Positions 1-64,000 of a DNA stretch of 64,000 nt are shown piece after piece (the stretch's first letter is position 1; every line of letters starts with the position of its first letter). Both the position numbers and the translations under genes were made by a program. The notes under the pieces are model-generated. The model saw only the letters and a program-made list of their open reading frames with translations, did not search any database and had not been told where the DNA came from. The stretch covers positions 124,001 through 188,000 of the forward strand of contig NZ_ATYR01000007.1 in assembly GCF_000427785.1 (NCBI RefSeq), given 5' to 3'. Origin of the DNA: Massilia alkalitolerans DSM 17462 (GTDB lineage: Bacteria; Pseudomonadota; Gammaproteobacteria; Burkholderiales; Burkholderiaceae_D).

Positions 1-1050
1 CTCGCGCAGCTTTTCCGAGGCATAGGCCACGTCCCAGGACTGCAGATCAATGATGCCCAGCTCGTCGCGCGCGAAGGCGCGCAGCTCTTCCAGGTCCTTC
101 TCGGCGAAGGGACGGGCGCGGCGCGCCAGGTCTTCGAGGAACTCGACCACGTGCTGCGGGCTCTCGGCCATCTTCGGCACCAGCGAGACCTCGGCGAAGT
201 TGGCGTACTCCAGCAGCTGGGCTTCTTCATGACGCAGCTGCAGCAGCTTGACGATGTTGGCGGTGTTGTCCCACTCGGCGGCCTTGCTGAACATGGTGCC
301 GGCATCCGAGGCCTTGGTGCTGCTGGCGCGGTAGATGGTTTCGCGCAAGGCGCGGTTGTCGCAGAACTGCAGCACCGGGTAGTAGGACGGGAAGTGCAGG
401 CTGAACTGCCAGCCGGCCTTGCCGTCCTTCTCGGCCGAAGCGCGCGCGGCGGCCTTGACGTCGTCCGGGATGCCCGACAGCTCTTCTTCGTTCTCGACCA
501 GCAGCTTGTAGTCGTTGGTGGCGTCCAGCACGTTCTGCGAGAAGCGGGTGGAGGTCGCGGACTGCTGTTCCTGGATCTCGGCGAAGCGTTCCTTTTTATC
601 GTCCGGCAGTTCGGCGCCGCCCAGGCGGAAGTCGCGCAGCGCGTTCTCGACGATGCGCTTGCGCGCCGGGCTCAGGCTGTCGTACTCGCTGCTGGCGCGC
701 AGCATCTTGTACTTGGCGAACAGCGCCTCGTTCTGGCCGATCGAGGTCCAGAACTCGATGACCTTCGGCTGGTTCTCGTTGTAGGTGGCGCGCAGCTCGG
801 GCGTGTCCGCCACGTGGTTCAGGTGGTTGACCACGCCCCAGGCGCGGCCCAGGCGCTCGGTGGCTTCCTCGAGCGGCACCACGAAGCTGTCCCAGCTCAC
901 GCTGTCGCCGGGCGCTTCCAGTTTGGCCACGACCTCGGCCGCATCCTTGATGAGTTGCTCGATGGCCGGCGTCACGTGCTCCGGCTTGACCAGGTCGAAC
1001 CGGGTCAGGCCCGAGAAATCGAGGAGGGGATTGCTGGTGTCGATGGTCAT
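1..1050 (-). CDS. prlC: oligopeptidase A (M3 family), N-terminal part
   Basis: Cytosolic zinc oligopeptidase that would degrade short peptides, including cleaved signal peptides. The frame starts at ATG 1050 behind a good AAGGAAAG ribosome site and runs off the left edge, so only about 350 N-terminal residues are seen. The visible part begins MTIDTSNPLLDFSGL and contains stretches typical of the mostly helical N-terminal half of M3 peptidases (HVTPAIEQLI, ATYNENQPKVIEFWT, LRETIYRASSTKASD). The HExxH zinc site would lie beyond the edge and cannot be checked. It lies 18 bp downstream of folD on the same strand and is probably co-transcribed with it. Family assignment is from sequence pattern recognition. 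Confidence 0.85.
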   Translation of the reverse strand, partial: MTIDTSNPLLDFSGLTRFDLVKPEHVTPAIEQLIKDAAEVVAKLEAPGDSVSWDSFVVPLEEATERLGRAWGVVNHLNHVADTPELRATYNENQPKVIEFWTSIGQNEALFAKYKMLRASSEYDSLSPARKRIVENALRDFRLGGAELPDDKKERFAEIQEQQSATSTRFSQNVLDATNDYKLLVENEEELSGIPDDVKAAARASAEKDGKAGWQFSLHFPSYYPVLQFCDNRALRETIYRASSTKASDAGTMFSKAAEWDNTANIVKLLQLRHEEAQLLEYANFAEVSLVPKMAESPQHVVEFLEDLARRARPFAEKDLEELRAFARDELGIIDLQSWDVAYASEKLRE

Positions 1051-1068
1051 GGCTTTCCTTTTAAAGAT

Positions 1069-1977
1069 TCAGGCCACGCCGGGCTTCGGTTCCATTCCCG
1101 TTGCCTGGCTGGGGCAGTGTTGGCTACTGGAGTGCACGCGTTCGGCGGACTCCACGGTGTTCATCAACAGCATGGTGATCGTCATCGGACCGACGCCGCC
1201 CGGCACCGGGGTGATGTGCGAAGCGACTTCGCGCACGCCGGCATAGTCCACATCGCCGCACAGCTTGCCGGCGTCGTCGCGGTTCATGCCGACGTCGATC
1301 ACGACGGCGCCCGGCTTGACCATGTCTGCAGTCAAGGTGTTGCGGCGGCCGACGGCGGCCACCACCACGTCGGCCTGGCGGGTATGGTAGGCCAGGTCCG
1401 GCGTCGCGCTATGGCAGATGGTGACGGTGGCGTTGGCTTGCAACAGCAGCAGGGCCATCGGTTTGCCGACGGTGTTCGAACGGCCGATCACGACGGCGTG
1501 CTTGCCGCGCAGGTCGATGCCGGTGGTCTCGATCAGCTTCATGCAGCCATACGGGGTGCAGGGGCGGAAACCCGGCAGGTTGGCGACCAGTTCGCCGGCC
1601 GACAGCACCGAGTAGCCGTCGACATCCTTGGCTGTCGCGATCGCTTCGATGACCCGGCTCGGGTCGATGTGCTTCGGCAGCGGCATCTGCACCAGGATCC
1701 CGTGGATGCTCGGGTCGGCGTTGAGGGCCGCGATGCGGTCCAGCAGGGCCTGCTCGCTCAGGTCGGCGTCGTACTTTTCCAGCACCGAGTGGAAGCCCAC
1801 GTCGCCGCAGGCCTTGACCTTGTTGCGCACGTAGACGTGGCTCGCCGGGTCCTCGCCGACCAGGATGACCGCCAGGCCGGGCTGGCGGCCGCTAGCGGTG
1901 AGTTTGGCGGCGCGCTGGGCGATCTCGCCGCGCAGTTGTTGGGAAAGGAGGACTCCGTCGATGTTCTGGGCAGGCAT
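1069..1977 (-). CDS. folD: bifunctional methylenetetrahydrofolate dehydrogenase/cyclohydrolase FolD
   Basis: Interconverts 5,10-methylene-, methenyl- and 10-formyl-tetrahydrofolate in cytosolic one-carbon metabolism. All FolD signatures are visible: [10 protein letters not shown] with the catalytic Lys, [18 protein letters not shown], the NADP-binding [11 protein letters not shown] and the C-terminal PGGVGPMT. I start at ATG 1977 (MPAQNIDGV). A GTG four codons upstream at 1989 is in frame but neither start has a strong ribosome site. After the usual end of the family (near [10 protein letters not shown]) there is an odd tail of about 20 residues rich in Ser, Pro and Cys. Likely transcribed into prlC. 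Confidence 0.95.
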
Positions 1978-2195
1978 GGGTAGGCTCACGGCTAGGCAAA
2001 AATGAAATTATAAGGCCGCCATCCGTATCGCGCGCCGCACCCGTCCAGGCATTGTCATATTTAGGCGCTCAAATCGCTGAGTATTCGCGGCTTTCTGCCA
2101 AAAGGAGGAGCCCGGTCCAGCGCATCGGCGCGGCGCTTCGTTATAGGCTTGATAAGCAGCTTCACTAGGGGAAATTGTGCACTCGCAGCATGAGA

Positions 2196-2210
2196 TTTCA
2201 CTATATGAAA
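2196..2210. promoter_or_regulatory. dyad TTTCA-N5-TGAAA upstream of aceE
   Basis: Perfect 5-bp inverted repeat in TTTCACTATATGAAA, about 57 bp upstream of the predicted aceE start point. A related dyad, TTTCA-N6-TGAAA, lies at 2266-2281 just downstream of the start point. The pair brackets the promoter as repressor or activator sites often do. The bound protein is unknown. The sequence does not resemble the enterobacterial PdhR box. Confidence 0.4.
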
Positions 2211-2224
2211 CCACATATCGCAAT

Positions 2225-2253
2225 TTGAAAAAGACCGAACCCACTGGTAGAAT
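2225..2253 (+). promoter_or_regulatory. candidate sigma-70 promoter of aceE-aceF-lpdA
   Basis: A TTGAAA box at 2225-2230 is separated by exactly 17 bp from TAGAAT at 2248-2253, which would start transcription near 2260 and leave a leader of about 90 nt before aceE. The folD-aceE gap (1978-2348, 371 bp) is AT-rich compared with the flanking genes and holds no convincing gene. A 78-codon frame antisense to it (2008-2244) has no ribosome site. Confidence 0.55.
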
Positions 2254-2265
2254 CGAAGAGTTTAT

Positions 2266-2281
2266 TTTCAGATATTTGAAA
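2266..2281. promoter_or_regulatory. second TTTCA-N6-TGAAA dyad in the aceE leader
   Basis: TTTCAGATATTTGAAA, overlapping a perfect 10-bp palindrome TGAAATTTCA at 2277-2286. Its centre is about 70 bp from the centre of the upstream dyad, and it lies just after the predicted transcription start, a position suited to repression. Confidence 0.35.
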
Positions 2282-2348
2282 TTTCACCAAATCGCCACCA
2301 GCCATTTCACAGGATAGGTCGGGGCGCCAAATCTTAGGAGACGCATTA

Positions 2349-5060
<2,712 letters not shown>

Positions 5061-5070
5061 ATGCTCGAAG

Positions 5071-5099
5071 CCGCCGCCCTTGCGCACGCAGGGCGGCGG
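5071..5099 (+). other. intercistronic hairpin between aceE and aceF
   Basis: A perfect 10-bp GC-rich stem (CCGCCGCCCT at 5071-5080 pairing with AGGGCGGCGG at 5090-5099) with a 9-nt loop, right after the aceE stop. No U-run follows, so I read it as an RNA-stabilising or partial-attenuation element within the operon rather than a full terminator. Confidence 0.5.
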
Positions 5100-5138
5100 T
5101 TCAGGCGCTAACTCAAAGAATAATTTGGAGCTAACACT

Positions 5139-6785
5139 ATGAGCATTGTGGAAGTCAAAGTCCCCGATATCGGCGACTTCAAGGAAGTGGAAGTCATCGA
5201 GCTGATGGTCAAGCCGGGCGACACCATCAAGGTCGACCAGTCGCTGGTCACCGTCGAGTCGGACAAGGCCAGCATGGAAATCCCGTCGAGCCACGCCGGC
5301 GTCGTGAAAGAAATCAAAGTCAAGGTCGGCGACAAGGTTGCCGAAGGTTCGCTGGTGCTGCTGCTCGAGGAAGCCGGCGGCGCCGCCGCTGCGCCTGAAG
5401 CTGCCGCACCGGCTCCGGCACCTGCCGCCGCCGCACCGGCCGCCGAAGCCGCACCGGCGCCGGCCGCTGCCCCTGCCGCATCGGGCGGTATCGTCGAAGT
5501 GACCGTGCCGGACATCGGCGACTTCAAGGAAGTCGAAGTCATCGAACTGATGGTCAAGCCGGGCGACCAGATCAAGGTTGACCAGTCCCTGATCACGGTC
5601 GAATCGGACAAGGCGAGCATGGAGATCCCGTCCAGCCACGCCGGCACCGTCAAGGAAATCAAGGTCAAGGTGGGCGACAAGGTCGCCAAGGGTTCGCTGG
5701 TGCTGCTGGTCGAAGCGACCGGTGGCGCGCCGGCCGCCGCGCCTGCAGCCGCTGCCCCGGCCCCTGCCGCAGCCCCGACCGCCGCAGCTGCGCCTGCTCC
5801 TGCAGCAGCCGCTCCGGCGCCTGCCGCAGCCGCCCCAAGCCAGGGCGTGACCGGCTCGAAAGCCCACGCTTCGCCGTCGATCCGCAAGTTCGCCCGCGAA
5901 CTGGGCGTGGACCTGGCGCGCGTGCCGGGCACCGGCCCGAAAGGCCGCATCACCCAGCAGGACGTGCAGAACTTCGTCAAGGGCGTGATGGCTGCCGGCC
6001 CGACCGCCTCCGCACCGTCGAAGGGTGGTTCCGGCGGCGGCATGGAAGTGCTGGCCTGGCCGTCGCTGGACTTCTCCAAGTTCGGCCCGACCGAGACCGT
6101 GGCCCTGCCGCGCATCAAGAAGATCTCCGGCCCGAACCTGCACCGCAACTGGGTCATGATCCCGCACGTGACCCACTTCGAGGACGCCGACGTCACCGAC
6201 CTGGAGCAGTTCCGCGTCGATTCGAACGCCGCGCTGGCCAAGCAGAAATCGACCGTCAAGCTGACCATGCTGGCCTTCGTGATCAAGGCCTCGGTTGCGG
6301 CACTGAAGAAGTTCCCGCAATTTAATTCGTCGCTGTCGGAAGACGGCGCCAGCCTGATCGTCAAGCAGTACTACAACATCGGCTTCGCGGCCGATACCCC
6401 GAACGGCCTGGTGGTTCCGGTCGTGAAGGATGCCGACAAGAAGACCATCTCGCAGATCGCCGTCGAAATGGGCGAACTGTCGGCGCAGGCACGCGACGGC
6501 AAGCTCTCGCCAGCCGCGATGCAGGGCGCGACCTTCACCATCTCCTCGCTGGGCGGCATCGGTGGCACGGCCTTCACGCCGATCATCAATGCACCGGAAG
6601 TCGCGATCCTGGGCCTGTCGAAGTCGGCGATGAAACCGGTGTGGGACGGTTCGACCTTCCAGCCGCGCCTGATGCTGCCGCTGTCGCTGTCCTACGACCA
6701 CCGCGTGATCGATGGCGCCGGCGCCGCGCGCTTTGCCGCCTACCTGGCGGACGTGCTGGCCGACCTGCGCAAGACCCTTCTGTAA
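5139..6785 (+). CDS. aceF: pyruvate dehydrogenase E2, dihydrolipoamide acetyltransferase
   Basis: Core of the pyruvate dehydrogenase complex; transfers acetyl from lipoyl groups to CoA. The 548 residues divide into lipoyl domain 1 (about 2-77, lipoyl Lys43 in SDKAS), an Ala-Pro linker, lipoyl domain 2 (about 118-192, Lys158), a longer Ala-Pro linker, the E1/E3-binding domain (about 243-280, [14 protein letters not shown]) and the catalytic acetyltransferase domain (about 310-548). The catalytic motif HRVIDG is at 521-526. The two lipoyl domains are nearly identical, as is the one on LpdA. Start ATG 5139 has an AGCTAA-type upstream sequence with GGAG at suitable distance. It lies 10 bp from lpdA. 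Confidence 0.97.
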
Positions 6786-6795
6786 GGAGCGCCGA

Positions 6796-8640
6796 ATGAG
6801 CACTGTTGAGGTAAAAGTACCGAACATCGGCGACTTCAAGGACGTCGAGATCATCGAACTGCTGGTCAAGCCGGGCGACACCATCAAGGTCGACCAGTCC
6901 CTGGTGACCGTCGAGTCGGACAAGGCCAGCATGGAGATCCCGTCGACGAACGCCGGCGTGGTCAAGGAAATCAAAGTGAAGGTCGGCGACAAGGTGAACG
7001 AAGGTTCGCTGCTGCTGATGGTCGAGGAATCCGGCGCCGGTGCGGCACCGGCGGCATCAAGCGCCGACACCAAGCCTGCAGCCCAGATCGGCGCGCAGGC
7101 AGTGGCGCCGACCGCTGCCGCGGCACCGACCGACTCGTATGCACCGGCGCACCCGGCGCCGGCGGCCACGCCAAGCGCCGCGCCGGCGCCGGGCGCGGCC
7201 AGCTACAGCGGCCCGGTCGACATCGAATGCGAAATGATGGTGCTGGGCGCCGGCCCGGGCGGCTACTCGGCCGCCTTCCGCGCGGCCGACCTGGGCATGA
7301 ACACCGTGCTGGTCGAGAAGTACGCGACCCTGGGCGGCGTGTGCCTGAACGTGGGCTGCATCCCGTCCAAGGCGCTGCTGCACGTGGCGCACATCATGGA
7401 CGAGACCGCACACATGGCCGACCTGGGCGTCTCCTTCGCCAAGCCTGACGTCGACATCGACAAGCTGCGCGCCTACAAGGATGGCGTGATCAAGAAGATG
7501 ACCGGCGGCCTGAACTTCATGGCCAAGGCGCGCAAGGTCAATGTGGTGCAGGGCGTGGGCAGTTTCCTCTCCCCGAACCACATCGAAGTCACCGCGGCCG
7601 ACGGTTCGAAGAAGGTCGTCAAGTTCGCCAAGGCGATCATCGCCGCCGGTTCCTCGGTGGTGAAGCTGCCCTTCGTGCCGGAAGATCCGCGCATCGTCGA
7701 CTCGACCGGCGCGCTGGAACTGCGCCAGGTGCCGAAGCGCATGCTGGTCATCGGCGGCGGCATCATCGGCCTGGAAATGGCAACCGTGTACTCGACCCTG
7801 GGTGCGCGCATCGACGTGGTCGAGATGATGGACGGCCTGATGCAGGGCGCCGACCGCGAGGCCGTCAAGGTCTGGCAGAAGTACAACGCGCACCGCTTCG
7901 ACAACATCATGTTGAAGACCAAGACCGTCGGCGTGGAAGCGCTGCCGGAAGGGATCAGGGTCTCGTTCGAAGCGGCGGAAGCCGGCGCCACCGCGCCCGA
8001 GCCGCAGCTCTACGACCTGGTGCTGGTGGCCGTGGGCCGCAGCCCGAACGGCAAGAAGATCGCCGCCGAGAAGGCCGGCGTGGCCGTGACCGACCGCGGC
8101 TTCATCGGCGTGGACGGCCAGATGCGCACCAATGTGCCGCACATCTTCGCCATCGGCGACCTGGTGGGCCAGCCGATGCTGGCGCACAAGGCGGTGCACG
8201 AGGCGCACGTGGCGGCGGAAGCGGCGCACGGCGAGAAGGCCTATTTCGATGCCAAGGTGATCCCGTCGGTGGCCTACACCGATCCGGAAGTCGCGTGGGT
8301 CGGCCTGACCGAGGAAGAAGCCAAGCAGAAGGGCATCGCCGTGGAGAAGGGCCACTTCCCGTGGAACGCCAGCGGCCGCGCGGTCGCCAACGGCCGCGAC
8401 GAGGGCTTCACCAAGCTGCTGTTCGACAAGGAAACCAAGCGCATCATCGGCGGCACCATCGTCGGCACCAATGCCGGCGACATGATCGGCGAAGTGGCGC
8501 TGGCGATCGAGATGGGCGCGGACGGCGTGGACATCGGCAAGACCATCCACCCGCACCCGACCCTGGGCGAATCGATCGGCATGGCGGCGGAAGCCTACAA
8601 GGGCGTCTGCACCGACCTGCCGCCGGCACGCAAGAAGTAA
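6796..8640 (+). CDS. lpdA: dihydrolipoyl dehydrogenase with N-terminal lipoyl domain (E3)
   Basis: FAD enzyme that reoxidises dihydrolipoyl groups of the pyruvate dehydrogenase complex with NAD+. The 614-residue protein is longer than ordinary E3 (about 475) because it carries its own lipoyl domain (residues 1-78, lipoyl Lys43) and an Ala-Pro linker (about 80-138). Then follow the FAD site [10 protein letters not shown] (about 151-160), the redox disulphide CLNVGC (Cys183 and Cys188), the NAD site [10 protein letters not shown] and the C-terminal HPHPTLGES active-site motif. Such lipoyl-E3 fusions are known in Neisseria and other betaproteobacteria. Start ATG 6796 is chosen for its TAAGGAGC ribosome site; an upstream in-frame ATG lies inside aceF. 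Confidence 0.97.
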
Positions 8641-8664
8641 TCGCCGTCCAGGCGATGGAATGAA

Positions 8665-8695
8665 AATGGGACCCCTGCGGGTCCCATTTTTTTTA
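8665..8695. terminator. bidirectional terminator between lpdA and the LytTR gene
   Basis: ATGGGACCC-CTGC-GGGTCCCAT followed by eight T residues on the plus strand; A residues precede it, giving some U-run for the leftward gene too. It closes the aceE-aceF-lpdA operon. Confidence 0.85.
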
Positions 8696-9460
8696 CATCT
8701 GCCTGAACAGGTCCACGTAATTCCGGCTCACCACCAGCTGTTCGTCGCGCCCCTTGAGACGCACGTGCAGTCGCCCGCGGAAGTCGGTCCGGGTGCCGGC
8801 CACATGGCGCGCCGCGACGATCACACCGCGGTGGATCTGCCAGAACTGCTGCGGATCGAGTTGTTCCTTCAGCTTGTTCAGGGGCGTGCGGATCAGCGCT
8901 TCGCCGTCCGGCAGGAACACACTGGTGTACTTGTCGTTGCTCTGGAAGTAGATTACTTCGTCGATCGCGATCAGGCGCGTTTCCTGGCCCTTGGCCGCGC
9001 GGATCCATTGCAGCGGGGCCGGCGCCGCCACGCCCAGCTGGCGCAGCAGGGCCTGCAGGGCGTCGGCCCCCAAGGCCGGGGCGGGCGTGGCCAGCGCGCC
9101 CTTCAGCCGCGCCACCGTGCGCGACAGGCGCTCCAGCCCGATCGGCTTGAGCAGGTAATCGAAAGCCGCGTGCTCGAAGGCTTGCAGGGTGTAGTGATCG
9201 TAGGCCGTGGTGAACAGCACATGGGGTGGCTTGCTGCCGGCACACAGGCGCGCCGCCAGTTCGATGCCGTTCAGGCCGGGCATCTGGATATCGAGGAACA
9301 CCATTTGCGGCGCCAACTCGTCGATGCACGCCAGCGCCTGCACCCCATTGGCGGCGCGCGTGACGCGCAGTTCGGGCCAGGCGGCGGCCAGCTGCGACTC
9401 CAGGTAGTCGAGCAAATGCGGCTCGTCGTCCGCGATCACGGCGTGGGGATGGTCGCTCAT
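8693..9460 (-). CDS. LytTR-family response regulator
   Basis: Two-component response regulator of the AlgR/LytR type. It has a receiver domain (about 5-120) with acidic pocket Asp11-Asp12, phosphoacceptor Asp57 (MVFLDIQMPG) and Lys105 (LLKPI), and a LytTR DNA-binding domain (about 150-254, with WIRAAKGQETRLI and FWQIHRGVIV). The partner kinase is encoded immediately upstream, with a 4-bp overlap (9457-9460), so the two are translationally coupled. As the last gene of a unit that begins with a DUF2141 gene and a carotenoid oxygenase, it may control that unit or envelope functions; the target is not evident. Confidence 0.9.
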   Translation of the reverse strand: MSDHPHAVIADDEPHLLDYLESQLAAAWPELRVTRAANGVQALACIDELAPQMVFLDIQMPGLNGIELAARLCAGSKPPHVLFTTAYDHYTLQAFEHAAFDYLLKPIGLERLSRTVARLKGALATPAPALGADALQALLRQLGVAAPAPLQWIRAAKGQETRLIAIDEVIYFQSNDKYTSVFLPDGEALIRTPLNKLKEQLDPQQFWQIHRGVIVAARHVAGTRTDFRGRLHVRLKGRDEQLVVSRNYVDLFRQM

Positions 9461-10602
9461 GGCTCAGTGACGGGGAGCTGGAGGCGCGCGGTGACGCCGC
9501 CGGCAGGGTTTTCGATGAGCTGCAAGCCGGCCGCGGGGCCGTACAGCTGACGCAGGCGCTCGCGCAGGTTGGACAGGCCCACGCCGCCCCCAGGACGGGG
9601 AGGCAGCATGCGCAGTCCAAGGCCGGTGTCGCACACTTCGATGCACAGCAGGCCGGCGTCCAAACGGGCACGCAGCACGACTTCTCCGCCTTCCATCTTC
9701 GGCTCGATGCCGTGCATGATCGCGTTCTCGACCAGCGGCTGCAGCAGCATCGGGGCGACCGGCAGGCTGTCGATCCCGGGAGCGATCTCGAAGCGCCAGC
9801 GCAGGCGGCTTTCCAGGCGCACGCCGAGCACGTCGAGATAGGCGCCGGCCAGGTCGAGTTCACCCCGCAGGCTGGCATGCTCGGCGCGGCTGGCCGAGAG
9901 GCTGGCGCGCAGGTAGTCGATGAAGCGCTCGAGCATGCGGCGCGCCTTGGCCGGCTGGCTGTCGATCAGGCCGACGACATTGGCCAGCGTGTTGTACAGG
10001 AAGTGCGGCTCGATCTGGGCCTGCAGCGCGCGCAGGCGTGCTTCGGCCACCAGCCTTCCGGCCGCCGCGATCTGCTCCTGCTGGCGCGCCGTTTCCGCTT
10101 CGCGCCGGGTGCGCCGCTCGCCGGCAGCCAGCACCAGGATCATCAAGCCGGCGGTGATCAGGGCGAAGGCCAGCAGGAACACCAGGGCCGTGCTGTGCTG
10201 GAAGAAGCGCAGCGGGTTGGTGCCGATGAACAGCGCATTGCCCAAGGGAATGCCAATGACGCTGGCGACAGCGATCGCCAGCAGCTGGGCAGAACGGAAC
10301 AGCCAGATGTTCGCGCGCGACAGGTGGTTTTCCAGCAGTTGCAGGGCCGCGTGGATCATGAAGCCGATCAGGTTGCTGATGACCAGGGTGGCGAGCAGCA
10401 GGCGCGCGAAAGGCAGGTCCCCACGGCCGAAGAAGCGCTGCAGCACCGTCAGTACCAGGGCCAGCATGCTGCTCCAGATCGCGGTGTACAAGACGTCGCG
10501 CGCGAGCGAGGGCGGCCAGCGCCGGAACCAGGGAATCAGTTCGAGCGGATGGTTGCGGTCGCGCGCCATGGCGTAGCGCTGGTCGGGTCGGGCGTTGATC
10601 AT
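9457..10602 (-). CDS. LytS/YehU-type sensor histidine kinase
   Basis: Membrane sensor kinase with about four hydrophobic segments between residues 36 and 162, no obvious periplasmic domain, a short coiled coil (about 165-195) and a His_kinase domain with phosphoacceptor His200 in QIEPHFLYNTLANV, followed by an ATPase domain (PMLLQPLVENAIMHG N-box, later GGGVGLSNLRERL). The start at 10602 overlaps the stop of the carotenoid oxygenase gene as ATGA; a second in-frame ATG lies at 10569. The signal sensed is unknown. The genetic link to an apocarotenoid-forming enzyme makes a lipid or retinoid-like cue possible but unproven. Confidence 0.9.
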   Translation of the reverse strand: MINARPDQRYAMARDRNHPLELIPWFRRWPPSLARDVLYTAIWSSMLALVLTVLQRFFGRGDLPFARLLLATLVISNLIGFMIHAALQLLENHLSRANIWLFRSAQLLAIAVASVIGIPLGNALFIGTNPLRFFQHSTALVFLLAFALITAGLMILVLAAGERRTRREAETARQQEQIAAAGRLVAEARLRALQAQIEPHFLYNTLANVVGLIDSQPAKARRMLERFIDYLRASLSASRAEHASLRGELDLAGAYLDVLGVRLESRLRWRFEIAPGIDSLPVAPMLLQPLVENAIMHGIEPKMEGGEVVLRARLDAGLLCIEVCDTGLGLRMLPPRPGGGVGLSNLRERLRQLYGPAAGLQLIENPAGGVTARLQLPVTEP

Positions 10603-12071
10603 GCTGATAAGAAATTACCATGAAAGCAGTGTGGTGTGCGATAGGGAAGCCGGGCCAGCGCCATCGGCCCCGCACTGACCCGTGCCGCATCGAATACGCA
10701 CAATACCCCTACGCCCCGGCGCAGGTCCTGGGCCACGCCGACCAGGTAGCCATCGGTCTCGGAGCGCGCATTGTTGCGCGGCACCAGCACGTGTTCTTCG
10801 ACCTGCCAGCCGGCATCGAAGCGATAAGCATCCACTTTGCCGCTATCGGTATCGACCAGGTTCACCGAGTTCAGCTGCACATCGCCACCCAGCAGCACCA
10901 GCCTGCGATGGCGGCTTCCGACCGACTGTGGCGCCACGCGCGGAAATTCACTCGCGCCGAACAGGCGGTTGATGCGGGCCTGGCCGGCCGCATGGTCGAG
11001 GCAGATCTGCACCGCTTCGCTGCGCGAGCGGGTCTGGCGTGCGCCAGCCATCAGGTCGCCGAGTTCGCCCAGTACGTCGCCTTCGTGCAGCACCGCGTCG
11101 AAGCGGGTACAGGCGCCGTCCTCCCACGCATTTCCGAAGTGGAACACCATGCGCGGCGGCAGTTCGAACACGTGGCGCACCGTCAGGCTGTCCTTGGCCA
11201 CGACCACGGCGCGCAGCGGGCGCGCTGCCGGTCCGCTGCCGGCCCAGACGTGCCGTTCGACGAAACTCATGTCCTTGCCGGGCTTCAGGTCGTAGGGCGG
11301 AACCAGGAAGATGAGGTGGCGGGCGCTGACGACGAAGTCATGCACCATGGCCTGCCCGGGTACGTCGATCAGCGCGGTACGCAGGACCTGGCCGTCGGCG
11401 CCGATCTGGTAGAGCGCGATCCGGCCGGAGCCGGGCAGGGCGCCGAAATTCCACATTCCGCCCGCTGGATCGCATTTCGGATGGGCCGAGAAGGGCATGG
11501 CGCGCAGGTCGTCGCGCCAGGTCTTGATGCCTTTGGTGGCCAGCGTCTCTGGGTCGACTTCGATGGCCGAGCCGCCTTCCCATAGCGCATACACGCGGCC
11601 GTTGAAGGGCAGCAGATTGGTGTTGGCCGCATTCAGGCTGTCGTTGTCGCGAAATCCGCGGCGGGCGACCCAGGTGCCGAAGGACGGGTAGAGGAATTGC
11701 CCGGCCTGCGTCTCATCCAGGTAGCGCCGCGTCTCGACGAAGCGGCCCTGGTGACGGACTTTGCCGCCAGCAATGGTCCAGCGCTGGGCGAAACCGTCGC
11801 CGTCGAACCAGTGGTGGTAGCGCTCGCCGCCCAGTTCGAAGCGGCCAGGACCATTGCGGTAGAAGCTGCCCTGCAGATCGGCGGGAAGGCGTCCACTGAG
11901 CGACGCTTCGCCGGCCTGGCTCCCGACGGTGTCCGCGTAGACGGCCAGCGCCGGGTCGTGTTCCAGGGCAGCGTGAAAGCGGCGTCGGGTTTCCTGGTCG
12001 GCGCGCGCATTGCCGGCCAGCGCGAGTGCACCGAGGCCTAGCCCCGCTTCGATGAAGTGGCGGCGGTCCAT
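10599..12071 (-). CDS. carotenoid oxygenase family protein, Tat-exported
   Basis: Non-haem iron dioxygenase family (RPE65/apocarotenoid oxygenase) that cleaves double bonds in carotenoids or related polyenes and stilbenes. The 490-residue protein starts at ATG 12071 with a twin-arginine signal (MDRRHFIEAG, hydrophobic stretch to about residue 24), implying folded export. Four conserved histidine contexts expected to bind Fe(II) are visible: SAHPKCDP, AMVHDFVV, RMVFHFGNAWED and the C-terminal CFHGNFLS. FYRNGPGRFE is a family hallmark. It lies 10 bp after the DUF2141 gene and overlaps the histidine kinase start. No carotenoid biosynthesis gene is in the window, so the substrate is unknown. Confidence 0.9.
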   Translation of the reverse strand: MDRRHFIEAGLGLGALALAGNARADQETRRRFHAALEHDPALAVYADTVGSQAGEASLSGRLPADLQGSFYRNGPGRFELGGERYHHWFDGDGFAQRWTIAGGKVRHQGRFVETRRYLDETQAGQFLYPSFGTWVARRGFRDNDSLNAANTNLLPFNGRVYALWEGGSAIEVDPETLATKGIKTWRDDLRAMPFSAHPKCDPAGGMWNFGALPGSGRIALYQIGADGQVLRTALIDVPGQAMVHDFVVSARHLIFLVPPYDLKPGKDMSFVERHVWAGSGPAARPLRAVVVAKDSLTVRHVFELPPRMVFHFGNAWEDGACTRFDAVLHEGDVLGELGDLMAGARQTRSRSEAVQICLDHAAGQARINRLFGASEFPRVAPQSVGSRHRRLVLLGGDVQLNSVNLVDTDSGKVDAYRFDAGWQVEEHVLVPRNNARSETDGYLVGVAQDLRRGVGVLCVFDAARVSAGPMALARLPYRTPHCFHGNFLSA

Positions 12072-12081
12072 GCCTGCTCCT

Positions 12082-12495
12082 TCAGCGCAGGCTGATGGTG
12101 GCGGTGGCGCCGGCGGCCGGCAGACTGAACTTGACCTGTGAGAATGTCGGCGGCGCCATGTTCCCACGGGCATTGTTGCTAAACGCGTGGTCTTCGGACG
12201 GAATGCCCATGGCGTTGCTGTCCATCCTGCCGTTGTTGTTGGCATCGTGAAACAGAGCAATGCCATATTCGCCTGCCGGCAAGTCCTTGATCACCAGCTC
12301 CATGGCGCCAGCCGCGGCGGCCAGCCGGGTCGCCCTGGCTGGGCGCTTCAGGAAGCTGTCGGCCGAATCATAGAGCGCGACCATGATATTGCCTTGCGCG
12401 GACTTCACGTCGTCGATGCGGACCGTGAGATCGGCAGCGCTGGCGGCGCCGGAAACGATGAGGACGAGGGCGGCGGCGATTCGGATGGCTTGCAT
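12082..12495 (-). CDS. exported DUF2141 protein
   Basis: Small periplasmic protein of 137 residues with a Sec signal peptide (about 1-20, ending in SGAASA). The mature part is a beta-rich DUF2141 domain with the hallmark FHDANNNGRMDSN and later GIPSEDHAFSNNARG. The Asp/Asn-rich segment resembles a calcium-binding loop. I start at ATG 12495 (MQAIRIAAAL), which has GGAGAC at good spacing; ATG 12507 is an alternative. DUF2141 genes often sit beside carotenoid oxygenases and other pigment genes, as here. Molecular role unknown. Confidence 0.85.
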   Translation of the reverse strand: MQAIRIAAALVLIVSGAASAADLTVRIDDVKSAQGNIMVALYDSADSFLKRPARATRLAAAAGAMELVIKDLPAGEYGIALFHDANNNGRMDSNAMGIPSEDHAFSNNARGNMAPPTFSQVKFSLPAAGATATISLR

Positions 12496-12708
12496 GACGG
12501 TCTCCATGAAGTGGGTTGGTGGCGCCATTCTGGCGAACCGGCAGGGGCCGCGCCTGTGCTTGCGACGAAGCGCTGGCGCGTCGGCGCGAGTTGCATCCGC
12601 AAGGCGTGAATTGCGCGGCGCGCTATTGTATTGACTTGCTATGATGGGTGCGTATGGCGGTGAGCCGCTCGCCGCCGGTTGCGTGTCAAGCTACAGGGGG
12701 AGACTGCT

Positions 12709-13029
12709 ATGTATGAACACGGCAATGAATATGTCGGGACGGTATTCGTCCTGCCCGAAACGCGCTGTTTCGAACTCAGGACGACCGTGCATGGGGAGCA
12801 GCACCTCGTCCACGGCACGATTTCCCAGCAGCTTGCGGCGCGTTTTGCGGATGGCGCGCCGGATTACATCGATCCACGCCAGCTGTCGCTCCAGCCGCGC
12901 CGGGTCGAAGTAATGACCCGCGAGATCCACGAACGCCACCGTGCCCCGCGCAAGGTGTATTGCCTGAGCCGCCTGTTCGACTTCGAGCCCCGCTCCCAAG
13001 GGACGCCGGCGCCGGTCATGGCCGGCTGA
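12709..13029 (+). CDS. hypothetical protein, 106 residues
   Basis: Not a family I recognise. ATG 12709 (MYEHGNEYVG) follows a strong ribosome site (CAGGGGGAGACTGCT). The product is soluble-looking, with no signal peptide or membrane segment, and is rich in Arg, His and Glu in its second half (EVMTREIHERHRAPRKVYCLSRLF). It stands alone between two leftward units, and an A-tract and hairpin serving the opposite strand lie just after its stop. Confidence 0.65.
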   Translation: MYEHGNEYVGTVFVLPETRCFELRTTVHGEQHLVHGTISQQLAARFADGAPDYIDPRQLSLQPRRVEVMTREIHERHRAPRKVYCLSRLFDFEPRSQGTPAPVMAG

Positions 13030-13042
13030 GCGCGGCGACACC

Positions 13043-13075
13043 AAAAAAAATGCCGCCCGGCTTGCGCGGGGCGGC
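13043..13075 (-). terminator. terminator of the 61-residue protein gene
   Basis: Read leftward: GCCGCCC (13075-13069), 10-nt loop, GGGCGGC (13058-13052) and then eight U residues from the A-run at 13043-13050. Confidence 0.8.
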
Positions 13076-13095
13076 GTCTCGGTATGCCGGCTTGT

Positions 13096-13281
13096 TCAGG
13101 TAAAGGCGATGAAGCGCGCCGGAATGTCGATGCTGCCGGACTGGGCAGCGGCGGCGTAGGCGCGCATTTCCGCAACGACCGCTTCCAGCTGTTCGTTGTT
13201 CGGGTTTTGCAGGAATCCCTTCATACGCTCCTGCAAGGAAGCCTGCTGGTCGCGCCATTCGTAACGGGAAGACTTGCTCAT
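13096..13281 (-). CDS. small hypothetical protein, 61 residues
   Basis: Starts at ATG 13281 after a very strong ribosome site (GAGGAGGAAG) and ends just before a clear terminator, so it is a convincing gene. The protein (MSKSSRYEWRDQQASLQERM...) is hydrophilic and mostly helical, with no signal or membrane segment. Function unknown. Its start overlaps the stop of a 15-codon upstream reading frame. Confidence 0.7.
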   Translation of the reverse strand: MSKSSRYEWRDQQASLQERMKGFLQNPNNEQLEAVVAEMRAYAAAAQSGSIDIPARFIAFT

Positions 13282-13325
13282 GCTTCCTCCTCGCGGCGAA
13301 CAGCCGCTGTCGTTTTATTGTTCAT
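13278..13325 (-). CDS. possible 15-residue leader peptide
   Basis: ATG 13325 is preceded by TGGAGGGTGTC, a strong ribosome site, and encodes MNNKTTAAVRREEEA before a TGA that overlaps the downstream ATG as ATGA (13278-13281). The strong site and exact overlap suggest a translated leader coupled to the 61-residue protein. It could also be chance. Confidence 0.3.
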   Translation of the reverse strand: MNNKTTAAVRREEEA

Positions 13326-13400
13326 GACACCCTCCATTAATAAGGATGTCAGATTGTCATAAAAGCTTGCTTTAGGTCGGTGCGATGACGCACAGACCCG

Positions 13401-13422
13401 TTTTTGACCATATGGTCAAAAA
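13401..13422. promoter_or_regulatory. 22-bp perfect palindrome at the 3' end of the TetR gene
   Basis: The sequence is completely self-complementary; the core is TTGACCATATGGTCAA. The TetR stop codon lies inside it (13416-13418). It is about 120 bp upstream of the 61-residue protein gene. A gapless palindrome of this type is more like a TetR- or MarR-class operator than a terminator. Confidence 0.5.
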
Positions 13423-14069
13423 ATGCTGCGGTAAAACAACTCTAAACGTTCGGCAAGCATCCGGCGCGCTTCCGCGCGCGCGGGCTCGCGCTCCGGGAAG
13501 AGATAGCGCACCACCGGGTCGCCGTTGACGCAGGCGATCAGGTGCGCCGGCAGCAGGGCGACCGGCACATCGGGACGCAGTTGGGCACGCACGTCCGGCC
13601 GGGCAAAATAACGTTCGAGCATCTCGCGCGTCATGCGCGGCCCCGCCTCGTAAAAGGTCTCGGCCAGCTCGGGATTGGTGCTGGCTTCCGCCATCACCAC
13701 GCGCTGCATGGTCATCGCGTCCGGCTCGCACAGCATGTCGTAGAAATAGCCGGCGAACTCGTCGATGACCTCGCGGACCGGGCGCTGGTCGACATCCATT
13801 TTCCCGACCGGGAAGAAGCGCTCGCGCCGCGCCTGCAGCACGGCCTTGAGCAGGCCGGCCTTGCCGCCGAATTTCACGTAGATGGTCCGCACCGCCACCC
13901 GCGCCTCGCGCGCGATGGCTTCCAGGCTCACGCCGGCATAGCCGTGCTTGATGAACAGGCAGCCGGCGGCGTCGATCAGTTCCTGGGTGCGTGCTTCGAC
14001 CTCCGAGGCCTTGGGGCGGCCGGCGGACTTGGTCGGAGTAGCGGGAACGGGACTGGTGGCTTTCGTCAT
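13416..14069 (-). CDS. TetR/AcrR-family repressor
   Basis: 217-residue one-component regulator. A Lys/Pro/Ser/Thr-rich N-terminal arm precedes the helix-turn-helix region (about 28-75; IDAAGCLFIKHGYAGVSLEAIAREARVAVRTIYVKF in pieces typical of TetR), followed by a helical ligand-binding domain. It is divergent from the emrA-emrB-outer membrane factor operon across a 114-bp gap holding an inverted repeat, so it most likely represses that pump and itself, with release by a pump substrate. The gene ends inside a 22-bp palindrome. Confidence 0.9.
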   Translation of the reverse strand: MTKATSPVPATPTKSAGRPKASEVEARTQELIDAAGCLFIKHGYAGVSLEAIAREARVAVRTIYVKFGGKAGLLKAVLQARRERFFPVGKMDVDQRPVREVIDEFAGYFYDMLCEPDAMTMQRVVMAEASTNPELAETFYEAGPRMTREMLERYFARPDVRAQLRPDVPVALLPAHLIACVNGDPVVRYLFPEREPARAEARRMLAERLELFYRSIF

Positions 14070-14092
14070 GGCTTCATTCTAATCCAATAAAA

Positions 14093-14144
14093 ATGAAATG
14101 CAACCGTTTCATTTCTTGACTTCGGCCGAACACTGGCAAATAAT
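14093..14144 (+). promoter_or_regulatory. emrA promoter with candidate TetR operator
   Basis: An inverted repeat ATGAAATG-CAAC-CGTTTCAT (14093-14112) abuts a -35 box TTGACT (14116-14121), a 17-bp spacer and a -10 box AATAAT (14139-14144). A further half-site ATTTCATTTTTCAT lies at about 14155-14168. The layout fits repression of emrA, and of the divergent regulator, by the TetR protein. Confidence 0.6.
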
Positions 14145-14183
14145 GCGCATGACCCATTTCATTTTTCATCGGAGTTTGACCCC

Positions 14184-15323
14184 ATGGCAGAATCGCACAC
14201 CTCGGCCCCGGCTATGCAGCAGGCTGTTCAGACCCTCGCGGCACCGGGCAAGGCGCCGCCCAACAAGCGCGTGCTGGGCGTGGTGGGGTTGATCGCCGTG
14301 CTGGCCCTCGGGGCAGGCGGGCGCATGTGGTATCGCAGCCAGCATTATGTGGAAACCGAGAACGCCTACGTCACCGGCCGGGTGCACCCGGTATCGAGCC
14401 GTGTGGCCGGCGTGGTCACGCGCGTGCTGGTGGACGACAACCAGCAGGTACAAGCAGGCGAAGTGATCGCCGAGCTGGACCCGGCCGACCACCACGTGCG
14501 CGTCGAACAGATCGAGGCGCAGATCGCCAGCGTGGAGCAGCAGATCGCCCAGGCCGACGCCCAGGTGGTGCAGGTGCGCGCCCAGGCTGCCGCGGCCGGC
14601 GCCCAGGTCAGGCAGGCCGAGGCCCAACTGGTGCGCGCGCGCCAGGACGCCGAGCGCTTCGGCCAGCTCTACAACGAGACCATGAAGGCGGTGTCGAAGG
14701 CGGAAGTCGATGCCTCCAGCGCCGCGCGCGCCGCTGCCGTTGCCGACGTGGCGGCGCGCCGCGACAGCGCCGGCGCCGCCCAGGCCCAGGTGGCCGCGGC
14801 AAGCGCCGGGCGCGACGTGCTGAAGGCCCAGGTCAAGGTGCTGCAGGCCCAGCTCAAGGACGCCCAGCAGCAGCTGGCCTACAACCGGATCGTCGCGCCG
14901 GTGCCGGGGCGCGTGGGCAAGCGCAGCGTCGAAGTCGGCGCCCGCGTGCAGCCGGGCCAGCAGCTGCTGGCCGTGGTCGAGGACGAGGTCTGGGTTACCG
15001 CCAACTTCAAGGAAACCCAGCTGGCCGGCCTGGAGCCGGGCCAGCAGGTCTCGCTCGAAGTCGACGCGCTGCCGGGCAAGCACCTGGTGGGACGGGTGCA
15101 CAGCTTCTCGCCGGCCTCGGGCAACCAGTTCGCGCTGCTGCCGGCCGATAACGCCACCGGCAACTTCACCAAGATCGTCCAGCGCGTGCCGGTCAAGATC
15201 GTGCTCGACCCGCTTGATGTGAAGAAGTACGCCGGCCGCCTGGTGCCGGGCATGTCGGTCATCGCCGAAGTGGAACTCGGCCAGAAGGTGGCGCACACCC
15301 AGACCGCGGCCGTCGCCCACTAA
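14184..15323 (+). CDS. emrA: EmrA-type membrane fusion protein
   Basis: Periplasmic adaptor joining an MFS drug exporter to an outer membrane channel. The 379-residue protein has a short cytoplasmic N-terminus, one membrane anchor (about 29-48), a barrel-sandwich/lipoyl half (VSSRVAGVVTRVLVDDNQQVQAGEVI), a long Ala/Gln-rich coiled-coil hairpin (about 105-235) and the second lipoyl half and beta-barrel (RIVAPVPGRVGKRSVEVGA). First gene of a three-gene pump operon; 9 bp before emrB. Confidence 0.93.
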   Translation: MAESHTSAPAMQQAVQTLAAPGKAPPNKRVLGVVGLIAVLALGAGGRMWYRSQHYVETENAYVTGRVHPVSSRVAGVVTRVLVDDNQQVQAGEVIAELDPADHHVRVEQIEAQIASVEQQIAQADAQVVQVRAQAAAAGAQVRQAEAQLVRARQDAERFGQLYNETMKAVSKAEVDASSAARAAAVADVAARRDSAGAAQAQVAAASAGRDVLKAQVKVLQAQLKDAQQQLAYNRIVAPVPGRVGKRSVEVGARVQPGQQLLAVVEDEVWVTANFKETQLAGLEPGQQVSLEVDALPGKHLVGRVHSFSPASGNQFALLPADNATGNFTKIVQRVPVKIVLDPLDVKKYAGRLVPGMSVIAEVELGQKVAHTQTAAVAH

Positions 15324-15332
15324 GGAAAGACG

Positions 15333-16937
15333 ATGACCAGCCTCACCAAGGCCGCCACCCCTGGCGTGATGCCAGGAGCGCCGGCCAACGGCGCCCGCAT
15401 CGACGCGCGCACCTGGATCGCGGTGGCCGCCGGCATGCTGGGCGCCTTCATGGCGGTGCTCGACATCCAGATCACCAACTCCTCGCTGCGCGACATCCTC
15501 GGTTCGCTCTCGGCTACCCAGGAAGAGGGCTCGTGGATCTCGACCGCCTACCTGTGCGCCGAGATCGTCGTGATCCCGATGACCGCGCTGTTCACGCGCG
15601 CGCTCGGCGCACGCGCCTACATGATCGGCACCACCGCGCTGTTCCTGCTGTTCTCGACCCTGTGCGGCGCGGCCTGGAACCTGGAAAGCATGATCGTGTT
15701 CCGCATGCTGCAGGGCTTCACCGGCGGCGCCCTGATCCCGATGGCGATGACCCTCGTCATGACGCGCCTGCCCGCCTCCAAACGCGCGGTCGGCATGGCG
15801 ATCTTCGGCCTCACCGCCACCCTGGCGCCGGCCATGGGGCCGACCCTGGGCGGCTACCTGTCCGAGATCTACGGCTGGCCCTCGATCTTCTACATCAACT
15901 GGGTGCCGGGCGTGCTCCTGATCGCCGGCCTGGCGTACGGCATGGACAAGGAGAAGGCGAACCTCAAGGCCCTGGTGAACGCGGACTGGCTCGGCATCGG
16001 CCTGATGGCCATGGGCCTGGCCTGCCTGACCATCTTCCTGGAAGAGGGCAATTCGAAGGACTGGTTCGAGTCCTCCTTCATCGTCGCCTTCGCGTCGCTG
16101 TCGCTGGTGGGCATCCTGGGCTGGGTGGCGGTGAGCTTCACGAAACCCGATCCCTTCGTGAACCTGGGCCTCTACGGCCAGCGCAACTTCCTGGTGGCGA
16201 CCGTGCTGTCGGCGGTGACCGGCATGGGTTTATACGGGTCCTCGTTTCTGCTGCCGCTGTATCTTGGCCAGATCGCGGGCTACACGCCGATGCAGATCGG
16301 CGAAGTGATCGCCTGGGTCGGCCTGCCGCAGCTGCTGGTGATGCCGTTCGCGGCGGCGCTGTCTTCCAAAGTGGACAATCGCATCCTGTGTTCCTTCGGC
16401 CTGCTGCTGTTCGGCGGCTCCTGCCTGATGAATGCCTTCATGGATGCCAGCACCGGCTACGACCAGCTGATGGTGACCCAGGTGATCCGCGCGATCGGCC
16501 AGCCCTTCGTGATGCTGACCCTGTCGAACTTCGCGATGCAGGGCCTGGCGCCGAAGGACATGCCCTCGGCCTCGAGCCTGTTCAACATGACCCGCAACCT
16601 GGGCGGCTCGATCGGCATCGCCCTGCTGGCCACCGCGCTGACCAATCGCGAGCACTTCCACTCGGCGCGCCTGGGAGAGGCGGTGTCGAGCTATGCCCCG
16701 GCGACCCAGGGGCGCCTGGATGCGCTGACCCAGGGTTTCATTGCCAATGGCATGGATCCGGCCACGGCCGCCAACCAGGCGCTGGCGGTGGTCGACCGCA
16801 TCGTGCGGCGCGAGTCCTATGTGATGGCCTACAACGACGGCTTCCTGATCATCGGCATGGTGCTGCTGGGCTGCATCGCCGCGATCTGGCTGGCGGACAA
16901 GGTCAAGTCGCCGGGCGGCGCCTCCGGTGCACACTGA
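15333..16937 (+). CDS. emrB: EmrB/QacA-type MFS drug exporter (DHA2, 14 segments)
   Basis: Inner membrane proton-driven exporter of hydrophobic drugs. The 534-residue protein has about 14 hydrophobic segments. DHA2 signatures include FMAVLDIQITNSSL in the first helix, GSWISTAYLCAEIV, and motif C-like GLTATLAPAMGPTLGGYL. It lies between its adaptor and outer membrane partner, with a GGAAAGACG ribosome site. Confidence 0.93.
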   Translation: MTSLTKAATPGVMPGAPANGARIDARTWIAVAAGMLGAFMAVLDIQITNSSLRDILGSLSATQEEGSWISTAYLCAEIVVIPMTALFTRALGARAYMIGTTALFLLFSTLCGAAWNLESMIVFRMLQGFTGGALIPMAMTLVMTRLPASKRAVGMAIFGLTATLAPAMGPTLGGYLSEIYGWPSIFYINWVPGVLLIAGLAYGMDKEKANLKALVNADWLGIGLMAMGLACLTIFLEEGNSKDWFESSFIVAFASLSLVGILGWVAVSFTKPDPFVNLGLYGQRNFLVATVLSAVTGMGLYGSSFLLPLYLGQIAGYTPMQIGEVIAWVGLPQLLVMPFAAALSSKVDNRILCSFGLLLFGGSCLMNAFMDASTGYDQLMVTQVIRAIGQPFVMLTLSNFAMQGLAPKDMPSASSLFNMTRNLGGSIGIALLATALTNREHFHSARLGEAVSSYAPATQGRLDALTQGFIANGMDPATAANQALAVVDRIVRRESYVMAYNDGFLIIGMVLLGCIAAIWLADKVKSPGGASGAH

Positions 16938-16952
16938 TAGAGAGAGAATGAA

Positions 16953-18392
16953 ATGTTGAAGAAGCTTGTACTCGTCTCCGCGCTGGCCGCGGCCCTGGGC
17001 GGCTGCGCCACCGTCGGCCCCGACTTCAAGGCGCCCGCCGGCGCAGCCGATGCGGCCTACCGGCATGCCGCCGCCACGAATGAGGCGGCGCGCCTGCCGG
17101 CCCAGTGGTGGACCGTGTTCGGCGACGCCACCCTGGACAGCCTGGAGCGGCGCGCCCTGCGCGACAACCCGGGCGTGCAGGCCGCGGCGCAGCGCCTGCT
17201 GCAGGCCCAGGCCCAGCTGGGCGTGGTGCGCGCCGGCCAGGCGCCGAATGTCGCGCTCAGCGCGGGCGTCTCGAATTCGCGTACTTCAAGCGAGACCGCG
17301 CAAGGGATCGCCCTGGGCGGACGCTCGATCGAAGGCAACAACTTCAGCGTCGGCGCCTCGCTCTCGTACGAACTGGACCTGTGGGGCCGCGTGCGCCGCG
17401 TGGTAGAAGCGGCCGATGCCGGAGCACTGGCGGCCCAGGACGAGCGCGACGGCGTGCTCTTGATGCTCTCGAGCCAGGTGGCCCAGTCCTACTGGCAGCT
17501 GCGCGGCCTGGACGTCGAACTGGCAATCCTGCGGGGTGCGCTGGACGCCCGCCGCGAAGCCCAGGAGCTGGTGGAAGCGCGCTTCAAGGCCGGCATGTCG
17601 AACGAGCTGGACGTCTCGCGCGCCCGCATCGAGCGCGCCAATGCCGAAGCCGACCTGCACGAGGTGCAGCGCCAGCGCAATGCGGTCGAGCACGCGCTGG
17701 CCACGCTGGTGGGCGCTTCGCCGAGCCAGCCCGTGCTGGCCGACAGCGCCGGCGCACGGCTGCCGCTGCCACCGAGCATTCCGGTCGGCCTGCCGGCCAG
17801 CCTCCTGCAACAGCGTCCCGACCTGGCCGCCAGCGTGGCCCAGCTGAAGGCGGCCAATGCGCAGGTGGGCGTGGCCGAAGGCGCCTTCTATCCATCGCTG
17901 TCGCTGACCTCGAACTTCGGCTTCGCCTCCGAACACCTGCGCGACATCGCCAGCGGCGGTGCGCGCCAGTTCTCGATCGGTCCGCTGGCGCTGTCGCTGC
18001 CGGTATTCGACGGCGGCCGCAACCGCGCCAACCTGGCGCTGTCCAAAGCGCGCTACGAAGAAGCGGTGGCGAATCACCAGACTCGCCTGTTGACCGCGCT
18101 GCGCGAAGTGGAAGACGCGCTGTCCGACGTCCAGCAGCGCCAGCAGCAGGGCGACGTGCAGGCGCAGTCCCAGCAGGCTGCGGCGCGTGCCTTGCTGGTG
18201 GCGCAGGCGCGCTACGAGCGCGGCGTGTCGACCTACCTCGACGTGACCGATGCCCAGCGCAACGCCCTGGCGGCGGACCGGGCGGCGGCGCAGATCCGCA
18301 CCCAGCGCCTGCTGGCCACGGTGGCCGTGGCGCGCGCGCTCGGCGGCGGCTGGGAGCAGGGCGAGGCGCTCGCGACGATCGCCAAACCTTAG
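16953..18392 (+). CDS. outer membrane factor lipoprotein (NodT/OprM family)
   Basis: TolC-like outer membrane channel for the EmrAB-type pump. The 479-residue precursor has a lipoprotein signal with lipobox LGGC (acylated Cys18), the usual ATVGPDFKAP start of the mature protein and two repeated outer-membrane-efflux halves (coiled-coil stretches around 60-250 and 280-460, with SLSYELDLWGRVRR and LSLPVFDGGRNRANL). Third gene of the operon, 15 bp after emrB. Confidence 0.93.
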   Translation: MLKKLVLVSALAAALGGCATVGPDFKAPAGAADAAYRHAAATNEAARLPAQWWTVFGDATLDSLERRALRDNPGVQAAAQRLLQAQAQLGVVRAGQAPNVALSAGVSNSRTSSETAQGIALGGRSIEGNNFSVGASLSYELDLWGRVRRVVEAADAGALAAQDERDGVLLMLSSQVAQSYWQLRGLDVELAILRGALDARREAQELVEARFKAGMSNELDVSRARIERANAEADLHEVQRQRNAVEHALATLVGASPSQPVLADSAGARLPLPPSIPVGLPASLLQQRPDLAASVAQLKAANAQVGVAEGAFYPSLSLTSNFGFASEHLRDIASGGARQFSIGPLALSLPVFDGGRNRANLALSKARYEEAVANHQTRLLTALREVEDALSDVQQRQQQGDVQAQSQQAAARALLVAQARYERGVSTYLDVTDAQRNALAADRAAAQIRTQRLLATVAVARALGGGWEQGEALATIAKP

Positions 18393-18438
18393 TAGGGCTA
18401 CAATGGGTGGATACTCAACCATACGAGGATCCGCACCC

Positions 18439-19491
18439 ATGTCCCTGCCCGCACGTGCCCTGCTCATCGCCGCCCTCCTGGCGTCCAGCGCAGCCTCCGC
18501 CCAATCCTGGCAACCCGTCCCGAGCGGCACCGGCGCCGAACTGCGCGGCCTGTCCGTCGTGAGCAGCAAGGTCGCCTGGGCCAGCGGCGCCAAGGGCACC
18601 GTCCTGCGCACCGTCGACGGCAAGGCCTGGCAGGCGATGCAGGTGCCGGATGCCGACAAGATCGACTTCCGCGACATCCAGGCGTTCGATGCGAAGACGG
18701 CCGTCGTGATGGGCGCGGGGCCTGGCGCGGCCTCGCGCATCTATCGTACCGAGGACGGCGGCGCGACCTGGACTTTGGTCACCACCAACGCGGTGGCCGA
18801 GGGTTTCTGGGACGCGATGGCCTTCTGGGACAAGAACAACGGCATCCTGTTCGGCGATCCGGTCAAGGGCAGCTTCCAGGTCTACACCACGGGCGACGGC
18901 GGCCGCAGCTGGCAGGAAGTCGCCGCCAAGGGGCTGGAGGCCATGCCGAACGAGGGCGCCTTCGCGGCCAGCGGCACCTGCCTCACGGTGGCAGGCAGCA
19001 AGGATGCCTGGATCGCCACCGGCGGCAGCGCCAGCTCGCGCGTGTTCCACTCCCTTGATCGCGGCAAGACCTGGCGCGTGTCGTCGACCCCGATCCCGGC
19101 CGGCGCCGCCGCGCGCGGCGTGTTCTCGGTCGCCTTCCTGAACCAGAAAGAAGGTTTCGCGGCCGGCGGCGATTACAAGGAAACCCGCATGGCCGGCACC
19201 AACGGCGCCTACACCCTTGATGGCGGCGCCAGCTGGACGCCGGTCCAGGTGGCGCCCGCAGGCTACCTGTCGGTGGTGGTGCCGGTACCCGGAGCGCCGC
19301 GTGCGCTGGTGGTCGCCGGCCTGGCCGGATCGGGCTACTCGCAGGACGCCGGCCGTACCTGGAAGGAACTCGACACGACGCCGATGAACACGGTCGGCTT
19401 TGCCGGCCCGGCGCAGGGCTGGGCGGTGGGGCCGAAAGGCCTGCTGATGCAGTACACGGGCCCCCGGCTGGACGCCCAACAAGGGCAATGA
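18439..19491 (+). CDS. exported BNR-repeat (photosystem assembly factor-like) protein
   Basis: 350-residue protein with a Sec signal peptide (about 1-22, ASSAASAQS). The mature part is a beta-propeller with repeated Asp-box motifs such as TEDGGATWT, TGDGGRSWQE, SLDRGKTWRV, LDGGASWTP and SQDAGRTWKE. Such proteins are often called oxidoreductase or glycosyl hydrolase-like, or Ycf48-like, but no catalytic residues are evident, so a binding or scaffold role in the envelope is as likely. ATG 18439 is taken because the signal peptide begins there. It lies 46 bp after the pump operon. Confidence 0.8.
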   Translation: MSLPARALLIAALLASSAASAQSWQPVPSGTGAELRGLSVVSSKVAWASGAKGTVLRTVDGKAWQAMQVPDADKIDFRDIQAFDAKTAVVMGAGPGAASRIYRTEDGGATWTLVTTNAVAEGFWDAMAFWDKNNGILFGDPVKGSFQVYTTGDGGRSWQEVAAKGLEAMPNEGAFAASGTCLTVAGSKDAWIATGGSASSRVFHSLDRGKTWRVSSTPIPAGAAARGVFSVAFLNQKEGFAAGGDYKETRMAGTNGAYTLDGGASWTPVQVAPAGYLSVVVPVPGAPRALVVAGLAGSGYSQDAGRTWKELDTTPMNTVGFAGPAQGWAVGPKGLLMQYTGPRLDAQQGQ

Positions 19492-19542
19492 CGGGACAAG
19501 CGATTACAATCGCCGGACTATAACTATTTGACCAGAGACACC

Positions 19543-21252
19543 ATGAAGAAATTCCTCGCTCCTCTCGTGCTGTTTGCCGCCATCGGTAGCGCCTATGCCA
19601 ATGCCGCCGAACCCGCCACTACCGCCCAACTGAACACCATGGCCAAGCGCTTCGCGCCGGCCGAGCTGAAGGCCGACACCGCGAAACTCTCGAAAGGCGA
19701 CCGCGCCGCGATGGCCAAGCTGATCGAAGCGGCCAGGATCATCGACACCCTGCAGCTGCGCCAGCGCTGGGCCGGCAACGAAGCCCTGTGGGCCGCCTTG
19801 CAGAAGGACAATTCGGAACTCGGCCGCGCGCGCCAGAACGCCTTCTGGCTGAACAAGGGCCCATGGTCCAGCCTCGACGACAACGCGTCCTTCATGCCCG
19901 CCGAATATGCCGGCATCAAGATACCGGCCAAGAAGCCGCTGGGCGCCAACTTCTACCCGGAGAACGCGAGCAAGGAAGCGCTGGAGGGCTGGATGAACGG
20001 CTTGCCCGCCGCCCAGAAGGCCGATGCGCAGTGGTTCTTTACCGTCATTCGCACCGGCCCCGACGGCAAGTTCCGCACCGTGAAGTACTCGGACGAATAC
20101 CGCCCGGACCTCGAGAAGCTGGCCAAGCTGCTGCGCGAAGCCGCCGCGCTCACCGACAACGCCTCGCTCAAAAAATTCCTGACGCTGCGCGCCGATGCTT
20201 TCCTGTCCAACGACTACCTGGCCTCGGACTTCGCCTGGATGGACCTGGATTCGCCGGTCGACGTCACGATTGGCCCGTACGAGACCTATAACGACGAGCT
20301 GTTCGGCTACAAGGCCGCTTTCGAAGCCTATGTGAGCATCCGCGACCAGAAGGAAACGCAGAAGCTGGCCTTCTTCGGCAAGCACTTGCAGGAGCTGGAA
20401 GACAACCTGCCGCTGGCCAAGCAGTACCGCAACCCGAAGGTCGGCGCCATCGCCCCGATGGTGGTGGTCAACCAGGTATTCGGCGCCGGCGACGGCAACA
20501 TGGGTGTGCAGACCGCCGCCTACAACCTGCCGAACGACGAGCGCGTGATCCGCGAGCGCGGTTCCAAGCGCGTGATGCTCAAGAACGTGCAGGAAGCGAA
20601 GTTCGAATCGACCCTCAAACCCATCTCGAAGCTGGTATTGCGTGCGCAAGACCAGAAGGACCTCGACTTCGATTCCTTCTTCACCCACATCCTGGCGCAC
20701 GAGATCATGCACGGCCTCGGCCCGCACACCACGAAAAAGAACGGCAAGGAATCGACCCCGCGCCAGGACCTTAAGGACACCTATTCGACCATCGAGGAAG
20801 CCAAGGCTGACATCACCGGCCTGTGGGCACTGGGCTACATGATGGACAAGGGCCTGCTGAAGGACACGCTGGGGCAGGGCAGCCTGGCCGAGCGCAAGCT
20901 GTACAACACCTTCCTGGCCTCCGCCTTCCGCACCCTGCATTTCGGCCTGACCTCCTCGCACGCGCGCGGCATGGCGATCCAGATGAACTACCTGCTCGAC
21001 AAGGGCGCCTTCGTGGCCAATAGCGACGGCACGTTCTCGGTGGACTTCAAGAAGATCAAGGGCGCGGTTGCCGACCTCGACCGCGATTTCCTGACCATCG
21101 AAGCCACCGGCGACTACGAGGCCGCCAAGGCGATGATGGCAAAGTACGTGGTCATCCGTCCGGAAGTGCAGAAGGCGCTCGACCGCCTCAAGTCGAGCGT
21201 GCCGAACGACATCCGTCCGAACTTCGTGACGGCGGCGGCACTGACGAAATAA
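19543..21252 (+). CDS. exported dipeptidyl-peptidase III-like zinc metallohydrolase (M49-related)
   Basis: 569-residue protein with a Sec signal peptide (MKKFLAPLVLFAAIGSAYA). It has two zinc-site motifs: HEIMHGLGPH (in FTHILAHEIMHGLGPH) and, about 30 residues later, the IEEAKADITG stretch, which matches the second motif of the M49 family (EExxAE/D). Classical M49 enzymes carry HExxxH, but here the spacing is HExxH, as in bacterial relatives annotated as DPP III-family or Zn-dependent hydrolases. A role in cleaving peptides in the periplasm is likely; the substrate is unknown. ATG 19543 is chosen because the signal peptide starts there. Confidence 0.8.
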   Translation: MKKFLAPLVLFAAIGSAYANAAEPATTAQLNTMAKRFAPAELKADTAKLSKGDRAAMAKLIEAARIIDTLQLRQRWAGNEALWAALQKDNSELGRARQNAFWLNKGPWSSLDDNASFMPAEYAGIKIPAKKPLGANFYPENASKEALEGWMNGLPAAQKADAQWFFTVIRTGPDGKFRTVKYSDEYRPDLEKLAKLLREAAALTDNASLKKFLTLRADAFLSNDYLASDFAWMDLDSPVDVTIGPYETYNDELFGYKAAFEAYVSIRDQKETQKLAFFGKHLQELEDNLPLAKQYRNPKVGAIAPMVVVNQVFGAGDGNMGVQTAAYNLPNDERVIRERGSKRVMLKNVQEAKFESTLKPISKLVLRAQDQKDLDFDSFFTHILAHEIMHGLGPHTTKKNGKESTPRQDLKDTYSTIEEAKADITGLWALGYMMDKGLLKDTLGQGSLAERKLYNTFLASAFRTLHFGLTSSHARGMAIQMNYLLDKGAFVANSDGTFSVDFKKIKGAVADLDRDFLTIEATGDYEAAKAMMAKYVVIRPEVQKALDRLKSSVPNDIRPNFVTAAALTK

Positions 21253-21257
21253 GCAGG

Positions 21258-21302
21258 GAAAACGGCGGCATTGGTACGGACGCAACAGTGCCGCCGGTTT
21301 TA
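21258..21302 (+). terminator. terminator after the M49-like gene
   Basis: AAAACGGCGGCA pairs, with one bulge, with TGCCGCCGGTTTT across an 18-nt loop, ending in a T-run. It follows the stop codon closely. Confidence 0.6.
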
Positions 21303-21399
21303 CTTAAACTACACTGAAAGCTCCGTCAATCCATACAGGGAGCATGTTATAGTCACTGCATTGCTTGGGGGAAATTCCCAGGCGGCAGAAAGACAGAAC

Positions 21400-22575
21400 A
21401 TGACGACGAAGCCCCTTACCACCGGCGCGCGGCTGGCCATCGGCTACGGCGCCGTGATCCTCCTGATGATCGCGCTCTCCGTGCTGGCCGCAGCGCGCGC
21501 GGGGCAGATCGAGCAGATGCTGTTCCGCATCGACGACGTCAGCGGCATCAAGCTGCGCTACGCCTTCGAACTGCGCAGCAGCGTGCACGATCGTGCGATC
21601 GCGCTGCGTGACGTCGCCCTGGCCCCCGATTCCGTCGCCGCCGCGGCCCCGATCGCCCGTCTCAAGACCCTGGCCGACGCCTACGCACGCGCCGCTTCCC
21701 CGCTGAACGCGTTGTTCCACGAACTGCCGGGCATCCTGCCCGCGGAACGCGAGGCCCTGGCCGCCATCAAGGAACAGGAGCGCCGCACCCGTACGCTGGT
21801 CGACCGCGTGATCGCCCTGCATGCGCTGGGAGAGACGCGCGAAGCGGCCACCCTGCTGTCGCAGCAGGCGGCGCCGGCTTTCGTGGACTGGCTCGCCAGC
21901 CTGAACCGCTTTATCGAACTCGAGCAGAAGCTCGCGGCCGACGACATGGCCTCGGCGCGCGAGCTGGCGTCCGGATTCGCGCAATGGATCGTGCTGCTGT
22001 GCGCCGGCGCCGTGGCGGCGGCCGTGGCGGGCACCTGGTATGTCGTGCGCGGGCTGCCGCGTGAGAAGGAAGCGCTGCCCGACGTAGATGAAGCGGCCCC
22101 GGCCGCGCCGGCGGAAGCCGCGCCGAAGCGCGTCGACGACATCGTCGGCGCCATCGACGGCCTGGCCTTCCGCGCCAACATCCTGGCGCTCGACGCCGCG
22201 GTACAGGCGCTGCGCACCGGCGAGCACGACGAAGAGCAGACCGCCGTGGTCGAGGAGTTGCAGGCGCTGGCGCTGCGTTCGAGTGCGGTGGTGAAGGATA
22301 TCCGCGACCTGGTCGGCAGTCCGGTGGCCCACATGGAAGACGCCGGCGCCCTGCAGGCGATCGCCAATGCCGTGGCGCGCGTCACGGCGGTGACCTCCGC
22401 GATCGGCCTGGAGGAGGGCCAGGCTAGAGCCCAGACCGAGAGCTCGCGCCGCACCACGGCCCTGCTGCAGGCATCGACTGCCGCTGCCGCCATGGAAGCC
22501 GAGGCCCAGCGCCTCGCGGCCATGGTTGCGCCGGTGCTGCCCACGGGCGAAGCGGATACGCCAAAGCAAAACTGA
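21400..22575 (+). CDS. methyl-accepting chemotaxis-like protein with reduced signalling domain
   Basis: 391-residue membrane protein: first membrane helix about 13-34, a periplasmic four-helix-bundle-type sensor (about 35-185), second helix about 190-212 (WIVLLCAGAVAAAVAGTWYVV), then a short cytoplasmic part. The part around IDGLAFRANILALDAAVQAL corresponds to the hairpin tip that contacts CheA/CheW in chemoreceptors. However, no HAMP domain is seen and the arms are far shorter than normal (about 150 residues after the membrane). Methylation helices look absent or degenerate. It may be a non-methylated receptor or a signalling-dead relative. Confidence 0.75.
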   Translation: MTTKPLTTGARLAIGYGAVILLMIALSVLAAARAGQIEQMLFRIDDVSGIKLRYAFELRSSVHDRAIALRDVALAPDSVAAAAPIARLKTLADAYARAASPLNALFHELPGILPAEREALAAIKEQERRTRTLVDRVIALHALGETREAATLLSQQAAPAFVDWLASLNRFIELEQKLAADDMASARELASGFAQWIVLLCAGAVAAAVAGTWYVVRGLPREKEALPDVDEAAPAAPAEAAPKRVDDIVGAIDGLAFRANILALDAAVQALRTGEHDEEQTAVVEELQALALRSSAVVKDIRDLVGSPVAHMEDAGALQAIANAVARVTAVTSAIGLEEGQARAQTESSRRTTALLQASTAAAAMEAEAQRLAAMVAPVLPTGEADTPKQN

Positions 22576-22678
22576 CAAGTTTATCCTTCTCAAAACAGAG
22601 AAAAATATTCCCGAAAGTGGGGCTTTCTCACGGGCTAGAATTGCCGATAGGCATTTCATCGTCCTTGGGAGAATTCTC

Positions 22679-23374
22679 GTGTTCAAGCCCCTGATCATCG
22701 CCGCGGTCTGCGTCCTCACGGCAGCGCCCGTCCTCCATGCCGCCGAGCTGACCGCACTGGAGAAGCGCTGGCTCGGCGCCGCCGGACCGGTGCTGGCCTA
22801 CTCCCAGCAACTCAAGCTTCCCCTCGACATCACCGTCCAGCCCCAGCCGCGTCCCGGCGACGTGCCGCTGGCGATGGGTTTCGACAAGGGCCGCTGCAAG
22901 CTGGTCATGTCCCTGCGCAACAACCCCGACGCCGAGACCGTGCTGGCCGGCATTCCGGAAGCGCAGCAAGGGGTGCTGATCGAAGCCATGGCGGCGCACG
23001 AGATCGCGCACTGCTGGCGCTATGTGCAGGGTGCCTGGCATGCGCTGCCGGCCGGCTTCGTCGAGGTGGGCGACGAGCGCGCCCTTGACGCCTCGCTGCT
23101 GGCGGCGTCGAAGGCCATGCGCGAGACGCGCCGCGAAGAAGGCTTCGCCGACCTGGCCGCGCTGGCCTGGATCCGGCACAGCAATCCGGACGAGTATGCG
23201 CACGTGTACCGCTGGCTGTCCAGCGTGCGCGCCAAGGTGGCGGTGCCGCGCAGCGGCCACGACACCCGCGCCTGGGTGCGCCTGGCGGGCGACGCCGCCG
23301 CGTTCGGCAAGGCCGAGGCGCCCTTCGATGACGTCGACGGGCTCTGGCGCGAAGGCCTGCTGGCCACCGAATGA
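22679..23374 (+). CDS. small exported HExxH protein
   Basis: 231-residue precursor starting at GTG 22679 (GGGAGA ribosome site at good spacing), with a Sec signal peptide (VFKPLIIAAVCVLTAAPVLHA). The mature protein has MAAHEIAHCWRYV, a zincin-type HExxH, followed about 45 residues later by REEGFADLAALAW, where the Glu or Asp could be the third zinc ligand of a gluzincin or aspzincin. I do not recognise the family. The layout suggests a small secreted metallopeptidase; this rests on the motif only. Confidence 0.7.
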   Translation: MFKPLIIAAVCVLTAAPVLHAAELTALEKRWLGAAGPVLAYSQQLKLPLDITVQPQPRPGDVPLAMGFDKGRCKLVMSLRNNPDAETVLAGIPEAQQGVLIEAMAAHEIAHCWRYVQGAWHALPAGFVEVGDERALDASLLAASKAMRETRREEGFADLAALAWIRHSNPDEYAHVYRWLSSVRAKVAVPRSGHDTRAWVRLAGDAAAFGKAEAPFDDVDGLWREGLLATE

Positions 23375-23515
23375 ACCTGCGCGCGCGGCCTCGCAGCAAC
23401 AGTCCGGGCCGCCAAATGCATGCCGAGGAGGATGAGCGTTCGTTGTCGCACAGATGTTGTCGGGTGTAGGGCGTCTAATGATGTCATCACAACAACCTAC
23501 CACAAGGGACACATC

Positions 23516-24499
23516 ATGAACCGACTCCTCGCCACCCTGCTGGCCTCCGTTGCCGGCGCCACCATCGCCGCCGCTCCCGCTTTTGCCCAGTCCGACGCCG
23601 CCGGCTACCGCGCCGCCATGCAAAAGATCGAGAAAGAGCACGACGTTGCCAAGGACAAGTGCGATGCCCTGACCAAGGAAGACGTCTGCGAAGAGCAGGC
23701 CGACGTCGCCCGCGCCAAAGCCGAACTGGCCGCCGCGCAAAAGTACGACAACACCCCGGACCGCCTGAATGCCGCGCACCGCAAGCTGGCCGAGGCCGAG
23801 TATGAGCTGGCCGAAGAGAAGTGCGATGCCATGAAAGGCAACCAGAAGGACAGCTGCATGAACACCGCCAAGTCGGTGCGCACCGCCGCGCTGGCCGAGA
23901 TCGACGGCAAGCGCGACACCCGCGCCAGCACCACCGGCGGCAGCGGCAGCACTGCCGCCACCGCGGGCGCCGCCGGCAGCGCCGGCCTGGTCGCGTCGAC
24001 CGACACCAAGGACCCGGTGAAGTCGGCCGCGGTCGAGAAGTGCGAAGAGAAGGGCAGCAAGACCGCCTGCCTGGTCGAGAACAAGGACAAGCCGGACACG
24101 GCCCTGGAGCGCGCCGGCGAAAAGACCCGTAACGCCATCGCCGGCGCGGTCGACAAGACCAAGGAAGCCGGCCGCAACGTTGCCGACAAGACCCGCGAAG
24201 TGACTGGCCGCACCGAACGCGCAGCCGAGAATGCCGGTGACAAGACCGAGAACGCGGCCGAGCGCGCCGGCTCGCGCACCGCGTCCAACATGTCGGATGC
24301 GGCGATCACCGCCAAGGTCAAGGCCGGCCTGGCCGCCGAGAAGGACACCAGCGCGCTGGCCGTGAAGGTCGAGACCGAGAAGGGCGTCGTCATGCTGAGC
24401 GGCTTCGTCGACTCGAAGGCCGAAGCCGAGCGGGCCGAGAAGGTCGCCAAGGGCGTCGACGGCGTCACCCGCGTCAAGAGCACGCTGAAGGTGAAGTAA
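23516..24499 (+). CDS. exported BON-domain stress protein
   Basis: 327-residue precursor with a Sec signal peptide (ends APAFAQS). The N-terminal part (about 25-135) is charged, helical, and has paired Cys (DKCDALTKEDVCEEQ, EEKCDAMKGNQKDSC). A Gly/Ala/Thr linker and an Ala-rich repeat (EKTRNAIAGAVDKTKEAGR, DKTREVTGRTERAAENAGD) resembling LEA-like helices follow. The C-terminus (about 260-327) is a BON domain (AAITAKVKAGLAAEKD...GVVMLSGFVDSKAEAERAE), as in OsmY-type periplasmic stress proteins that bind lipid. ATG 23516 chosen for signal peptide and AAGGGAC site. Followed by a strong terminator. Confidence 0.8.
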   Translation: MNRLLATLLASVAGATIAAAPAFAQSDAAGYRAAMQKIEKEHDVAKDKCDALTKEDVCEEQADVARAKAELAAAQKYDNTPDRLNAAHRKLAEAEYELAEEKCDAMKGNQKDSCMNTAKSVRTAALAEIDGKRDTRASTTGGSGSTAATAGAAGSAGLVASTDTKDPVKSAAVEKCEEKGSKTACLVENKDKPDTALERAGEKTRNAIAGAVDKTKEAGRNVADKTREVTGRTERAAENAGDKTENAAERAGSRTASNMSDAAITAKVKAGLAAEKDTSALAVKVETEKGVVMLSGFVDSKAEAERAEKVAKGVDGVTRVKSTLKVK

Positions 24500-24520
24500 A
24501 CGCCGTGCACGGCCGAAAAA

Positions 24521-24549
24521 CCCGCACGCATGCCGTGCGGGTTTTTTTT
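24521..24549 (+). terminator. terminator of the BON-protein gene
   Basis: CCCGCACG (24521-24528), 5-nt loop, CGTGCGGG (24534-24541), then eight T residues. Confidence 0.85.
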
Positions 24550-24599
24550 CGGCCACAACACCTGCGGGTACCGGACCGTACCGACGTTATAATTCCCCC

Positions 24600-25418
24600 G
24601 TGAACAAAATTGAAGCCTTCGGATACATCGCCGCCCAGGCCGCGCGCGGGGACATCACCTTTCCCACCAGCGTGAATGCCGTGTTGCGCCTGCAGCTGGC
24701 CCTGGACGATCCGGATTGCCATGTGGACGAGGCGATCCGCCTGGTGCTGTCCGATCCGCAGCTGGCCGCGCGCACCGTGGCGCTGGCCAATACCGCCGCC
24801 TACGGGGCTGCGGGCGGCGTCCAGGTGAGCAATGTGCGGGCGGCCGTGCTGCGCATCGGTTACCGCCGCCTGCGCGGCCTGGTCGCGGCGCTGATGGTGC
24901 GCCAGTTCGGCCACCGCATCGCCGACCGGGTGCTGCGCGCCAAGGCCGAGCAGCTGTGGACCCACAGCGCCCAGGTGGCGGCGCTGGCGCAGGCCATCGC
25001 GGGCCACGTCACCAAAGTCGATCCCGACACCGCGCTGTTCGCGGGCATCGTGCACGAGGTCGGCGGCTTCTACCTGCTGTCGCGCGCCGACGAGTTCCCC
25101 GGCCTGCTCGAGGACGATACCGAGAACTGGGGCGTGCTGGTCGAGGACGTGGCCAGCCTGGAGATCATGCGCAAACTCGCGATTCCCGCGGATGTGGCCG
25201 AGGCCGTCGGCGGACTGCGCGACGGCGTCCTGAACCCGGCGCCGCACACCCTGCTCGACACCCTGCTGCTGGCGAACCGCTATGCGCTGGTCGATTCGCC
25301 GCTGGGCGGCCCGCTCGACGACCACGAAGCCGGGCCGCTCGAGGCGGCCACGCTGCAGGTCCTGCGCAGCGAAGCGGCCGAGACCGCCCAGGCGCTGGGC
25401 GACGCCACGCTGGTCTAG
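24600..25418 (+). CDS. HDOD-domain signalling protein
   Basis: 272-residue cytosolic protein that is essentially one HDOD domain (about 15-215; FPTSVNAVLRLQLALDD, LANTAAYG, VSNVRAAVLRIGYRRLRGLV, LFAGIVHEVGGFYLL). HDOD proteins are catalytically degenerate HD relatives linked to signal transduction, motility and stress; the precise role here cannot be read. GTG 24600 is the first codon available after the preceding terminator. Confidence 0.85.
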   Translation: MNKIEAFGYIAAQAARGDITFPTSVNAVLRLQLALDDPDCHVDEAIRLVLSDPQLAARTVALANTAAYGAAGGVQVSNVRAAVLRIGYRRLRGLVAALMVRQFGHRIADRVLRAKAEQLWTHSAQVAALAQAIAGHVTKVDPDTALFAGIVHEVGGFYLLSRADEFPGLLEDDTENWGVLVEDVASLEIMRKLAIPADVAEAVGGLRDGVLNPAPHTLLDTLLLANRYALVDSPLGGPLDDHEAGPLEAATLQVLRSEAAETAQALGDATLV

Positions 25419-25431
25419 CGTTCCTCGATTT

Positions 25432-26376
25432 CTAACTCCACCCGATGATGCCGGCGCGGCCGGCCTGCGTGACGGCCGCCAGCCTGCGTTCGCGCAGCGC
25501 GCGCACTACCGCGCGCACCCGCGGCAGGCGCATCACATCCGGCAGGGCCGCGATCGCGAACTGGCGCCGCGCCAGGGCCGGCGAGGGCAGCGGCAGCGGC
25601 AGGATCCGTACGTCGGGCGCTTCCGGGAAGCTGGCCAGGCGCGGCAGGATCGAATAACCCATGCCGCGGCCGACCATGGCGGCGATGCTGGTGTCGTTGC
25701 TCAAGGTGCGCCCGGGCTCGGGCGCAAACCCGGCCGCACGGCAGCGCGCCAGGATCTCCGCCGCACCGGTACAGGCCAGGCCGATGAAGGGCAGGGCGCC
25801 CAGGGCCGGCCAGCCGGCGCCAGCATGGTCCGGCAGCGCCAGTGCGGCGGGGACCACCAGCACATAGTCGTCGTGCAGGTAAGGGGTGGACGCCAGCGTG
25901 CCGGCCAGCGGCAGCTGGGCGATGCCGATCTCGGCCAGGCCATCGTGCAGCGCGGCCGTGACATCGGCACGCTGTTCGCAGCTGTCGTCGATCTCGACGC
26001 GCAGCTGCGGATGGCGCTGTGCCAGCGCTTCGACCACATGGGGCAGCAAATGGGTGCCGATGCTGCGAAAGCAGGCGATGCGCACGGTGCCGGACAGGCC
26101 CCCGTCCGCCACCGCCGCCTCGCGCAGGCTGTCTTCCAGGCGCAGCATCTGGCGCGCCTTGTCCAGTACCCGCTGTCCGGCCTCGGTGGGCACGGAACCG
26201 GCGCGGCCGCGCGCGAGCAGGCTCACGCCCAGCTCGCCTTCCAGCTCGGCGATCGCATGGCTGATGCGTGATTGGGTGCAGCCCAGCTCCGCGGCGGCGG
26301 CGCTGAAACTGCCGTGCCCGGCCACGGCAACCAGCATCTTCAGTTGGCTCAGCTTCATGCCATCGAAATCCTTCAT
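25432..26376 (-). CDS. LysR-family transcriptional regulator
   Basis: 314-residue regulator with an N-terminal winged helix-turn-helix (about 8-65; LKMLVAVAGHGSFSAAAAELGCTQSRISHAIAELE in the usual LysR pattern) and a periplasmic-binding-like effector domain. ATG 26376 is used; ATG 26358 is an alternative. It is divergent from an isochorismatase-like gene across an 89-bp gap, the usual LysR-target arrangement, so it probably controls that gene and perhaps the adjoining MFS exporter. Confidence 0.9.
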   Translation of the reverse strand: MKDFDGMKLSQLKMLVAVAGHGSFSAAAAELGCTQSRISHAIAELEGELGVSLLARGRAGSVPTEAGQRVLDKARQMLRLEDSLREAAVADGGLSGTVRIACFRSIGTHLLPHVVEALAQRHPQLRVEIDDSCEQRADVTAALHDGLAEIGIAQLPLAGTLASTPYLHDDYVLVVPAALALPDHAGAGWPALGALPFIGLACTGAAEILARCRAAGFAPEPGRTLSNDTSIAAMVGRGMGYSILPRLASFPEAPDVRILPLPLPSPALARRQFAIAALPDVMRLPRVRAVVRALRERRLAAVTQAGRAGIIGWS

Positions 26377-26465
26377 GTCAAGCCGGCCATTATCCGCCAT
26401 TTCGGTTGTGGCAGCGCGGGCGCCGGCGCAGGATGTCGTTCCGACCCACTCCAAGGAACAGCGAC

Positions 26466-27032
26466 ATGCAAGCACTACCCCTGAATGCAGCCCTGCTCAG
26501 CATCGACGTGCAACAGGCCTTCAATGACCCCAGCTGGGGCCGGCGCAACAATCCGGATGCCGAACAGAAGATCGCCGCGCTGCTGGCGGCCTGGCGGGAG
26601 AGCGGGCGACCGATCTTCCACGTCCAGCACCGCTCGGCCTCGCCGACCGGCTTGTTCCGCCCGGGCACGCCGGGCTACCTGCACAAGCCGGAAGGGCAGC
26701 CGCTCGCGGGCGAACCGGTGATCGTCAAGAGCGTCAACAGTTCCTTCATCGGCACCGACCTCGAGGCACGCCTGCGCGCGGCAGGCATCGAGGTACTGGT
26801 GATCATGGGACTGACGACCGATCACTGCGTCTCGACCACGACGCGCATGGCCGGCAACTTCGGCTTCGAGACCTGGTTCGTGGCGGACGCGACCGCCACC
26901 TTCGAACGCACCGGACCGGACGGCCGCCACTACACGGCCGAGCAGATGCACGATACGGCCCTGGCCAGCCTGCATGGCGAATTCGCGACCGTCGTTTGGT
27001 CGGAGCAAGTGCTGGCGGCGCTAGCTGCCTGA
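26466..27032 (+). CDS. isochorismatase-like cysteine hydrolase
   Basis: 188-residue cytosolic hydrolase. The Asp of LLSIDVQQAF, the Lys of IVKSVNSSF and the Cys of GLTTDHCVSTTTR form the catalytic triad of the isochorismatase-like fold (nicotinamidase, N-carbamoylsarcosine amidase and relatives). The true substrate cannot be read. ATG 26466 has AAGGAACAG upstream. It converges on the MFS gene with a 12-bp overlap of the coding ends. Confidence 0.88.
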   Translation: MQALPLNAALLSIDVQQAFNDPSWGRRNNPDAEQKIAALLAAWRESGRPIFHVQHRSASPTGLFRPGTPGYLHKPEGQPLAGEPVIVKSVNSSFIGTDLEARLRAAGIEVLVIMGLTTDHCVSTTTRMAGNFGFETWFVADATATFERTGPDGRHYTAEQMHDTALASLHGEFATVVWSEQVLAALAA

Positions 27033-28229
27033 AACGGCGAGACGCCCCTGCGCGCGGCCCTGCGCCAGCATCAGGAAAGCCAGCATGACGCCCGACAGGG
27101 CCAGTCCGGCCGCGACCCATTGTGGCGAGGCGTAGGAATAGCCTAGAGTCAGCGGAATCCCGCCGAGGAAGGCACCGAGGGCGTTGCCGATATTGAAGCC
27201 CGACTGGCCCAGCGAGGAACCCAGCATTTCCGCTTCGCGCGAGTGCTCGATCAGCAGCATCTGGATCGGCGGGCCCAATGCCAGCGCATTCGCGCCGGTA
27301 GCGAAGGCCAGCACCAGCATGGCCGCCTGCGAGCTCGCGAACAGGCCATTGCACAGCAGCAGGCCCGTCATCGTGACCAGCAGGATCAGGATGGCCTGCA
27401 GCGGCGGCACGCGGTCGGCCAGGCGGCCGCCCAGGTTCACGCCCACCGTCATGCCGACGCCGACCACGGTCATCACCATCGGGATCGTCGACGGCTTGAA
27501 CCCGCTGACTTCGGTCAGCAGCGGCGCGATATAGCTGAAGAAGGCGAAGAAGCCGCCGGTGCCGATCGAGGTGATGGCCAGGGCCAGCCACAGGGCCGGG
27601 CTGCGGAAGATGCGCAAGTCCTGCTTCAGGCTGGTGCGCCCCTTGGCCTCGATGGCAGGCACCAGCTGGCGCAGGGCCAGCACGGTGAGCAGGCCGATCA
27701 CCGCCACCACCAGGAACACGGCGCGCCAGCTCATGTTGTGGCCGAGCCAGGTTCCCGCCGGCACGCCCACGACGTTGGCCAGCGTCAGGCCGGTGAACAT
27801 GGTCGCCAATGCGGCGGCCACCTTGCCCTCGTCGGCCAGGCGGCTGGCGACGACCGCCCCGACGCCGAAGAAAGCGCCGTGCGGCAGGCCGGCCATGAAG
27901 CGCGACAGCATCATCACTTCGAAGTTCGGCGCAAAGGCCGACATCGCATTGAACAGCGTGAACATCAGCATGAACCAGATCAGCACGCTGCGCGGCGGGC
28001 GGTGCGCCATCAGGCTTACCAGGGTCGGCGCGCCGACCACGACGCCGAGCGCGTAGGCTGTGATGAGGTAGCCGGCCTGGGGGATGCTGATCTGCAGGCC
28101 GCCGGCGATGTCGGGCAGGATGCCCATGATGACGAATTCGGTCATGCCGATGCCGAAGCCGCCGAGAGCGAGGGGAAGAAGGCTTTTCTTGATCAAGATG
28201 TGCTGCGCGTGGCGAGGTGGGTCGGCCAC
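27021..28229 (-). CDS. MFS exporter, DHA1 AraJ/YdhP-like
   Basis: 402-residue inner membrane transporter with 12 hydrophobic segments. Features of the DHA1 sugar-efflux/AraJ group include LALGGFGIGMTEFVIMGILPDIA in helix 1 (in part) and SRFMAGLPHGAFFGVGAVVASRLA around helices 4-5. Probably proton-driven export of a small molecule or drug. Convergent with the isochorismatase gene. Confidence 0.88.
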   Translation of the reverse strand: MADPPRHAQHILIKKSLLPLALGGFGIGMTEFVIMGILPDIAGGLQISIPQAGYLITAYALGVVVGAPTLVSLMAHRPPRSVLIWFMLMFTLFNAMSAFAPNFEVMMLSRFMAGLPHGAFFGVGAVVASRLADEGKVAAALATMFTGLTLANVVGVPAGTWLGHNMSWRAVFLVVAVIGLLTVLALRQLVPAIEAKGRTSLKQDLRIFRSPALWLALAITSIGTGGFFAFFSYIAPLLTEVSGFKPSTIPMVMTVVGVGMTVGVNLGGRLADRVPPLQAILILLVTMTGLLLCNGLFASSQAAMLVLAFATGANALALGPPIQMLLIEHSREAEMLGSSLGQSGFNIGNALGAFLGGIPLTLGYSYASPQWVAAGLALSGVMLAFLMLAQGRAQGRLAVSGS

Positions 28230-28310
28230 TATAGCGCCTGATGCGCGCCCAGTCCGCTTTTGAGTCGTGATGACAGGTATAGCGGCCTGGTATGAAATAC
28301 GTACTAACCC

Positions 28311-28904
28311 TTACTCATCGATGTTCGGCCAGGCGATGCGGCCGTGGCCGGCATTGTCGAGCCGGGTGCGCAGCGCGCCGGCGTCCTGCGCGGGCAGGCT
28401 GAAGTCGAACCGGACCTCGTCGCCATGGACTACCGCGTCCAGGTGGGCGCCGGCGGCGTCGAGTTCGCGCCGCACCATGCCTTCGAGCGCATAGGGCGCC
28501 GTGCAGCGCATGGCCTGCAGTTTGATGATCGGCACCTTCTGCGCCAGCAGGAGGGATTGCGCCACGCTGTCGGTATAGGCGCGCACCAGGCCGCCCGCAC
28601 CCAGCTTGACCCCGCCGAAGTAGCGCACCACGGTGGCCAGTACGCCTTCCAGGTCCTGGTGGCGCAGCACGTCGAGCATCGGACGTCCCGCGGTGCCGCT
28701 CGGTTCGCCGTCGTCGACCGCGGCCGACTGGCCGCCGGCCAGCAGGGCCCAGCATACGTGGGCGGCGCCGGGGTGCTCGGCGCGCAGGCTGGCGACGACC
28801 TGCTGGGCGCCGGCCCTGTCCGGCATCGGCTGGACGCAAGCAATGAAACGGCTCTTCTTGATGACGAGTTCGAAGTGGGCGGGGGAGGCGATGGTCTGTG
28901 GCAT
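28311..28904 (-). CDS. YigZ/IMPACT-family protein
   Basis: 197-residue protein with the UPF0029 N-terminal domain (about 8-115; KKSRFIACVQP, DDGEPSGTAGRPMLDVL, VVRYFGGVKLGAGGLVRAY are the family signatures) and a DUF1949-type C-terminal ferredoxin-like domain. Relatives are tied to translation control in eukaryotes (IMPACT); the bacterial role is unclear. ATG 28904 is taken; an upstream ATG at 28946 adds 14 poorly conserved residues. Confidence 0.9.
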   Translation of the reverse strand: MPQTIASPAHFELVIKKSRFIACVQPMPDRAGAQQVVASLRAEHPGAAHVCWALLAGGQSAAVDDGEPSGTAGRPMLDVLRHQDLEGVLATVVRYFGGVKLGAGGLVRAYTDSVAQSLLLAQKVPIIKLQAMRCTAPYALEGMVRRELDAAGAHLDAVVHGDEVRFDFSLPAQDAGALRTRLDNAGHGRIAWPNIDE

Positions 28905-28970
28905 GCGCCGATTATCGGCGGCGCGCCAGGAAATGCCAACCGTCATTGGCTGGCATTCCCTGGCAGGGGC

Positions 28971-30617
28971 TTAATATGACAGGTTGACTTGCAGGATCGC
29001 AGTGGTGCCGCTGGTCTCGTTACCGACGACCAGCAGTGGCTTGTTGTTCGGCGATTTGTCCGCCGGGATGAAGGTCAGGCCTTCTGGACCACGGTCGCCG
29101 CTCTCGTTGTTGCGGGTGTTGAGGTAGGTGACGAAGCTGGCCGCCGAAGGCTTGCTGACGTCGTAGACCATCACGCCGCCGATCCGCTCCAGGCCGATGA
29201 AGGCATAGGTCTTGCTGCCGAAGCGGCCAACCACGACGCCTTCCGGCTCCGGCCCCTTGGAGGCGCTGCGGCCGTCGAGATCGTTGTTGTCGTTGCTGGC
29301 ATTGAAGCGGGCGTTCGGCAGCGCCACGGTCTTCTGCTCGAACTCGTCGCCCGAGTCGTAGACGCGGTTCAGGTTGGTATCCCAGATCGAGAAGGAGCGG
29401 GCGCCGAAGCTGTACAGCTCGGTGCACTGGCCGGCCGCGTTCTTGCCGCTGCTGCCGCCATTCGGCGTGGTGGTGATGCGCAGGCGGCCGAGGTTCGAAT
29501 CGAGGACCAGGTTGGCGGCATCGCCGAACACGGCCGGGTCGAGGCCGGCGCTGCAGTGGGCACGCACGCGCGTCTCTTCGTTGAAGCCCGGCCAGTCGGC
29601 GCGCGCATCGCCTTCGTTGGCGGTGATCAGGTAGGACGCGCCGTCGACGGTGAAGCGGGCAATTGCATCCGGCAGGTACATGCCTTTCACCGGTTGCGGG
29701 GCGATTCTCACCGCCGGCGTGCCGCTGTTGGTGTTGGTGCCGCCGTCTTCGTCGGAAGCGTCCATGCCCATGCCGGCCAGGTTGTGGTTCTTGGTGCCGA
29801 GCGGCTTGATCGCCGTGACCTTGGCGCTGGCGACATCGACAATGGCCACGGCATTGTTTTCCTGCAGGGTGACGTAGGCCGTGCGGCCGTCCTCGCTGGT
29901 GGCGATGTATTCCGGTTCGAGATCCTGGGCGGCGCTGGCGCCCGGGCCGTAGATGCGGATGCCCTGGCTGCGCAGCGCGGCTTCCTGGCCGTTGAAAGCG
30001 CGGAAGTCGGCGGTGGCGACGCTCGGCGTGCCGCCGCGGTTGACCGTGATGACGCTGATCGAGCCTTCCGGATCGACGGAGTCGGCCTGGCCGTAACTAT
30101 TCGGTTCGCCTTCATTGGCGACCAGCACGGTGCGGCCGTCCGGGGTGAAGGTGAGCATGTCGGGCAGGGCGCCGACGCGCACGCTGTTCACCAGTTTCAG
30201 GTCGGCGGCATTGTAGAAGGCGACCGTGCCGGGATTGGTCTTGGGCGAAGCTTCGATGGCCAGGGCGACCAGGCCATCGTGAATGGCGACGCTGTTGACA
30301 CCTGCGCCGAGGCCGGTGACGCTGATGGTGCCGACCAGCTTGGGCGCGGATGGTGTCGCGAGGTCGAGCACGTCGACAGTGCCGTTGGCGCCGTTGACCA
30401 CGAACAGGCGCTTGCTGGCGGCGTCGAACGCGGTGATCTCGGCCGCGCCGACCTTGCCGCCGTCATAGCCACCTATCTTTTCCAGCGCCAGCGTCCTGGG
30501 CGTCAGATCTTCGTCGTCATCGCTGCCGCCGCAGCCGGCAAGGAGGCCGGCGGCGAGCATGGCGGCGCCCAGAGCGCGCAGGGTGGTCGGAGGAGCGGCG
30601 AGGTCGAGAAGCAGCAT
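28971..30617 (-). CDS. choice-of-anchor I family lipoprotein (beta-propeller)
   Basis: 548-residue exported lipoprotein: signal peptide with lipobox LLAGC (Cys29) followed by an acidic GGSDDDED linker. The mature region is a YVTN-like beta-propeller (LFVVNGANGTVDVLDL, VNSVAIHDGLVALAIEA, DMLTFTPDGRTVLVANEGEPN, ADPEG-like blocks) typical of the choice-of-anchor I/alkaline phosphatase-like surface proteins. No phosphatase catalytic site is seen. It may bind or process phosphate esters or be structural. Confidence 0.8.
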   Translation of the reverse strand: MLLLDLAAPPTTLRALGAAMLAAGLLAGCGGSDDDEDLTPRTLALEKIGGYDGGKVGAAEITAFDAASKRLFVVNGANGTVDVLDLATPSAPKLVGTISVTGLGAGVNSVAIHDGLVALAIEASPKTNPGTVAFYNAADLKLVNSVRVGALPDMLTFTPDGRTVLVANEGEPNSYGQADSVDPEGSISVITVNRGGTPSVATADFRAFNGQEAALRSQGIRIYGPGASAAQDLEPEYIATSEDGRTAYVTLQENNAVAIVDVASAKVTAIKPLGTKNHNLAGMGMDASDEDGGTNTNSGTPAVRIAPQPVKGMYLPDAIARFTVDGASYLITANEGDARADWPGFNEETRVRAHCSAGLDPAVFGDAANLVLDSNLGRLRITTTPNGGSSGKNAAGQCTELYSFGARSFSIWDTNLNRVYDSGDEFEQKTVALPNARFNASNDNNDLDGRSASKGPEPEGVVVGRFGSKTYAFIGLERIGGVMVYDVSKPSAASFVTYLNTRNNESGDRGPEGLTFIPADKSPNNKPLLVVGNETSGTTAILQVNLSY

Positions 30618-30688
30618 TTGTCGGATTTCCTGAGTTGAAAAACCGACAGCATAGGAGGCGGGGATGACAGCAATATGACGCCAAAAAC

Positions 30689-30720
30689 AAAAAAGGCGTC
30701 ACGATTGCTCATGACGCCTT
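30689..30720 (-). terminator. terminator of the left tRNA-Lys gene
   Basis: Leftward reading: AAGGCGTCA (30720-30712), loop, TGACGCCTT (30701-30693), then U-run from the A-rich stretch at 30684-30694. A related hairpin follows the second tRNA-Lys copy. Confidence 0.75.
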
Positions 30721-30734
30721 CCTTGCTGAATCTT

Positions 30735-30810
30735 TGGTAGGCCGTGCTGGGCTCGAACCAGCGACCAACGGATTAAAAGTCCGCTGCTCTACCAACTGAG
30801 CTAACGACCC
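30735..30810 (-). tRNA. tRNA-Lys(TTT), left copy
   Basis: 76 nt including the encoded CCA. The reverse strand reads GGGTCGTTAGCTCAGTTGGT at the 5' end, anticodon arm CGGACTTTTAATCCG (anticodon TTT), T-arm GCTGGTTCGAGCCCAGC and 3' ACGGCCTACCA. It is identical over all 76 nt to the copy at 39297-39372. A TATAAT -10 box sits at 30823-30828, about 13 bp upstream of the 5' end. Confidence 0.97.
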
Positions 30811-30822
30811 GAAGAAGCCAAG

Positions 30823-30828
30823 ATTATA
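30823..30828 (-). promoter_or_regulatory. -10 box of left tRNA-Lys
   Basis: Perfect TATAAT on the minus strand upstream of the tRNA; the right-hand copy has the same box at 39385-39390. No convincing -35 box is seen for either. Confidence 0.5.
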
Positions 30829-30977
30829 GCGGCGTTTGCGCGAATATCCAAGTGCTTCGTATCAATTTGTTGGCGCGGTGCGCCGACCGCAGCAAGTTCC
30901 CCCACCCGGGGGGATGGGATGGACACCGGCACGCCAGCAAAATGGCGACGATCACCTACCACCTCCCAGGAAGCCCC

Positions 30978-32240
30978 ATGTTCATGCCGAAACACCTTGC
31001 GCTTGCCGTATCGGGTCTGTTTGTCCTGCCTTCCGCCCTGGCCGCACAGCCGGTACAGAAGGTCAAGCCGCCTGTCAGCCACGCCACTATCGATCTCGCC
31101 ACTTATTCCGGCGGCATGATGGGAAGCCTGCTTGGCGCCAAAGGCAATGACGACAGCTTCGGCATGACCCAGGCCCAGAGCCCGGGCCGCTGGATGGATG
31201 TCACGCTCCTGACGCGCAACAACGGCAAGCTGACGACAGCGACGCAAAGCGTGCCGGCCAGCGCCGGGCTCGGGCCCGTGCTGAACCTGTTGGCGCCGGA
31301 CCAGGGGCCGGTCGACCTTCCCGGCCCGGACGAGGAGTCGGACACCGAGCCACCCAGGATCGACATGCCGAAAGGGAAGATGTACCTCTACTGGGGCTGT
31401 GGCGCCGAGGTACGCAAAGGGCAGCCGCTGGTGCTCGACCTCGCCAAGATGGATCCCAAGCAATTCAACAAGTTCTTCCAGAACCGCAGCGCCACCTCCC
31501 GCGTGCCGCAGCCGGCGCCCGGCCGCCCGGCCTGGCCGAACAAGAACGATGCCCGCCGCTTGCCGGAGGGCGCCTCGCTGGTCGGGGAGCACGGCTTTGC
31601 CGGCGACGGCGTGGTGGACGGCTTCAAGTTTAACATCGGCGCCCGACACGACCTGATGCCTGCCGTCGAGGCAAGCCGCGACGATGGCGACAAGGCTGTG
31701 CTGTTCAAGTGGAAGCCGATGCAGCAGGCCAGCGCCTGGTTCGTGCAGGCGATCGGCATGCGCGATACCGGCGAGGCCGATGCCGGCGACATGGAGATGG
31801 TGTACTGGACCTCGAGCGAGTTGCCGGACATGGGTATGGGCCTGGTGAATTACCAGCCGAACGGCTCCATCGACAAGTGGCAAAAGGAAAAAGTGCTGTT
31901 GCCGGCCGGGGCAACCGAATGCATGGCCCCGAAGGAAGCCGTCAGTACGATGTCGATATCGCGCGTCATCGCCTATGGCGAGGAGCTGAACATGGCCTAC
32001 CCGCCGCGGCCGAAGGATCCAAAAGTCACCTGGGAGCCGCAATGGAACCTCAAGCTGCGGCTGAAGTCGGTCGCATCCTTGACGCCGGGCATGGGGAAGG
32101 CGATGCATGCCGCCATGGTAGAGCAGGAAGCGGCGCCGGAAGAGAAGCAGGCTCCGGCTACCACGGCCAAAGGAGTGGTGACGGAAGCCGTGACCAAAGG
32201 GGTGGTGGATGCGCTGACCCGGGGGCTGTTCGGTCGCTGA
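30978..32240 (+). CDS. hypothetical exported protein, 420 residues
   Basis: I do not recognise this family. ATG 30978 follows an AGGAAG ribosome site and begins a Sec signal peptide (about 1-25, ending in ALAAQP). The mature part is Pro/Asp-rich with KGKMYLYWGCGAEVRKGQP and YWTSSELPDMGMG, and ends in an Ala/Thr-rich tail. It lies inside the tRNA-bounded region but has the GC level of the core genes, unlike the vgrG module. Confidence 0.7.
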   Translation: MFMPKHLALAVSGLFVLPSALAAQPVQKVKPPVSHATIDLATYSGGMMGSLLGAKGNDDSFGMTQAQSPGRWMDVTLLTRNNGKLTTATQSVPASAGLGPVLNLLAPDQGPVDLPGPDEESDTEPPRIDMPKGKMYLYWGCGAEVRKGQPLVLDLAKMDPKQFNKFFQNRSATSRVPQPAPGRPAWPNKNDARRLPEGASLVGEHGFAGDGVVDGFKFNIGARHDLMPAVEASRDDGDKAVLFKWKPMQQASAWFVQAIGMRDTGEADAGDMEMVYWTSSELPDMGMGLVNYQPNGSIDKWQKEKVLLPAGATECMAPKEAVSTMSISRVIAYGEELNMAYPPRPKDPKVTWEPQWNLKLRLKSVASLTPGMGKAMHAAMVEQEAAPEEKQAPATTAKGVVTEAVTKGVVDALTRGLFGR

Positions 32241-32264
32241 TGCTCCGCGTGCTGTAGTGTGGAC

Positions 32265-32290
32265 AAGGCCAGGCTGTGAAGCCTGGCCTT
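32265..32290. terminator. hairpin between convergent genes
   Basis: Perfect 10-bp stem AAGGCCAGGC/GCCTGGCCTT with a 6-nt loop, between the exported protein and the leftward membrane protein; only short U-runs, so a modest bidirectional terminator. Confidence 0.5.
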
Positions 32291-32918
32291 ATCGTTCTGG
32301 TTTTTCGAGTTCCTTGTCTTGCGCCTGTTCAAGTTCCTTGTCCTCGGCCTGGACCTCGTGCATCGAATGCGGTTCGAGTTTTTCGGCTTCGACATTCATG
32401 CGTACGAACATGCCCCAGGTGGCGAGGATCGCCGCCGCGGCGACACCGATGGCGGCAGAGTGCAGCAGGTATTCCGGGCGCCCGTGCATGAACTGGAACA
32501 CGCCGATCAGGCATTCGATCGACAGCGACACCACTACCACGATCAGGAAACGCGACAGGAAACGGCGTACGCGGGTCGGCGAGCTGATGTTGACCGAGCG
32601 CTGCACTTCTTCTTCCAGCACGGTCTGGCCCAGTTCCAGCGAGGCGACTGCGATGGTCAGGAGGCCAACGCATTCCAGAATGAGCTCGAAACGTTCCCGT
32701 ACCTTGAAGTTATCGCGGGGATCGAGCGCTTGCCACGTTTCTACGCCCGCCAGAACGATCAGGCCCACCCCGCAAATGAAGAACAGGGCGACGATCAGCA
32801 TGTAGCCGAGGAGGAAGATATTCTGGACGAATTTCACGGCGCGCGCCTGTTGACTCAGTTGTAAATATATTAACGCTATCCGCTGCGCTGGCGCGTTCGA
32901 TTCAGCGTTGCTTTGCAA
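32289..32918 (-). CDS. hypothetical membrane protein, four segments
   Basis: 209-residue inner membrane protein with four hydrophobic helices (around 31-58, 82-100, 124-145, 150-172) and a charged Glu/Lys/Gln C-terminus (HEVQAEDKELEQAQDKELEK repeat). Family not recognised. It diverges from vgrG with an 86-bp gap. Confidence 0.65.
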   Translation of the reverse strand: MQSNAESNAPAQRIALIYLQLSQQARAVKFVQNIFLLGYMLIVALFFICGVGLIVLAGVETWQALDPRDNFKVRERFELILECVGLLTIAVASLELGQTVLEEEVQRSVNISSPTRVRRFLSRFLIVVVVSLSIECLIGVFQFMHGRPEYLLHSAAIGVAAAAILATWGMFVRMNVEAEKLEPHSMHEVQAEDKELEQAQDKELEKPER

Positions 32919-33004
32919 CTGATGACACGGCGCAAGAATTGCCGGTCAGACTGCTTATATCGTGGTGCCTTCGGCTGCCGAGTCCACAAGGAATCCATAC
33001 GGGT

Positions 33005-35860
33005 ATGAGCACGACGCTGACGGATCAGATCTTTGCCGCCCTGGCTGAGTTCAGCAGTACAAGCCGGTTGTATGAGCTCAAGATTGGCGATCGTGAGGAA
33101 ACCGGTCTGCTGGTGGAAGCCTTTCTTGCGGATGAGGCCGTACAGGAGGTCGGGACGCGGGATGTGATTGCGCTCTCGACCGATGCCCGCCTGGAGCTCG
33201 ACGCCTTGCTGGGCCAGCCGGCGGTGTTCGAGATTTGCCTGGCCGATGGAACGCGGGAGCGTTTCGCCGGGGAGATTTGTGAAGCGGCCATGCTCGGCAC
33301 TGACGGCGGCCTGGCGCGTTACCGCGTCCGGATCGCGTCATGGCTGTGGCGGCTCGAGCATGTGCGCAATAGCCGGGTGTGGCAGGACAAGAGCGTCGTC
33401 GAGATCATCGATGCGGTGTTCGATGCCTATCTGCCATTGGCGCGCTGGCGCTGGAGCGATGATGTCGGCCCATTCCTGGCCGAGGTGTCGCCCCGCAGTT
33501 ACTGCTGCCAGTATCGGGAATCCGATCTCGACTTCGTGCGCCGGCTGCTGGCCGAAGAGGGGCTGTGCTGGCGGACCGAGCAGACCGCGAATGGACCGGG
33601 GCTCGTCTTGTTCGCCGATAGCAGCCAGCTGTGTGCGGTGCCGGAGGATGCCAGCAGCGAGGCGCTCGGGGGCATTCGCTTTCACGGTGCGCGCTCGGTG
33701 GAGGAGTCGGACAGCATCCAGGCCTTGTCGGCCGAGCGGCGCTTGCATGCATCGCTGACGACGGTGCTCAGCTATGACTACAAGGCCAAGCAGGCTGTCG
33801 GGGCCAGTTCGCCATCACACTACACCTATGGAAAGCTTCCGGCTCTCGAATCGTTTGAGGTGTCGGGGCAGTATGCCTATGCGGATTGGCAGCAGGCGCA
33901 GCATTACGCGGATCTGCGCATGCAGGAGCAGGAAGCACAAGGCCAGACGTGGCGTGGACGCTCGAGTGTGCGGACCTTACGCGCGGGGACGCGGGTGCAG
34001 GTGCTTGGGGCGCCGCTGCAGCAGTTGGGGGAATCGGCGTCGTTCACTGTGCTGCGGGTGCTCAGCATTGGGGTCAACAATATGCCACCTGCGACGCAGA
34101 ATGCATTGGCTGAGTTGTTCGGGCCGATTCCGGAATTGCTGGAGGAGTTCGCGCGGGCGGATATGCCTAGGGACATTGAGCTGACCATTGCTCAGGCTCG
34201 TGAGACCGGTTATGCGAACTGTTTCAGCACTGTCGCAACGGACATCATTTGGCGTCCGCCTTTGGCTGGGAGTGACAGAGCTGCATATTCGAAGCCGGTC
34301 GCGTTCGGGGCGCAGAGTGCCATTGTCGTTGGCGCGGATGGCAATGATCAGCCGAGCGGGGCGGATGAGTTGTATTGCGACAGGCTGGGGCGGGTTCGGG
34401 TTCGCTTCCATTGGCAGGATGGTGGGAATGCGACCTGCTGGGTACGGGTCGCGCAACGCTCGGCTGGCGGGGGGATGGGGCAGCAGTTCTTGCCGCGTAT
34501 CGGGCAGGAAGTGTTGGTGCAGTTTTTGGAGAACGACATCGATCGGCCGGTTGTCGTTGGGGCGCTCTATAACGGGCAAGGTGAAGGAGGGGTTGCTGCT
34601 ACGCCTGGTGGGCGTCGTGATAGGGAAACTGACCTTTCATGTTTTGAAACGGCGCATGACCATGCGTCATCGGCGCAGGCGAATCTCAGCGGCGGGAATA
34701 GTCCGGTGTGGCATGGTGCGTCGGCTGATAGTGTAGGGCATCGCAACTCGACATCGCAGTGGGGGATTCGGAGCAAGGAATTTGGTGGCTATGGGTATTC
34801 TCAGCTGTTGTTCGATGACATAGATGGTCAAAGCCGTATGCAGTTACGGAGTACGCATGCTGGAAGCGAACTGAATCTGGGTAATCTGAGTCATGCAGCA
34901 GACAATTATCGCGGCAGTTTCCGAGGAGTCGGCGCGGAGCTTCGAACGGGGGCGTATGGCGTCGCGCGAGCTGGTGCGGGTTTACTGGTGTCGAGCTACC
35001 AGCTCAGCCACAGCGCGAACACACGTGACCTCGTCAGCGAGAACGCTGCCGGAACCGCTCTTATGAAGCAAGCTGTAGCGATAGGGAACGCTTTTAGCTC
35101 GGTAGCTGGTACACATCAGAGCGTGACTTTAGCCGCTTATCAAGGTACAGCGAAAGCCAATGGAAGCCTGTTAAACCCAGCAGCAGCACCACTCAAAGCA
35201 GGACTAGCCAGCCTGTCTAGCTTAGTTAGCACTAAAGATCTTCAGACCGCGTTGGTTGATGTCAGGGATAACATTAAAAAAGCAGATGACAATCAGATTC
35301 CGCATCTGGCCGATCCCGTTGTCGCAATAGCGTCATGTGATAATTTCAGCGCCAACGCCGGGCTGAGTTTGCAACTGATAAGTGGCGATGCAGCGAGTTT
35401 AATATCTGGTAAAGATATTCAAATCATTACAGGCTCCGAGATACGGCTTCAAACAAAACAAGCACTTGGAATAATGGCCGGCGCACTCAAAAGTGACAGC
35501 GCCGACGTAGGTTTCCAACTTGTCGCAAGCAAAGAAACGATCGATATCCAATCACAAGCTGATGAGTTGGCAGTGCGAGCAAAAGAAGACGTAAAAATTA
35601 TCAGTGCTAAAACTCACGTCGACTTCGCCAGTGCAAGCAAGATTAGCTTGAGTACTGCTGGTGGTGCAAGCATAACCATCGAAGGGGGTAACATTATTTT
35701 TCAGTGCCCTAACAAGCTAACCATCCATGCTGGGAAAAAACAACTCTCGCCCCAAGCTGAACTGAAGTACAAGATGCCAATTTTGCCGCAGTCTGTTTGT
35801 GTTGAATGTCTGGCTAAACGTGCACTGCAGAGGTCAGCCTTCATAAATAAGGGTGCTTAG
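33005..35860 (+). CDS. vgrG: type VI secretion tip protein VgrG with DUF2345 domain
   Basis: 951-residue trimeric spike protein that caps the T6SS tube and carries effectors. Order: gp27-like part (about 1-380; YELKIGD..., SPRSYCCQYRESDLDFVRRLLAEEG in pieces), gp5-type OB domain (about 440-545; DELYCDRLGRVRVRFHWQ, WVRVAQRSAGGGMGQQFLPRIG, GALYNGQ), needle region, then a DUF2345 domain (about 630-900) and a short tail with CVECLAKRA. ATG 33005 starts MSTTLTDQIF. It is followed without a gap by a DUF4123 adaptor gene, so its cargo is the lipase-like protein downstream. Base composition and codon use change within the gene: the first third is GC-rich, while the last third has many A/T-ending codons. 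Confidence 0.95.
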   Translation: MSTTLTDQIFAALAEFSSTSRLYELKIGDREETGLLVEAFLADEAVQEVGTRDVIALSTDARLELDALLGQPAVFEICLADGTRERFAGEICEAAMLGTDGGLARYRVRIASWLWRLEHVRNSRVWQDKSVVEIIDAVFDAYLPLARWRWSDDVGPFLAEVSPRSYCCQYRESDLDFVRRLLAEEGLCWRTEQTANGPGLVLFADSSQLCAVPEDASSEALGGIRFHGARSVEESDSIQALSAERRLHASLTTVLSYDYKAKQAVGASSPSHYTYGKLPALESFEVSGQYAYADWQQAQHYADLRMQEQEAQGQTWRGRSSVRTLRAGTRVQVLGAPLQQLGESASFTVLRVLSIGVNNMPPATQNALAELFGPIPELLEEFARADMPRDIELTIAQARETGYANCFSTVATDIIWRPPLAGSDRAAYSKPVAFGAQSAIVVGADGNDQPSGADELYCDRLGRVRVRFHWQDGGNATCWVRVAQRSAGGGMGQQFLPRIGQEVLVQFLENDIDRPVVVGALYNGQGEGGVAATPGGRRDRETDLSCFETAHDHASSAQANLSGGNSPVWHGASADSVGHRNSTSQWGIRSKEFGGYGYSQLLFDDIDGQSRMQLRSTHAGSELNLGNLSHAADNYRGSFRGVGAELRTGAYGVARAGAGLLVSSYQLSHSANTRDLVSENAAGTALMKQAVAIGNAFSSVAGTHQSVTLAAYQGTAKANGSLLNPAAAPLKAGLASLSSLVSTKDLQTALVDVRDNIKKADDNQIPHLADPVVAIASCDNFSANAGLSLQLISGDAASLISGKDIQIITGSEIRLQTKQALGIMAGALKSDSADVGFQLVASKETIDIQSQADELAVRAKEDVKIISAKTHVDFASASKISLSTAGGASITIEGGNIIFQCPNKLTIHAGKKQLSPQAELKYKMPILPQSVCVECLAKRALQRSAFINKGA

Positions 35861-36739
35861 ATGCAGAGAGCAATCTCAGATATAGAATTATTCAAAGGCG
35901 CTAGTCCGGAAAATACTAAGTGGTTTGCGCTTGCCGACAGCGCTCAAGATAAGCGACTCCCGGGTGTGATTTCGACGAGTTCGCGTAATGTACGTTGCTT
36001 GTTCGGCGGGTTGCAAGGAAGTCCGTTAACGCTTCATACTCCTCATCTCATAGAACTCCCGCCACCTGCTCATTTGGATTATGTTTGGGAGTGGATCAGC
36101 AGAAATGCTCTTTTGGTACCATGTTTTTCGATTATTGCGACACGAAAAACATTTGATGATCTCTATAAACAATTTGTAGAGTGTACGCAGGTTGTGTTGC
36201 CGGATTTAGATACGATGTTCTTTGCTTTTTGGGATTCTGCAGTATTGGGCACGCTTGTGGGGCAGGTAGACGATCGAACGCTCCATATCCCCGGGCCAGT
36301 ATTAAGCCAGGATCAACAAACCCTTTTAACTGATGGGATCGAAAAATGGTGGTATTGGGATCGAGCAGGAGATCGACATGCTATTGCCATTCAATCTCAG
36401 GGAGAGATAGCCGCATGTCGCCAATTTAAACTAGATCAATCACAGATTGATAGTTTAGTAGAAGCTAGCGTGCCAGATCACGTGCTGTATTACATGAATC
36501 TAAATCAATATCATCTTCTTGAAGACATTCCTTGCTCTGATCGGTATGACATGATCCGAAAAGCCTTGGTGCAAGCGCGCGATATTGGACTTGCAACAAT
36601 GCGTGACCTTGTTGATTTTGTCTCCATCAAATTGTATTACCGAGAGAGGATGGATCACGACGCACGTATCGCGAATCTGCTTTGTAAGATAAGGGATGGC
36701 CAGGTGTCGTTTCGAGATGCGATAAGTGAACTACCGTGA
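35861..36739 (+). CDS. DUF4123 T6SS effector adaptor/chaperone
   Basis: 292-residue cytosolic protein whose start codon directly follows the vgrG stop. The region to about residue 125 (KWFALADSAQDKRLPGVI, DYVWEWI, FSIIATRKTFDDLYKQFVEC) fits DUF4123, the Tap/TEC adaptors that load an effector on its cognate VgrG. Low GC compared with surrounding core genes. The neighbouring lipase-like effector is the likely client. Confidence 0.85.
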   Translation: MQRAISDIELFKGASPENTKWFALADSAQDKRLPGVISTSSRNVRCLFGGLQGSPLTLHTPHLIELPPPAHLDYVWEWISRNALLVPCFSIIATRKTFDDLYKQFVECTQVVLPDLDTMFFAFWDSAVLGTLVGQVDDRTLHIPGPVLSQDQQTLLTDGIEKWWYWDRAGDRHAIAIQSQGEIAACRQFKLDQSQIDSLVEASVPDHVLYYMNLNQYHLLEDIPCSDRYDMIRKALVQARDIGLATMRDLVDFVSIKLYYRERMDHDARIANLLCKIRDGQVSFRDAISELP

Positions 36740-36745
36740 CTTAAT

Positions 36746-37228
36746 ATGGATAAATCAAACAGTCAAACAGTTCGGCGGCTATTCATATGTGCCGCAGGCC
36801 TATCGTTCTTATCAATTTGTGCTTGTGGAGCAAAGCCGATGCGTACCTATATGAATATCTCCTTGTTTAGCTACTTGGATCGGCCTATTTTCGATGTGGA
36901 TATGAATGGGACTGATTTCATGTCTGCCTTAGAGCATTCGTTTTACGGCTCAAACGCTGTAATGGTCGAGCAAATGATCACTTTGGGTCCCCAGATCGTG
37001 ACGTGGCGGCTCGATGGACCTGAGGGCATGCCAAGGAATGGCGAAACCGTACGGGCACGGAATATCCCAATTTTAAATGAGATACCAAGCGGCGTGACAT
37101 GGCTGGCCTTGCATATATACGACGACGAAACTGTTGAAATCAAGCTGAGTAAAGGCTCCAAATTCGAGTTGGAAACAGAGCGCGGCAGAAAAATTATCGA
37201 CGCGTGGAGAGCCAAACATGGCAAGTAG
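36746..37228 (+). CDS. DUF3304-like lipoprotein, probable immunity protein
   Basis: 160-residue lipoprotein precursor: basic N-terminus, hydrophobic stretch and a lipobox ending ICAC (acylated Cys27). The mature part (ISLFSYLDRPIFDVDMNG...TWRL) resembles DUF3304, found beside Tle effectors. Its place just upstream of the lipase-like gene, with an 11-bp overlap, and its export to the periplasm fit an immunity protein against an envelope-acting phospholipase. Family match is tentative; function is inferred from context. Confidence 0.65.
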   Translation: MDKSNSQTVRRLFICAAGLSFLSICACGAKPMRTYMNISLFSYLDRPIFDVDMNGTDFMSALEHSFYGSNAVMVEQMITLGPQIVTWRLDGPEGMPRNGETVRARNIPILNEIPSGVTWLALHIYDDETVEIKLSKGSKFELETERGRKIIDAWRAKHGK

Positions 37229-39188
37229 AGCGATCCAAGCGCTGGTTGCTTCAAATCGTGACGTTCCACGCGACAGTCCCAAGCCCACCCAAGACTGCCG
37301 CGACGTTATTCACGTCATGATTTTTTTCGATGGCACCGGAAACAATGAAAAACTCGATAATGAAAAGAAGAAGTGGAGCAACGTTGCTCGAATTTATCAA
37401 GCCGCATATATGGCGGCTCTGGCTGACAAAAACGAAACGATTTATCCTGTCTATATTGCGGGGGTCGGGACTAAATTCAACGGCAAGGCTGCTGATTGGC
37501 AAGCAGCGACCTTAGCATGGATAGAAGATGGACTGCCCGGCGGTGGTGCTGGTGCAGGGGGTAGCCGACGCATGGAACATGCAGGCGATTTCGTTAATGA
37601 CACATTGCGGGATACTTTGATTTCTAACGCAAAACTTCTGGGGGTTGAAGTCGAGAAATACACTGAGCAAGGTGCTACAAAGACTTTCAATGAGGTAAAC
37701 TCTGTTTTGTCGAAACACCGATTGATCAAAATTATAAACCTCTCGGTATTTGGGTTCTCGCGCGGCGCAGCGCTCGCACGGGCTTTCTCGAATCGAATTT
37801 TGAAACTATGTGTTAAAGATGGCGATGATTTGATGTACGAAGGGTACCCGCTACGAATAAACTTCATGGGTCTTTTCGATACTGTGGCGTCCTTTGGGAT
37901 TCCAGCAACAAATGCCAGAACTCCATTTAGTGATCGCGAACTTATCGTTTCAAGCTTGGTGGAGCGTTGTGTACACTTTGTTGCCGCGCATGAAGTTAGA
38001 TTTTCGTTTCCGGTCGATTTAATTCGTAAGAACGGAAGACTTGCCGGTAATTGGCTGGAAAAAGTTTATCCTGGCGTTCATTCGGACGTGGGAGGAGGGT
38101 ATGAGCCCCTTGAGCAAGGTATCGATGATAATTATGCGCGGATTCCGATGCGCGATATGATGGACGAAGCCCTAGTTTATGGAGTGAGGATATTTGGATA
38201 CGATACAATCAAGAAGAAATCTTCTAGATTGTTTGTTGAACGCTTTGCCTATCGTCCTGAAACCGAGAAAATGTTCATATCGTACATGGCGGCGCTTCCT
38301 AGAACAGGGGGTACTGTTGAAGAGCAGATCAAGACACATATTGGGCTTTATTACAGCATAAATGGTTCAATGGCCCGACAAGGTGTCGCTACTGCAGGAG
38401 ATAGGAGCCGAAATGCTAACAAGCTCAAGTATATTTTCGGTTCAAAAGGAATGGAATTTGAGATTGGCAGGCACCGTAAGCTGCTACGTGCTGGCCAGTT
38501 ATTGCGGCTTGGTGAGCGTAATGCAAGGGGGTACGCGCAGTATCTTGAAATCAAAGATTGGCAACTTGCCGCTTGGGACAGAAACGCACCTCAAGGCGCT
38601 ATTGATTTCATAGCGAGTTTTGTGCACGACTCAAAAGTGGACTTTATGGGAAATGTCGAGCCATTTAGTTATTTCAGACCCCGAGGTGTAGAAGAGTCTT
38701 GTATTAGCGTATGGGCTGAAGGAGGAAACTGGATTCGTCCACGAGTCAAAGCGGCAATATCGGTAGCGGAAGCTGGAAGTGCGAAAATCGCAGGTGTTGC
38801 CGAGGAAGCAGTAGTCAAGGCAAGAAAATCTGCGGAAGCAGCTCAGGAAAAAGCGCTCGAAGCAGCCGAGTTTGCGAAAATTAAAGCTAACGAAGCGGCT
38901 GCGGCTGCGAGCAGCGCTTATGCTGCGACAGCAAAGTCAGCGAAAGAAGCTGCTGATGCTGCAAAGCATAGAGCTCAAGAGGCTGCGGATTATGCAAAGA
39001 AGAAAGCGAGTGAGGCTGCGCAGATATCAGAGAAAGCATACACAACTGCAAGACAATCAACTATGCAAACGGTAACAGAAGCGAAGAGAAAAACAAGTGA
39101 ATTGCAGAACGGTGCACAGAAAATGGTTGAAGGCGGAATACGTTGGGTGTGCCGGAGTGCGGATGAGCTTCATAATCGATTAAAGTAA
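37218..39188 (+). CDS. DUF2235/Tle-family phospholipase effector with helical tail
   Basis: 656-residue alpha/beta hydrolase effector expected to be delivered by the adjacent VgrG and to attack phospholipids of rival cells. The domain (about 28-505) has FFDGTGNNE, nucleophile motif GFSRGA (Ser181), LFDTVAS (Asp221) and GVHSDVGGGY (His288), the DUF2235 triad layout. The last 150 residues (about 509-640) form an Ala/Lys/Glu-rich amphipathic helix with repeats of the type AAxxAKxKAxEAA, like LEA or apolipoprotein repeats. This tail is unusual for Tle1-type proteins as I know them. ATG 37218 has GGAGAG 8 nt upstream. No N-terminal signal peptide, as expected for T6SS cargo. Confidence 0.88.
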   Translation: MASRAIQALVASNRDVPRDSPKPTQDCRDVIHVMIFFDGTGNNEKLDNEKKKWSNVARIYQAAYMAALADKNETIYPVYIAGVGTKFNGKAADWQAATLAWIEDGLPGGGAGAGGSRRMEHAGDFVNDTLRDTLISNAKLLGVEVEKYTEQGATKTFNEVNSVLSKHRLIKIINLSVFGFSRGAALARAFSNRILKLCVKDGDDLMYEGYPLRINFMGLFDTVASFGIPATNARTPFSDRELIVSSLVERCVHFVAAHEVRFSFPVDLIRKNGRLAGNWLEKVYPGVHSDVGGGYEPLEQGIDDNYARIPMRDMMDEALVYGVRIFGYDTIKKKSSRLFVERFAYRPETEKMFISYMAALPRTGGTVEEQIKTHIGLYYSINGSMARQGVATAGDRSRNANKLKYIFGSKGMEFEIGRHRKLLRAGQLLRLGERNARGYAQYLEIKDWQLAAWDRNAPQGAIDFIASFVHDSKVDFMGNVEPFSYFRPRGVEESCISVWAEGGNWIRPRVKAAISVAEAGSAKIAGVAEEAVVKARKSAEAAQEKALEAAEFAKIKANEAAAAASSAYAATAKSAKEAADAAKHRAQEAADYAKKKASEAAQISEKAYTTARQSTMQTVTEAKRKTSELQNGAQKMVEGGIRWVCRSADELHNRLK

Positions 39189-39246
39189 TTGTTCTGCAAT
39201 TATGAAATGCTAGGATTATGCTTGGCAAACATACCGAAATTCATGC

Positions 39247-39278
39247 AAAAAAGGCGCTACGATCACTCGTAACGCCTT
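39247..39278 (-). terminator. terminator of the right tRNA-Lys gene
   Basis: Leftward: AAGGCGTTACGA (39278-39267), loop, complementary arm with one mismatch (39262-39251), then U-run from the A-tract at 39247-39252. It closely resembles the hairpin behind the left copy, showing that the repeat unit includes the terminator. Confidence 0.75.
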
Positions 39279-39296
39279 CTTTGCTACAACCAATTC

Positions 39297-39372
39297 TGGT
39301 AGGCCGTGCTGGGCTCGAACCAGCGACCAACGGATTAAAAGTCCGCTGCTCTACCAACTGAGCTAACGACCC
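39297..39372 (-). tRNA. tRNA-Lys(TTT), right copy
   Basis: Identical over 76 nt to the tRNA at 30735-30810 and in the same orientation, with encoded CCA and anticodon TTT. TATAAT -10 box at 39385-39390. Together the two copies form direct repeats around the vgrG module. Confidence 0.97.
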
Positions 39373-39436
39373 GAAAGAGGCAGCATTATAGCCGGGCATT
39401 TCAGTTTGCGCTAGTGCTACCTGAACAAGACAGCAA

Positions 39437-41245
39437 TCACACCAGCGCCGCAGTGACCTTCAGCACTTCATCCGCCGTGGTCACGCCCTCGACCACCTTC
39501 ATCGCCCCCGCAATGCGCAAGGGCTTCATTCCATCCGCCACACTCTGCCGGCGCAGCTTCTGGATCTCGCCGGATTCCCGCACCACGCGCGCAAACCCTT
39601 CGCCCACGGTCAGCAGTTCATAGATACCGGTCCGCCCCCGATACCCCGTCTGCCGGCACTCCGGACACCCGATCGGCCGATACACCGAGGCAGGCTTTGG
39701 AATATTCCAGGCTCCCCCGATGCCCTGCCACACCTCGTCACTGAGTTCACCGCCGGGCGCCTTGCAGTCCGGGCAAAGCGTGCGCACCAGCCTTTGCGCC
39801 ATCACGCCGATCAAGGTCGCCTCCAGCAGATAATCCGGGACCCCCAGCTCGAGCAGGCGCACCACCGCGGCCGGCGCGTCACTCGTATGCAGGGTGGAGA
39901 ACACCAGATGTCCCGTCAGCGCCGCCTGGATCGCCATCTCCGCCGTCTGCAGATCGCGAATCTCGCCCACCATGATGATGTCCGGATCCTGCCGCATCAG
40001 CGCGCGTATGCCATCGGCAAACGACAAGTCGATCCCCGGCTGCACCTGCATCTGGTTGAACGAAGCCTCGACCATCTCGATCGGATCCTCGACCGTGCAT
40101 ACATTCACCTCGCTGGTGGCCAGCGCCTTCAGCGTGGTATACAAGGTCGTCGTCTTGCCCGACCCCGTTGGTCCGGTAACGAGGATGATCCCGTGCGGCC
40201 GATTGGTCAGCGCATCCCAGCGCGCCGCATCGTCCGGCGGAAAACCCAGTTCCGGCAGCGTCTTGACGACCACTTCCGGATCGAAAATACGCATCACCAG
40301 CTTTTCGCCGAAGGCCGTCGGCAGCGTCGACAGGCGCAGTTCGACTTCCTGCCCGCCGGCGGTACGGGTCTTGATCCGCCCATCCTGCGGCCGCCGCTTT
40401 TCGATCACGTCCATCCGCCCCAGCAGCTTGATGCGCGCCGTCATCGCAATCATCACGACCGCCGGCACCTGATACACCTGGTGCAGCACGCCATCGATGC
40501 GGAAGCGGATGGTCGCAAACTCGCGCTTCGGTTCCAGGTGAATATCCGACGCGCGCTGTTCGAAGGCATAACTCCACAGCCAGTCGACGATGTTGACGAT
40601 GTGCTGGTCGTTCGCATCGAACTGCTTGTTCGATTTGCCCAGCTCGACCAGCTGCTCGAAATTGTTGCGCATCGCCAGGTCCTGCCCGGTATGGCGATTG
40701 GCGTCGCGGATCGATTTGGCCAGGCTGAAAAACTGCGAGATGTACTGCGCGATATCGAGCGGATTGGCCAGCACCAGTTCGATCTTGCGTCGCGAGAGCT
40801 TGGCGATTTCCGCTTCCCATTCCACATTGGCCGGGTCGGCCGTCGCCACCACCAGCGTCGAGCCGGTCATTTCCACCGGCAGGATATTGAAGCGCGCCGC
40901 ATAGCTGGCCGACATCACATCCGCCACCTTGGTGAAGTCGATCTTCAGCGGATCGATACGGATGAAGGGCAGGCCGACCTTGCTCGCGCACCATTCGGTC
41001 AGCGCGTCCAGGGTCAGCAGGCGGTGTGGAGGCAGCGCCGAGACCAGCTTGCACTGGGCCACGGCCGTAAGCGGATGCATGGATCCGGCAGCATTCTTCA
41101 GGATGCCCTGTGCCTGCGCGAACAGCACCTTGACGTTTTCCTTGGTGACGATGCCGTCGGCCAGCAGCCAGGAGAAGATGGACTGCAGGTCGAGCGCCCG
41201 TAGGCGCGGCGTCTTGGAAGAAGCGGGGACGGCATGTGTATTCAC
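39437..41245 (-). CDS. GspE/PilB-family secretion ATPase, orphan
   Basis: 602-residue cytosolic AAA-type ATPase that powers type IV pilus or type II secretion assembly. An MshEN/T2SSE N-terminal domain (about 15-165) precedes the ATPase core with Asp box, Walker A GPTGSGKTTT (358-367), Walker B (DPDIIMVGE, about 420-428), His box (HLVFSTLHTSDA) and a zinc tetracysteine (Cys491, 494, 527, 530). I start at GTG 41245 because it has GGGAGC upstream and avoids overlap with the preceding gene; an ATG at 41338 would add 31 atypical residues. No pilC, pilD or pilin gene is adjacent. It shares a transcript with the spermidine synthase-like gene 22 bp upstream. Confidence 0.9.
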   Translation of the reverse strand: MNTHAVPASSKTPRLRALDLQSIFSWLLADGIVTKENVKVLFAQAQGILKNAAGSMHPLTAVAQCKLVSALPPHRLLTLDALTEWCASKVGLPFIRIDPLKIDFTKVADVMSASYAARFNILPVEMTGSTLVVATADPANVEWEAEIAKLSRRKIELVLANPLDIAQYISQFFSLAKSIRDANRHTGQDLAMRNNFEQLVELGKSNKQFDANDQHIVNIVDWLWSYAFEQRASDIHLEPKREFATIRFRIDGVLHQVYQVPAVVMIAMTARIKLLGRMDVIEKRRPQDGRIKTRTAGGQEVELRLSTLPTAFGEKLVMRIFDPEVVVKTLPELGFPPDDAARWDALTNRPHGIILVTGPTGSGKTTTLYTTLKALATSEVNVCTVEDPIEMVEASFNQMQVQPGIDLSFADGIRALMRQDPDIIMVGEIRDLQTAEMAIQAALTGHLVFSTLHTSDAPAAVVRLLELGVPDYLLEATLIGVMAQRLVRTLCPDCKAPGGELSDEVWQGIGGAWNIPKPASVYRPIGCPECRQTGYRGRTGIYELLTVGEGFARVVRESGEIQKLRRQSVADGMKPLRIAGAMKVVEGVTTADEVLKVTAALV

Positions 41246-41267
41246 GTTCGGCTCCCGGTAGAGTAGT

Positions 41268-42047
41268 TCAGGCCGCGAAGATACCCTTGACCCAGGACTT
41301 CGCCGGCAGCTTGGTGCTGGCGACGATCTGGGCCGCACGGTGAGTGAGCGCTTCCTTGTCCAGTTGCGGGCGGTTCCTGAAGCACAGCGCCACCACGTTG
41401 CCGTCGTGGACTTCCGGCAGGCAGATCACGTGCTCGAAGGCGAACTTCATGGCCTTCAGGTTCTTGGCAAAGCTCGGGTGGTCGCCGAACAGGTTGACGG
41501 TCATGATGCCACCATCTGCCAGGCAATCGTTGCAGGCCTGGTAGAACTCCGGCGTGTCCAGTACCGGCCCGCGCGCGGTGGCGTCGTACAGGTCGCACTG
41601 CAGTACGTCGAAGGCGCCGTGGTTCGCGGGATCGAGCACGAAATCCATCGCATCCATTTCCAGCATGTTCAGGCGCTCGTCGCTGGGCGGCAGCTTGAAC
41701 ATCGAGGCGCAGATATTGATCACCGACTCGTTGAGCTCGACGGCGGTGACGCTCGCGTCAAGGAACTGGCGGTAGCAGAACTTGGTCAAGGTGGCAGCAC
41801 CCAGGCCCAGCTGGGCGATGGCGCGCGGCGATTCGATGAACAGCATCCAGGCCATCATCTGCTGCGCGTATTCCAGCTCCGGCCAGTCCGGCTTGCGGAT
41901 GCGCATCGCACCCTGCACCCATTCGGTGCCGAAATGAAGGTAGCGGACGCCGTCCTGTTCGGACAGGGTGACGGGGGCGAACTTGGGCTTGCGCGCGGGA
42001 CGGCGCGAAGATTCGGCCTGTTCGATGGATTTGCGTTTGATGAGCAT
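41268..42047 (-). CDS. spermidine synthase-like methyltransferase-fold protein
   Basis: 259-residue cytosolic protein of the SpeE/PMT-like fold (AQLGLGAATLTKFCYRQF as the nucleotide-binding motif, VTAVELNESVINIC, FDVLQCDLYDATARGPVL, FYQACNDCLADGGIMTVNL). Many such stand-alone proteins are annotated as spermidine synthase without proof. The aminopropyl-donor binding motif is not clear, so substrate unknown. ATG 42047 is used; 23 further upstream residues are in frame but rich in atypical Cys/Pro. Confidence 0.78.
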   Translation of the reverse strand: MLIKRKSIEQAESSRRPARKPKFAPVTLSEQDGVRYLHFGTEWVQGAMRIRKPDWPELEYAQQMMAWMLFIESPRAIAQLGLGAATLTKFCYRQFLDASVTAVELNESVINICASMFKLPPSDERLNMLEMDAMDFVLDPANHGAFDVLQCDLYDATARGPVLDTPEFYQACNDCLADGGIMTVNLFGDHPSFAKNLKAMKFAFEHVICLPEVHDGNVVALCFRNRPQLDKEALTHRAAQIVASTKLPAKSWVKGIFAA

Positions 42048-42152
42048 AGGGCAACCTGGTTGAATCGCCCTATTATCGGTGGAGGGGTTCCCGCAGCGCA
42101 AGCACGCCTTCGGCACGCGCTGCGGGTTGCCGGCGCGAGGCCGGCGCAGGGA

Positions 42153-42662
42153 TCAGTAATCGATCGGCTGGACCGAGACGCGCAGGCGCACGCGGTTGCC
42201 CGGATCGCGATTCATCACCGTGTTGTAGGTCTGGCCGCGGAATTCATAGGTGACGTCGTAGCCGTTGGTGCGCGATTCGATGGCGTCGACGGTGCGGCAC
42301 TGGCGCACGGCCTGTTCCTGCACGGCCGGGCCGCCGCGGTTGGCGTTTTCCGAACGGTCGCCGATCATGGCGCCGGCGATGGCGCCGGCCGCCGTCGCGG
42401 CGACACGGCCGCTGCCGCTGCCGACCTGGTTACCGAGCAGGCCGCCGACGACACCGCCGACGATGCCGCCGCCGACGCCGCGTTGCTGCTGCACCGGCAC
42501 CTGCACGTATTCGGTGCGGCATTCCTGGCGCGGGATCCGGATCTCTTCCAGGCGCGGCTGGACACGCACCACGCGGCCGAAGTCTTCGAAATCCTGGGCC
42601 TGGGCCAGCGGCAGCGTGGCGAGGCCCATGGCGGCAATGATCAGTTTGGCTTGAATGTTCAT
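42153..42662 (-). CDS. exported glycine-zipper 2TM (17 kDa antigen-like) protein
   Basis: 169-residue protein with Sec signal peptide (about 1-22, PLAQAQ). A glycine zipper (GVGGGIVGGVVGGLLGNQ ... AATAAGAIAGAMIGD, about 62-100) resembles the Rickettsia 17 kDa surface antigen family. A C-terminal beta part (CRTVDAIESRTNGYDVTYEF) follows. Located in the outer envelope; precise role unknown. Confidence 0.85.
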   Translation of the reverse strand: MNIQAKLIIAAMGLATLPLAQAQDFEDFGRVVRVQPRLEEIRIPRQECRTEYVQVPVQQQRGVGGGIVGGVVGGLLGNQVGSGSGRVAATAAGAIAGAMIGDRSENANRGGPAVQEQAVRQCRTVDAIESRTNGYDVTYEFRGQTYNTVMNRDPGNRVRLRVSVQPIDY

Positions 42663-43063
42663 GTTCTACCTCGTAGTGGGCAATCGACGAGTCTGGTGGG
42701 GGAAGGGAACCGACCGGACTTTCATGCCTCCTATGGTAATCCGATCCGCCGAACTCAACCCAATCCACGTGGCAACAAAATGTAACAGCAACGCAAGCAT
42801 TTTCTGCTTCGCGCAAGAATGACGGGGCTGTTGTGAGAGGCGTAATTTATACAGACAAGCGCATACTAATTTTTACATATGCAATTCCTGTAATCACATT
42901 TGGGTTGCTTCCAATACCACAAAACGTTACCCTTACACACTAAGGGTCTTTTATTGGCGCATGGCAACAACAGCAGGAGAGATGAATGCGGCGGATGCCA
43001 ACCGTCGCGCAATGTGGTGCGCGAAGGACCACATCACACCGACCTGGTCAACTTGAGGAAAAA
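42663..43063. other. 400-bp AT-rich gap before barstar gene
   Basis: No gene is supported here. It holds the leftward promoter of the glycine-zipper gene and, near its right end, a short hairpin ACCCTTA-CACAC-TAAGGGT (42929-42947) followed by CTTTTATT. The barstar gene has a GAGGAAAA ribosome site at the right edge. Confidence 0.4.
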
Positions 43064-43471
43064 ATGAGTTTGTTGATGAGAGTGCCGCCTAATCTTGTGC
43101 AGTCGATCCGCGCCTTTCGCGTTGCCGAGCTGCAGCAGGAGGCCGCGCGCCTGGGTCAGCACTTCTTGTATGCACATTGTGCCAACACCTTGACCAAGCA
43201 GCAGGTGTGCGCCCGCATCGGCGAAAACTTTTATTTCCCCAAACCCTGCAGCAAGAATTTTGATGCGCTGCGTAAGTGCCTCACTGAAACTGTTGCCGAA
43301 GCCGGTCCTCAGCCGGGCTTCCTCGTCGTCCTCGAGCAATTGCCAAGCGCGCAAAAATTCGACAAGGAAGCGCGCGAGAACCTGCTCGACGTCTTCCGCG
43401 ACGCAGCCGAATTCTGGGCCGAAAAGAAGGTCCCGTTCCGCGTATTTTACTCCTTCGCGATTCCAGCCTGA
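43064..43471 (+). CDS. barstar-family protein without a cognate barnase
   Basis: 135-residue cytosolic protein whose C-terminal part (FPKPCSKNFDALRKCL...GFLVVLEQLPSA...LLDVFRDAAEFWAEKKVPFRVFY) matches the barstar fold, a ribonuclease inhibitor. The N-terminal 45 residues are extra. No barnase-type gene is near. Stand-alone barstars next to purN are seen in other betaproteobacteria, so it may have another partner or a role independent of toxin defence. Confidence 0.8.
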   Translation: MSLLMRVPPNLVQSIRAFRVAELQQEAARLGQHFLYAHCANTLTKQQVCARIGENFYFPKPCSKNFDALRKCLTETVAEAGPQPGFLVVLEQLPSAQKFDKEARENLLDVFRDAAEFWAEKKVPFRVFYSFAIPA

Positions 43472-43542
43472 GAGCTTGACCTCAGGCTGAAGTCCCTCCG
43501 CCCACCGCGGTTGCCCTCCGGCGATACGGTACAATGCGCGGT

Positions 43543-44163
43543 ATGAAAAATATCGTCATCCTTATTTCTGGCCGTGGCAGCAACATGGAAGCGATCGTGC
43601 GCGCCATGGAAAGCGAAGGCTGGCCGGCGCGGATTGCTGCCGTCATCAGCAACAAGCCGGAAGCCAAGGGCCTGGAATACGCGCAGGGGCGCGGCATTCC
43701 GACCGCGGTCGTGGCCAACAAGGAATACGCCAGTCGCGCCGAGTTCGATGCGGCGCTGCAGGAAACGATCGACCGCTTCGAACCCGACCTGGTCGTGCTC
43801 GCCGGCTTCATGCGCATCCTGACGGCGCCTTTTGTCGAGCACTACGCCGGCCGCATGCTGAACATCCACCCGTCGCTGCTGCCGCTGTACCCGGGCCTGG
43901 GTACGCACCAGCAGGCGATCGATGCCGGCGACAAGGAACACGGCGCGACCGTCCATTTCGTCACGGCCGAGCTCGATCACGGTCCGATCGTGGCGCAGGC
44001 GCGCATTTCCGTGCTGCCCGACGATACCGAGGACACGCTGTCTGCCCGTCTCCTCGTCGAAGAACACAAGCTCTACCCGTATGCGGTGCGCCTCTTCGTC
44101 GAAGACAGGCTCAGTATTGAAGAAAATGGCGAAGTGCGCATCAAAGACGGTGCACTCGCCTAA
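43543..44163 (+). CDS. purN: phosphoribosylglycinamide formyltransferase 1
   Basis: Third step of purine synthesis: formyl transfer from 10-formyl-THF to GAR. The 206-residue protein has ILISGRGSNMEAIV (substrate phosphate loop), LAGFMRIL, and the catalytic block NIHPSLLPLYPGLGTHQQAI with Asn, His and, later, Asp. ATG 43543 is used. It precedes the rsmB-like gene by 41 bp. Confidence 0.96.
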   Translation: MKNIVILISGRGSNMEAIVRAMESEGWPARIAAVISNKPEAKGLEYAQGRGIPTAVVANKEYASRAEFDAALQETIDRFEPDLVVLAGFMRILTAPFVEHYAGRMLNIHPSLLPLYPGLGTHQQAIDAGDKEHGATVHFVTAELDHGPIVAQARISVLPDDTEDTLSARLLVEEHKLYPYAVRLFVEDRLSIEENGEVRIKDGALA

Positions 44164-44204
44164 ACCACAAGCATTTAATCAGCTTTAACTGAGTAAGGAA
44201 CACC

Positions 44205-45512
44205 ATGAGATTGCCTCCAGCGATCATCGGCAATACCGAAGAGGTATTGCGCGAGATCCTGCGCTTTATGTCGCCCGCCGACGTCACCCTGTCGCGCTAC
44301 TTCAAGGACCACCCGCGTTTCGGCGGCCGCGAGCGCGGCGTCATTGCCGAGGCGGTGTACGCCGTCCTGCGCAACAAATCCTTCTATACCGACTTCGCCG
44401 GCGCCGGCAACACGCCCTCGATGCGCAAGCTGGCCCTGCTGGGCCTGGCCGAAACCGTCGGCATCGACGCGCTGGGCGGCCTGAGCGAGGACGAAACCCA
44501 TCTGCTCACCCGCGTCAAGGAAGTCGACCGTTCGCTGCTGCCGCCGCAAATGCAGGCCAATATGCCGGCCTGGCTGTACGACAAGCTGGTGGCGCAATTC
44601 GGCGAAGCCGAAGCCCTCGAGCTGGCCGCCGTGCTGAACACCCCGGCGCCGCTCGACCTGCGCGTCAATTCCATCAAGGCCAATCGCGACGACGTCATCG
44701 CCGAACTGGCCAAGGCGCCGATCGCCGCCGAGCCGATGCCTTACGCGCCGCTCGGCCTGCGCGTCCTGAAGAAACCGGCGCTGCAGAACCTGCCGCTGTT
44801 CAAGGATGGCGCGATCGAGGTGCAGGACGAGGGCAGCCAGGTGCTGGCCCAGATCGTCGGCGCGCGCCGCGGCGAGATGGTGGTGGACTTCTGCGCCGGC
44901 GCCGGCGGCAAGACCCTGGCGCTGGGCGCGAGCATGCGCAATACCGGCCGCCTGTACGCCTTCGACGTCTCCGAGAAGCGCCTGGCCAAGCTGAAGCCGC
45001 GCATGGCGCGCAGCGGGCTGTCGAACGTGCATCCGCAGCTGATCGCGCACGAGCGCGACGCCAAGATCAAGCGCCTGGCAGGCAAGATCGACCGCGTGCT
45101 GGTCGACGCGCCGTGCTCCGGCCTGGGCACCTTGCGCCGCAATCCGGACGTCAAGTGGCGCCAGCGCCCCGAAGCCGTGGCCGAGATGCAGGAAAAGCAG
45201 GCCTCGATCCTGGACGGCGCCGCGCGCCTGGTCAAGAACGGCGGCCGCCTGGTGTACGCCACCTGCAGCTTGCTGAACGAAGAAAACGACTTCATCGTCG
45301 AACAGTTCCTGGCTACCCATCCGGACTTCGAACTGGTGCCGATGAACCAGGTGCTGGCCGAGCAGAAGATTCCGCTCGAAATGGACCAGTACCTCAAGAT
45401 GCTGCCGCACAAGCACCAGACCGACGGCTTCTTCGCCGCCGTGCTCGAGCGCAAGGCGAAGGCCAAGGCGGCACCGGCCGACGAGTCGGAAGTCGCCCAA
45501 GCCGAGGAATAA
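44205..45512 (+). CDS. RsmB/NOP-family 16S rRNA cytosine methyltransferase
   Basis: 435-residue SAM-dependent m5C methyltransferase, RsmB-like. An NusB-like N-terminal part precedes the catalytic domain with SAM motif VVDFCAGAGGKTLALG, Asp motif, DAPCSGLGTLRRNPD (motif IV Cys) and the motif VI ATCSLLNEEND Cys. It ends in an Ala/Lys-rich tail. Which rRNA base it modifies is not visible. Followed 9 bp later by the MscS-type channel gene. Confidence 0.88.
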   Translation: MRLPPAIIGNTEEVLREILRFMSPADVTLSRYFKDHPRFGGRERGVIAEAVYAVLRNKSFYTDFAGAGNTPSMRKLALLGLAETVGIDALGGLSEDETHLLTRVKEVDRSLLPPQMQANMPAWLYDKLVAQFGEAEALELAAVLNTPAPLDLRVNSIKANRDDVIAELAKAPIAAEPMPYAPLGLRVLKKPALQNLPLFKDGAIEVQDEGSQVLAQIVGARRGEMVVDFCAGAGGKTLALGASMRNTGRLYAFDVSEKRLAKLKPRMARSGLSNVHPQLIAHERDAKIKRLAGKIDRVLVDAPCSGLGTLRRNPDVKWRQRPEAVAEMQEKQASILDGAARLVKNGGRLVYATCSLLNEENDFIVEQFLATHPDFELVPMNQVLAEQKIPLEMDQYLKMLPHKHQTDGFFAAVLERKAKAKAAPADESEVAQAEE

Positions 45513-45521
45513 CGCCGACAC

Positions 45522-46841
45522 ATGCCGCTCCAGCAACTGCTGGCCGACCTGTTCGGCGACATCCGACAGCCTGCCATCCTGTGGCAGGCGCTTGCGATCG
45601 TCCTGTGTGTCGCGGTCGGCTGGGGCCTGGCGCGGCTGATGCACCGTTCCTGGCTGGCGAGCCACCAGGACCAGCACCAGGGCCTGATCGGCCTGGGGAT
45701 GGCCAGTTTCAGCCGCGTGCTGCCGCCGCTGCTGATCCTGGGCCTCTTGGTGACCACGCGCGCCGTCATGGCGCACTACCAGAGCGTGCACCTGCTCGAC
45801 ATCGCGGTGCCGCTCGCGTCCTCGTTCGCGGTGATCCGCACCTTCTTCTACCTGCTGCGCCGGGTGTTCGCACGCAGCGGCCAGCTGGGCGAGGCGCTGC
45901 AGACCTTCGAGAAGATCTTCGCGCTGGTCGTGTGGCTCGGCGTGGCCCTGCACATCGTCGGCGTGCTGCCGGACGTGATTCTTTACTTCGACAAGACCGA
46001 ACTGCCGATCGGCAAGCACAGGCTCTCCCTGGCCGACCTGGTCGAGGGGACGGTCTCGATCGTGGTGCTGATGATGCTGGCGTTGTGGGCCGGCGCTGCG
46101 CTGGAAGAGCGCCTGATGCATGTCGAACGCATGCACAGCTCGATCAAGGTCGTGCTGGCGCGCATGAGCCGGGCAGTGCTGATCCTCGTCGCCGTGCTGT
46201 TCAGCCTGTCACTGGCGGGCCTGGACCTGACCGTGCTGTCGGTATTCGGTGGCGCGCTGGGCGTTGGCCTCGGCCTCGGCATGCAGCGCATTGCCAGTAA
46301 CTATGTGTCCGGCTTCATCATCCTGCTGGAACGCAGCTTGACGATCGGCGACCCCATTACGCTGGATAAATACTCGGGCAAGGTGGCGCGCATCAATACG
46401 CGCTACACCGTGCTGCGCGGCGCCGACGGCACGCAAACCCTGTTGCCGAACGAAATGCTGATCACCGGCGTGGTGCTGAACCAGTCCTCGACCAACCGCA
46501 ACGTGCGCGCGGTGACCAGGCTGACCGTGTCCTACGACAGCGATCTGTCGACGCTCATGCCGCTGCTGGAATCGCTGCCGCGCGGCGTGCCCCGCGTGCT
46601 GGAACAGCCGGCCCCGAACGTGTTGCTGAATGCCTTTGCGCAAGATGGCTACGAGCTCGAAGTCGGTTTCTGGCTGGGCGATCCGGAAAACGGGCAGGGC
46701 GGGCCGATCTCCGACGTGAACAGGAAGATCTATGCGCTTGTACAGACAGGCGAGATCAAACTTGGCCATCCGTCCATGGATACGCGCCTGCTCGATGCCC
46801 ACATTACATCAGTTGTGGCGCGAACCCCGACTGCTTCTTGA
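45522..46841 (+). CDS. MscS-family mechanosensitive channel
   Basis: 439-residue inner membrane channel with about five or six N-terminal membrane segments, the TM3 pore helix (GGALGVGLGLGMQRIASNYVSGFIILLERSLTIGD in family pattern; Gly/Ala-rich packing) and a cytoplasmic beta domain (GADGTQTLLPNEMLITGVVLNQS). Likely an osmotic-shock safety valve. Followed by a 115-bp gap to the desaturase gene. Confidence 0.9.
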   Translation: MPLQQLLADLFGDIRQPAILWQALAIVLCVAVGWGLARLMHRSWLASHQDQHQGLIGLGMASFSRVLPPLLILGLLVTTRAVMAHYQSVHLLDIAVPLASSFAVIRTFFYLLRRVFARSGQLGEALQTFEKIFALVVWLGVALHIVGVLPDVILYFDKTELPIGKHRLSLADLVEGTVSIVVLMMLALWAGAALEERLMHVERMHSSIKVVLARMSRAVLILVAVLFSLSLAGLDLTVLSVFGGALGVGLGLGMQRIASNYVSGFIILLERSLTIGDPITLDKYSGKVARINTRYTVLRGADGTQTLLPNEMLITGVVLNQSSTNRNVRAVTRLTVSYDSDLSTLMPLLESLPRGVPRVLEQPAPNVLLNAFAQDGYELEVGFWLGDPENGQGGPISDVNRKIYALVQTGEIKLGHPSMDTRLLDAHITSVVARTPTAS

Positions 46842-46956
46842 AATAAGGCATGCACGAGCGCTCTAAAGCGTGCCGTGGGTAACTGGAACCGCGTAAAATA
46901 TCGGGTTGCGAGCGCCGCGACTGTCGGCGTGTCGACGCGATATCCATGGAGACTGA

Positions 46957-48171
46957 ATGAATTTCTTGAGTAGCGAACCCGTGCAAGCCGTGCTGACGTT
47001 CCTGTCCACCGGCCTGCTCGACTTCACCGGCTGGCAGGTCTTCTTCGCCACGCTGGTGCTGACGCACATCACGATCGCCGCCGTGACGATCTACCTGCAC
47101 CGCCACCAGGCGCACCGTGCCCTCGACCTGCACCCGATCCCGAGCCATTTCTTCCGCTTCTGGCTGTGGTTGACCACCGGCCAGGTGACCAAGGAGTGGG
47201 CGTCAATCCACCGCAAGCACCACGCCAAGTGCGATACCGAAGAAGATCCGCACAGCCCGCAGACCCGCGGCATCCGCAAGGTGCTGTTCGAAGGCGCCGA
47301 GCTGTACCGTGCTGAAAGCAAGGTCAAGGAAACCATGGAGAAATACGGCCATGGCACCCCGGACGACTGGATCGAGCGCAACCTGTACACCAAGCACAGC
47401 GCCATGGGCGTGGTGCTGATGCTGTTCATTAACGTCGCGCTGTTCGGCATCGTCGGCATCTCGGTGTGGGCGGTGCAAATGATGTGGATCCCGATCACCG
47501 CGGCCGGCATCATCAACGGCATCGGCCACTACTGGGGCTACCGCAACTACGATTGCAGCGATGCGGCCACCAACATCTTCCCGCTTGGCATCCTGATCGG
47601 TGGCGAGGAGCTGCACAACAATCACCACACCTTCGCCACCTCGGCCAAGCTGTCGAGCAAGTGGTACGAGTTCGACCTGGGCTGGGGCTACATCCGCATC
47701 CTGGAAACCCTGCGCTTGGCCAAGGTGAAGAAAGTCGCGCCGGCGCCGAAGTTCGCCAAGGACAAGATGGTGGCCGACCTCGACACCCTGCAGTCGGTGA
47801 TCGCCAACCGCTACGACGTGATGGCCAAGTATGCCAAGTCGGTGCGCCACGCTTTCCATGAGGAATTCGAGCACCTGAAGCACAAGGCCGAGCTGGAAGC
47901 GCGCTTCCTGAAGAGTTCGCGCAAGCTGATGCAGCGCGAACCGGCCAAGCTGGAACAGTCGCAGAAGCAGCAACTGGTCGAGCTGTTCCAGCACAGCAAG
48001 GCGCTGGAAACCATGCACCAGATGCGCGTGGAACTGGGCGCGATCTGGGAGCGTTCGCACTCGACCCGCGACCAGCTGCTGCAGCAGCTGCAGGACTGGT
48101 GCGCACGCGCCGAAGCTTCGGGCATCAAGTCGTTGCAGGACTTCTCGCTGCGCCTGCGCAGCTACGCATAA
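46957..48171 (+). CDS. membrane acyl-CoA/acyl-lipid desaturase with C-terminal helical extension
   Basis: 404-residue di-iron desaturase, stearoyl-CoA delta-9 type. His boxes are HRHQAH (48-53), HRKHH (85-89) and HNNHH (220-224). Four membrane segments surround them. After about residue 250 there is a 150-residue, highly helical, charged C-terminal part (LKHKAELEARFLKSSRKLMQ...) not needed for the catalytic fold. Terminated by a strong hairpin. Confidence 0.9.
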   Translation: MNFLSSEPVQAVLTFLSTGLLDFTGWQVFFATLVLTHITIAAVTIYLHRHQAHRALDLHPIPSHFFRFWLWLTTGQVTKEWASIHRKHHAKCDTEEDPHSPQTRGIRKVLFEGAELYRAESKVKETMEKYGHGTPDDWIERNLYTKHSAMGVVLMLFINVALFGIVGISVWAVQMMWIPITAAGIINGIGHYWGYRNYDCSDAATNIFPLGILIGGEELHNNHHTFATSAKLSSKWYEFDLGWGYIRILETLRLAKVKKVAPAPKFAKDKMVADLDTLQSVIANRYDVMAKYAKSVRHAFHEEFEHLKHKAELEARFLKSSRKLMQREPAKLEQSQKQQLVELFQHSKALETMHQMRVELGAIWERSHSTRDQLLQQLQDWCARAEASGIKSLQDFSLRLRSYA

Positions 48172-48192
48172 GCGACTTGTGTCGCAACAAGG

Positions 48193-48220
48193 GCGGCTCC
48201 TTCGGGAGCCGCTTTTTTTT
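48193..48220 (+). terminator. terminator of the desaturase gene
   Basis: GCGGCTCC-TTCG-GGAGCCGC (UUCG tetraloop) followed by eight T residues. Confidence 0.92.
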
Positions 48221-48234
48221 CGTCGCAAAATTTG

Positions 48235-48981
48235 CTAAATCAGCAGCACCTGCGCATCTTCCGGCAGCACCAGCCGCGCCCGCGGGTCGAAGTCCTCGTT
48301 GCCGGTAAAGCGGTGGCAATACACCGGAGCATTCGCGTGGTTGCGGGCCGGCTCGCTGGTGGGATAGCGCGCCAGCAGGCGGGTGCCGTCGACGACCTCG
48401 ACCTGGGCGCGCGGCGACAGGCTGCACACCGACACGCCCAGCCTGCGCGTCGAGGCCCAGTTCAGGAAGCGGTGGTGCCAGGGCACGAGCGGATCGATGG
48501 TGGCGTGCACGTCGCGCAGCAGGCGCCGCATTTCGCCGATGGTCCAGGCGTCCGGCGCCAGGGTCGGGATGAGCACCAGGTTGGCGCGCAGCTCGGACGG
48601 ATGCTTGTTAACCAAAAAGCCGCCATCTTCCTGCGCGATCCGGTCGGCGACCGGCACGATGTACAGGCCGTGTCCGTCGGCGCGCATCGGCAGCGATTCG
48701 CCGCCGCCCTCCAGCCAGAGGACCAGGTCGTCGGTACGGATGCCGGCCCGGATTGGCCGCAGCTGCACCGCCAGCGCGGCGCGCCCAGGCAGGCTTTTCT
48801 GGACCGCCTTGGCCATCGGATAAAACAGGGGGCGGTAGGGGAGCAGGCGCATGCGAGCGGCGGCCTTGACTTCGACCATCGGCACGCCCTCGGGGCCGGT
48901 CGACTGGGCGTGCGCGGGCATGGCCCACAGCAGGCTGGCGGCGAGGAGGGACAACACAGGCAGTTTCAGCAGCGGATGCAT
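48235..48981 (-). CDS. hypothetical exported protein, 248 residues
   Basis: Sec signal peptide (MHPLLKLPVLSLLAASLLWA...PAHAQ) at ATG 48981; the mature part has paired Cys (VSVCSLSPRAQ and APVYCHRFTG) that could form a disulphide and WTIGEMRRLLRDVHATIDP. No family recognised. Leftward gene with its stop just after the desaturase terminator. Confidence 0.7.
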   Translation of the reverse strand: MHPLLKLPVLSLLAASLLWAMPAHAQSTGPEGVPMVEVKAAARMRLLPYRPLFYPMAKAVQKSLPGRAALAVQLRPIRAGIRTDDLVLWLEGGGESLPMRADGHGLYIVPVADRIAQEDGGFLVNKHPSELRANLVLIPTLAPDAWTIGEMRRLLRDVHATIDPLVPWHHRFLNWASTRRLGVSVCSLSPRAQVEVVDGTRLLARYPTSEPARNHANAPVYCHRFTGNEDFDPRARLVLPEDAQVLLI

Positions 48982-49113
48982 GCTGGCTCGTGGTGAAGTC
49001 GGCAAGACCCCATGCTTTCACGGCCGAGCGCATATTGCAATATTCGCACTCGATCGCGCTGCGCCGAGTCAAGGCAGTGTTGTATTCGCGACGGTGCATG
49101 CCGGACTCGGCAA

Positions 49114-49148
49114 TAAAAAAAGCCGCCAGTCGAAACGGGCGGCTTTTT
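49114..49148 (-). terminator. terminator of rpmB-rpmG
   Basis: Leftward hairpin AAGCCGCC/GGCGGCTT with a loop of about 10 nt and U7 from the A-run at 49114-49120. Confidence 0.8.
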
Positions 49149-49165
49149 CGAAGAAACAAGATCGA

Positions 49166-49333
49166 TTACTTGATCTTGGTTTCCTTGTAGATCACGTGCT
49201 TGCGTGCCTTCGGGTCGAATTTGGTGATTTCCATCTTCGCCGGCATGGTGCGCTTGTTCTTGGTGGTGGTGTAGAAGTGACCGGTACCTGCGGTCGATTC
49301 CAGCTTGATTTTGTCGCGGCCAGTTTTTGCCAT
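49166..49333 (-). CDS. rpmG: 50S ribosomal protein L33
   Basis: 55-residue Cys-free form (C-minus) of L33: [20 protein letters not shown]..., ending YKETKIK, which matches the usual bacterial sequence and length. Start ATG 49333. It lies 13 bp downstream of rpmB, the usual pair. Confidence 0.97.
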
Positions 49334-49346
49334 GATAGCTCCCTAA

Positions 49347-49583
49347 TTAAACTTTTTCGCCACGGGCACGCATGTCGGCCAGCACGGCGTCGATGCCGAG
49401 CTTGTCGATCACGCGCAGACCGGCGTTGGACAGACGCAGGGAGACCCAGCGGTTTTCCGATTCCACGTAGATGCGACGGTTCTGCAGGTTCGGCAGGAAA
49501 CGACGCTTGGTTTTGTTGTTAGCGTGGGAGACGTTGTTGCCAACCATCACTCCCTTGCCGGTAACTTGGCAGACACGTGCCAT
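49347..49583 (-). CDS. rpmB: 50S ribosomal protein L28
   Basis: 78-residue L28; [20 protein letters not shown] followed by [12 protein letters not shown] are the hallmarks. ATG 49583 chosen over an upstream in-frame ATG because it is the conserved N-terminus and has a good AAGGAG-type site. First gene of rpmB-rpmG. Confidence 0.97.
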
Positions 49584-49622
49584 AGTGCACTCCTTAAGAA
49601 TATCCAGATTTGGAAAAACGAG

Positions 49623-49652
49623 AGTATAGCGTGAAAACTGAAAGCAAATCAA
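49623..49652 (-). promoter_or_regulatory. rpmB-rpmG promoter
   Basis: Minus-strand -35 TTGATT (49652-49647), 18-bp spacer, -10 TATACT (49628-49623). The transcript would start about 33 nt upstream of rpmB. Confidence 0.6.
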
Positions 49653-49768
49653 TCACTTGCGAAAAACAATTGTGTCTTAAGATAATTCAAGGATTTAACA
49701 ATTGCCGATGAGTTCGCTAGAGCCTTGTTTTGGCACCGGTTTACGGAGGCGGAGCCTGCCGTGCGGAT

Positions 49769-50440
49769 TTACAACTGCCCGTGCTCGGCAAAGGAATGTA
49801 CCTGGCTGCCGGCCACCACGAAGTGGTCGAGCACGCGGATGTCGACCAGGGCCAGCGCCTGCATCAGGTTGGCCGTCAGGCGCAGGTCGGCCTCGCTCGG
49901 CTCCGGCACCCCGGACGGGTGGTTGTGCGCCAGGATCACGGCCGCGGCATTGCGGCGCAGCGCCGCCTTCACCACCTCGCGCGGGTACACGCTGGTATGG
50001 GTCAGCGTGCCGCGAAACATCTCCTCAAAGTTAATCAGGCGGTTCTTGACGTCCAGGAAGAGCACGACGAAGGATTCATGCGCCTGCAGCGCGAACTGGT
50101 GGCGCAGCCAGGCGCGCACCGCGTCCGGCGAGCACATGCCTTCGCGTTTGAATTCCTCGGCCACGGCGCGCCGCGTCAATTCGATCGCTGCCTGCAACTG
50201 GGCATACTTGGCCGGACCGAGCCCGTGCAGGGCGCCGAACTCGCTGGAGCTGGCATGCAGCAGCCGGTGCAGCGAGCCGAAGTGGTCCAGCATGTCGCGC
50301 GCCAGCGCCACCGCACTTTTTCCCGCGACACCCACGCGCAGGAAGATCGCCAGCAGTTCGGTGTCCGACAGCACTTCCGGGCCGCCGCGCAGCAGCCGTT
50401 CACGCGGGCGTTGCTCTTCCGGCCATTCGGTGATTCTCAT
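49769..50440 (-). CDS. radC: RadC/JAMM-domain protein
   Basis: 223-residue protein with an N-terminal helix-hairpin-helix (about 20-90) and a C-terminal MPN/JAMM metalloprotease-like domain (HNHPSG with distal Asp, [20 protein letters not shown] in pieces; zinc ligands His, His, Asp). Long annotated as a DNA repair protein, but its biochemical role is unsettled. Placed beside rpmB-rpmG as in many Proteobacteria. Confidence 0.92.
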
Positions 50441-50566
50441 TGTCTGATCCTTGCCTTATTCCATTACCAAGCGAGTCTAAAATCGGGGCACGCCAGGGCA
50501 CGAGGGCCGGGCGTGGCTTACAATAGCGGTTTGCCTGCAACAGGCCTGCCTGTCACCACAAAGAAC

Positions 50567-51016
50567 ATGTCCAACGCTCCAGTCGTCAACGAATCGTCCT
50601 ACCTGACCCTGCATTATCGGCTGGCCACCGCCGACGGTACTGATCTCATCACTACCTTCAATGGCACGCCGGCCACCTTGATGCTGGGCCAGGGCCAGCT
50701 TGCACCGTTCCTCGAATCGCGCCTGATCGGCCTGCCGGAAGGCGCGCACCAGACCTTCCAGCTGAGCGCGCTTGACGCCTTCGGCGAGCGCAACCCGGAC
50801 CTGATCCAGCCGGTGTCGAAGGCAACGCTGCAAGAGAACTCGGTGCCGGACGCCGACTACAAGGTGGGCGAGCTGATCGAATTCAACGCACCCAAGGGCG
50901 GCCGCTTCGCCGGCGTGCTGCTGGAGATGCGCGAGACCACCGCACTGTTCGATTTCAACCACCCGCTGGCCGGCCAGGCCCTGCAATTCGAAGTGAAACT
51001 GATTTCGGTTCTGTAA
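50567..51016 (+). CDS. slpA: FKBP-type peptidyl-prolyl isomerase (SlpA/FkpB)
   Basis: 149-residue SlpA-like FKBP ([36 protein letters not shown], insertion flap with [16 protein letters not shown] typical of the SlyD/SlpA branch). ATG 50567. It precedes ispH by 13 bp, a pairing seen in many gamma- and betaproteobacteria. Confidence 0.93.
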
Positions 51017-51029
51017 ACAGGAAACCTTC

Positions 51030-51971
51030 ATGGAAAACGAAATTCTGCTTGCCCAGCCGCGCGGCTTCTGCGCCGGCGTGGACCGCGCCATCGAGATCGT
51101 CGAGCGCGCCCTGAACCAGTTCGGCGCCCCAATCTACGTGCGCCACGAGATCGTGCACAACGCCTACGTGGTCGAAGACCTGCGCAACAAGGGTGCGATC
51201 TTCATCGAAGAACTCGAAGACGTCCCGGTGGGCAATACCCTGGTGTTCTCGGCGCACGGCGTCTCGAAAGCCGTGCGCGCCGACGCCGAAGCGCGCGGCC
51301 TCACCATCTTCGATGCCACCTGCCCGCTGGTGACCAAGGTCCACGTGGAAGTGGCCAAGATGCGCAAGCAGGGCTGCGAGATCGTCATGATCGGCCATGA
51401 CGGCCACCCGGAAGTCGAAGGCACCATGGGCCAGGCCGAAGAAGGCATGCACCTGGTCGAGACCGTCGACGACGTGGCGCGGCTGGCGGTCAACAATCCC
51501 GATCAATTGGCCTACGTGTCGCAGACCACGCTGTCGGTGGACGACACCGCCGAGATCATCGCTGCGCTGAAGGCACGCTTCCCGAACATCATCGAACCGA
51601 AGAAGGGCGACATCTGCTACGCCACCACCAACCGCCAGGAAGCCGTCAAGTTCATGGCGCCGCAGGTGGAAGTCGTGGTCGTGGTCGGCAGCCCGAACAG
51701 CTCCAACTCGAACCGCCTGCGCGAAGTGGCGGAGAAGATGGGCACGCCGGCCTATATGGTCGACAATGCCGCGGCCATTGACCCGCAATGGATAGCCGGC
51801 AAGAAGCGCATCGGCGTGACCGCCGGCGCCTCGGCCCCGGAAGTGCTGGTGCAGGCCGTGATCGACCGCCTCAAGGAACTGGGCGCGGCCAGCGTGCGTG
51901 CGCTCGAAGGCGTCGAAGAGAACGTGGTGTTCCCGCTGCCGAAAGGCTTGGATGGGGTGAAAGCCGCGTAA
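51030..51971 (+). CDS. ispH: 4-hydroxy-3-methylbut-2-enyl diphosphate reductase
   Basis: Last step of the MEP isoprenoid pathway, reducing HMBPP to IPP and DMAPP. The 313-residue [4Fe-4S] enzyme shows all cluster Cys: Cys14 (GFCAGV), Cys98 (DATCPLV), Cys196 (DICYAT). The catalytic Glu is in HPEVEGT, and PNSSNSNR is the diphosphate motif. Start ATG 51030. Confidence 0.98.
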
Positions 51972-51975
51972 TCGC

Positions 51976-52087
51976 GTAGGGTGGGCAAGTTTCTTGCCCA
52001 CGCGGTGATCGATAACGGCTCCGATATCGGGCTCGATGATCCTGCCGCTAACTATCGCCGCGTGGGCGGGAGACCCGCCCACCCTAC
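51976..52087. repeat. inverted pair of 30-nt REP-like palindromic elements
   Basis: Left arm 51976-52005 (GTAGGGTGGGCAAG...) and right arm 52058-52087 (...CCCGCCCACCCTAC) are inverted copies of the same unit, and each arm contains its own stem (GGTGGGCAAG... and GTGGGCGGG...). They are separated by 52 bp. Such GTAGGGTGGGC units occur as intergenic REPIN-like repeats in many bacteria. The 277-bp ispH-livH gap is otherwise without a gene. Confidence 0.7.
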
Positions 52088-52177
52088 AAAAATTCGTGGC
52101 GCCGCATGTTTTCCACTGCAAGTTTTCCATTTGCCAAGTTATGATGACGGCAATCGGAACATGAACGCCAGGCCAGA

Positions 52178-52213
52178 AACGGCACTGCGGGGCTACCCGG
52201 CAGTGCCGTTTTT
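52178..52213 (+). terminator. terminator or attenuator upstream of livH
   Basis: An 11-bp stem AACGGCACTGC/GCAGTGCCGTT closed by an internal loop and followed by five T residues, 35 bp upstream of livH. It either ends ispH transcription or acts as a leader attenuator for livHMGF. Confidence 0.65.
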
Positions 52214-52248
52214 CATGGCCCTTCAAGAAAGCAGAGCGAACGCGCACG

Positions 52249-53178
52249 ATGGAAACATTCATCCAACAACTCCTCAACGGCCTGGTGATGGGCAGCATGT
52301 ATGCCCTGGTCGCTCTGGGCTACACCATGGTCTACGGGGTGCTTAACCTGATCAACTTCGCGCACGGCGACGTGCTGATGATCGGCGCGATGGTCGGCCT
52401 CACCATCCTCAAGCTACTGGACGCCCATGCGCCCGGCCTGTCCGGCTGGTTGCAGCTGGCCATCGCCATCCTCGGCGCCATTCCCGTGGCCATCCTGGTC
52501 AACATCCTGATCGAGCGCGTCGCCTACCGCCGCCTGCGCAATGCGCCGCGCCTGGCGCCGCTGATCACCGCGATCGGCGTATCGATCCTGCTGCAGACCT
52601 TCGCCATGATGATCTGGGGCCGCAGCCCGCTGCCGTTCCCGCAGCTGCTGTCGCCCGAGCCGGTCGAGATCATGGGCGCGCTCATTTCGCATACCCAGAT
52701 CCTGTTGCTGGTGCTGGCCGCCGTGGCGATGGTCGCCCTGGTGCTGCTGGTCGAGCGCACCCGCATGGGCCGGGCGATGCGCGCCGTGGCCGAGAACCCA
52801 AGGGTGGCCGGCCTGATGGGCGTGGACGCGAACCGCGTCATCGTCGCCACCTTCGCCATCGGCGCCGCGCTGGCGGCGGTGGCCGGGGTGATGTGGGGCG
52901 CCAACTACGCCTCGGTCACCTTCACCATGGGCATGCTGCCGGGCCTGAAGGCCTTCTGCGCCGCCGTGCTGGGCGGTATCGGCAACATCTACGGCGCCAT
53001 GATCGGCGGCATCCTGCTGGGCATCATCGAAGCGCTCGGCGCCGGCTACATCGGCGACCTGACCGGCGGCTTCCTGGGCAGCCACTACCAGGACATCTTC
53101 GCCTTCGTCGTGCTGATCCTCGTGCTGACCCTGCGCCCGTCGGGCATCATGGGCGAGCGCGTGGCGGACCGCGCGTAA
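52249..53178 (+). CDS. livH: branched-chain amino acid ABC transporter permease LivH
   Basis: 309-residue inner membrane permease with about eight hydrophobic segments. Hallmarks are LVMGSMYALVALGYTMVYGVLNLINFAHGD (in part) at the N-terminus and the MGRAMRAVAENPRVAGLMGV loop that contacts the ATPase. Operon livHMGF. No start-proximal strong ribosome site is visible. Confidence 0.95.
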   Translation: METFIQQLLNGLVMGSMYALVALGYTMVYGVLNLINFAHGDVLMIGAMVGLTILKLLDAHAPGLSGWLQLAIAILGAIPVAILVNILIERVAYRRLRNAPRLAPLITAIGVSILLQTFAMMIWGRSPLPFPQLLSPEPVEIMGALISHTQILLLVLAAVAMVALVLLVERTRMGRAMRAVAENPRVAGLMGVDANRVIVATFAIGAALAAVAGVMWGANYASVTFTMGMLPGLKAFCAAVLGGIGNIYGAMIGGILLGIIEALGAGYIGDLTGGFLGSHYQDIFAFVVLILVLTLRPSGIMGERVADRA

Positions 53179-53195
53179 GGGGAGGGACAGACACC

Positions 53196-54407
53196 ATGGC
53201 ACTCCTGACTTTCGACGTCCGGCACAAGCCGCGCCAGGCCTATGCCAGCATGGCGGCCGTGCTGGCCCTGATGCTGGTCTTCCCCTTCGTCGCTTCCCAG
53301 TTCGGCAACTCCTGGGTGCGCATCATCGACATCGCGCTGCTCTACATCATGCTGGCGCTGGGCCTGAACATCGTGGTCGGCTTCGCCGGCCTGCTCGACC
53401 TGGGCTACATCGCCTTCTTCGCGGTGGGCGCCTACCTGGTGGGCCTGTTCTCCTCGCCGCAGTTCGCGGCGCTGCTCGAGTCCGTCATCTATTACTCGCC
53501 GGCGCTGGGCGAAGCCTTGGTCAGCTTCTTCGGCCCCGAGATCCAGCAGAACGGGATCCACCTGTCGGTATGGGCGATCGTGCCGCTGGCGGCGATCGTG
53601 GCGGGCCTGTGCGGCGCGCTGCTGGGCGCCCCGACCCTGAAGCTGCGCGGCGACTACCTCGCCATCGTCACGCTCGGCTTCGGCGAGATCATCCGCATCT
53701 TCATGAACAACCTGAACGACCCGATCAACTTCACCAACGGGCCGCAGGGCATTAACATGATCGACCCGATCCGCGTGTTCGGCGTGTCGCTGGCGGGCGA
53801 GGCGGGCTCGCAGGCCACGGTGCACATCGGGGGCTTCTCGATGCCTTCGGTGAACGCCTACTACTTCCTTTTCCTGTTTCTCACCATCGCGACCATCTTC
53901 ATCACCTCGCGCCTGCAGCATTCGCGCCTGGGGCGCGCGTGGGTGGCGATCCGCGAGGACGAGATCGCGGCCAAGGCCATGGGCATCAACACCCGCAACG
54001 TCAAGCTGCTCGCTTTCGCCATGGGCGCCAGTTTCGGGGGCGTGGCCGGCGCCATGTTCGGCGCCTTCCAGGGCTTCGTGTCGCCGGAGTCGTTTTCGCT
54101 CACCGAATCGATCGCCGTGCTGGCGATGGTGGTGCTGGGCGGGATCGGCCACATCCCCGGCGTGGTGCTGGGCGGCGTGCTGCTGGCGGCGCTGCCGGAA
54201 GTGCTGCGCCACGTGGTGGAGCCGGTGCAGCAGGCGCTGTTCGGCACCGTCGTGATCGAGGCCGAGGTGCTGCGCCAGCTGCTCTATGGCCTGGCGCTGG
54301 TGCTGATCATGCTGGTGCGCCCGGCCGGGCTGTGGCCGTCGCCGAACCGGGAGGAGCGTCCCAACGCCGCCCTGGCGCGCGAGGAAGAAGAGGGAGCCAA
54401 GGCATGA
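53196..54407 (+). CDS. livM: branched-chain amino acid ABC transporter permease LivM
   Basis: 403-residue inner membrane permease, about ten segments (LYIMLALGLNIVVGFAGLLDLGY, GRAWVAIREDEIAAKAMGINTRNVKLLAFA with the ATPase-contact loop). ATG 53196 follows GGGGAGGGACAG. It overlaps livG by 4 bp (ATGA). Confidence 0.95.
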   Translation: MALLTFDVRHKPRQAYASMAAVLALMLVFPFVASQFGNSWVRIIDIALLYIMLALGLNIVVGFAGLLDLGYIAFFAVGAYLVGLFSSPQFAALLESVIYYSPALGEALVSFFGPEIQQNGIHLSVWAIVPLAAIVAGLCGALLGAPTLKLRGDYLAIVTLGFGEIIRIFMNNLNDPINFTNGPQGINMIDPIRVFGVSLAGEAGSQATVHIGGFSMPSVNAYYFLFLFLTIATIFITSRLQHSRLGRAWVAIREDEIAAKAMGINTRNVKLLAFAMGASFGGVAGAMFGAFQGFVSPESFSLTESIAVLAMVVLGGIGHIPGVVLGGVLLAALPEVLRHVVEPVQQALFGTVVIEAEVLRQLLYGLALVLIMLVRPAGLWPSPNREERPNAALAREEEEGAKA

Positions 54408-55173
54408 GCGCGCAGATCATCTTGAACATCGCGGGTGTCAACAAGCGCTTCGGCGGCCTGCAGGCGCTGACCGACGTCGGCATCCGCATCGAGCGCGGCC
54501 AGATCTATGGCCTGATCGGCCCGAACGGTGCCGGCAAGACCACCTTCTTCAACGTGATCACCGGGCTGTACCAGCCGGACAGCGGCACGTTCGAGCTGGC
54601 CGGCAAGCCGTATTCGCCGTCGGCCCCGCATGAAGTGGCGAAAGCCGGCATCGCGCGCACCTTCCAGAACATCCGCCTGTTCGGCGAAATGAGCGCGCTG
54701 GAAAACGTGATGGTGGGCCGCCACGTGCGCACCCGCCAGGGCGTGTTCGGGGCGATCTTCCGCCACAAGGCGGCGCGCGCGGAAGAGGCGGCGATCCGCC
54801 GGCGCGCGCAGGAGCTGCTGGATTTCGTGGGCATCGGCCAGTTCGCCAACCGCACCGCCAAGTACCTGTCCTATGGCGACCAGCGCCGCCTGGAGATCGC
54901 GCGCGCGCTCGCCACCGATCCGCAGCTGCTGGCGCTGGACGAGCCGGCGGCCGGCATGAACGCCACCGAAAAGCTGGCGCTGCGCGAGCTGCTGGTCAAG
55001 ATCAAGAACGAAGGCAAGACCGTGCTGCTGATCGAGCACGACGTCAAGCTGATGATGGGCCTGTGCGACCGCATCACCGTGCTCGAGTACGGCAAGCAGA
55101 TCGCGGAGGGGATCCCGAGCGAAATCCAGAAGAACGACGCCGTGATCAAGGCTTATCTCGGCGGAGCACATCA

Positions 55174-55177
<4 letters not shown>
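54404..55177 (+). CDS. livG: branched-chain amino acid ABC transporter ATPase LivG
   Basis: 257-residue ATPase. Walker A is GPNGAGKTTF, the signature YLSYGDQRRLEIARAL, Walker B LLALDEPAAGMN and the switch His in LLIEHDVKLMM. Typical LivG long insert (RTFQNIRLFGEMSALENVMVG). Confidence 0.95.
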
Positions 55178-55908
<731 letters not shown>

Positions 55909-55932
55909 ACGCCCGCCGGGAGCGCAAAAAGC

Positions 55933-55960
55933 AAAAAGCCGGGACACGTCCCGGCTTTTT
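55933..55960. terminator. bidirectional terminator between livF and phaP
   Basis: A5-GCCGGGA-CACG-TCCCGGC-T5, symmetrical; serves livF and the convergent phasin gene. Confidence 0.9.
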
Positions 55961-55978
55961 CATTTGACCAGTCGCAGC

Positions 55979-56563
55979 TTAGGCGGCAGCGGTCTGGGTC
56001 GCGGCAGCAGCAGTAGCGGTAGCCTTGCGAGCAGTCGCCGAAAACTGGCTCACCGCTGCGTTGACGTTGTTTTCGATCGCTTCGGCAGCCTGCTTGCTGG
56101 TCTTGCTGAAATGCTCGTAGCCGGCGTTGGCGTTGCTGATCACGGTCTTGACGGCGGCAACGAAGGTTTCCGAACCGGCCGGGGCGTTCTTGCTCACTTC
56201 GTCGACCAGGGCGATGACCTTGCGGTTGGTTTCGACGATCTGGCTTTCGGCGGCCTTCGAGAACTCGGCGCCGGTGCCGGTGGCGATGGCGGCCAGCTGG
56301 CGGTTGTACGACAGGGCTTTTTCAGCGGCCGGCTGGGCTTGCGAAGTGGTGACCGAGAAGAACTCCTGCGGATCCTTGGCGCTCAGCAGCTGGCGGGTGA
56401 CGTTCGACGACTCTTCCAGGGCGCTGCGGGCGGTGCTGATGTTCAGGTCGACCAGCTTCTCCATGCCTTCGAAGGTCTTGGCCGTCAGCGACGACAGCAG
56501 CGCGAACTGCGATTCCAGGTTGGCTTTGGTGGCGTTCGAGAACTGCTCAGGAATTGCAAACAT
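55979..56563 (-). CDS. phaP: polyhydroxyalkanoate granule phasin
   Basis: 194-residue phasin that coats PHA granules. MFAIPEQFSNATKANLE... is the usual phasin N-terminus (QFALLSSLTAKTFEGMEKLVDLN), with an Ala-rich tail (TAAAATQTAAA). ATG 56563 has GGAGAG upstream. Its presence implies the cell makes polyhydroxybutyrate, although no phaCAB genes are in the window. Confidence 0.93.
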   Translation of the reverse strand: MFAIPEQFSNATKANLESQFALLSSLTAKTFEGMEKLVDLNISTARSALEESSNVTRQLLSAKDPQEFFSVTTSQAQPAAEKALSYNRQLAAIATGTGAEFSKAAESQIVETNRKVIALVDEVSKNAPAGSETFVAAVKTVISNANAGYEHFSKTSKQAAEAIENNVNAAVSQFSATARKATATAAAATQTAAA

Positions 56564-56677
56564 GTGACTCTCCAAAATTCAGTGCGTTTAAGGGGATGGA
56601 TGTTGCTTGGACTTGTGAGGCAGGTTTTTTTCGTCCGATGTCGACGAAACTCTTTTTTGTGCACCGCAACAGGACGG

Positions 56678-56739
56678 ATTTTCAACCATGTCGACGGGCG
56701 AGTCAAGCGAATTTGACGCGCTGCACCATCGTTTGTGCA
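56678..56739 (-). promoter_or_regulatory. phaP promoter with TGCAC-N8-GTGCA dyad
   Basis: Minus-strand -35 TTGACT (56706-56701), 17-bp spacer, -10 GAAAAT (56683-56678). Just upstream is a dyad TGCAC (56722-56726)-N8-GTGCA (56735-56739), with another GTGCAC near 56660. A PhaR-type repressor site is possible. Confidence 0.5.
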
Positions 56740-56740
56740 T

Positions 56741-56773
56741 AAATTTCTTGAATGCATTGATTGCAAGAAATTT
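56741..56773. promoter_or_regulatory. 10-bp perfect inverted repeat AAATTTCTTG-N13-CAAGAAATTT
   Basis: Lies in the 357-bp phaP-eamA gap, upstream of both divergent genes. Looks like a regulator-binding dyad or a cruciform-prone element; no known family matched. The rest of the gap to 56920 has no convincing gene. Confidence 0.4.
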
Positions 56774-56920
56774 CAAGGACTTAGGCTTGATTTAGCGCAA
56801 GAAATGCTGCGCCAAGGGAAGCACCAAGGTTCTCTCCGGCGGCGTGCTAGACTGATGGCTTGTGTTTTCGCCAAGCCATCCATTCAAGCTGCTGTGCAGC
56901 ATCCCGCTGATCATCCATTC

Positions 56921-57847
56921 ATGCCTTCCGGTACCCGAACAAGCGCAGCTTCCCTCCCGACATCTTCCTGGCTTTCGCCGGTACCGCTGCTGTTCGTGTT
57001 CCTGTGGAGTACCGGCTTCATCGTCGCCAAGCTCGGCCTGCCGTATGCGCCGCCGCTCACCTTCGTGATCCTGCGCTGCCTGGGCGTGCTGGCGGTGCTG
57101 CTGCCGGTCGTGTTCCTCCTGCGTGCTCCCTGGCCGCGCGGCCAGATCCTGCACGTCGCGGTCGCAGGACTGCTGCTGCAGGCCGGCTATCTCGGCGGTG
57201 TCTGGGCCGCGATCAAGATCGGCATGCCCGCCGGGCTGACTGCGCTGATCGTCGGCATGCAGCCGATCCTCACGGCAGCCGCGGCGCCCCTGATCGGCGA
57301 GCGGGTACGCCCGCGCCAGTGGCTCGGTTTCGCGCTCGGCCTGTCCGGCGTGGTGCTGGTGGTCTACAGCAAGCTGCACCTGGCCGGGCTCACCGCCGCC
57401 GGCATCGCCCTGTGCATCGTCGCTTTGTTCTGCATCACCGCCGGCACCATGTACCAGAAGCGGTATTGCCCGGGCTTCGACCTGCGCACCGGCACCGTGA
57501 TCCAGTTCGCCGCCACGGTGCTGGCCTTGCTGCCGCTGGCCATCGTGCTCGAAGGCCTGGACCTGCGCTTCTCTACCATCACCTGGAGCGCGGAGTTCAT
57601 CTTCGCCTGGCTGTGGTCGATCTTCGCGCTGTCGATCGGCGCGATCTTTTTGCTGTTCACCCTGATCCGGCGCAGCCGCGCCACCGAAGTCAGCAGCCTG
57701 CTCTACCTGACCCCGCCCACCACCGCCATCATGGCCTGGCTGCTGTTCGGCGAGTCCTTCAGCCTGCTCGCCGTGGCCGGCATGCTGGTCGCCGTGCTGG
57801 GTGTCGCATTCGTCGTCAAGAAACCACATAACAAGGAGACCCCATGA
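56921..57847 (+). CDS. EamA/DMT-family exporter
   Basis: 308-residue inner membrane protein with ten hydrophobic segments and two EamA repeats (FLWSTGFIVAKLGLPYAPPLTF and later LLYLTPPTTAIMAWLLFGESFS). ATG 56921 (MPSGTRTSA) is chosen; in-frame ATGs upstream (56735, 56855) would add hydrophilic residues unlike the family. Substrate unknown, likely an amino acid or metabolite. Overlaps the nitroreductase gene by 4 bp. Confidence 0.82.
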   Translation: MPSGTRTSAASLPTSSWLSPVPLLFVFLWSTGFIVAKLGLPYAPPLTFVILRCLGVLAVLLPVVFLLRAPWPRGQILHVAVAGLLLQAGYLGGVWAAIKIGMPAGLTALIVGMQPILTAAAAPLIGERVRPRQWLGFALGLSGVVLVVYSKLHLAGLTAAGIALCIVALFCITAGTMYQKRYCPGFDLRTGTVIQFAATVLALLPLAIVLEGLDLRFSTITWSAEFIFAWLWSIFALSIGAIFLLFTLIRRSRATEVSSLLYLTPPTTAIMAWLLFGESFSLLAVAGMLVAVLGVAFVVKKPHNKETP

Positions 57848-58539
57848 TCAACAGCCCCCAGCAGGAAGCCGTCGACGCCGCCATCACCTCGCGCCGCTCG
57901 ATCCGCGCTTTTCTATCCAAGCCGGTCGAGCGTGCCGACATCGAGCGCATCCTCGAAGTGGCGGCGCGCGCGCCATCCGGCACCAATACCCAGCCATGGA
58001 AGGTCTACGTGCTGACGGGGCAGGCGCGTGAGAAGCTGAGCGAGGCGATCCTGGCGGTGAACGCCGACCCGGAGCAGGCCCGCCGGCACACCGAGGAATA
58101 CGCCTATTATCCGCGCGAGTGGATCTCGCCCTTCGTCGACCGCCGCCGCAAGGTGGGCTGGGACCTGTATTCCCTGCTGGGGCTCACGCGCGACAACAAG
58201 GCCGGCATGGCGGCCCAGCACGCGCGCAACTACCGCTTCTTCGACGCGCCGGTCGGCCTCATCTTCACCATCGACCGCATCATGGAGCAGGGCTCCTGGC
58301 TGGATTACGGCATGTTCTTGCAGAGCATCATGGTCGCCGCGCGCGGCCGCGGCCTCGACACCTGTCCGCAGGCTGCCTTCACACAGTATCACCGCGTGAT
58401 TGCGCAGCAGCTCGGGTTGCCGGAGAATGAAATGGTGGTGTGCGGCATGGCGCTCGGCTGGGCAGACCCCGGCAAGGTCGAGAATTCGCTCGTCACCGAG
58501 CGCGAACCGCTCGCGCATTTTGCCCGCTTCATGGAGTAA
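57844..58539 (+). CDS. nitroreductase-family flavoprotein
   Basis: 231-residue FMN/NAD(P)H enzyme of the NfsB/NfnB type (TSRRSIRAFLSKPVERADIERIL, ARAPSGTNTQPWKVYVLTG, VVCGMALGWADP are family motifs). Start ATG overlaps the eamA stop (ATGA), so the exporter and reductase form an operon and may handle the same compound. Confidence 0.88.
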   Translation: MINSPQQEAVDAAITSRRSIRAFLSKPVERADIERILEVAARAPSGTNTQPWKVYVLTGQAREKLSEAILAVNADPEQARRHTEEYAYYPREWISPFVDRRRKVGWDLYSLLGLTRDNKAGMAAQHARNYRFFDAPVGLIFTIDRIMEQGSWLDYGMFLQSIMVAARGRGLDTCPQAAFTQYHRVIAQQLGLPENEMVVCGMALGWADPGKVENSLVTEREPLAHFARFME

Positions 58540-58635
58540 AGTGCAGGTCAATATGCGCGACGATGCAAGCGTAAATACTTGATTAGTAAGGCTTGTTGGT
58601 TTTTGGGTGTTGCCGCACGGAATGTATCTTTTCGC

Positions 58636-58663
58636 TTGCGATCAGGCGTCGTTCCGCTAAACT
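58636..58663 (+). promoter_or_regulatory. candidate promoter of the endopeptidase gene
   Basis: TTGCGA (58636-58641), 16-bp spacer, TAAACT (58658-58663), about 39 bp before the start codon. Confidence 0.4.
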
Positions 58664-58701
58664 GCATCCGTACCTCATCAGTTTGCGCCAAAGGGTTCGA
58701 G

Positions 58702-59913
58702 ATGTTCAAAGTTGCATTGGCTGCCATCGTATCGCTGCTGTTTGCGCTCCAGCCCGTCAACGCGGCCGGCGCGGGCGCCGGTGCGGGTGCAGGCGCCGAA
58801 TCCACATCCAAATCCAAGAAGGCCCAGCCCACCAAAAAGAAGGCCGTCAAGAAAAAGCGCGCCGCCGGCCGCAAGGCCGCGCCCGCCAAGCGCAAGGACC
58901 TGGCCCACGCCATCGCCGACGACAATCGCCAGCGCATGGTGCGCCGCGTGGAGATGGTGCGCGGCAAGCGCAAGGTCACCTATCATGCGGTACGCCGCGC
59001 CGGCGCTGCCGCTGGCGCCGCGGCCGTGGTCGATCCGCGCACCTTCGGCGATGCCGCCGGCCTGCGCGGCACCCCGGATTCATTGTCCCTGCGTTCGAAC
59101 GTCGCCTTCGTGCTCGACCAGAACAGCTCGGAAGTCCTGTTTGAAAAGAACGCCAATGTCGCCCTGCCGATCGCCTCGATCACCAAGCTCATGACCGGCC
59201 TGGTCGTGGTCCAGGCCGGGCAGGACCTCGACGAGGTGCTGCGCATTGCCGACGCCGACGTCGACCGCCACAAGTATTCCAGCTCGCGCCTGCCGGTGGG
59301 CACGCGCATGACGCGCCGCGAGATGCTGCACATTTCCCTGATGAGTTCGGAAAACCGTGCTGCTTCCGCACTCGGACGCCACTACCCGGGCGGCATCAAT
59401 GCCTTCGTGGCCGCCATGAACGCCAAGGCGCGCGAACTGGGCATGAAGGATACGCGTTTCGTCGATTCGAGCGGCCTGTCGAGCCGCAACGTCTCCAGCG
59501 CGCGCGACCTGGCGCGCCTGGTCGCCACCGCCCACGGCGAATCGCTGCTGCGCGAATTTTCCACCACGCCGAATTCGATCGTGAAGGCGAGCGGCCGGCC
59601 GATGCGCTATGCAAACACCAACTACCTGGTGGCGCTGCCGGACTGGAACATCGGCCTGCAGAAGACCGGCTTCATCAACGAAGCAGGGCGCTGCCTGGTG
59701 ATGCAGGCGGCCATCCACGGCCGCAACGTGATCATGGTGTTCCTGGATTCGAAGGGAAAGATGTCGCGCACCGCCGACGCGGGCCGCGTGCGCCGCTTCC
59801 TCGAGGCGTTGGCGCCCGGCAAGCTCGAGGAGCTGGCGCCGGGTACGCTGAGCAATGCCAGCGATGTGCCGGTGATGAGCGCCGCAACAAGCGCGGCGCC
59901 GGCCTTGCACTGA
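58702..59913 (+). CDS. pbpG: D-alanyl-D-alanine endopeptidase, PBP7/PbpG type
   Basis: 403-residue periplasmic low-molecular-mass penicillin-binding protein cutting cross-links in peptidoglycan. Signal peptide (MFKVALAAIVSLLFALQPVNA) is followed by an Ala/Lys-rich basic linker (about 35-75). The S11 domain has SITK (nucleophile SxxK, IASITKLMTG), SEN (MSSENRAAS) and KTG (LQKTGFINEAG). The gene ends exactly where the convergent IclR gene ends (no spacer). Confidence 0.92.
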   Translation: MFKVALAAIVSLLFALQPVNAAGAGAGAGAGAESTSKSKKAQPTKKKAVKKKRAAGRKAAPAKRKDLAHAIADDNRQRMVRRVEMVRGKRKVTYHAVRRAGAAAGAAAVVDPRTFGDAAGLRGTPDSLSLRSNVAFVLDQNSSEVLFEKNANVALPIASITKLMTGLVVVQAGQDLDEVLRIADADVDRHKYSSSRLPVGTRMTRREMLHISLMSSENRAASALGRHYPGGINAFVAAMNAKARELGMKDTRFVDSSGLSSRNVSSARDLARLVATAHGESLLREFSTTPNSIVKASGRPMRYANTNYLVALPDWNIGLQKTGFINEAGRCLVMQAAIHGRNVIMVFLDSKGKMSRTADAGRVRRFLEALAPGKLEELAPGTLSNASDVPVMSAATSAAPALH

Positions 59914-60714
59914 TCAGATCGCCGGGGTGGGGCGGTAGCCTAATGTAGCCGAAATACTGGATGCGGTCTGCACCAGGTCTTCCAGCCATTCTTCCTGCAG
60001 GCGGTCGGCCGGGGCCGAGATCGACAGGCCGGCCACCAGCTTGCCGCTGTCGTCGTGGATGCCGGCGGCCATGCAGCGCACCCCCAGTTCCAGTTCCTCG
60101 TTGTCGCGCGCATAACCGCGCGCGCGCACCAGGCTCAGCTCGCGTTCGAAGCGGGCCAGGTCGGTGATCGAATTCTTGTTGTGGCCCGCGAGACCGGTGC
60201 GGGTGGCATAGGCGCGGATGGTCTTGGCATCGTCGATCGACAGGAACAGCTTGCCGGTCGAGGTCAGGTGCAGCGGCGCCCGGCCGCCGATCGCGCGCAC
60301 CACCTGCATGCCCGAGCGCTCGGAATAGGCACGGTCGATGTAGACGATCTCGTCGCCCTGGCGCACCGACAGGTTCACGGTCTGCTGGGTTTTCTTGTGC
60401 AGGGCGCGCATGAAGTCGAGTGCCGCTTCGCGCACCGACAGGCGGCTCTTGACCACGTTGCCCAGTTCCAGCAGGCGCATGCCGAGGCGATAGGTGCCCG
60501 GCTCGACGCGGTCGACGAAGCGCGTGACCACCATGTCGTTCAGGATGCGGTGCGCGGTCGAGGGATGCAGGCCGGAGACTTTCGACAATTCCTTCAGGCT
60601 CACCGGGTCGGAATAATTGGCCAGCGCATCGAGCAGCGCCATCATGCGCTCGATCACCTGGATCGAGGTCTTGCCCGGTGCCGCAGCGGCCAGTTCTGGG
60701 GTTTCCATTTTCAT
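59914..60714 (-). CDS. IclR-family transcriptional regulator
   Basis: 266-residue one-component regulator with an N-terminal winged HTH (about 20-85; ERMMALLDALANYSDPVSLKELSKVSGLHPSTAHRILN pattern) and an IclR effector domain (GDEIVYIDRA, GRAPLHLTSTGKLFL, GVRCMAAGIHDDSGKLVAGLSISAP). ATG 60714 is preferred to a far-upstream ATG (60849) because the extra N-terminus is not IclR-like and would overlap dgkA. Its own upstream region holds GTTTCACATCATGG (60762-60749, minus strand), which resembles half of the aceE upstream dyad. Confidence 0.9.
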   Translation of the reverse strand: MKMETPELAAAAPGKTSIQVIERMMALLDALANYSDPVSLKELSKVSGLHPSTAHRILNDMVVTRFVDRVEPGTYRLGMRLLELGNVVKSRLSVREAALDFMRALHKKTQQTVNLSVRQGDEIVYIDRAYSERSGMQVVRAIGGRAPLHLTSTGKLFLSIDDAKTIRAYATRTGLAGHNKNSITDLARFERELSLVRARGYARDNEELELGVRCMAAGIHDDSGKLVAGLSISAPADRLQEEWLEDLVQTASSISATLGYRPTPAI

Positions 60715-60848
60715 GATGTGGTTGGTGCAGTGCAGTATTGGTCTCTTTATACCATGATGTGAAACGCCGATGCAAACCGATGGGGTGCGGTGTGCAAGCC
60801 GCAGCAAGGGCGGCATAATGACAGTCCTGCATTTATTTTGAAAAATCA

Positions 60849-61235
60849 ATGGAACACCCGATCAGCGAGTTCAAGACCAAGCGCGGCATCGCCCGCATCC
60901 TTGCCGCCTGCCGCAACACCCGGGACGGCCTGGCCTGGGCCTGGCGCAGCGAGGCCGCCTTCCGCCAGGAGATCGTGGTGATCGCGATCGCGAGCGTGGC
61001 GGCCTTGCTGCTGCCGGTCTCGGCTTTCCAGAAACTGGTCCTGATCGGCGTGCTGATCCTGGTGCTGATCGTGGAGATCATCAACTCGGCCATCGAGGCC
61101 GTGGTCGACCGCATTTCGCTCGAGCGCCATCCGCTGTCGAAAGTGGCGAAGGACATGGGCAGCGCGGCCGTCGCCCTGGCCTTGCTGCTGGCGACGGCCA
61201 CTTGGGCAGTGGTGCTGTACAGCCGGTTTTTCTAG
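60849..61235 (+). CDS. dgkA: diacylglycerol kinase
   Basis: 128-residue integral membrane kinase that recycles diacylglycerol to phosphatidate. Three hydrophobic helices, RNTRDGLAWAWRSEAAFRQE at the N-terminus, the conserved EIINSAIEAVVDRIS active-site helix and KVAKDMGSAAVALAL. The start lies 134 bp from the divergent IclR gene start. Confidence 0.95.
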   Translation: MEHPISEFKTKRGIARILAACRNTRDGLAWAWRSEAAFRQEIVVIAIASVAALLLPVSAFQKLVLIGVLILVLIVEIINSAIEAVVDRISLERHPLSKVAKDMGSAAVALALLLATATWAVVLYSRFF

Positions 61236-61251
61236 CACTTTTGTGGAACAA

Positions 61252-61275
61252 GCAAATTACAAAGCTGTCGTTTGC
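61252..61275 (+). promoter_or_regulatory. shared sulfur-type dyad, copy 1 (peroxiredoxin)
   Basis: GCAAA-N14-TTTGC, within a longer conserved block aligned with the elements before tauE-like and cysT genes; 73 bp upstream of the peroxiredoxin start. Alignment continues downstream (GCC.AA(C)CGCC.AGT... TATGCGTT). Confidence 0.6.
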
Positions 61276-61347
61276 CAAACCGCCAAGTGCTCTTAGACTA
61301 TGCGTTGCAGAAGTAACCCCGTAGTCCAATCACATGGAGAAATGACG

Positions 61348-61986
61348 ATGACCTTACGCCTCGGCGATACCGCCCCCGATTTCGAGCAGGATTCCAGCAT
61401 CGGCAAGATCCGCTTCCACGAGTGGGCGGGCGATTCCTGGGTGGTGCTGTTCTCGCATCCGGCCGACTTCACCCCGGTCTGCACCACCGAACTGGGCCTG
61501 ACCGCCAAGCTGAAGCCGGAGTTCGACAAGCGCAACGTCAAGGCGATCGCGCTGTCGGTCGACCCGGCCGACCAGCATCGTGCATGGATCAAGGACATCG
61601 AGGAAACCCAGCAGACCGTGGTCGGCTTCCCGATCATCGCCGACGCCGACAAATCGGTGTCCACCCTGTACGACATGATCCACCCGGAAGCCTCGGCCAC
61701 CGCCACCGTACGCTCGCTGTTCGTGATCGACCCGGCCAAGAAAGTGCGCCTGATCATTACCTACCCGATGAGCACCGGCCGCAACTTCGACGAAGTCCTG
61801 CGTGTGATCGACGCCCTGCAGCTGACCGACGGCTACACCGTGGCCACCCCGGGCAACTGGAAGGACGGCGACGACGTCATCATCCCGCTGACCGTGCAGG
61901 ATCCGGCCGTCATCGAGCAGAAGTATCCGAAAGGCTACACCTCGCCGCGTCCTTACCTGCGCCTGACCCCACAGCCGAACAAGTAA
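61348..61986 (+). CDS. 1-Cys peroxiredoxin (Prx6/AhpC-TSA family)
   Basis: 212-residue cytosolic peroxidase; peroxidatic Cys45 in HPADFTPVCTTELG and no other Cys, so a 1-Cys Prx6 type needing an external thiol. MTLRLGDTAPDF is the start (ATG 61348, GGAGA at 7 nt; ATG 61342 is too close to the ribosome site). The shared upstream dyad suggests sulfur-linked expression, as for some peroxiredoxins induced in sulfur starvation. Confidence 0.93.
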   Translation: MTLRLGDTAPDFEQDSSIGKIRFHEWAGDSWVVLFSHPADFTPVCTTELGLTAKLKPEFDKRNVKAIALSVDPADQHRAWIKDIEETQQTVVGFPIIADADKSVSTLYDMIHPEASATATVRSLFVIDPAKKVRLIITYPMSTGRNFDEVLRVIDALQLTDGYTVATPGNWKDGDDVIIPLTVQDPAVIEQKYPKGYTSPRPYLRLTPQPNK

Positions 61987-61994
61987 ATTGTTCC

Positions 61995-62023
61995 CACGCC
62001 GGACGGCTTGTTCGTCCGGCGTG
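61995..62023 (+). terminator. hairpin after the peroxiredoxin gene
   Basis: Perfect 11-bp stem CACGCCGGACG/CGTCCGGCGTG with a 7-nt loop, but without a U-run. Confidence 0.5.
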
Positions 62024-62042
62024 CTCCACCGTCGCCGCATAA

Positions 62043-62066
62043 GCAAATAAGAAACCTGTTGTTTGC
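62043..62066 (+). promoter_or_regulatory. shared sulfur-type dyad, copy 2 (TauE/SafE gene)
   Basis: GCAAA-N14-TTTGC, 72 bp before the start codon at 62115, aligned almost base for base with copy 1 over about 45 bp. Confidence 0.6.
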
Positions 62067-62114
62067 CGAACTGCCGAGTCCCCTTACCCTGTGGCTTAAC
62101 TTGGGGGTAATGGC

Positions 62115-62888
62115 ATGTCGACGACGTATATCATCGCGGGTTTTGCAGTAGGGCTGCTGGTCGGTATGACCGGCGTGGGCGGAGGTTCGCTCATGACGCC
62201 GCTGCTGACGCTGCTGTTCGGCGTCTCGCCCTCGGTTGCCGTCGGCACCGACCTCGCCTTTGCTTCCATCACCAAGGGTGTCGGCACCATCACCCACCGT
62301 TTCAACCGCACCGTCCAGTGGCAGATCGTCGGCCGCCTGTGCCTGGGCGCCTTGCCGGCCGCGCTGGTGGCGACCCTGGCGCTGAAGCACTTCGGCGGGC
62401 TCGATGAAGAGATCGGGCAGCTCATCCGTTATTCCATCGCCGGCTCCGTGATGCTGACCGTGATCGCGCTGCTGTTCCGCGCGCGCATGCTGGCCTGGGT
62501 CAATGCCAAACCGGGGCGCCAGCTGGAGGGCAGGGCGCTGACCACCGCCACCGTCGTTTCCGGCGCGGTGCTGGGCGTGCTCGTCACCGTGTCTTCGATC
62601 GGCGCGGGCGCCATCGGCGCCACGCTGCTGGTCATGCTGTATCCGCGCCTGACACCGGCCGAAGTGGCCGGCACCGATATCGCCTATGCCGTGCCGCTGA
62701 CCGCGATCGCCGCCGTCGGCCACTGGTGGCTGGGCTCGATCGACTGGATGCTGCTGCTGACCCTGCTCATCGGTTCGGTGCCGGGTATTACGCTGGGCGC
62801 CATGGCTGCGCGCAAGGTGCCGGAGCGCTTCCTGCGCGCCCTCCTGGCGACCACGCTGACCGGCGTGGCGGCGAAGCTGGTTTTCTGA
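62115..62888 (+). CDS. TauE/SafE-family sulfite or anion exporter
   Basis: 257-residue inner membrane protein with about eight hydrophobic segments (TauE_SafE: GFAVGLLVGMTGVGGGSLMTPLLTL, later DIAYAVPLTAIAAVGHWWLG). Members export sulfite, sulfoacetate or similar. Its regulated neighbours (peroxiredoxin, sulfate permease) and shared upstream dyad fit sulfur metabolism. ATG 62115. Confidence 0.88.
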   Translation: MSTTYIIAGFAVGLLVGMTGVGGGSLMTPLLTLLFGVSPSVAVGTDLAFASITKGVGTITHRFNRTVQWQIVGRLCLGALPAALVATLALKHFGGLDEEIGQLIRYSIAGSVMLTVIALLFRARMLAWVNAKPGRQLEGRALTTATVVSGAVLGVLVTVSSIGAGAIGATLLVMLYPRLTPAEVAGTDIAYAVPLTAIAAVGHWWLGSIDWMLLLTLLIGSVPGITLGAMAARKVPERFLRALLATTLTGVAAKLVF

Positions 62889-62912
62889 TCCGTAATAGCT
62901 GTTTCCGTCTAT

Positions 62913-62936
62913 GCAAATGAGGAAAGTTTCGTTTGT
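62913..62936 (+). promoter_or_regulatory. shared sulfur-type dyad, copy 3 (cysT)
   Basis: GCAAA-N14-TTTGT, 79 bp upstream of cysT; the downstream TATGCGTT also seen in copy 1 is at 62958, at similar distance (45 versus 47 bp). Confidence 0.6.
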
Positions 62937-62991
62937 AATATAAGGGCCGCATGAGATTATGCGTTCCCTTAAGAATTTGTGAAGGGCTTCC

Positions 62992-63843
62992 ATGACCACG
63001 CTCGCACTGCCAGCGCGACGATCTCCCGGCCGGGTCATCCCCGGCTTCGGCATCTCGCTCGGCTTCACGATTTTCTACCTCGCGTTGATCGTCCTGATCC
63101 CGCTGTCGGCGGTCTTCCTGAACACCTTCACGATGAGCTGGGAGGCCTTCTGGAGCGCCGTCACTTCCGAGCGCGTGATGGCGTCGTACCGCCTCACCTT
63201 CGGCGCCTCGCTGCTGGCCGCCTTCATCAACGTCATCTTCGGCGGCATCGTCGCCTGGGTGCTGGTGCGCTACACCTTCCCGGGCAAGCGCATCATCGAC
63301 GCCCTGGTCGACCTGCCGTTCGCGCTGCCCACCGCGGTGGCCGGCATCACGCTCACCGCCCTGTACTCGCACAATGGCCTCATCGGCGAACAGCTGGCCA
63401 AGTTCGGCATCAAGGTCGCCTTCACGCCGCTGGGCGTGCTGGTGGCGCTGACCTTCATCGGCCTGCCCTTCGTGGTGCGCACGGTGCAGCCGGTGCTCGA
63501 AGAAGCCGAGCGCGAACTGGAAGAAGCCGCCGCCAGCCTGGGCGCTTCTCCGCTGCAGACTTTCTGGCGCGTGGTGCTGCCTTCGATCGTGCCGGCGCTC
63601 CTGACCGGCTTCGCGCTGGCTTTCGCGCGCGCGACCGGCGAATACGGCTCGGTGATCTTCATCGCGGGCAATCTGCCGATGGTCTCCGAGATCACGCCGC
63701 TGTTCATCATCACCAAACTCGAGCAGTACGACTACGCGGGCGCCACGGCGATCGCGGTGGTCATGCTGGTCATCTCCTTCATCCTGCTGCTGACGATTAA
63801 CCTGCTGCAGGCATGGACCCGCAAACGGGCAGGCAAGAAATGA
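62992..63843 (+). CDS. cysT: sulfate/thiosulfate ABC transporter permease CysT (CysU)
   Basis: 283-residue inner membrane permease with about six or seven segments; LGFTIFYLALIVLIPLSAVF and the ABC-contact loop EEAAASLGASPLQTFWRVVLPSIVPA are CysT hallmarks. Followed by cysW with a 4-bp overlap (ATGA). Confidence 0.94.
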   Translation: MTTLALPARRSPGRVIPGFGISLGFTIFYLALIVLIPLSAVFLNTFTMSWEAFWSAVTSERVMASYRLTFGASLLAAFINVIFGGIVAWVLVRYTFPGKRIIDALVDLPFALPTAVAGITLTALYSHNGLIGEQLAKFGIKVAFTPLGVLVALTFIGLPFVVRTVQPVLEEAERELEEAAASLGASPLQTFWRVVLPSIVPALLTGFALAFARATGEYGSVIFIAGNLPMVSEITPLFIITKLEQYDYAGATAIAVVMLVISFILLLTINLLQAWTRKRAGKK

Positions 63844-64000
63844 GCGCAGTCCTCGACAATCTCCATGCCGCACCCAAGAGCGCTGCACCGGTGCGCCGCC
63901 GCAAGACCAATGTGCTGGAGCCGGACTGGGTGCGCTACCTCCTGATCGCGGTGGCGCTGGCTTTCCTGACCCTGTTCCTGTTCGTCCCGCTGGCCGCCGT
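63840..64000 (+). CDS. cysW: sulfate ABC transporter permease CysW, N-terminal part
   Basis: ATG 63840 overlaps the cysT stop. The visible 53 residues have a hydrophilic N-terminus (RRRKTNVLEPDWVRYL) and the first membrane segment (AVALAFLTLFLFVPLAA); the rest is beyond the right edge. Confidence 0.85.
   Translation, partial: MSAVLDNLHAAPKSAAPVRRRKTNVLEPDWVRYLLIAVALAFLTLFLFVPLAA

Follow-up and report, generated by a model that had tools for sequence, protein, structure and literature searches.

Near the end of the window, the 64,000-nucleotide stretch of Massilia alkalitolerans DSM 17462 DNA analysed here, three consecutive genes are preceded by nearly the same promoter element, which raises the question of whether one regulator links them to the sulfur status of the cell. 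All three lie on the forward strand and encode a peroxiredoxin (prx, 61342..61986, starting at 61342 or 61348), a TauE/SafE-family permease (tauE, 62115..62888; PF01925, 4.9e-43), and the sulfate ABC permease CysT (cysT, 62992..63843; above the family cut-off). The initial annotation placed the elements at 61252, 62043, and 62913, and these coordinates are right: the pattern GCAAATnAnnAAnnTnTyGTTTG fits without mismatch, on the forward strand, at 61252..61275 in the prx promoter (GCAAATTACAAAGCTGTCGTTTGC), 62043..62066 in the tauE promoter (GCAAATAAGAAACCTGTTGTTTGC), and 62913..62936 in the cysT promoter (GCAAATGAGGAAAGTTTCGTTTGT). It also knew of no description of the motif, and our searches of the open literature, which leaves out most subscription papers, likewise listed no paper on it; CysB is never mentioned in PMC5343134, and the terms motif, box, and EMSA are absent from PMC10179380, which concerns Burkholderia CysB.

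The element is rare in its own genome. At up to two mismatches, the full pattern has no match in the whole 6.1-Mb genome besides the three in the window, and at three mismatches 13 further matches appear, compared with two control matches; one of these 13 (C68:185471) lies 86 bp upstream of an sbp gene. Shuffles of the window gave a mean of 0.08 matches at up to three mismatches, and none of 100 reached three, but this statistic is a posteriori, since the pattern was taken from the three sites themselves; the whole-genome rarity is the stronger evidence. A 32-column profile built from 25 sites reported, at E ≤10 and with 150 of 1092 first-look candidates scored, the three sites of the window and no others in this genome; the cysI and sbp sites described below were not reported by the same scan.

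Within the genus, at least one match at up to two mismatches was found in 60 of 61 genomes. The arms alone (GCAAATRA-N10-GTTTG, a pattern set after the cysI site of this genome was known and misfitted by the window prx site, which has T for R) gave 108 matches without mismatch in 41 genus genomes, compared with one control match. The genome scan suggested with the initial annotation thus revealed enrichment at sulfur genes: 97 of the 102 distinct arms-only matches precede genes for CysI-like (35), CysT (31), TauE (25), or Prx (6) proteins, five precede others, and a degenerate site stands before sbp. Among named relatives, the cysT site was present within four mismatches in 28 of 80 cysT loci, belonging to Massilia, Telluria, Duganella, Pseudoduganella, and Janthinobacterium together with one Herbaspirillum. 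Where tauE lies beside cysT (17 of the 80 loci), the site precedes tauE in 13 of 17 at up to four mismatches and in 17 of 17 at up to five. The shared element is therefore real, conserved, and specific. As a separate observation, one genome (G207) carries identical motif-bearing tauE-cysT promoters twice on one contig in opposite orientation (C2:22200-23095 and 161154-162049).

Wider searches are noisier. In the family, 163 of 195 genomes match the full pattern at two mismatches and many controls match too; six loci were examined among the matches listed. With the order-wide pattern TAAGCAAATRA-N10-GTTTG at one mismatch, ten of ten sampled family genomes match, as do 38 of 290 genomes outside the family, where 20 genomes have a control match (both by table count), so that beyond the family the matches of the strict form are not far above control. 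A broader pattern matched nine of 300 genomes, with five control matches, and Sbp or TauE was encoded downstream in only three of the nine loci (directly in L335 and L339, and 615 bp away, as Sbp, in L273). At another locus (L058:7702-7725), a three-mismatch site accompanied by an upstream GCATAA and a downstream TATGCT precedes a different gene.

The element is also found on other contigs of the same genome. At C6:122982 it precedes a cysI-like gene whose product belongs to the sulfite/nitrite reductase family and falls below every equivalog cut-off (CysI, NirA, nitrite reductase). The genes 3' of it encode CysH, CysD, CysN, and a siroheme-type uroporphyrinogen-III methyltransferase, each above its curated cut-off, which identifies a sulfate-reduction operon. 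The shared element thus stands before both sulfate-uptake and sulfate-reduction genes, as expected of a CysB-type cys regulon. In other genera, tauE lies directly 5' of the cysI-like gene in nine of 12 loci checked, several of which are near-identical relatives, and in L020, L042-L045, and L274-L277 such a tauE gene carries the cysI-like version of the site. An inverted repeat, TGCTTAT-N13-ATAAGCA, overlaps the cysI-like site (L163:8958-8984); its left part is kept in cysI promoters and is not part of the cysT/tauE/prx consensus, and the repeat may serve the CysB-family gene that diverges from the cysI-like gene.

The sbp genes show a looser version. Genes of the type found on C68 have a related site, here separated from the -10 position by 18 bp; scored with a 26-bp pattern and without a shuffle control, it was present at three mismatches in 11 of 20 loci of a genus sample and at up to five mismatches in 18 of 20. 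The second sbp gene has the canonical site within four mismatches in one of nine loci read; in its promoter (L164, G000:C5), TTAAGCGAATAAATTCGTTCC resembles the left arm of the cysI site with a different spacing. Among 28 loci in which sbp and cysT occur together, chiefly in other Burkholderiales and in Rhodocyclaceae and a few in more distant organisms, a site before sbp within six mismatches was present in 12, compared with 1.1% of shuffled promoters, some of these sites having been noticed before the pattern was set; the other 16 have none within that limit.

The proposal of a single sulfur regulon is thus borne out for cysT, tauE, the cysI-like operon, and sbp; the prx gene carries the site in the window and, beyond it, in just a few close relatives. 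In 25 loci of named relatives prx lies beside tauE/cysT, and the site precedes it in three and is absent in 22, for which reason prx was dropped as a general member of the regulon; in the arms-only classification, prx sites were also matched in six genus genomes. Its product, labelled a thiol peroxidase at first, is indeed a peroxiredoxin, more exactly of the 1-Cys/Prx6-like type, with one cysteine and peroxiredoxin 6 among its nearest solved relatives; the best NCBIfam match, NF009668, scores 210.1 bits, just below the cut-off of 211. There is a precedent for a peroxiredoxin among sulfur genes in the sulfur-starvation response of the Pseudomonas aeruginosa 1-Cys Prx LsfA, which, according to the available text of the sources, rises strongly together with msu, ssu, and cys genes when sulfur is scarce (PMC12581299) and owes its name to its induction at low sulfate (PMC4199769). 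The two cases share a 1-Cys Prx tied to sulfur genes and differ in that the accessible portions of those papers mention no such promoter element.

The restricted distribution of the prx site bears on whether the promoters are alike merely through copying, without common regulation. Over the 24 bp after the site, the prx and tauE promoters are 0.71 identical in the window and 0.46, 0.71, and 0.62 identical in three relatives, a likeness attained by 4.5% of shuffles, and the cysI and cysT promoters have AATATAAG in common after the site. Yet cysT and tauE share an identity of only 0.25-0.38 past the site while arms and spacing are kept, and neither the cysI-like operon nor sbp is on the same contig as prx-tauE-cysT. 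We consider copying improbable as an account of the whole set and rejected it, like chance, as a full explanation; it may account for the entry of prx, but not for the regulon. In the window, the likeness past the motif extends over 61276-61299 (prx) and 62067-62090 (tauE), as would be expected if either had arisen as a copy, and judged from these letters the promoter of prx may derive from that of tauE.

All five promoters of this genome share one geometry, in which a -10-like hexamer begins 42 bp after the start of the site (prx, tauE, cysT, cysI-like, and sbp), so that the right arm overlaps the -35 position. In the three window promoters, 17 bp separate the hexamer that contains the right arm from the -10-like hexamer. 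On the forward strand, the latter is TAGACT at 61294..61299 for prx (17 bp from TTTGCC at 61271-61276, and unchanged in front of prx in relatives), TACCCT at 62085..62090 for tauE (within TTACcCT, conserved in tauE promoters), and GATTAT at 62955..62960 for cysT (conserved, with TGA just 5' as an extended -10). The cysI-like promoter has TACACT and the sbp promoter GATGAT, and in some relatives the tauE spacing is one base longer. The downstream block reported at first, TATGCGTT-like, corresponds to a shared stretch that does exist and represents the -10/+1 region; the letters TGCGTT themselves are not conserved among the relatives compared. Likewise, the distance of 72-79 bp from site to start codon holds for tauE (72 bp) and cysT (79 bp), and is 96 bp for prx, or 90 bp if translation starts at the ATG at 61342. 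Between the -10 hexamer and the ATG of cysT, the leaders of relatives contain TTAGaaGAATTTGTAATAAGG, strongly conserved among them and partly also in Herbaspirillum-type genomes; this conservation exceeds what a Shine-Dalgarno sequence needs, and the copy in the window itself (62969-62985) has diverged.

With the right arm falling on the -35 position, the element could be taken for a mere core sigma-70 promoter type that arose three times by chance. The left arm, however, lies upstream of any core element, and such a reading is also at odds with the rarity of the element in its own genome and its strong gene specificity in the genus, so that we regard it as scarcely credible. The arms instead form a dyad of about 22-24 bp: the consensus, with the five gene classes weighted equally, is gtatAaGCAaATaA..aa.ctgTcGTTtg, and the best centre of symmetry falls at position 11.5 of the 24-bp element, with a score of 3.37 compared with less than 2.15 in 95% of 300 column shuffles. 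The initial annotation held that the dyad has the size of LysR sites, which does not agree with the usual 15-bp T-N11-A motif given in the available text of PMC5002191, and no T-N11-A common to the sites was seen when the shared core of the consensus was read by eye.

This architecture would also suit a dimeric regulator from outside the LysR family, such as a repressor occluding the -35 region when sulfur is plentiful, since the dyad is statistically supported, overlaps the -35 position, and is unlike the T-N11-A box. A candidate is encoded in the window by an IclR-family gene (59914-60849; family match), which occurs near prx in all 25 loci of named relatives where prx adjoins tauE/cysT, and in 31 of the 80 loci overall. 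Since this gene is syntenic with prx-tauE-cysT, the LysR genes described next are not the only linked regulators, and for that reason we gave a regulator of another family more weight and the CysB-family reading slightly less. On the other side, the -35 hexamers look poor by eye, as expected of activator-dependent promoters, and no IclR-family gene was noticed by eye among the open reading frames around the cysI-like operon. The genes that adjoin both the cysT and the cysI-like operons of this genome are of the CysB family, and on balance we consider an operator of another family unlikely, though less so than copying or chance.

Past the end of the window, the genes 3' of cysT are cysW, cysA, and one for a LysR protein of the CysB family (L127:9827-10756), and a CysB-type helix-turn-helix protein is encoded 3' of cysTWA in 45 of 79 loci of relatives whose sequence extends far enough; most of the others lie outside the family. 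A second CysB-family gene diverges from the cysI-like gene, and the intervening region holds the motif, 73 bp from motif start to start codon, so that both CysB-family genes of this genome adjoin motif-bearing promoters. The two proteins are distinct from all other LysR-type regulators encoded in the genome (with one as the query, the other is 53% identical and the next 30%); both score above the NF009327 (CysB family) cut-off, neither reaches the CysB or Cbl equivalog cut-offs, and the nearest PDB relatives of both are CysB. The linkage of these two genes, together with the nature of the target genes, makes a CysB-family activator the best explanation. A CysB-type LysR regulator is consistent with the gene linkage, the presence of two such proteins, and the known targets of CysB, and it is probably an activator of this family that binds the element. 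As far as sequence comparison can tell, then, the element is probably the activator site of a sulfur-assimilation regulon bound by such a protein.

In the mechanism that we propose, a CysB-family LysR-type protein would carry the signal of sulfur limitation, with N-acetylserine as the presumed effector, and CysB or its paralogue would bind over and just upstream of the weak -35 region, at about -55 to -32 if transcription starts some 7 bp past the -10 hexamer. The bound protein would then recruit RNA polymerase to the cysTWA-cysB, cysI-like/cysH/cysD/cysN, sbp, and tauE promoters and, in the window and a small number of close relatives but not elsewhere, to that of the 1-Cys peroxiredoxin gene. 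The accessible text of PMC11329422 describes CysB as induced by N-acetylserine, with sites upstream of the -35 region in cys promoters, a binding consensus called very weak, and activation sites whose centres lie 50-60 bp before the transcription start, compared with about -43 for the dyad centre here on an assumed, unmapped start. The regulon resembles that of Escherichia coli and Salmonella, as far as the available text of that source describes it, in its sulfate uptake and reduction targets, its LysR-family CysB, and a site at or upstream of -35, and differs in having a sharp 24-bp element at near-fixed spacing instead of a very weak consensus. Unlike in those enterobacteria, one CysB-family gene lies behind cysTWA and another diverges from the cysI-like operon, and tauE, and locally prx, are included. 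Among the E. coli sbp, cysZ, cysK, cysD, cysJ, cysH, tauA, and cysP promoters, only cysK stood out (11.7 bits, reached in 2 of 2000 shuffles), a score that is not rare, since 6 of the 213,640 positions scanned in E. coli, the cysK site among them, are as high. Two CysB-family regulators in one betaproteobacterium reportedly also occur in Burkholderia cenocepacia, as the CysB/SsuR pair. The present genome is similar in having two and differs in that no match to the SsuD family TIGR03565 was found in it, which makes it unlikely that the CysB-family paralogue serves an ssu operon.

The regulon is thus of a known kind, and its site is unusually clear and lineage-specific. It is possible, although we hold this more tentatively than the assignment to the CysB family, that these bacteria possess a lineage-specific, sharp CysB-family operator, a 24-bp dyad at about -43 and at near-fixed distance from the -10 hexamer, common to two CysB paralogues and unlike the diffuse enterobacterial sites. 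If so, such an operator would make DNA recognition by CysB directly readable. CysB is a textbook activator, and the sharp site contrasts with the very weak consensus described for it in the available text of PMC11329422; a near-invariant site at several promoters offers a clean substrate for footprints or for structural work on CysB bound to DNA and polymerase. For Massilia-type bacteria, the regulon would link sulfur status with a TauE permease and, locally, with a peroxiredoxin.
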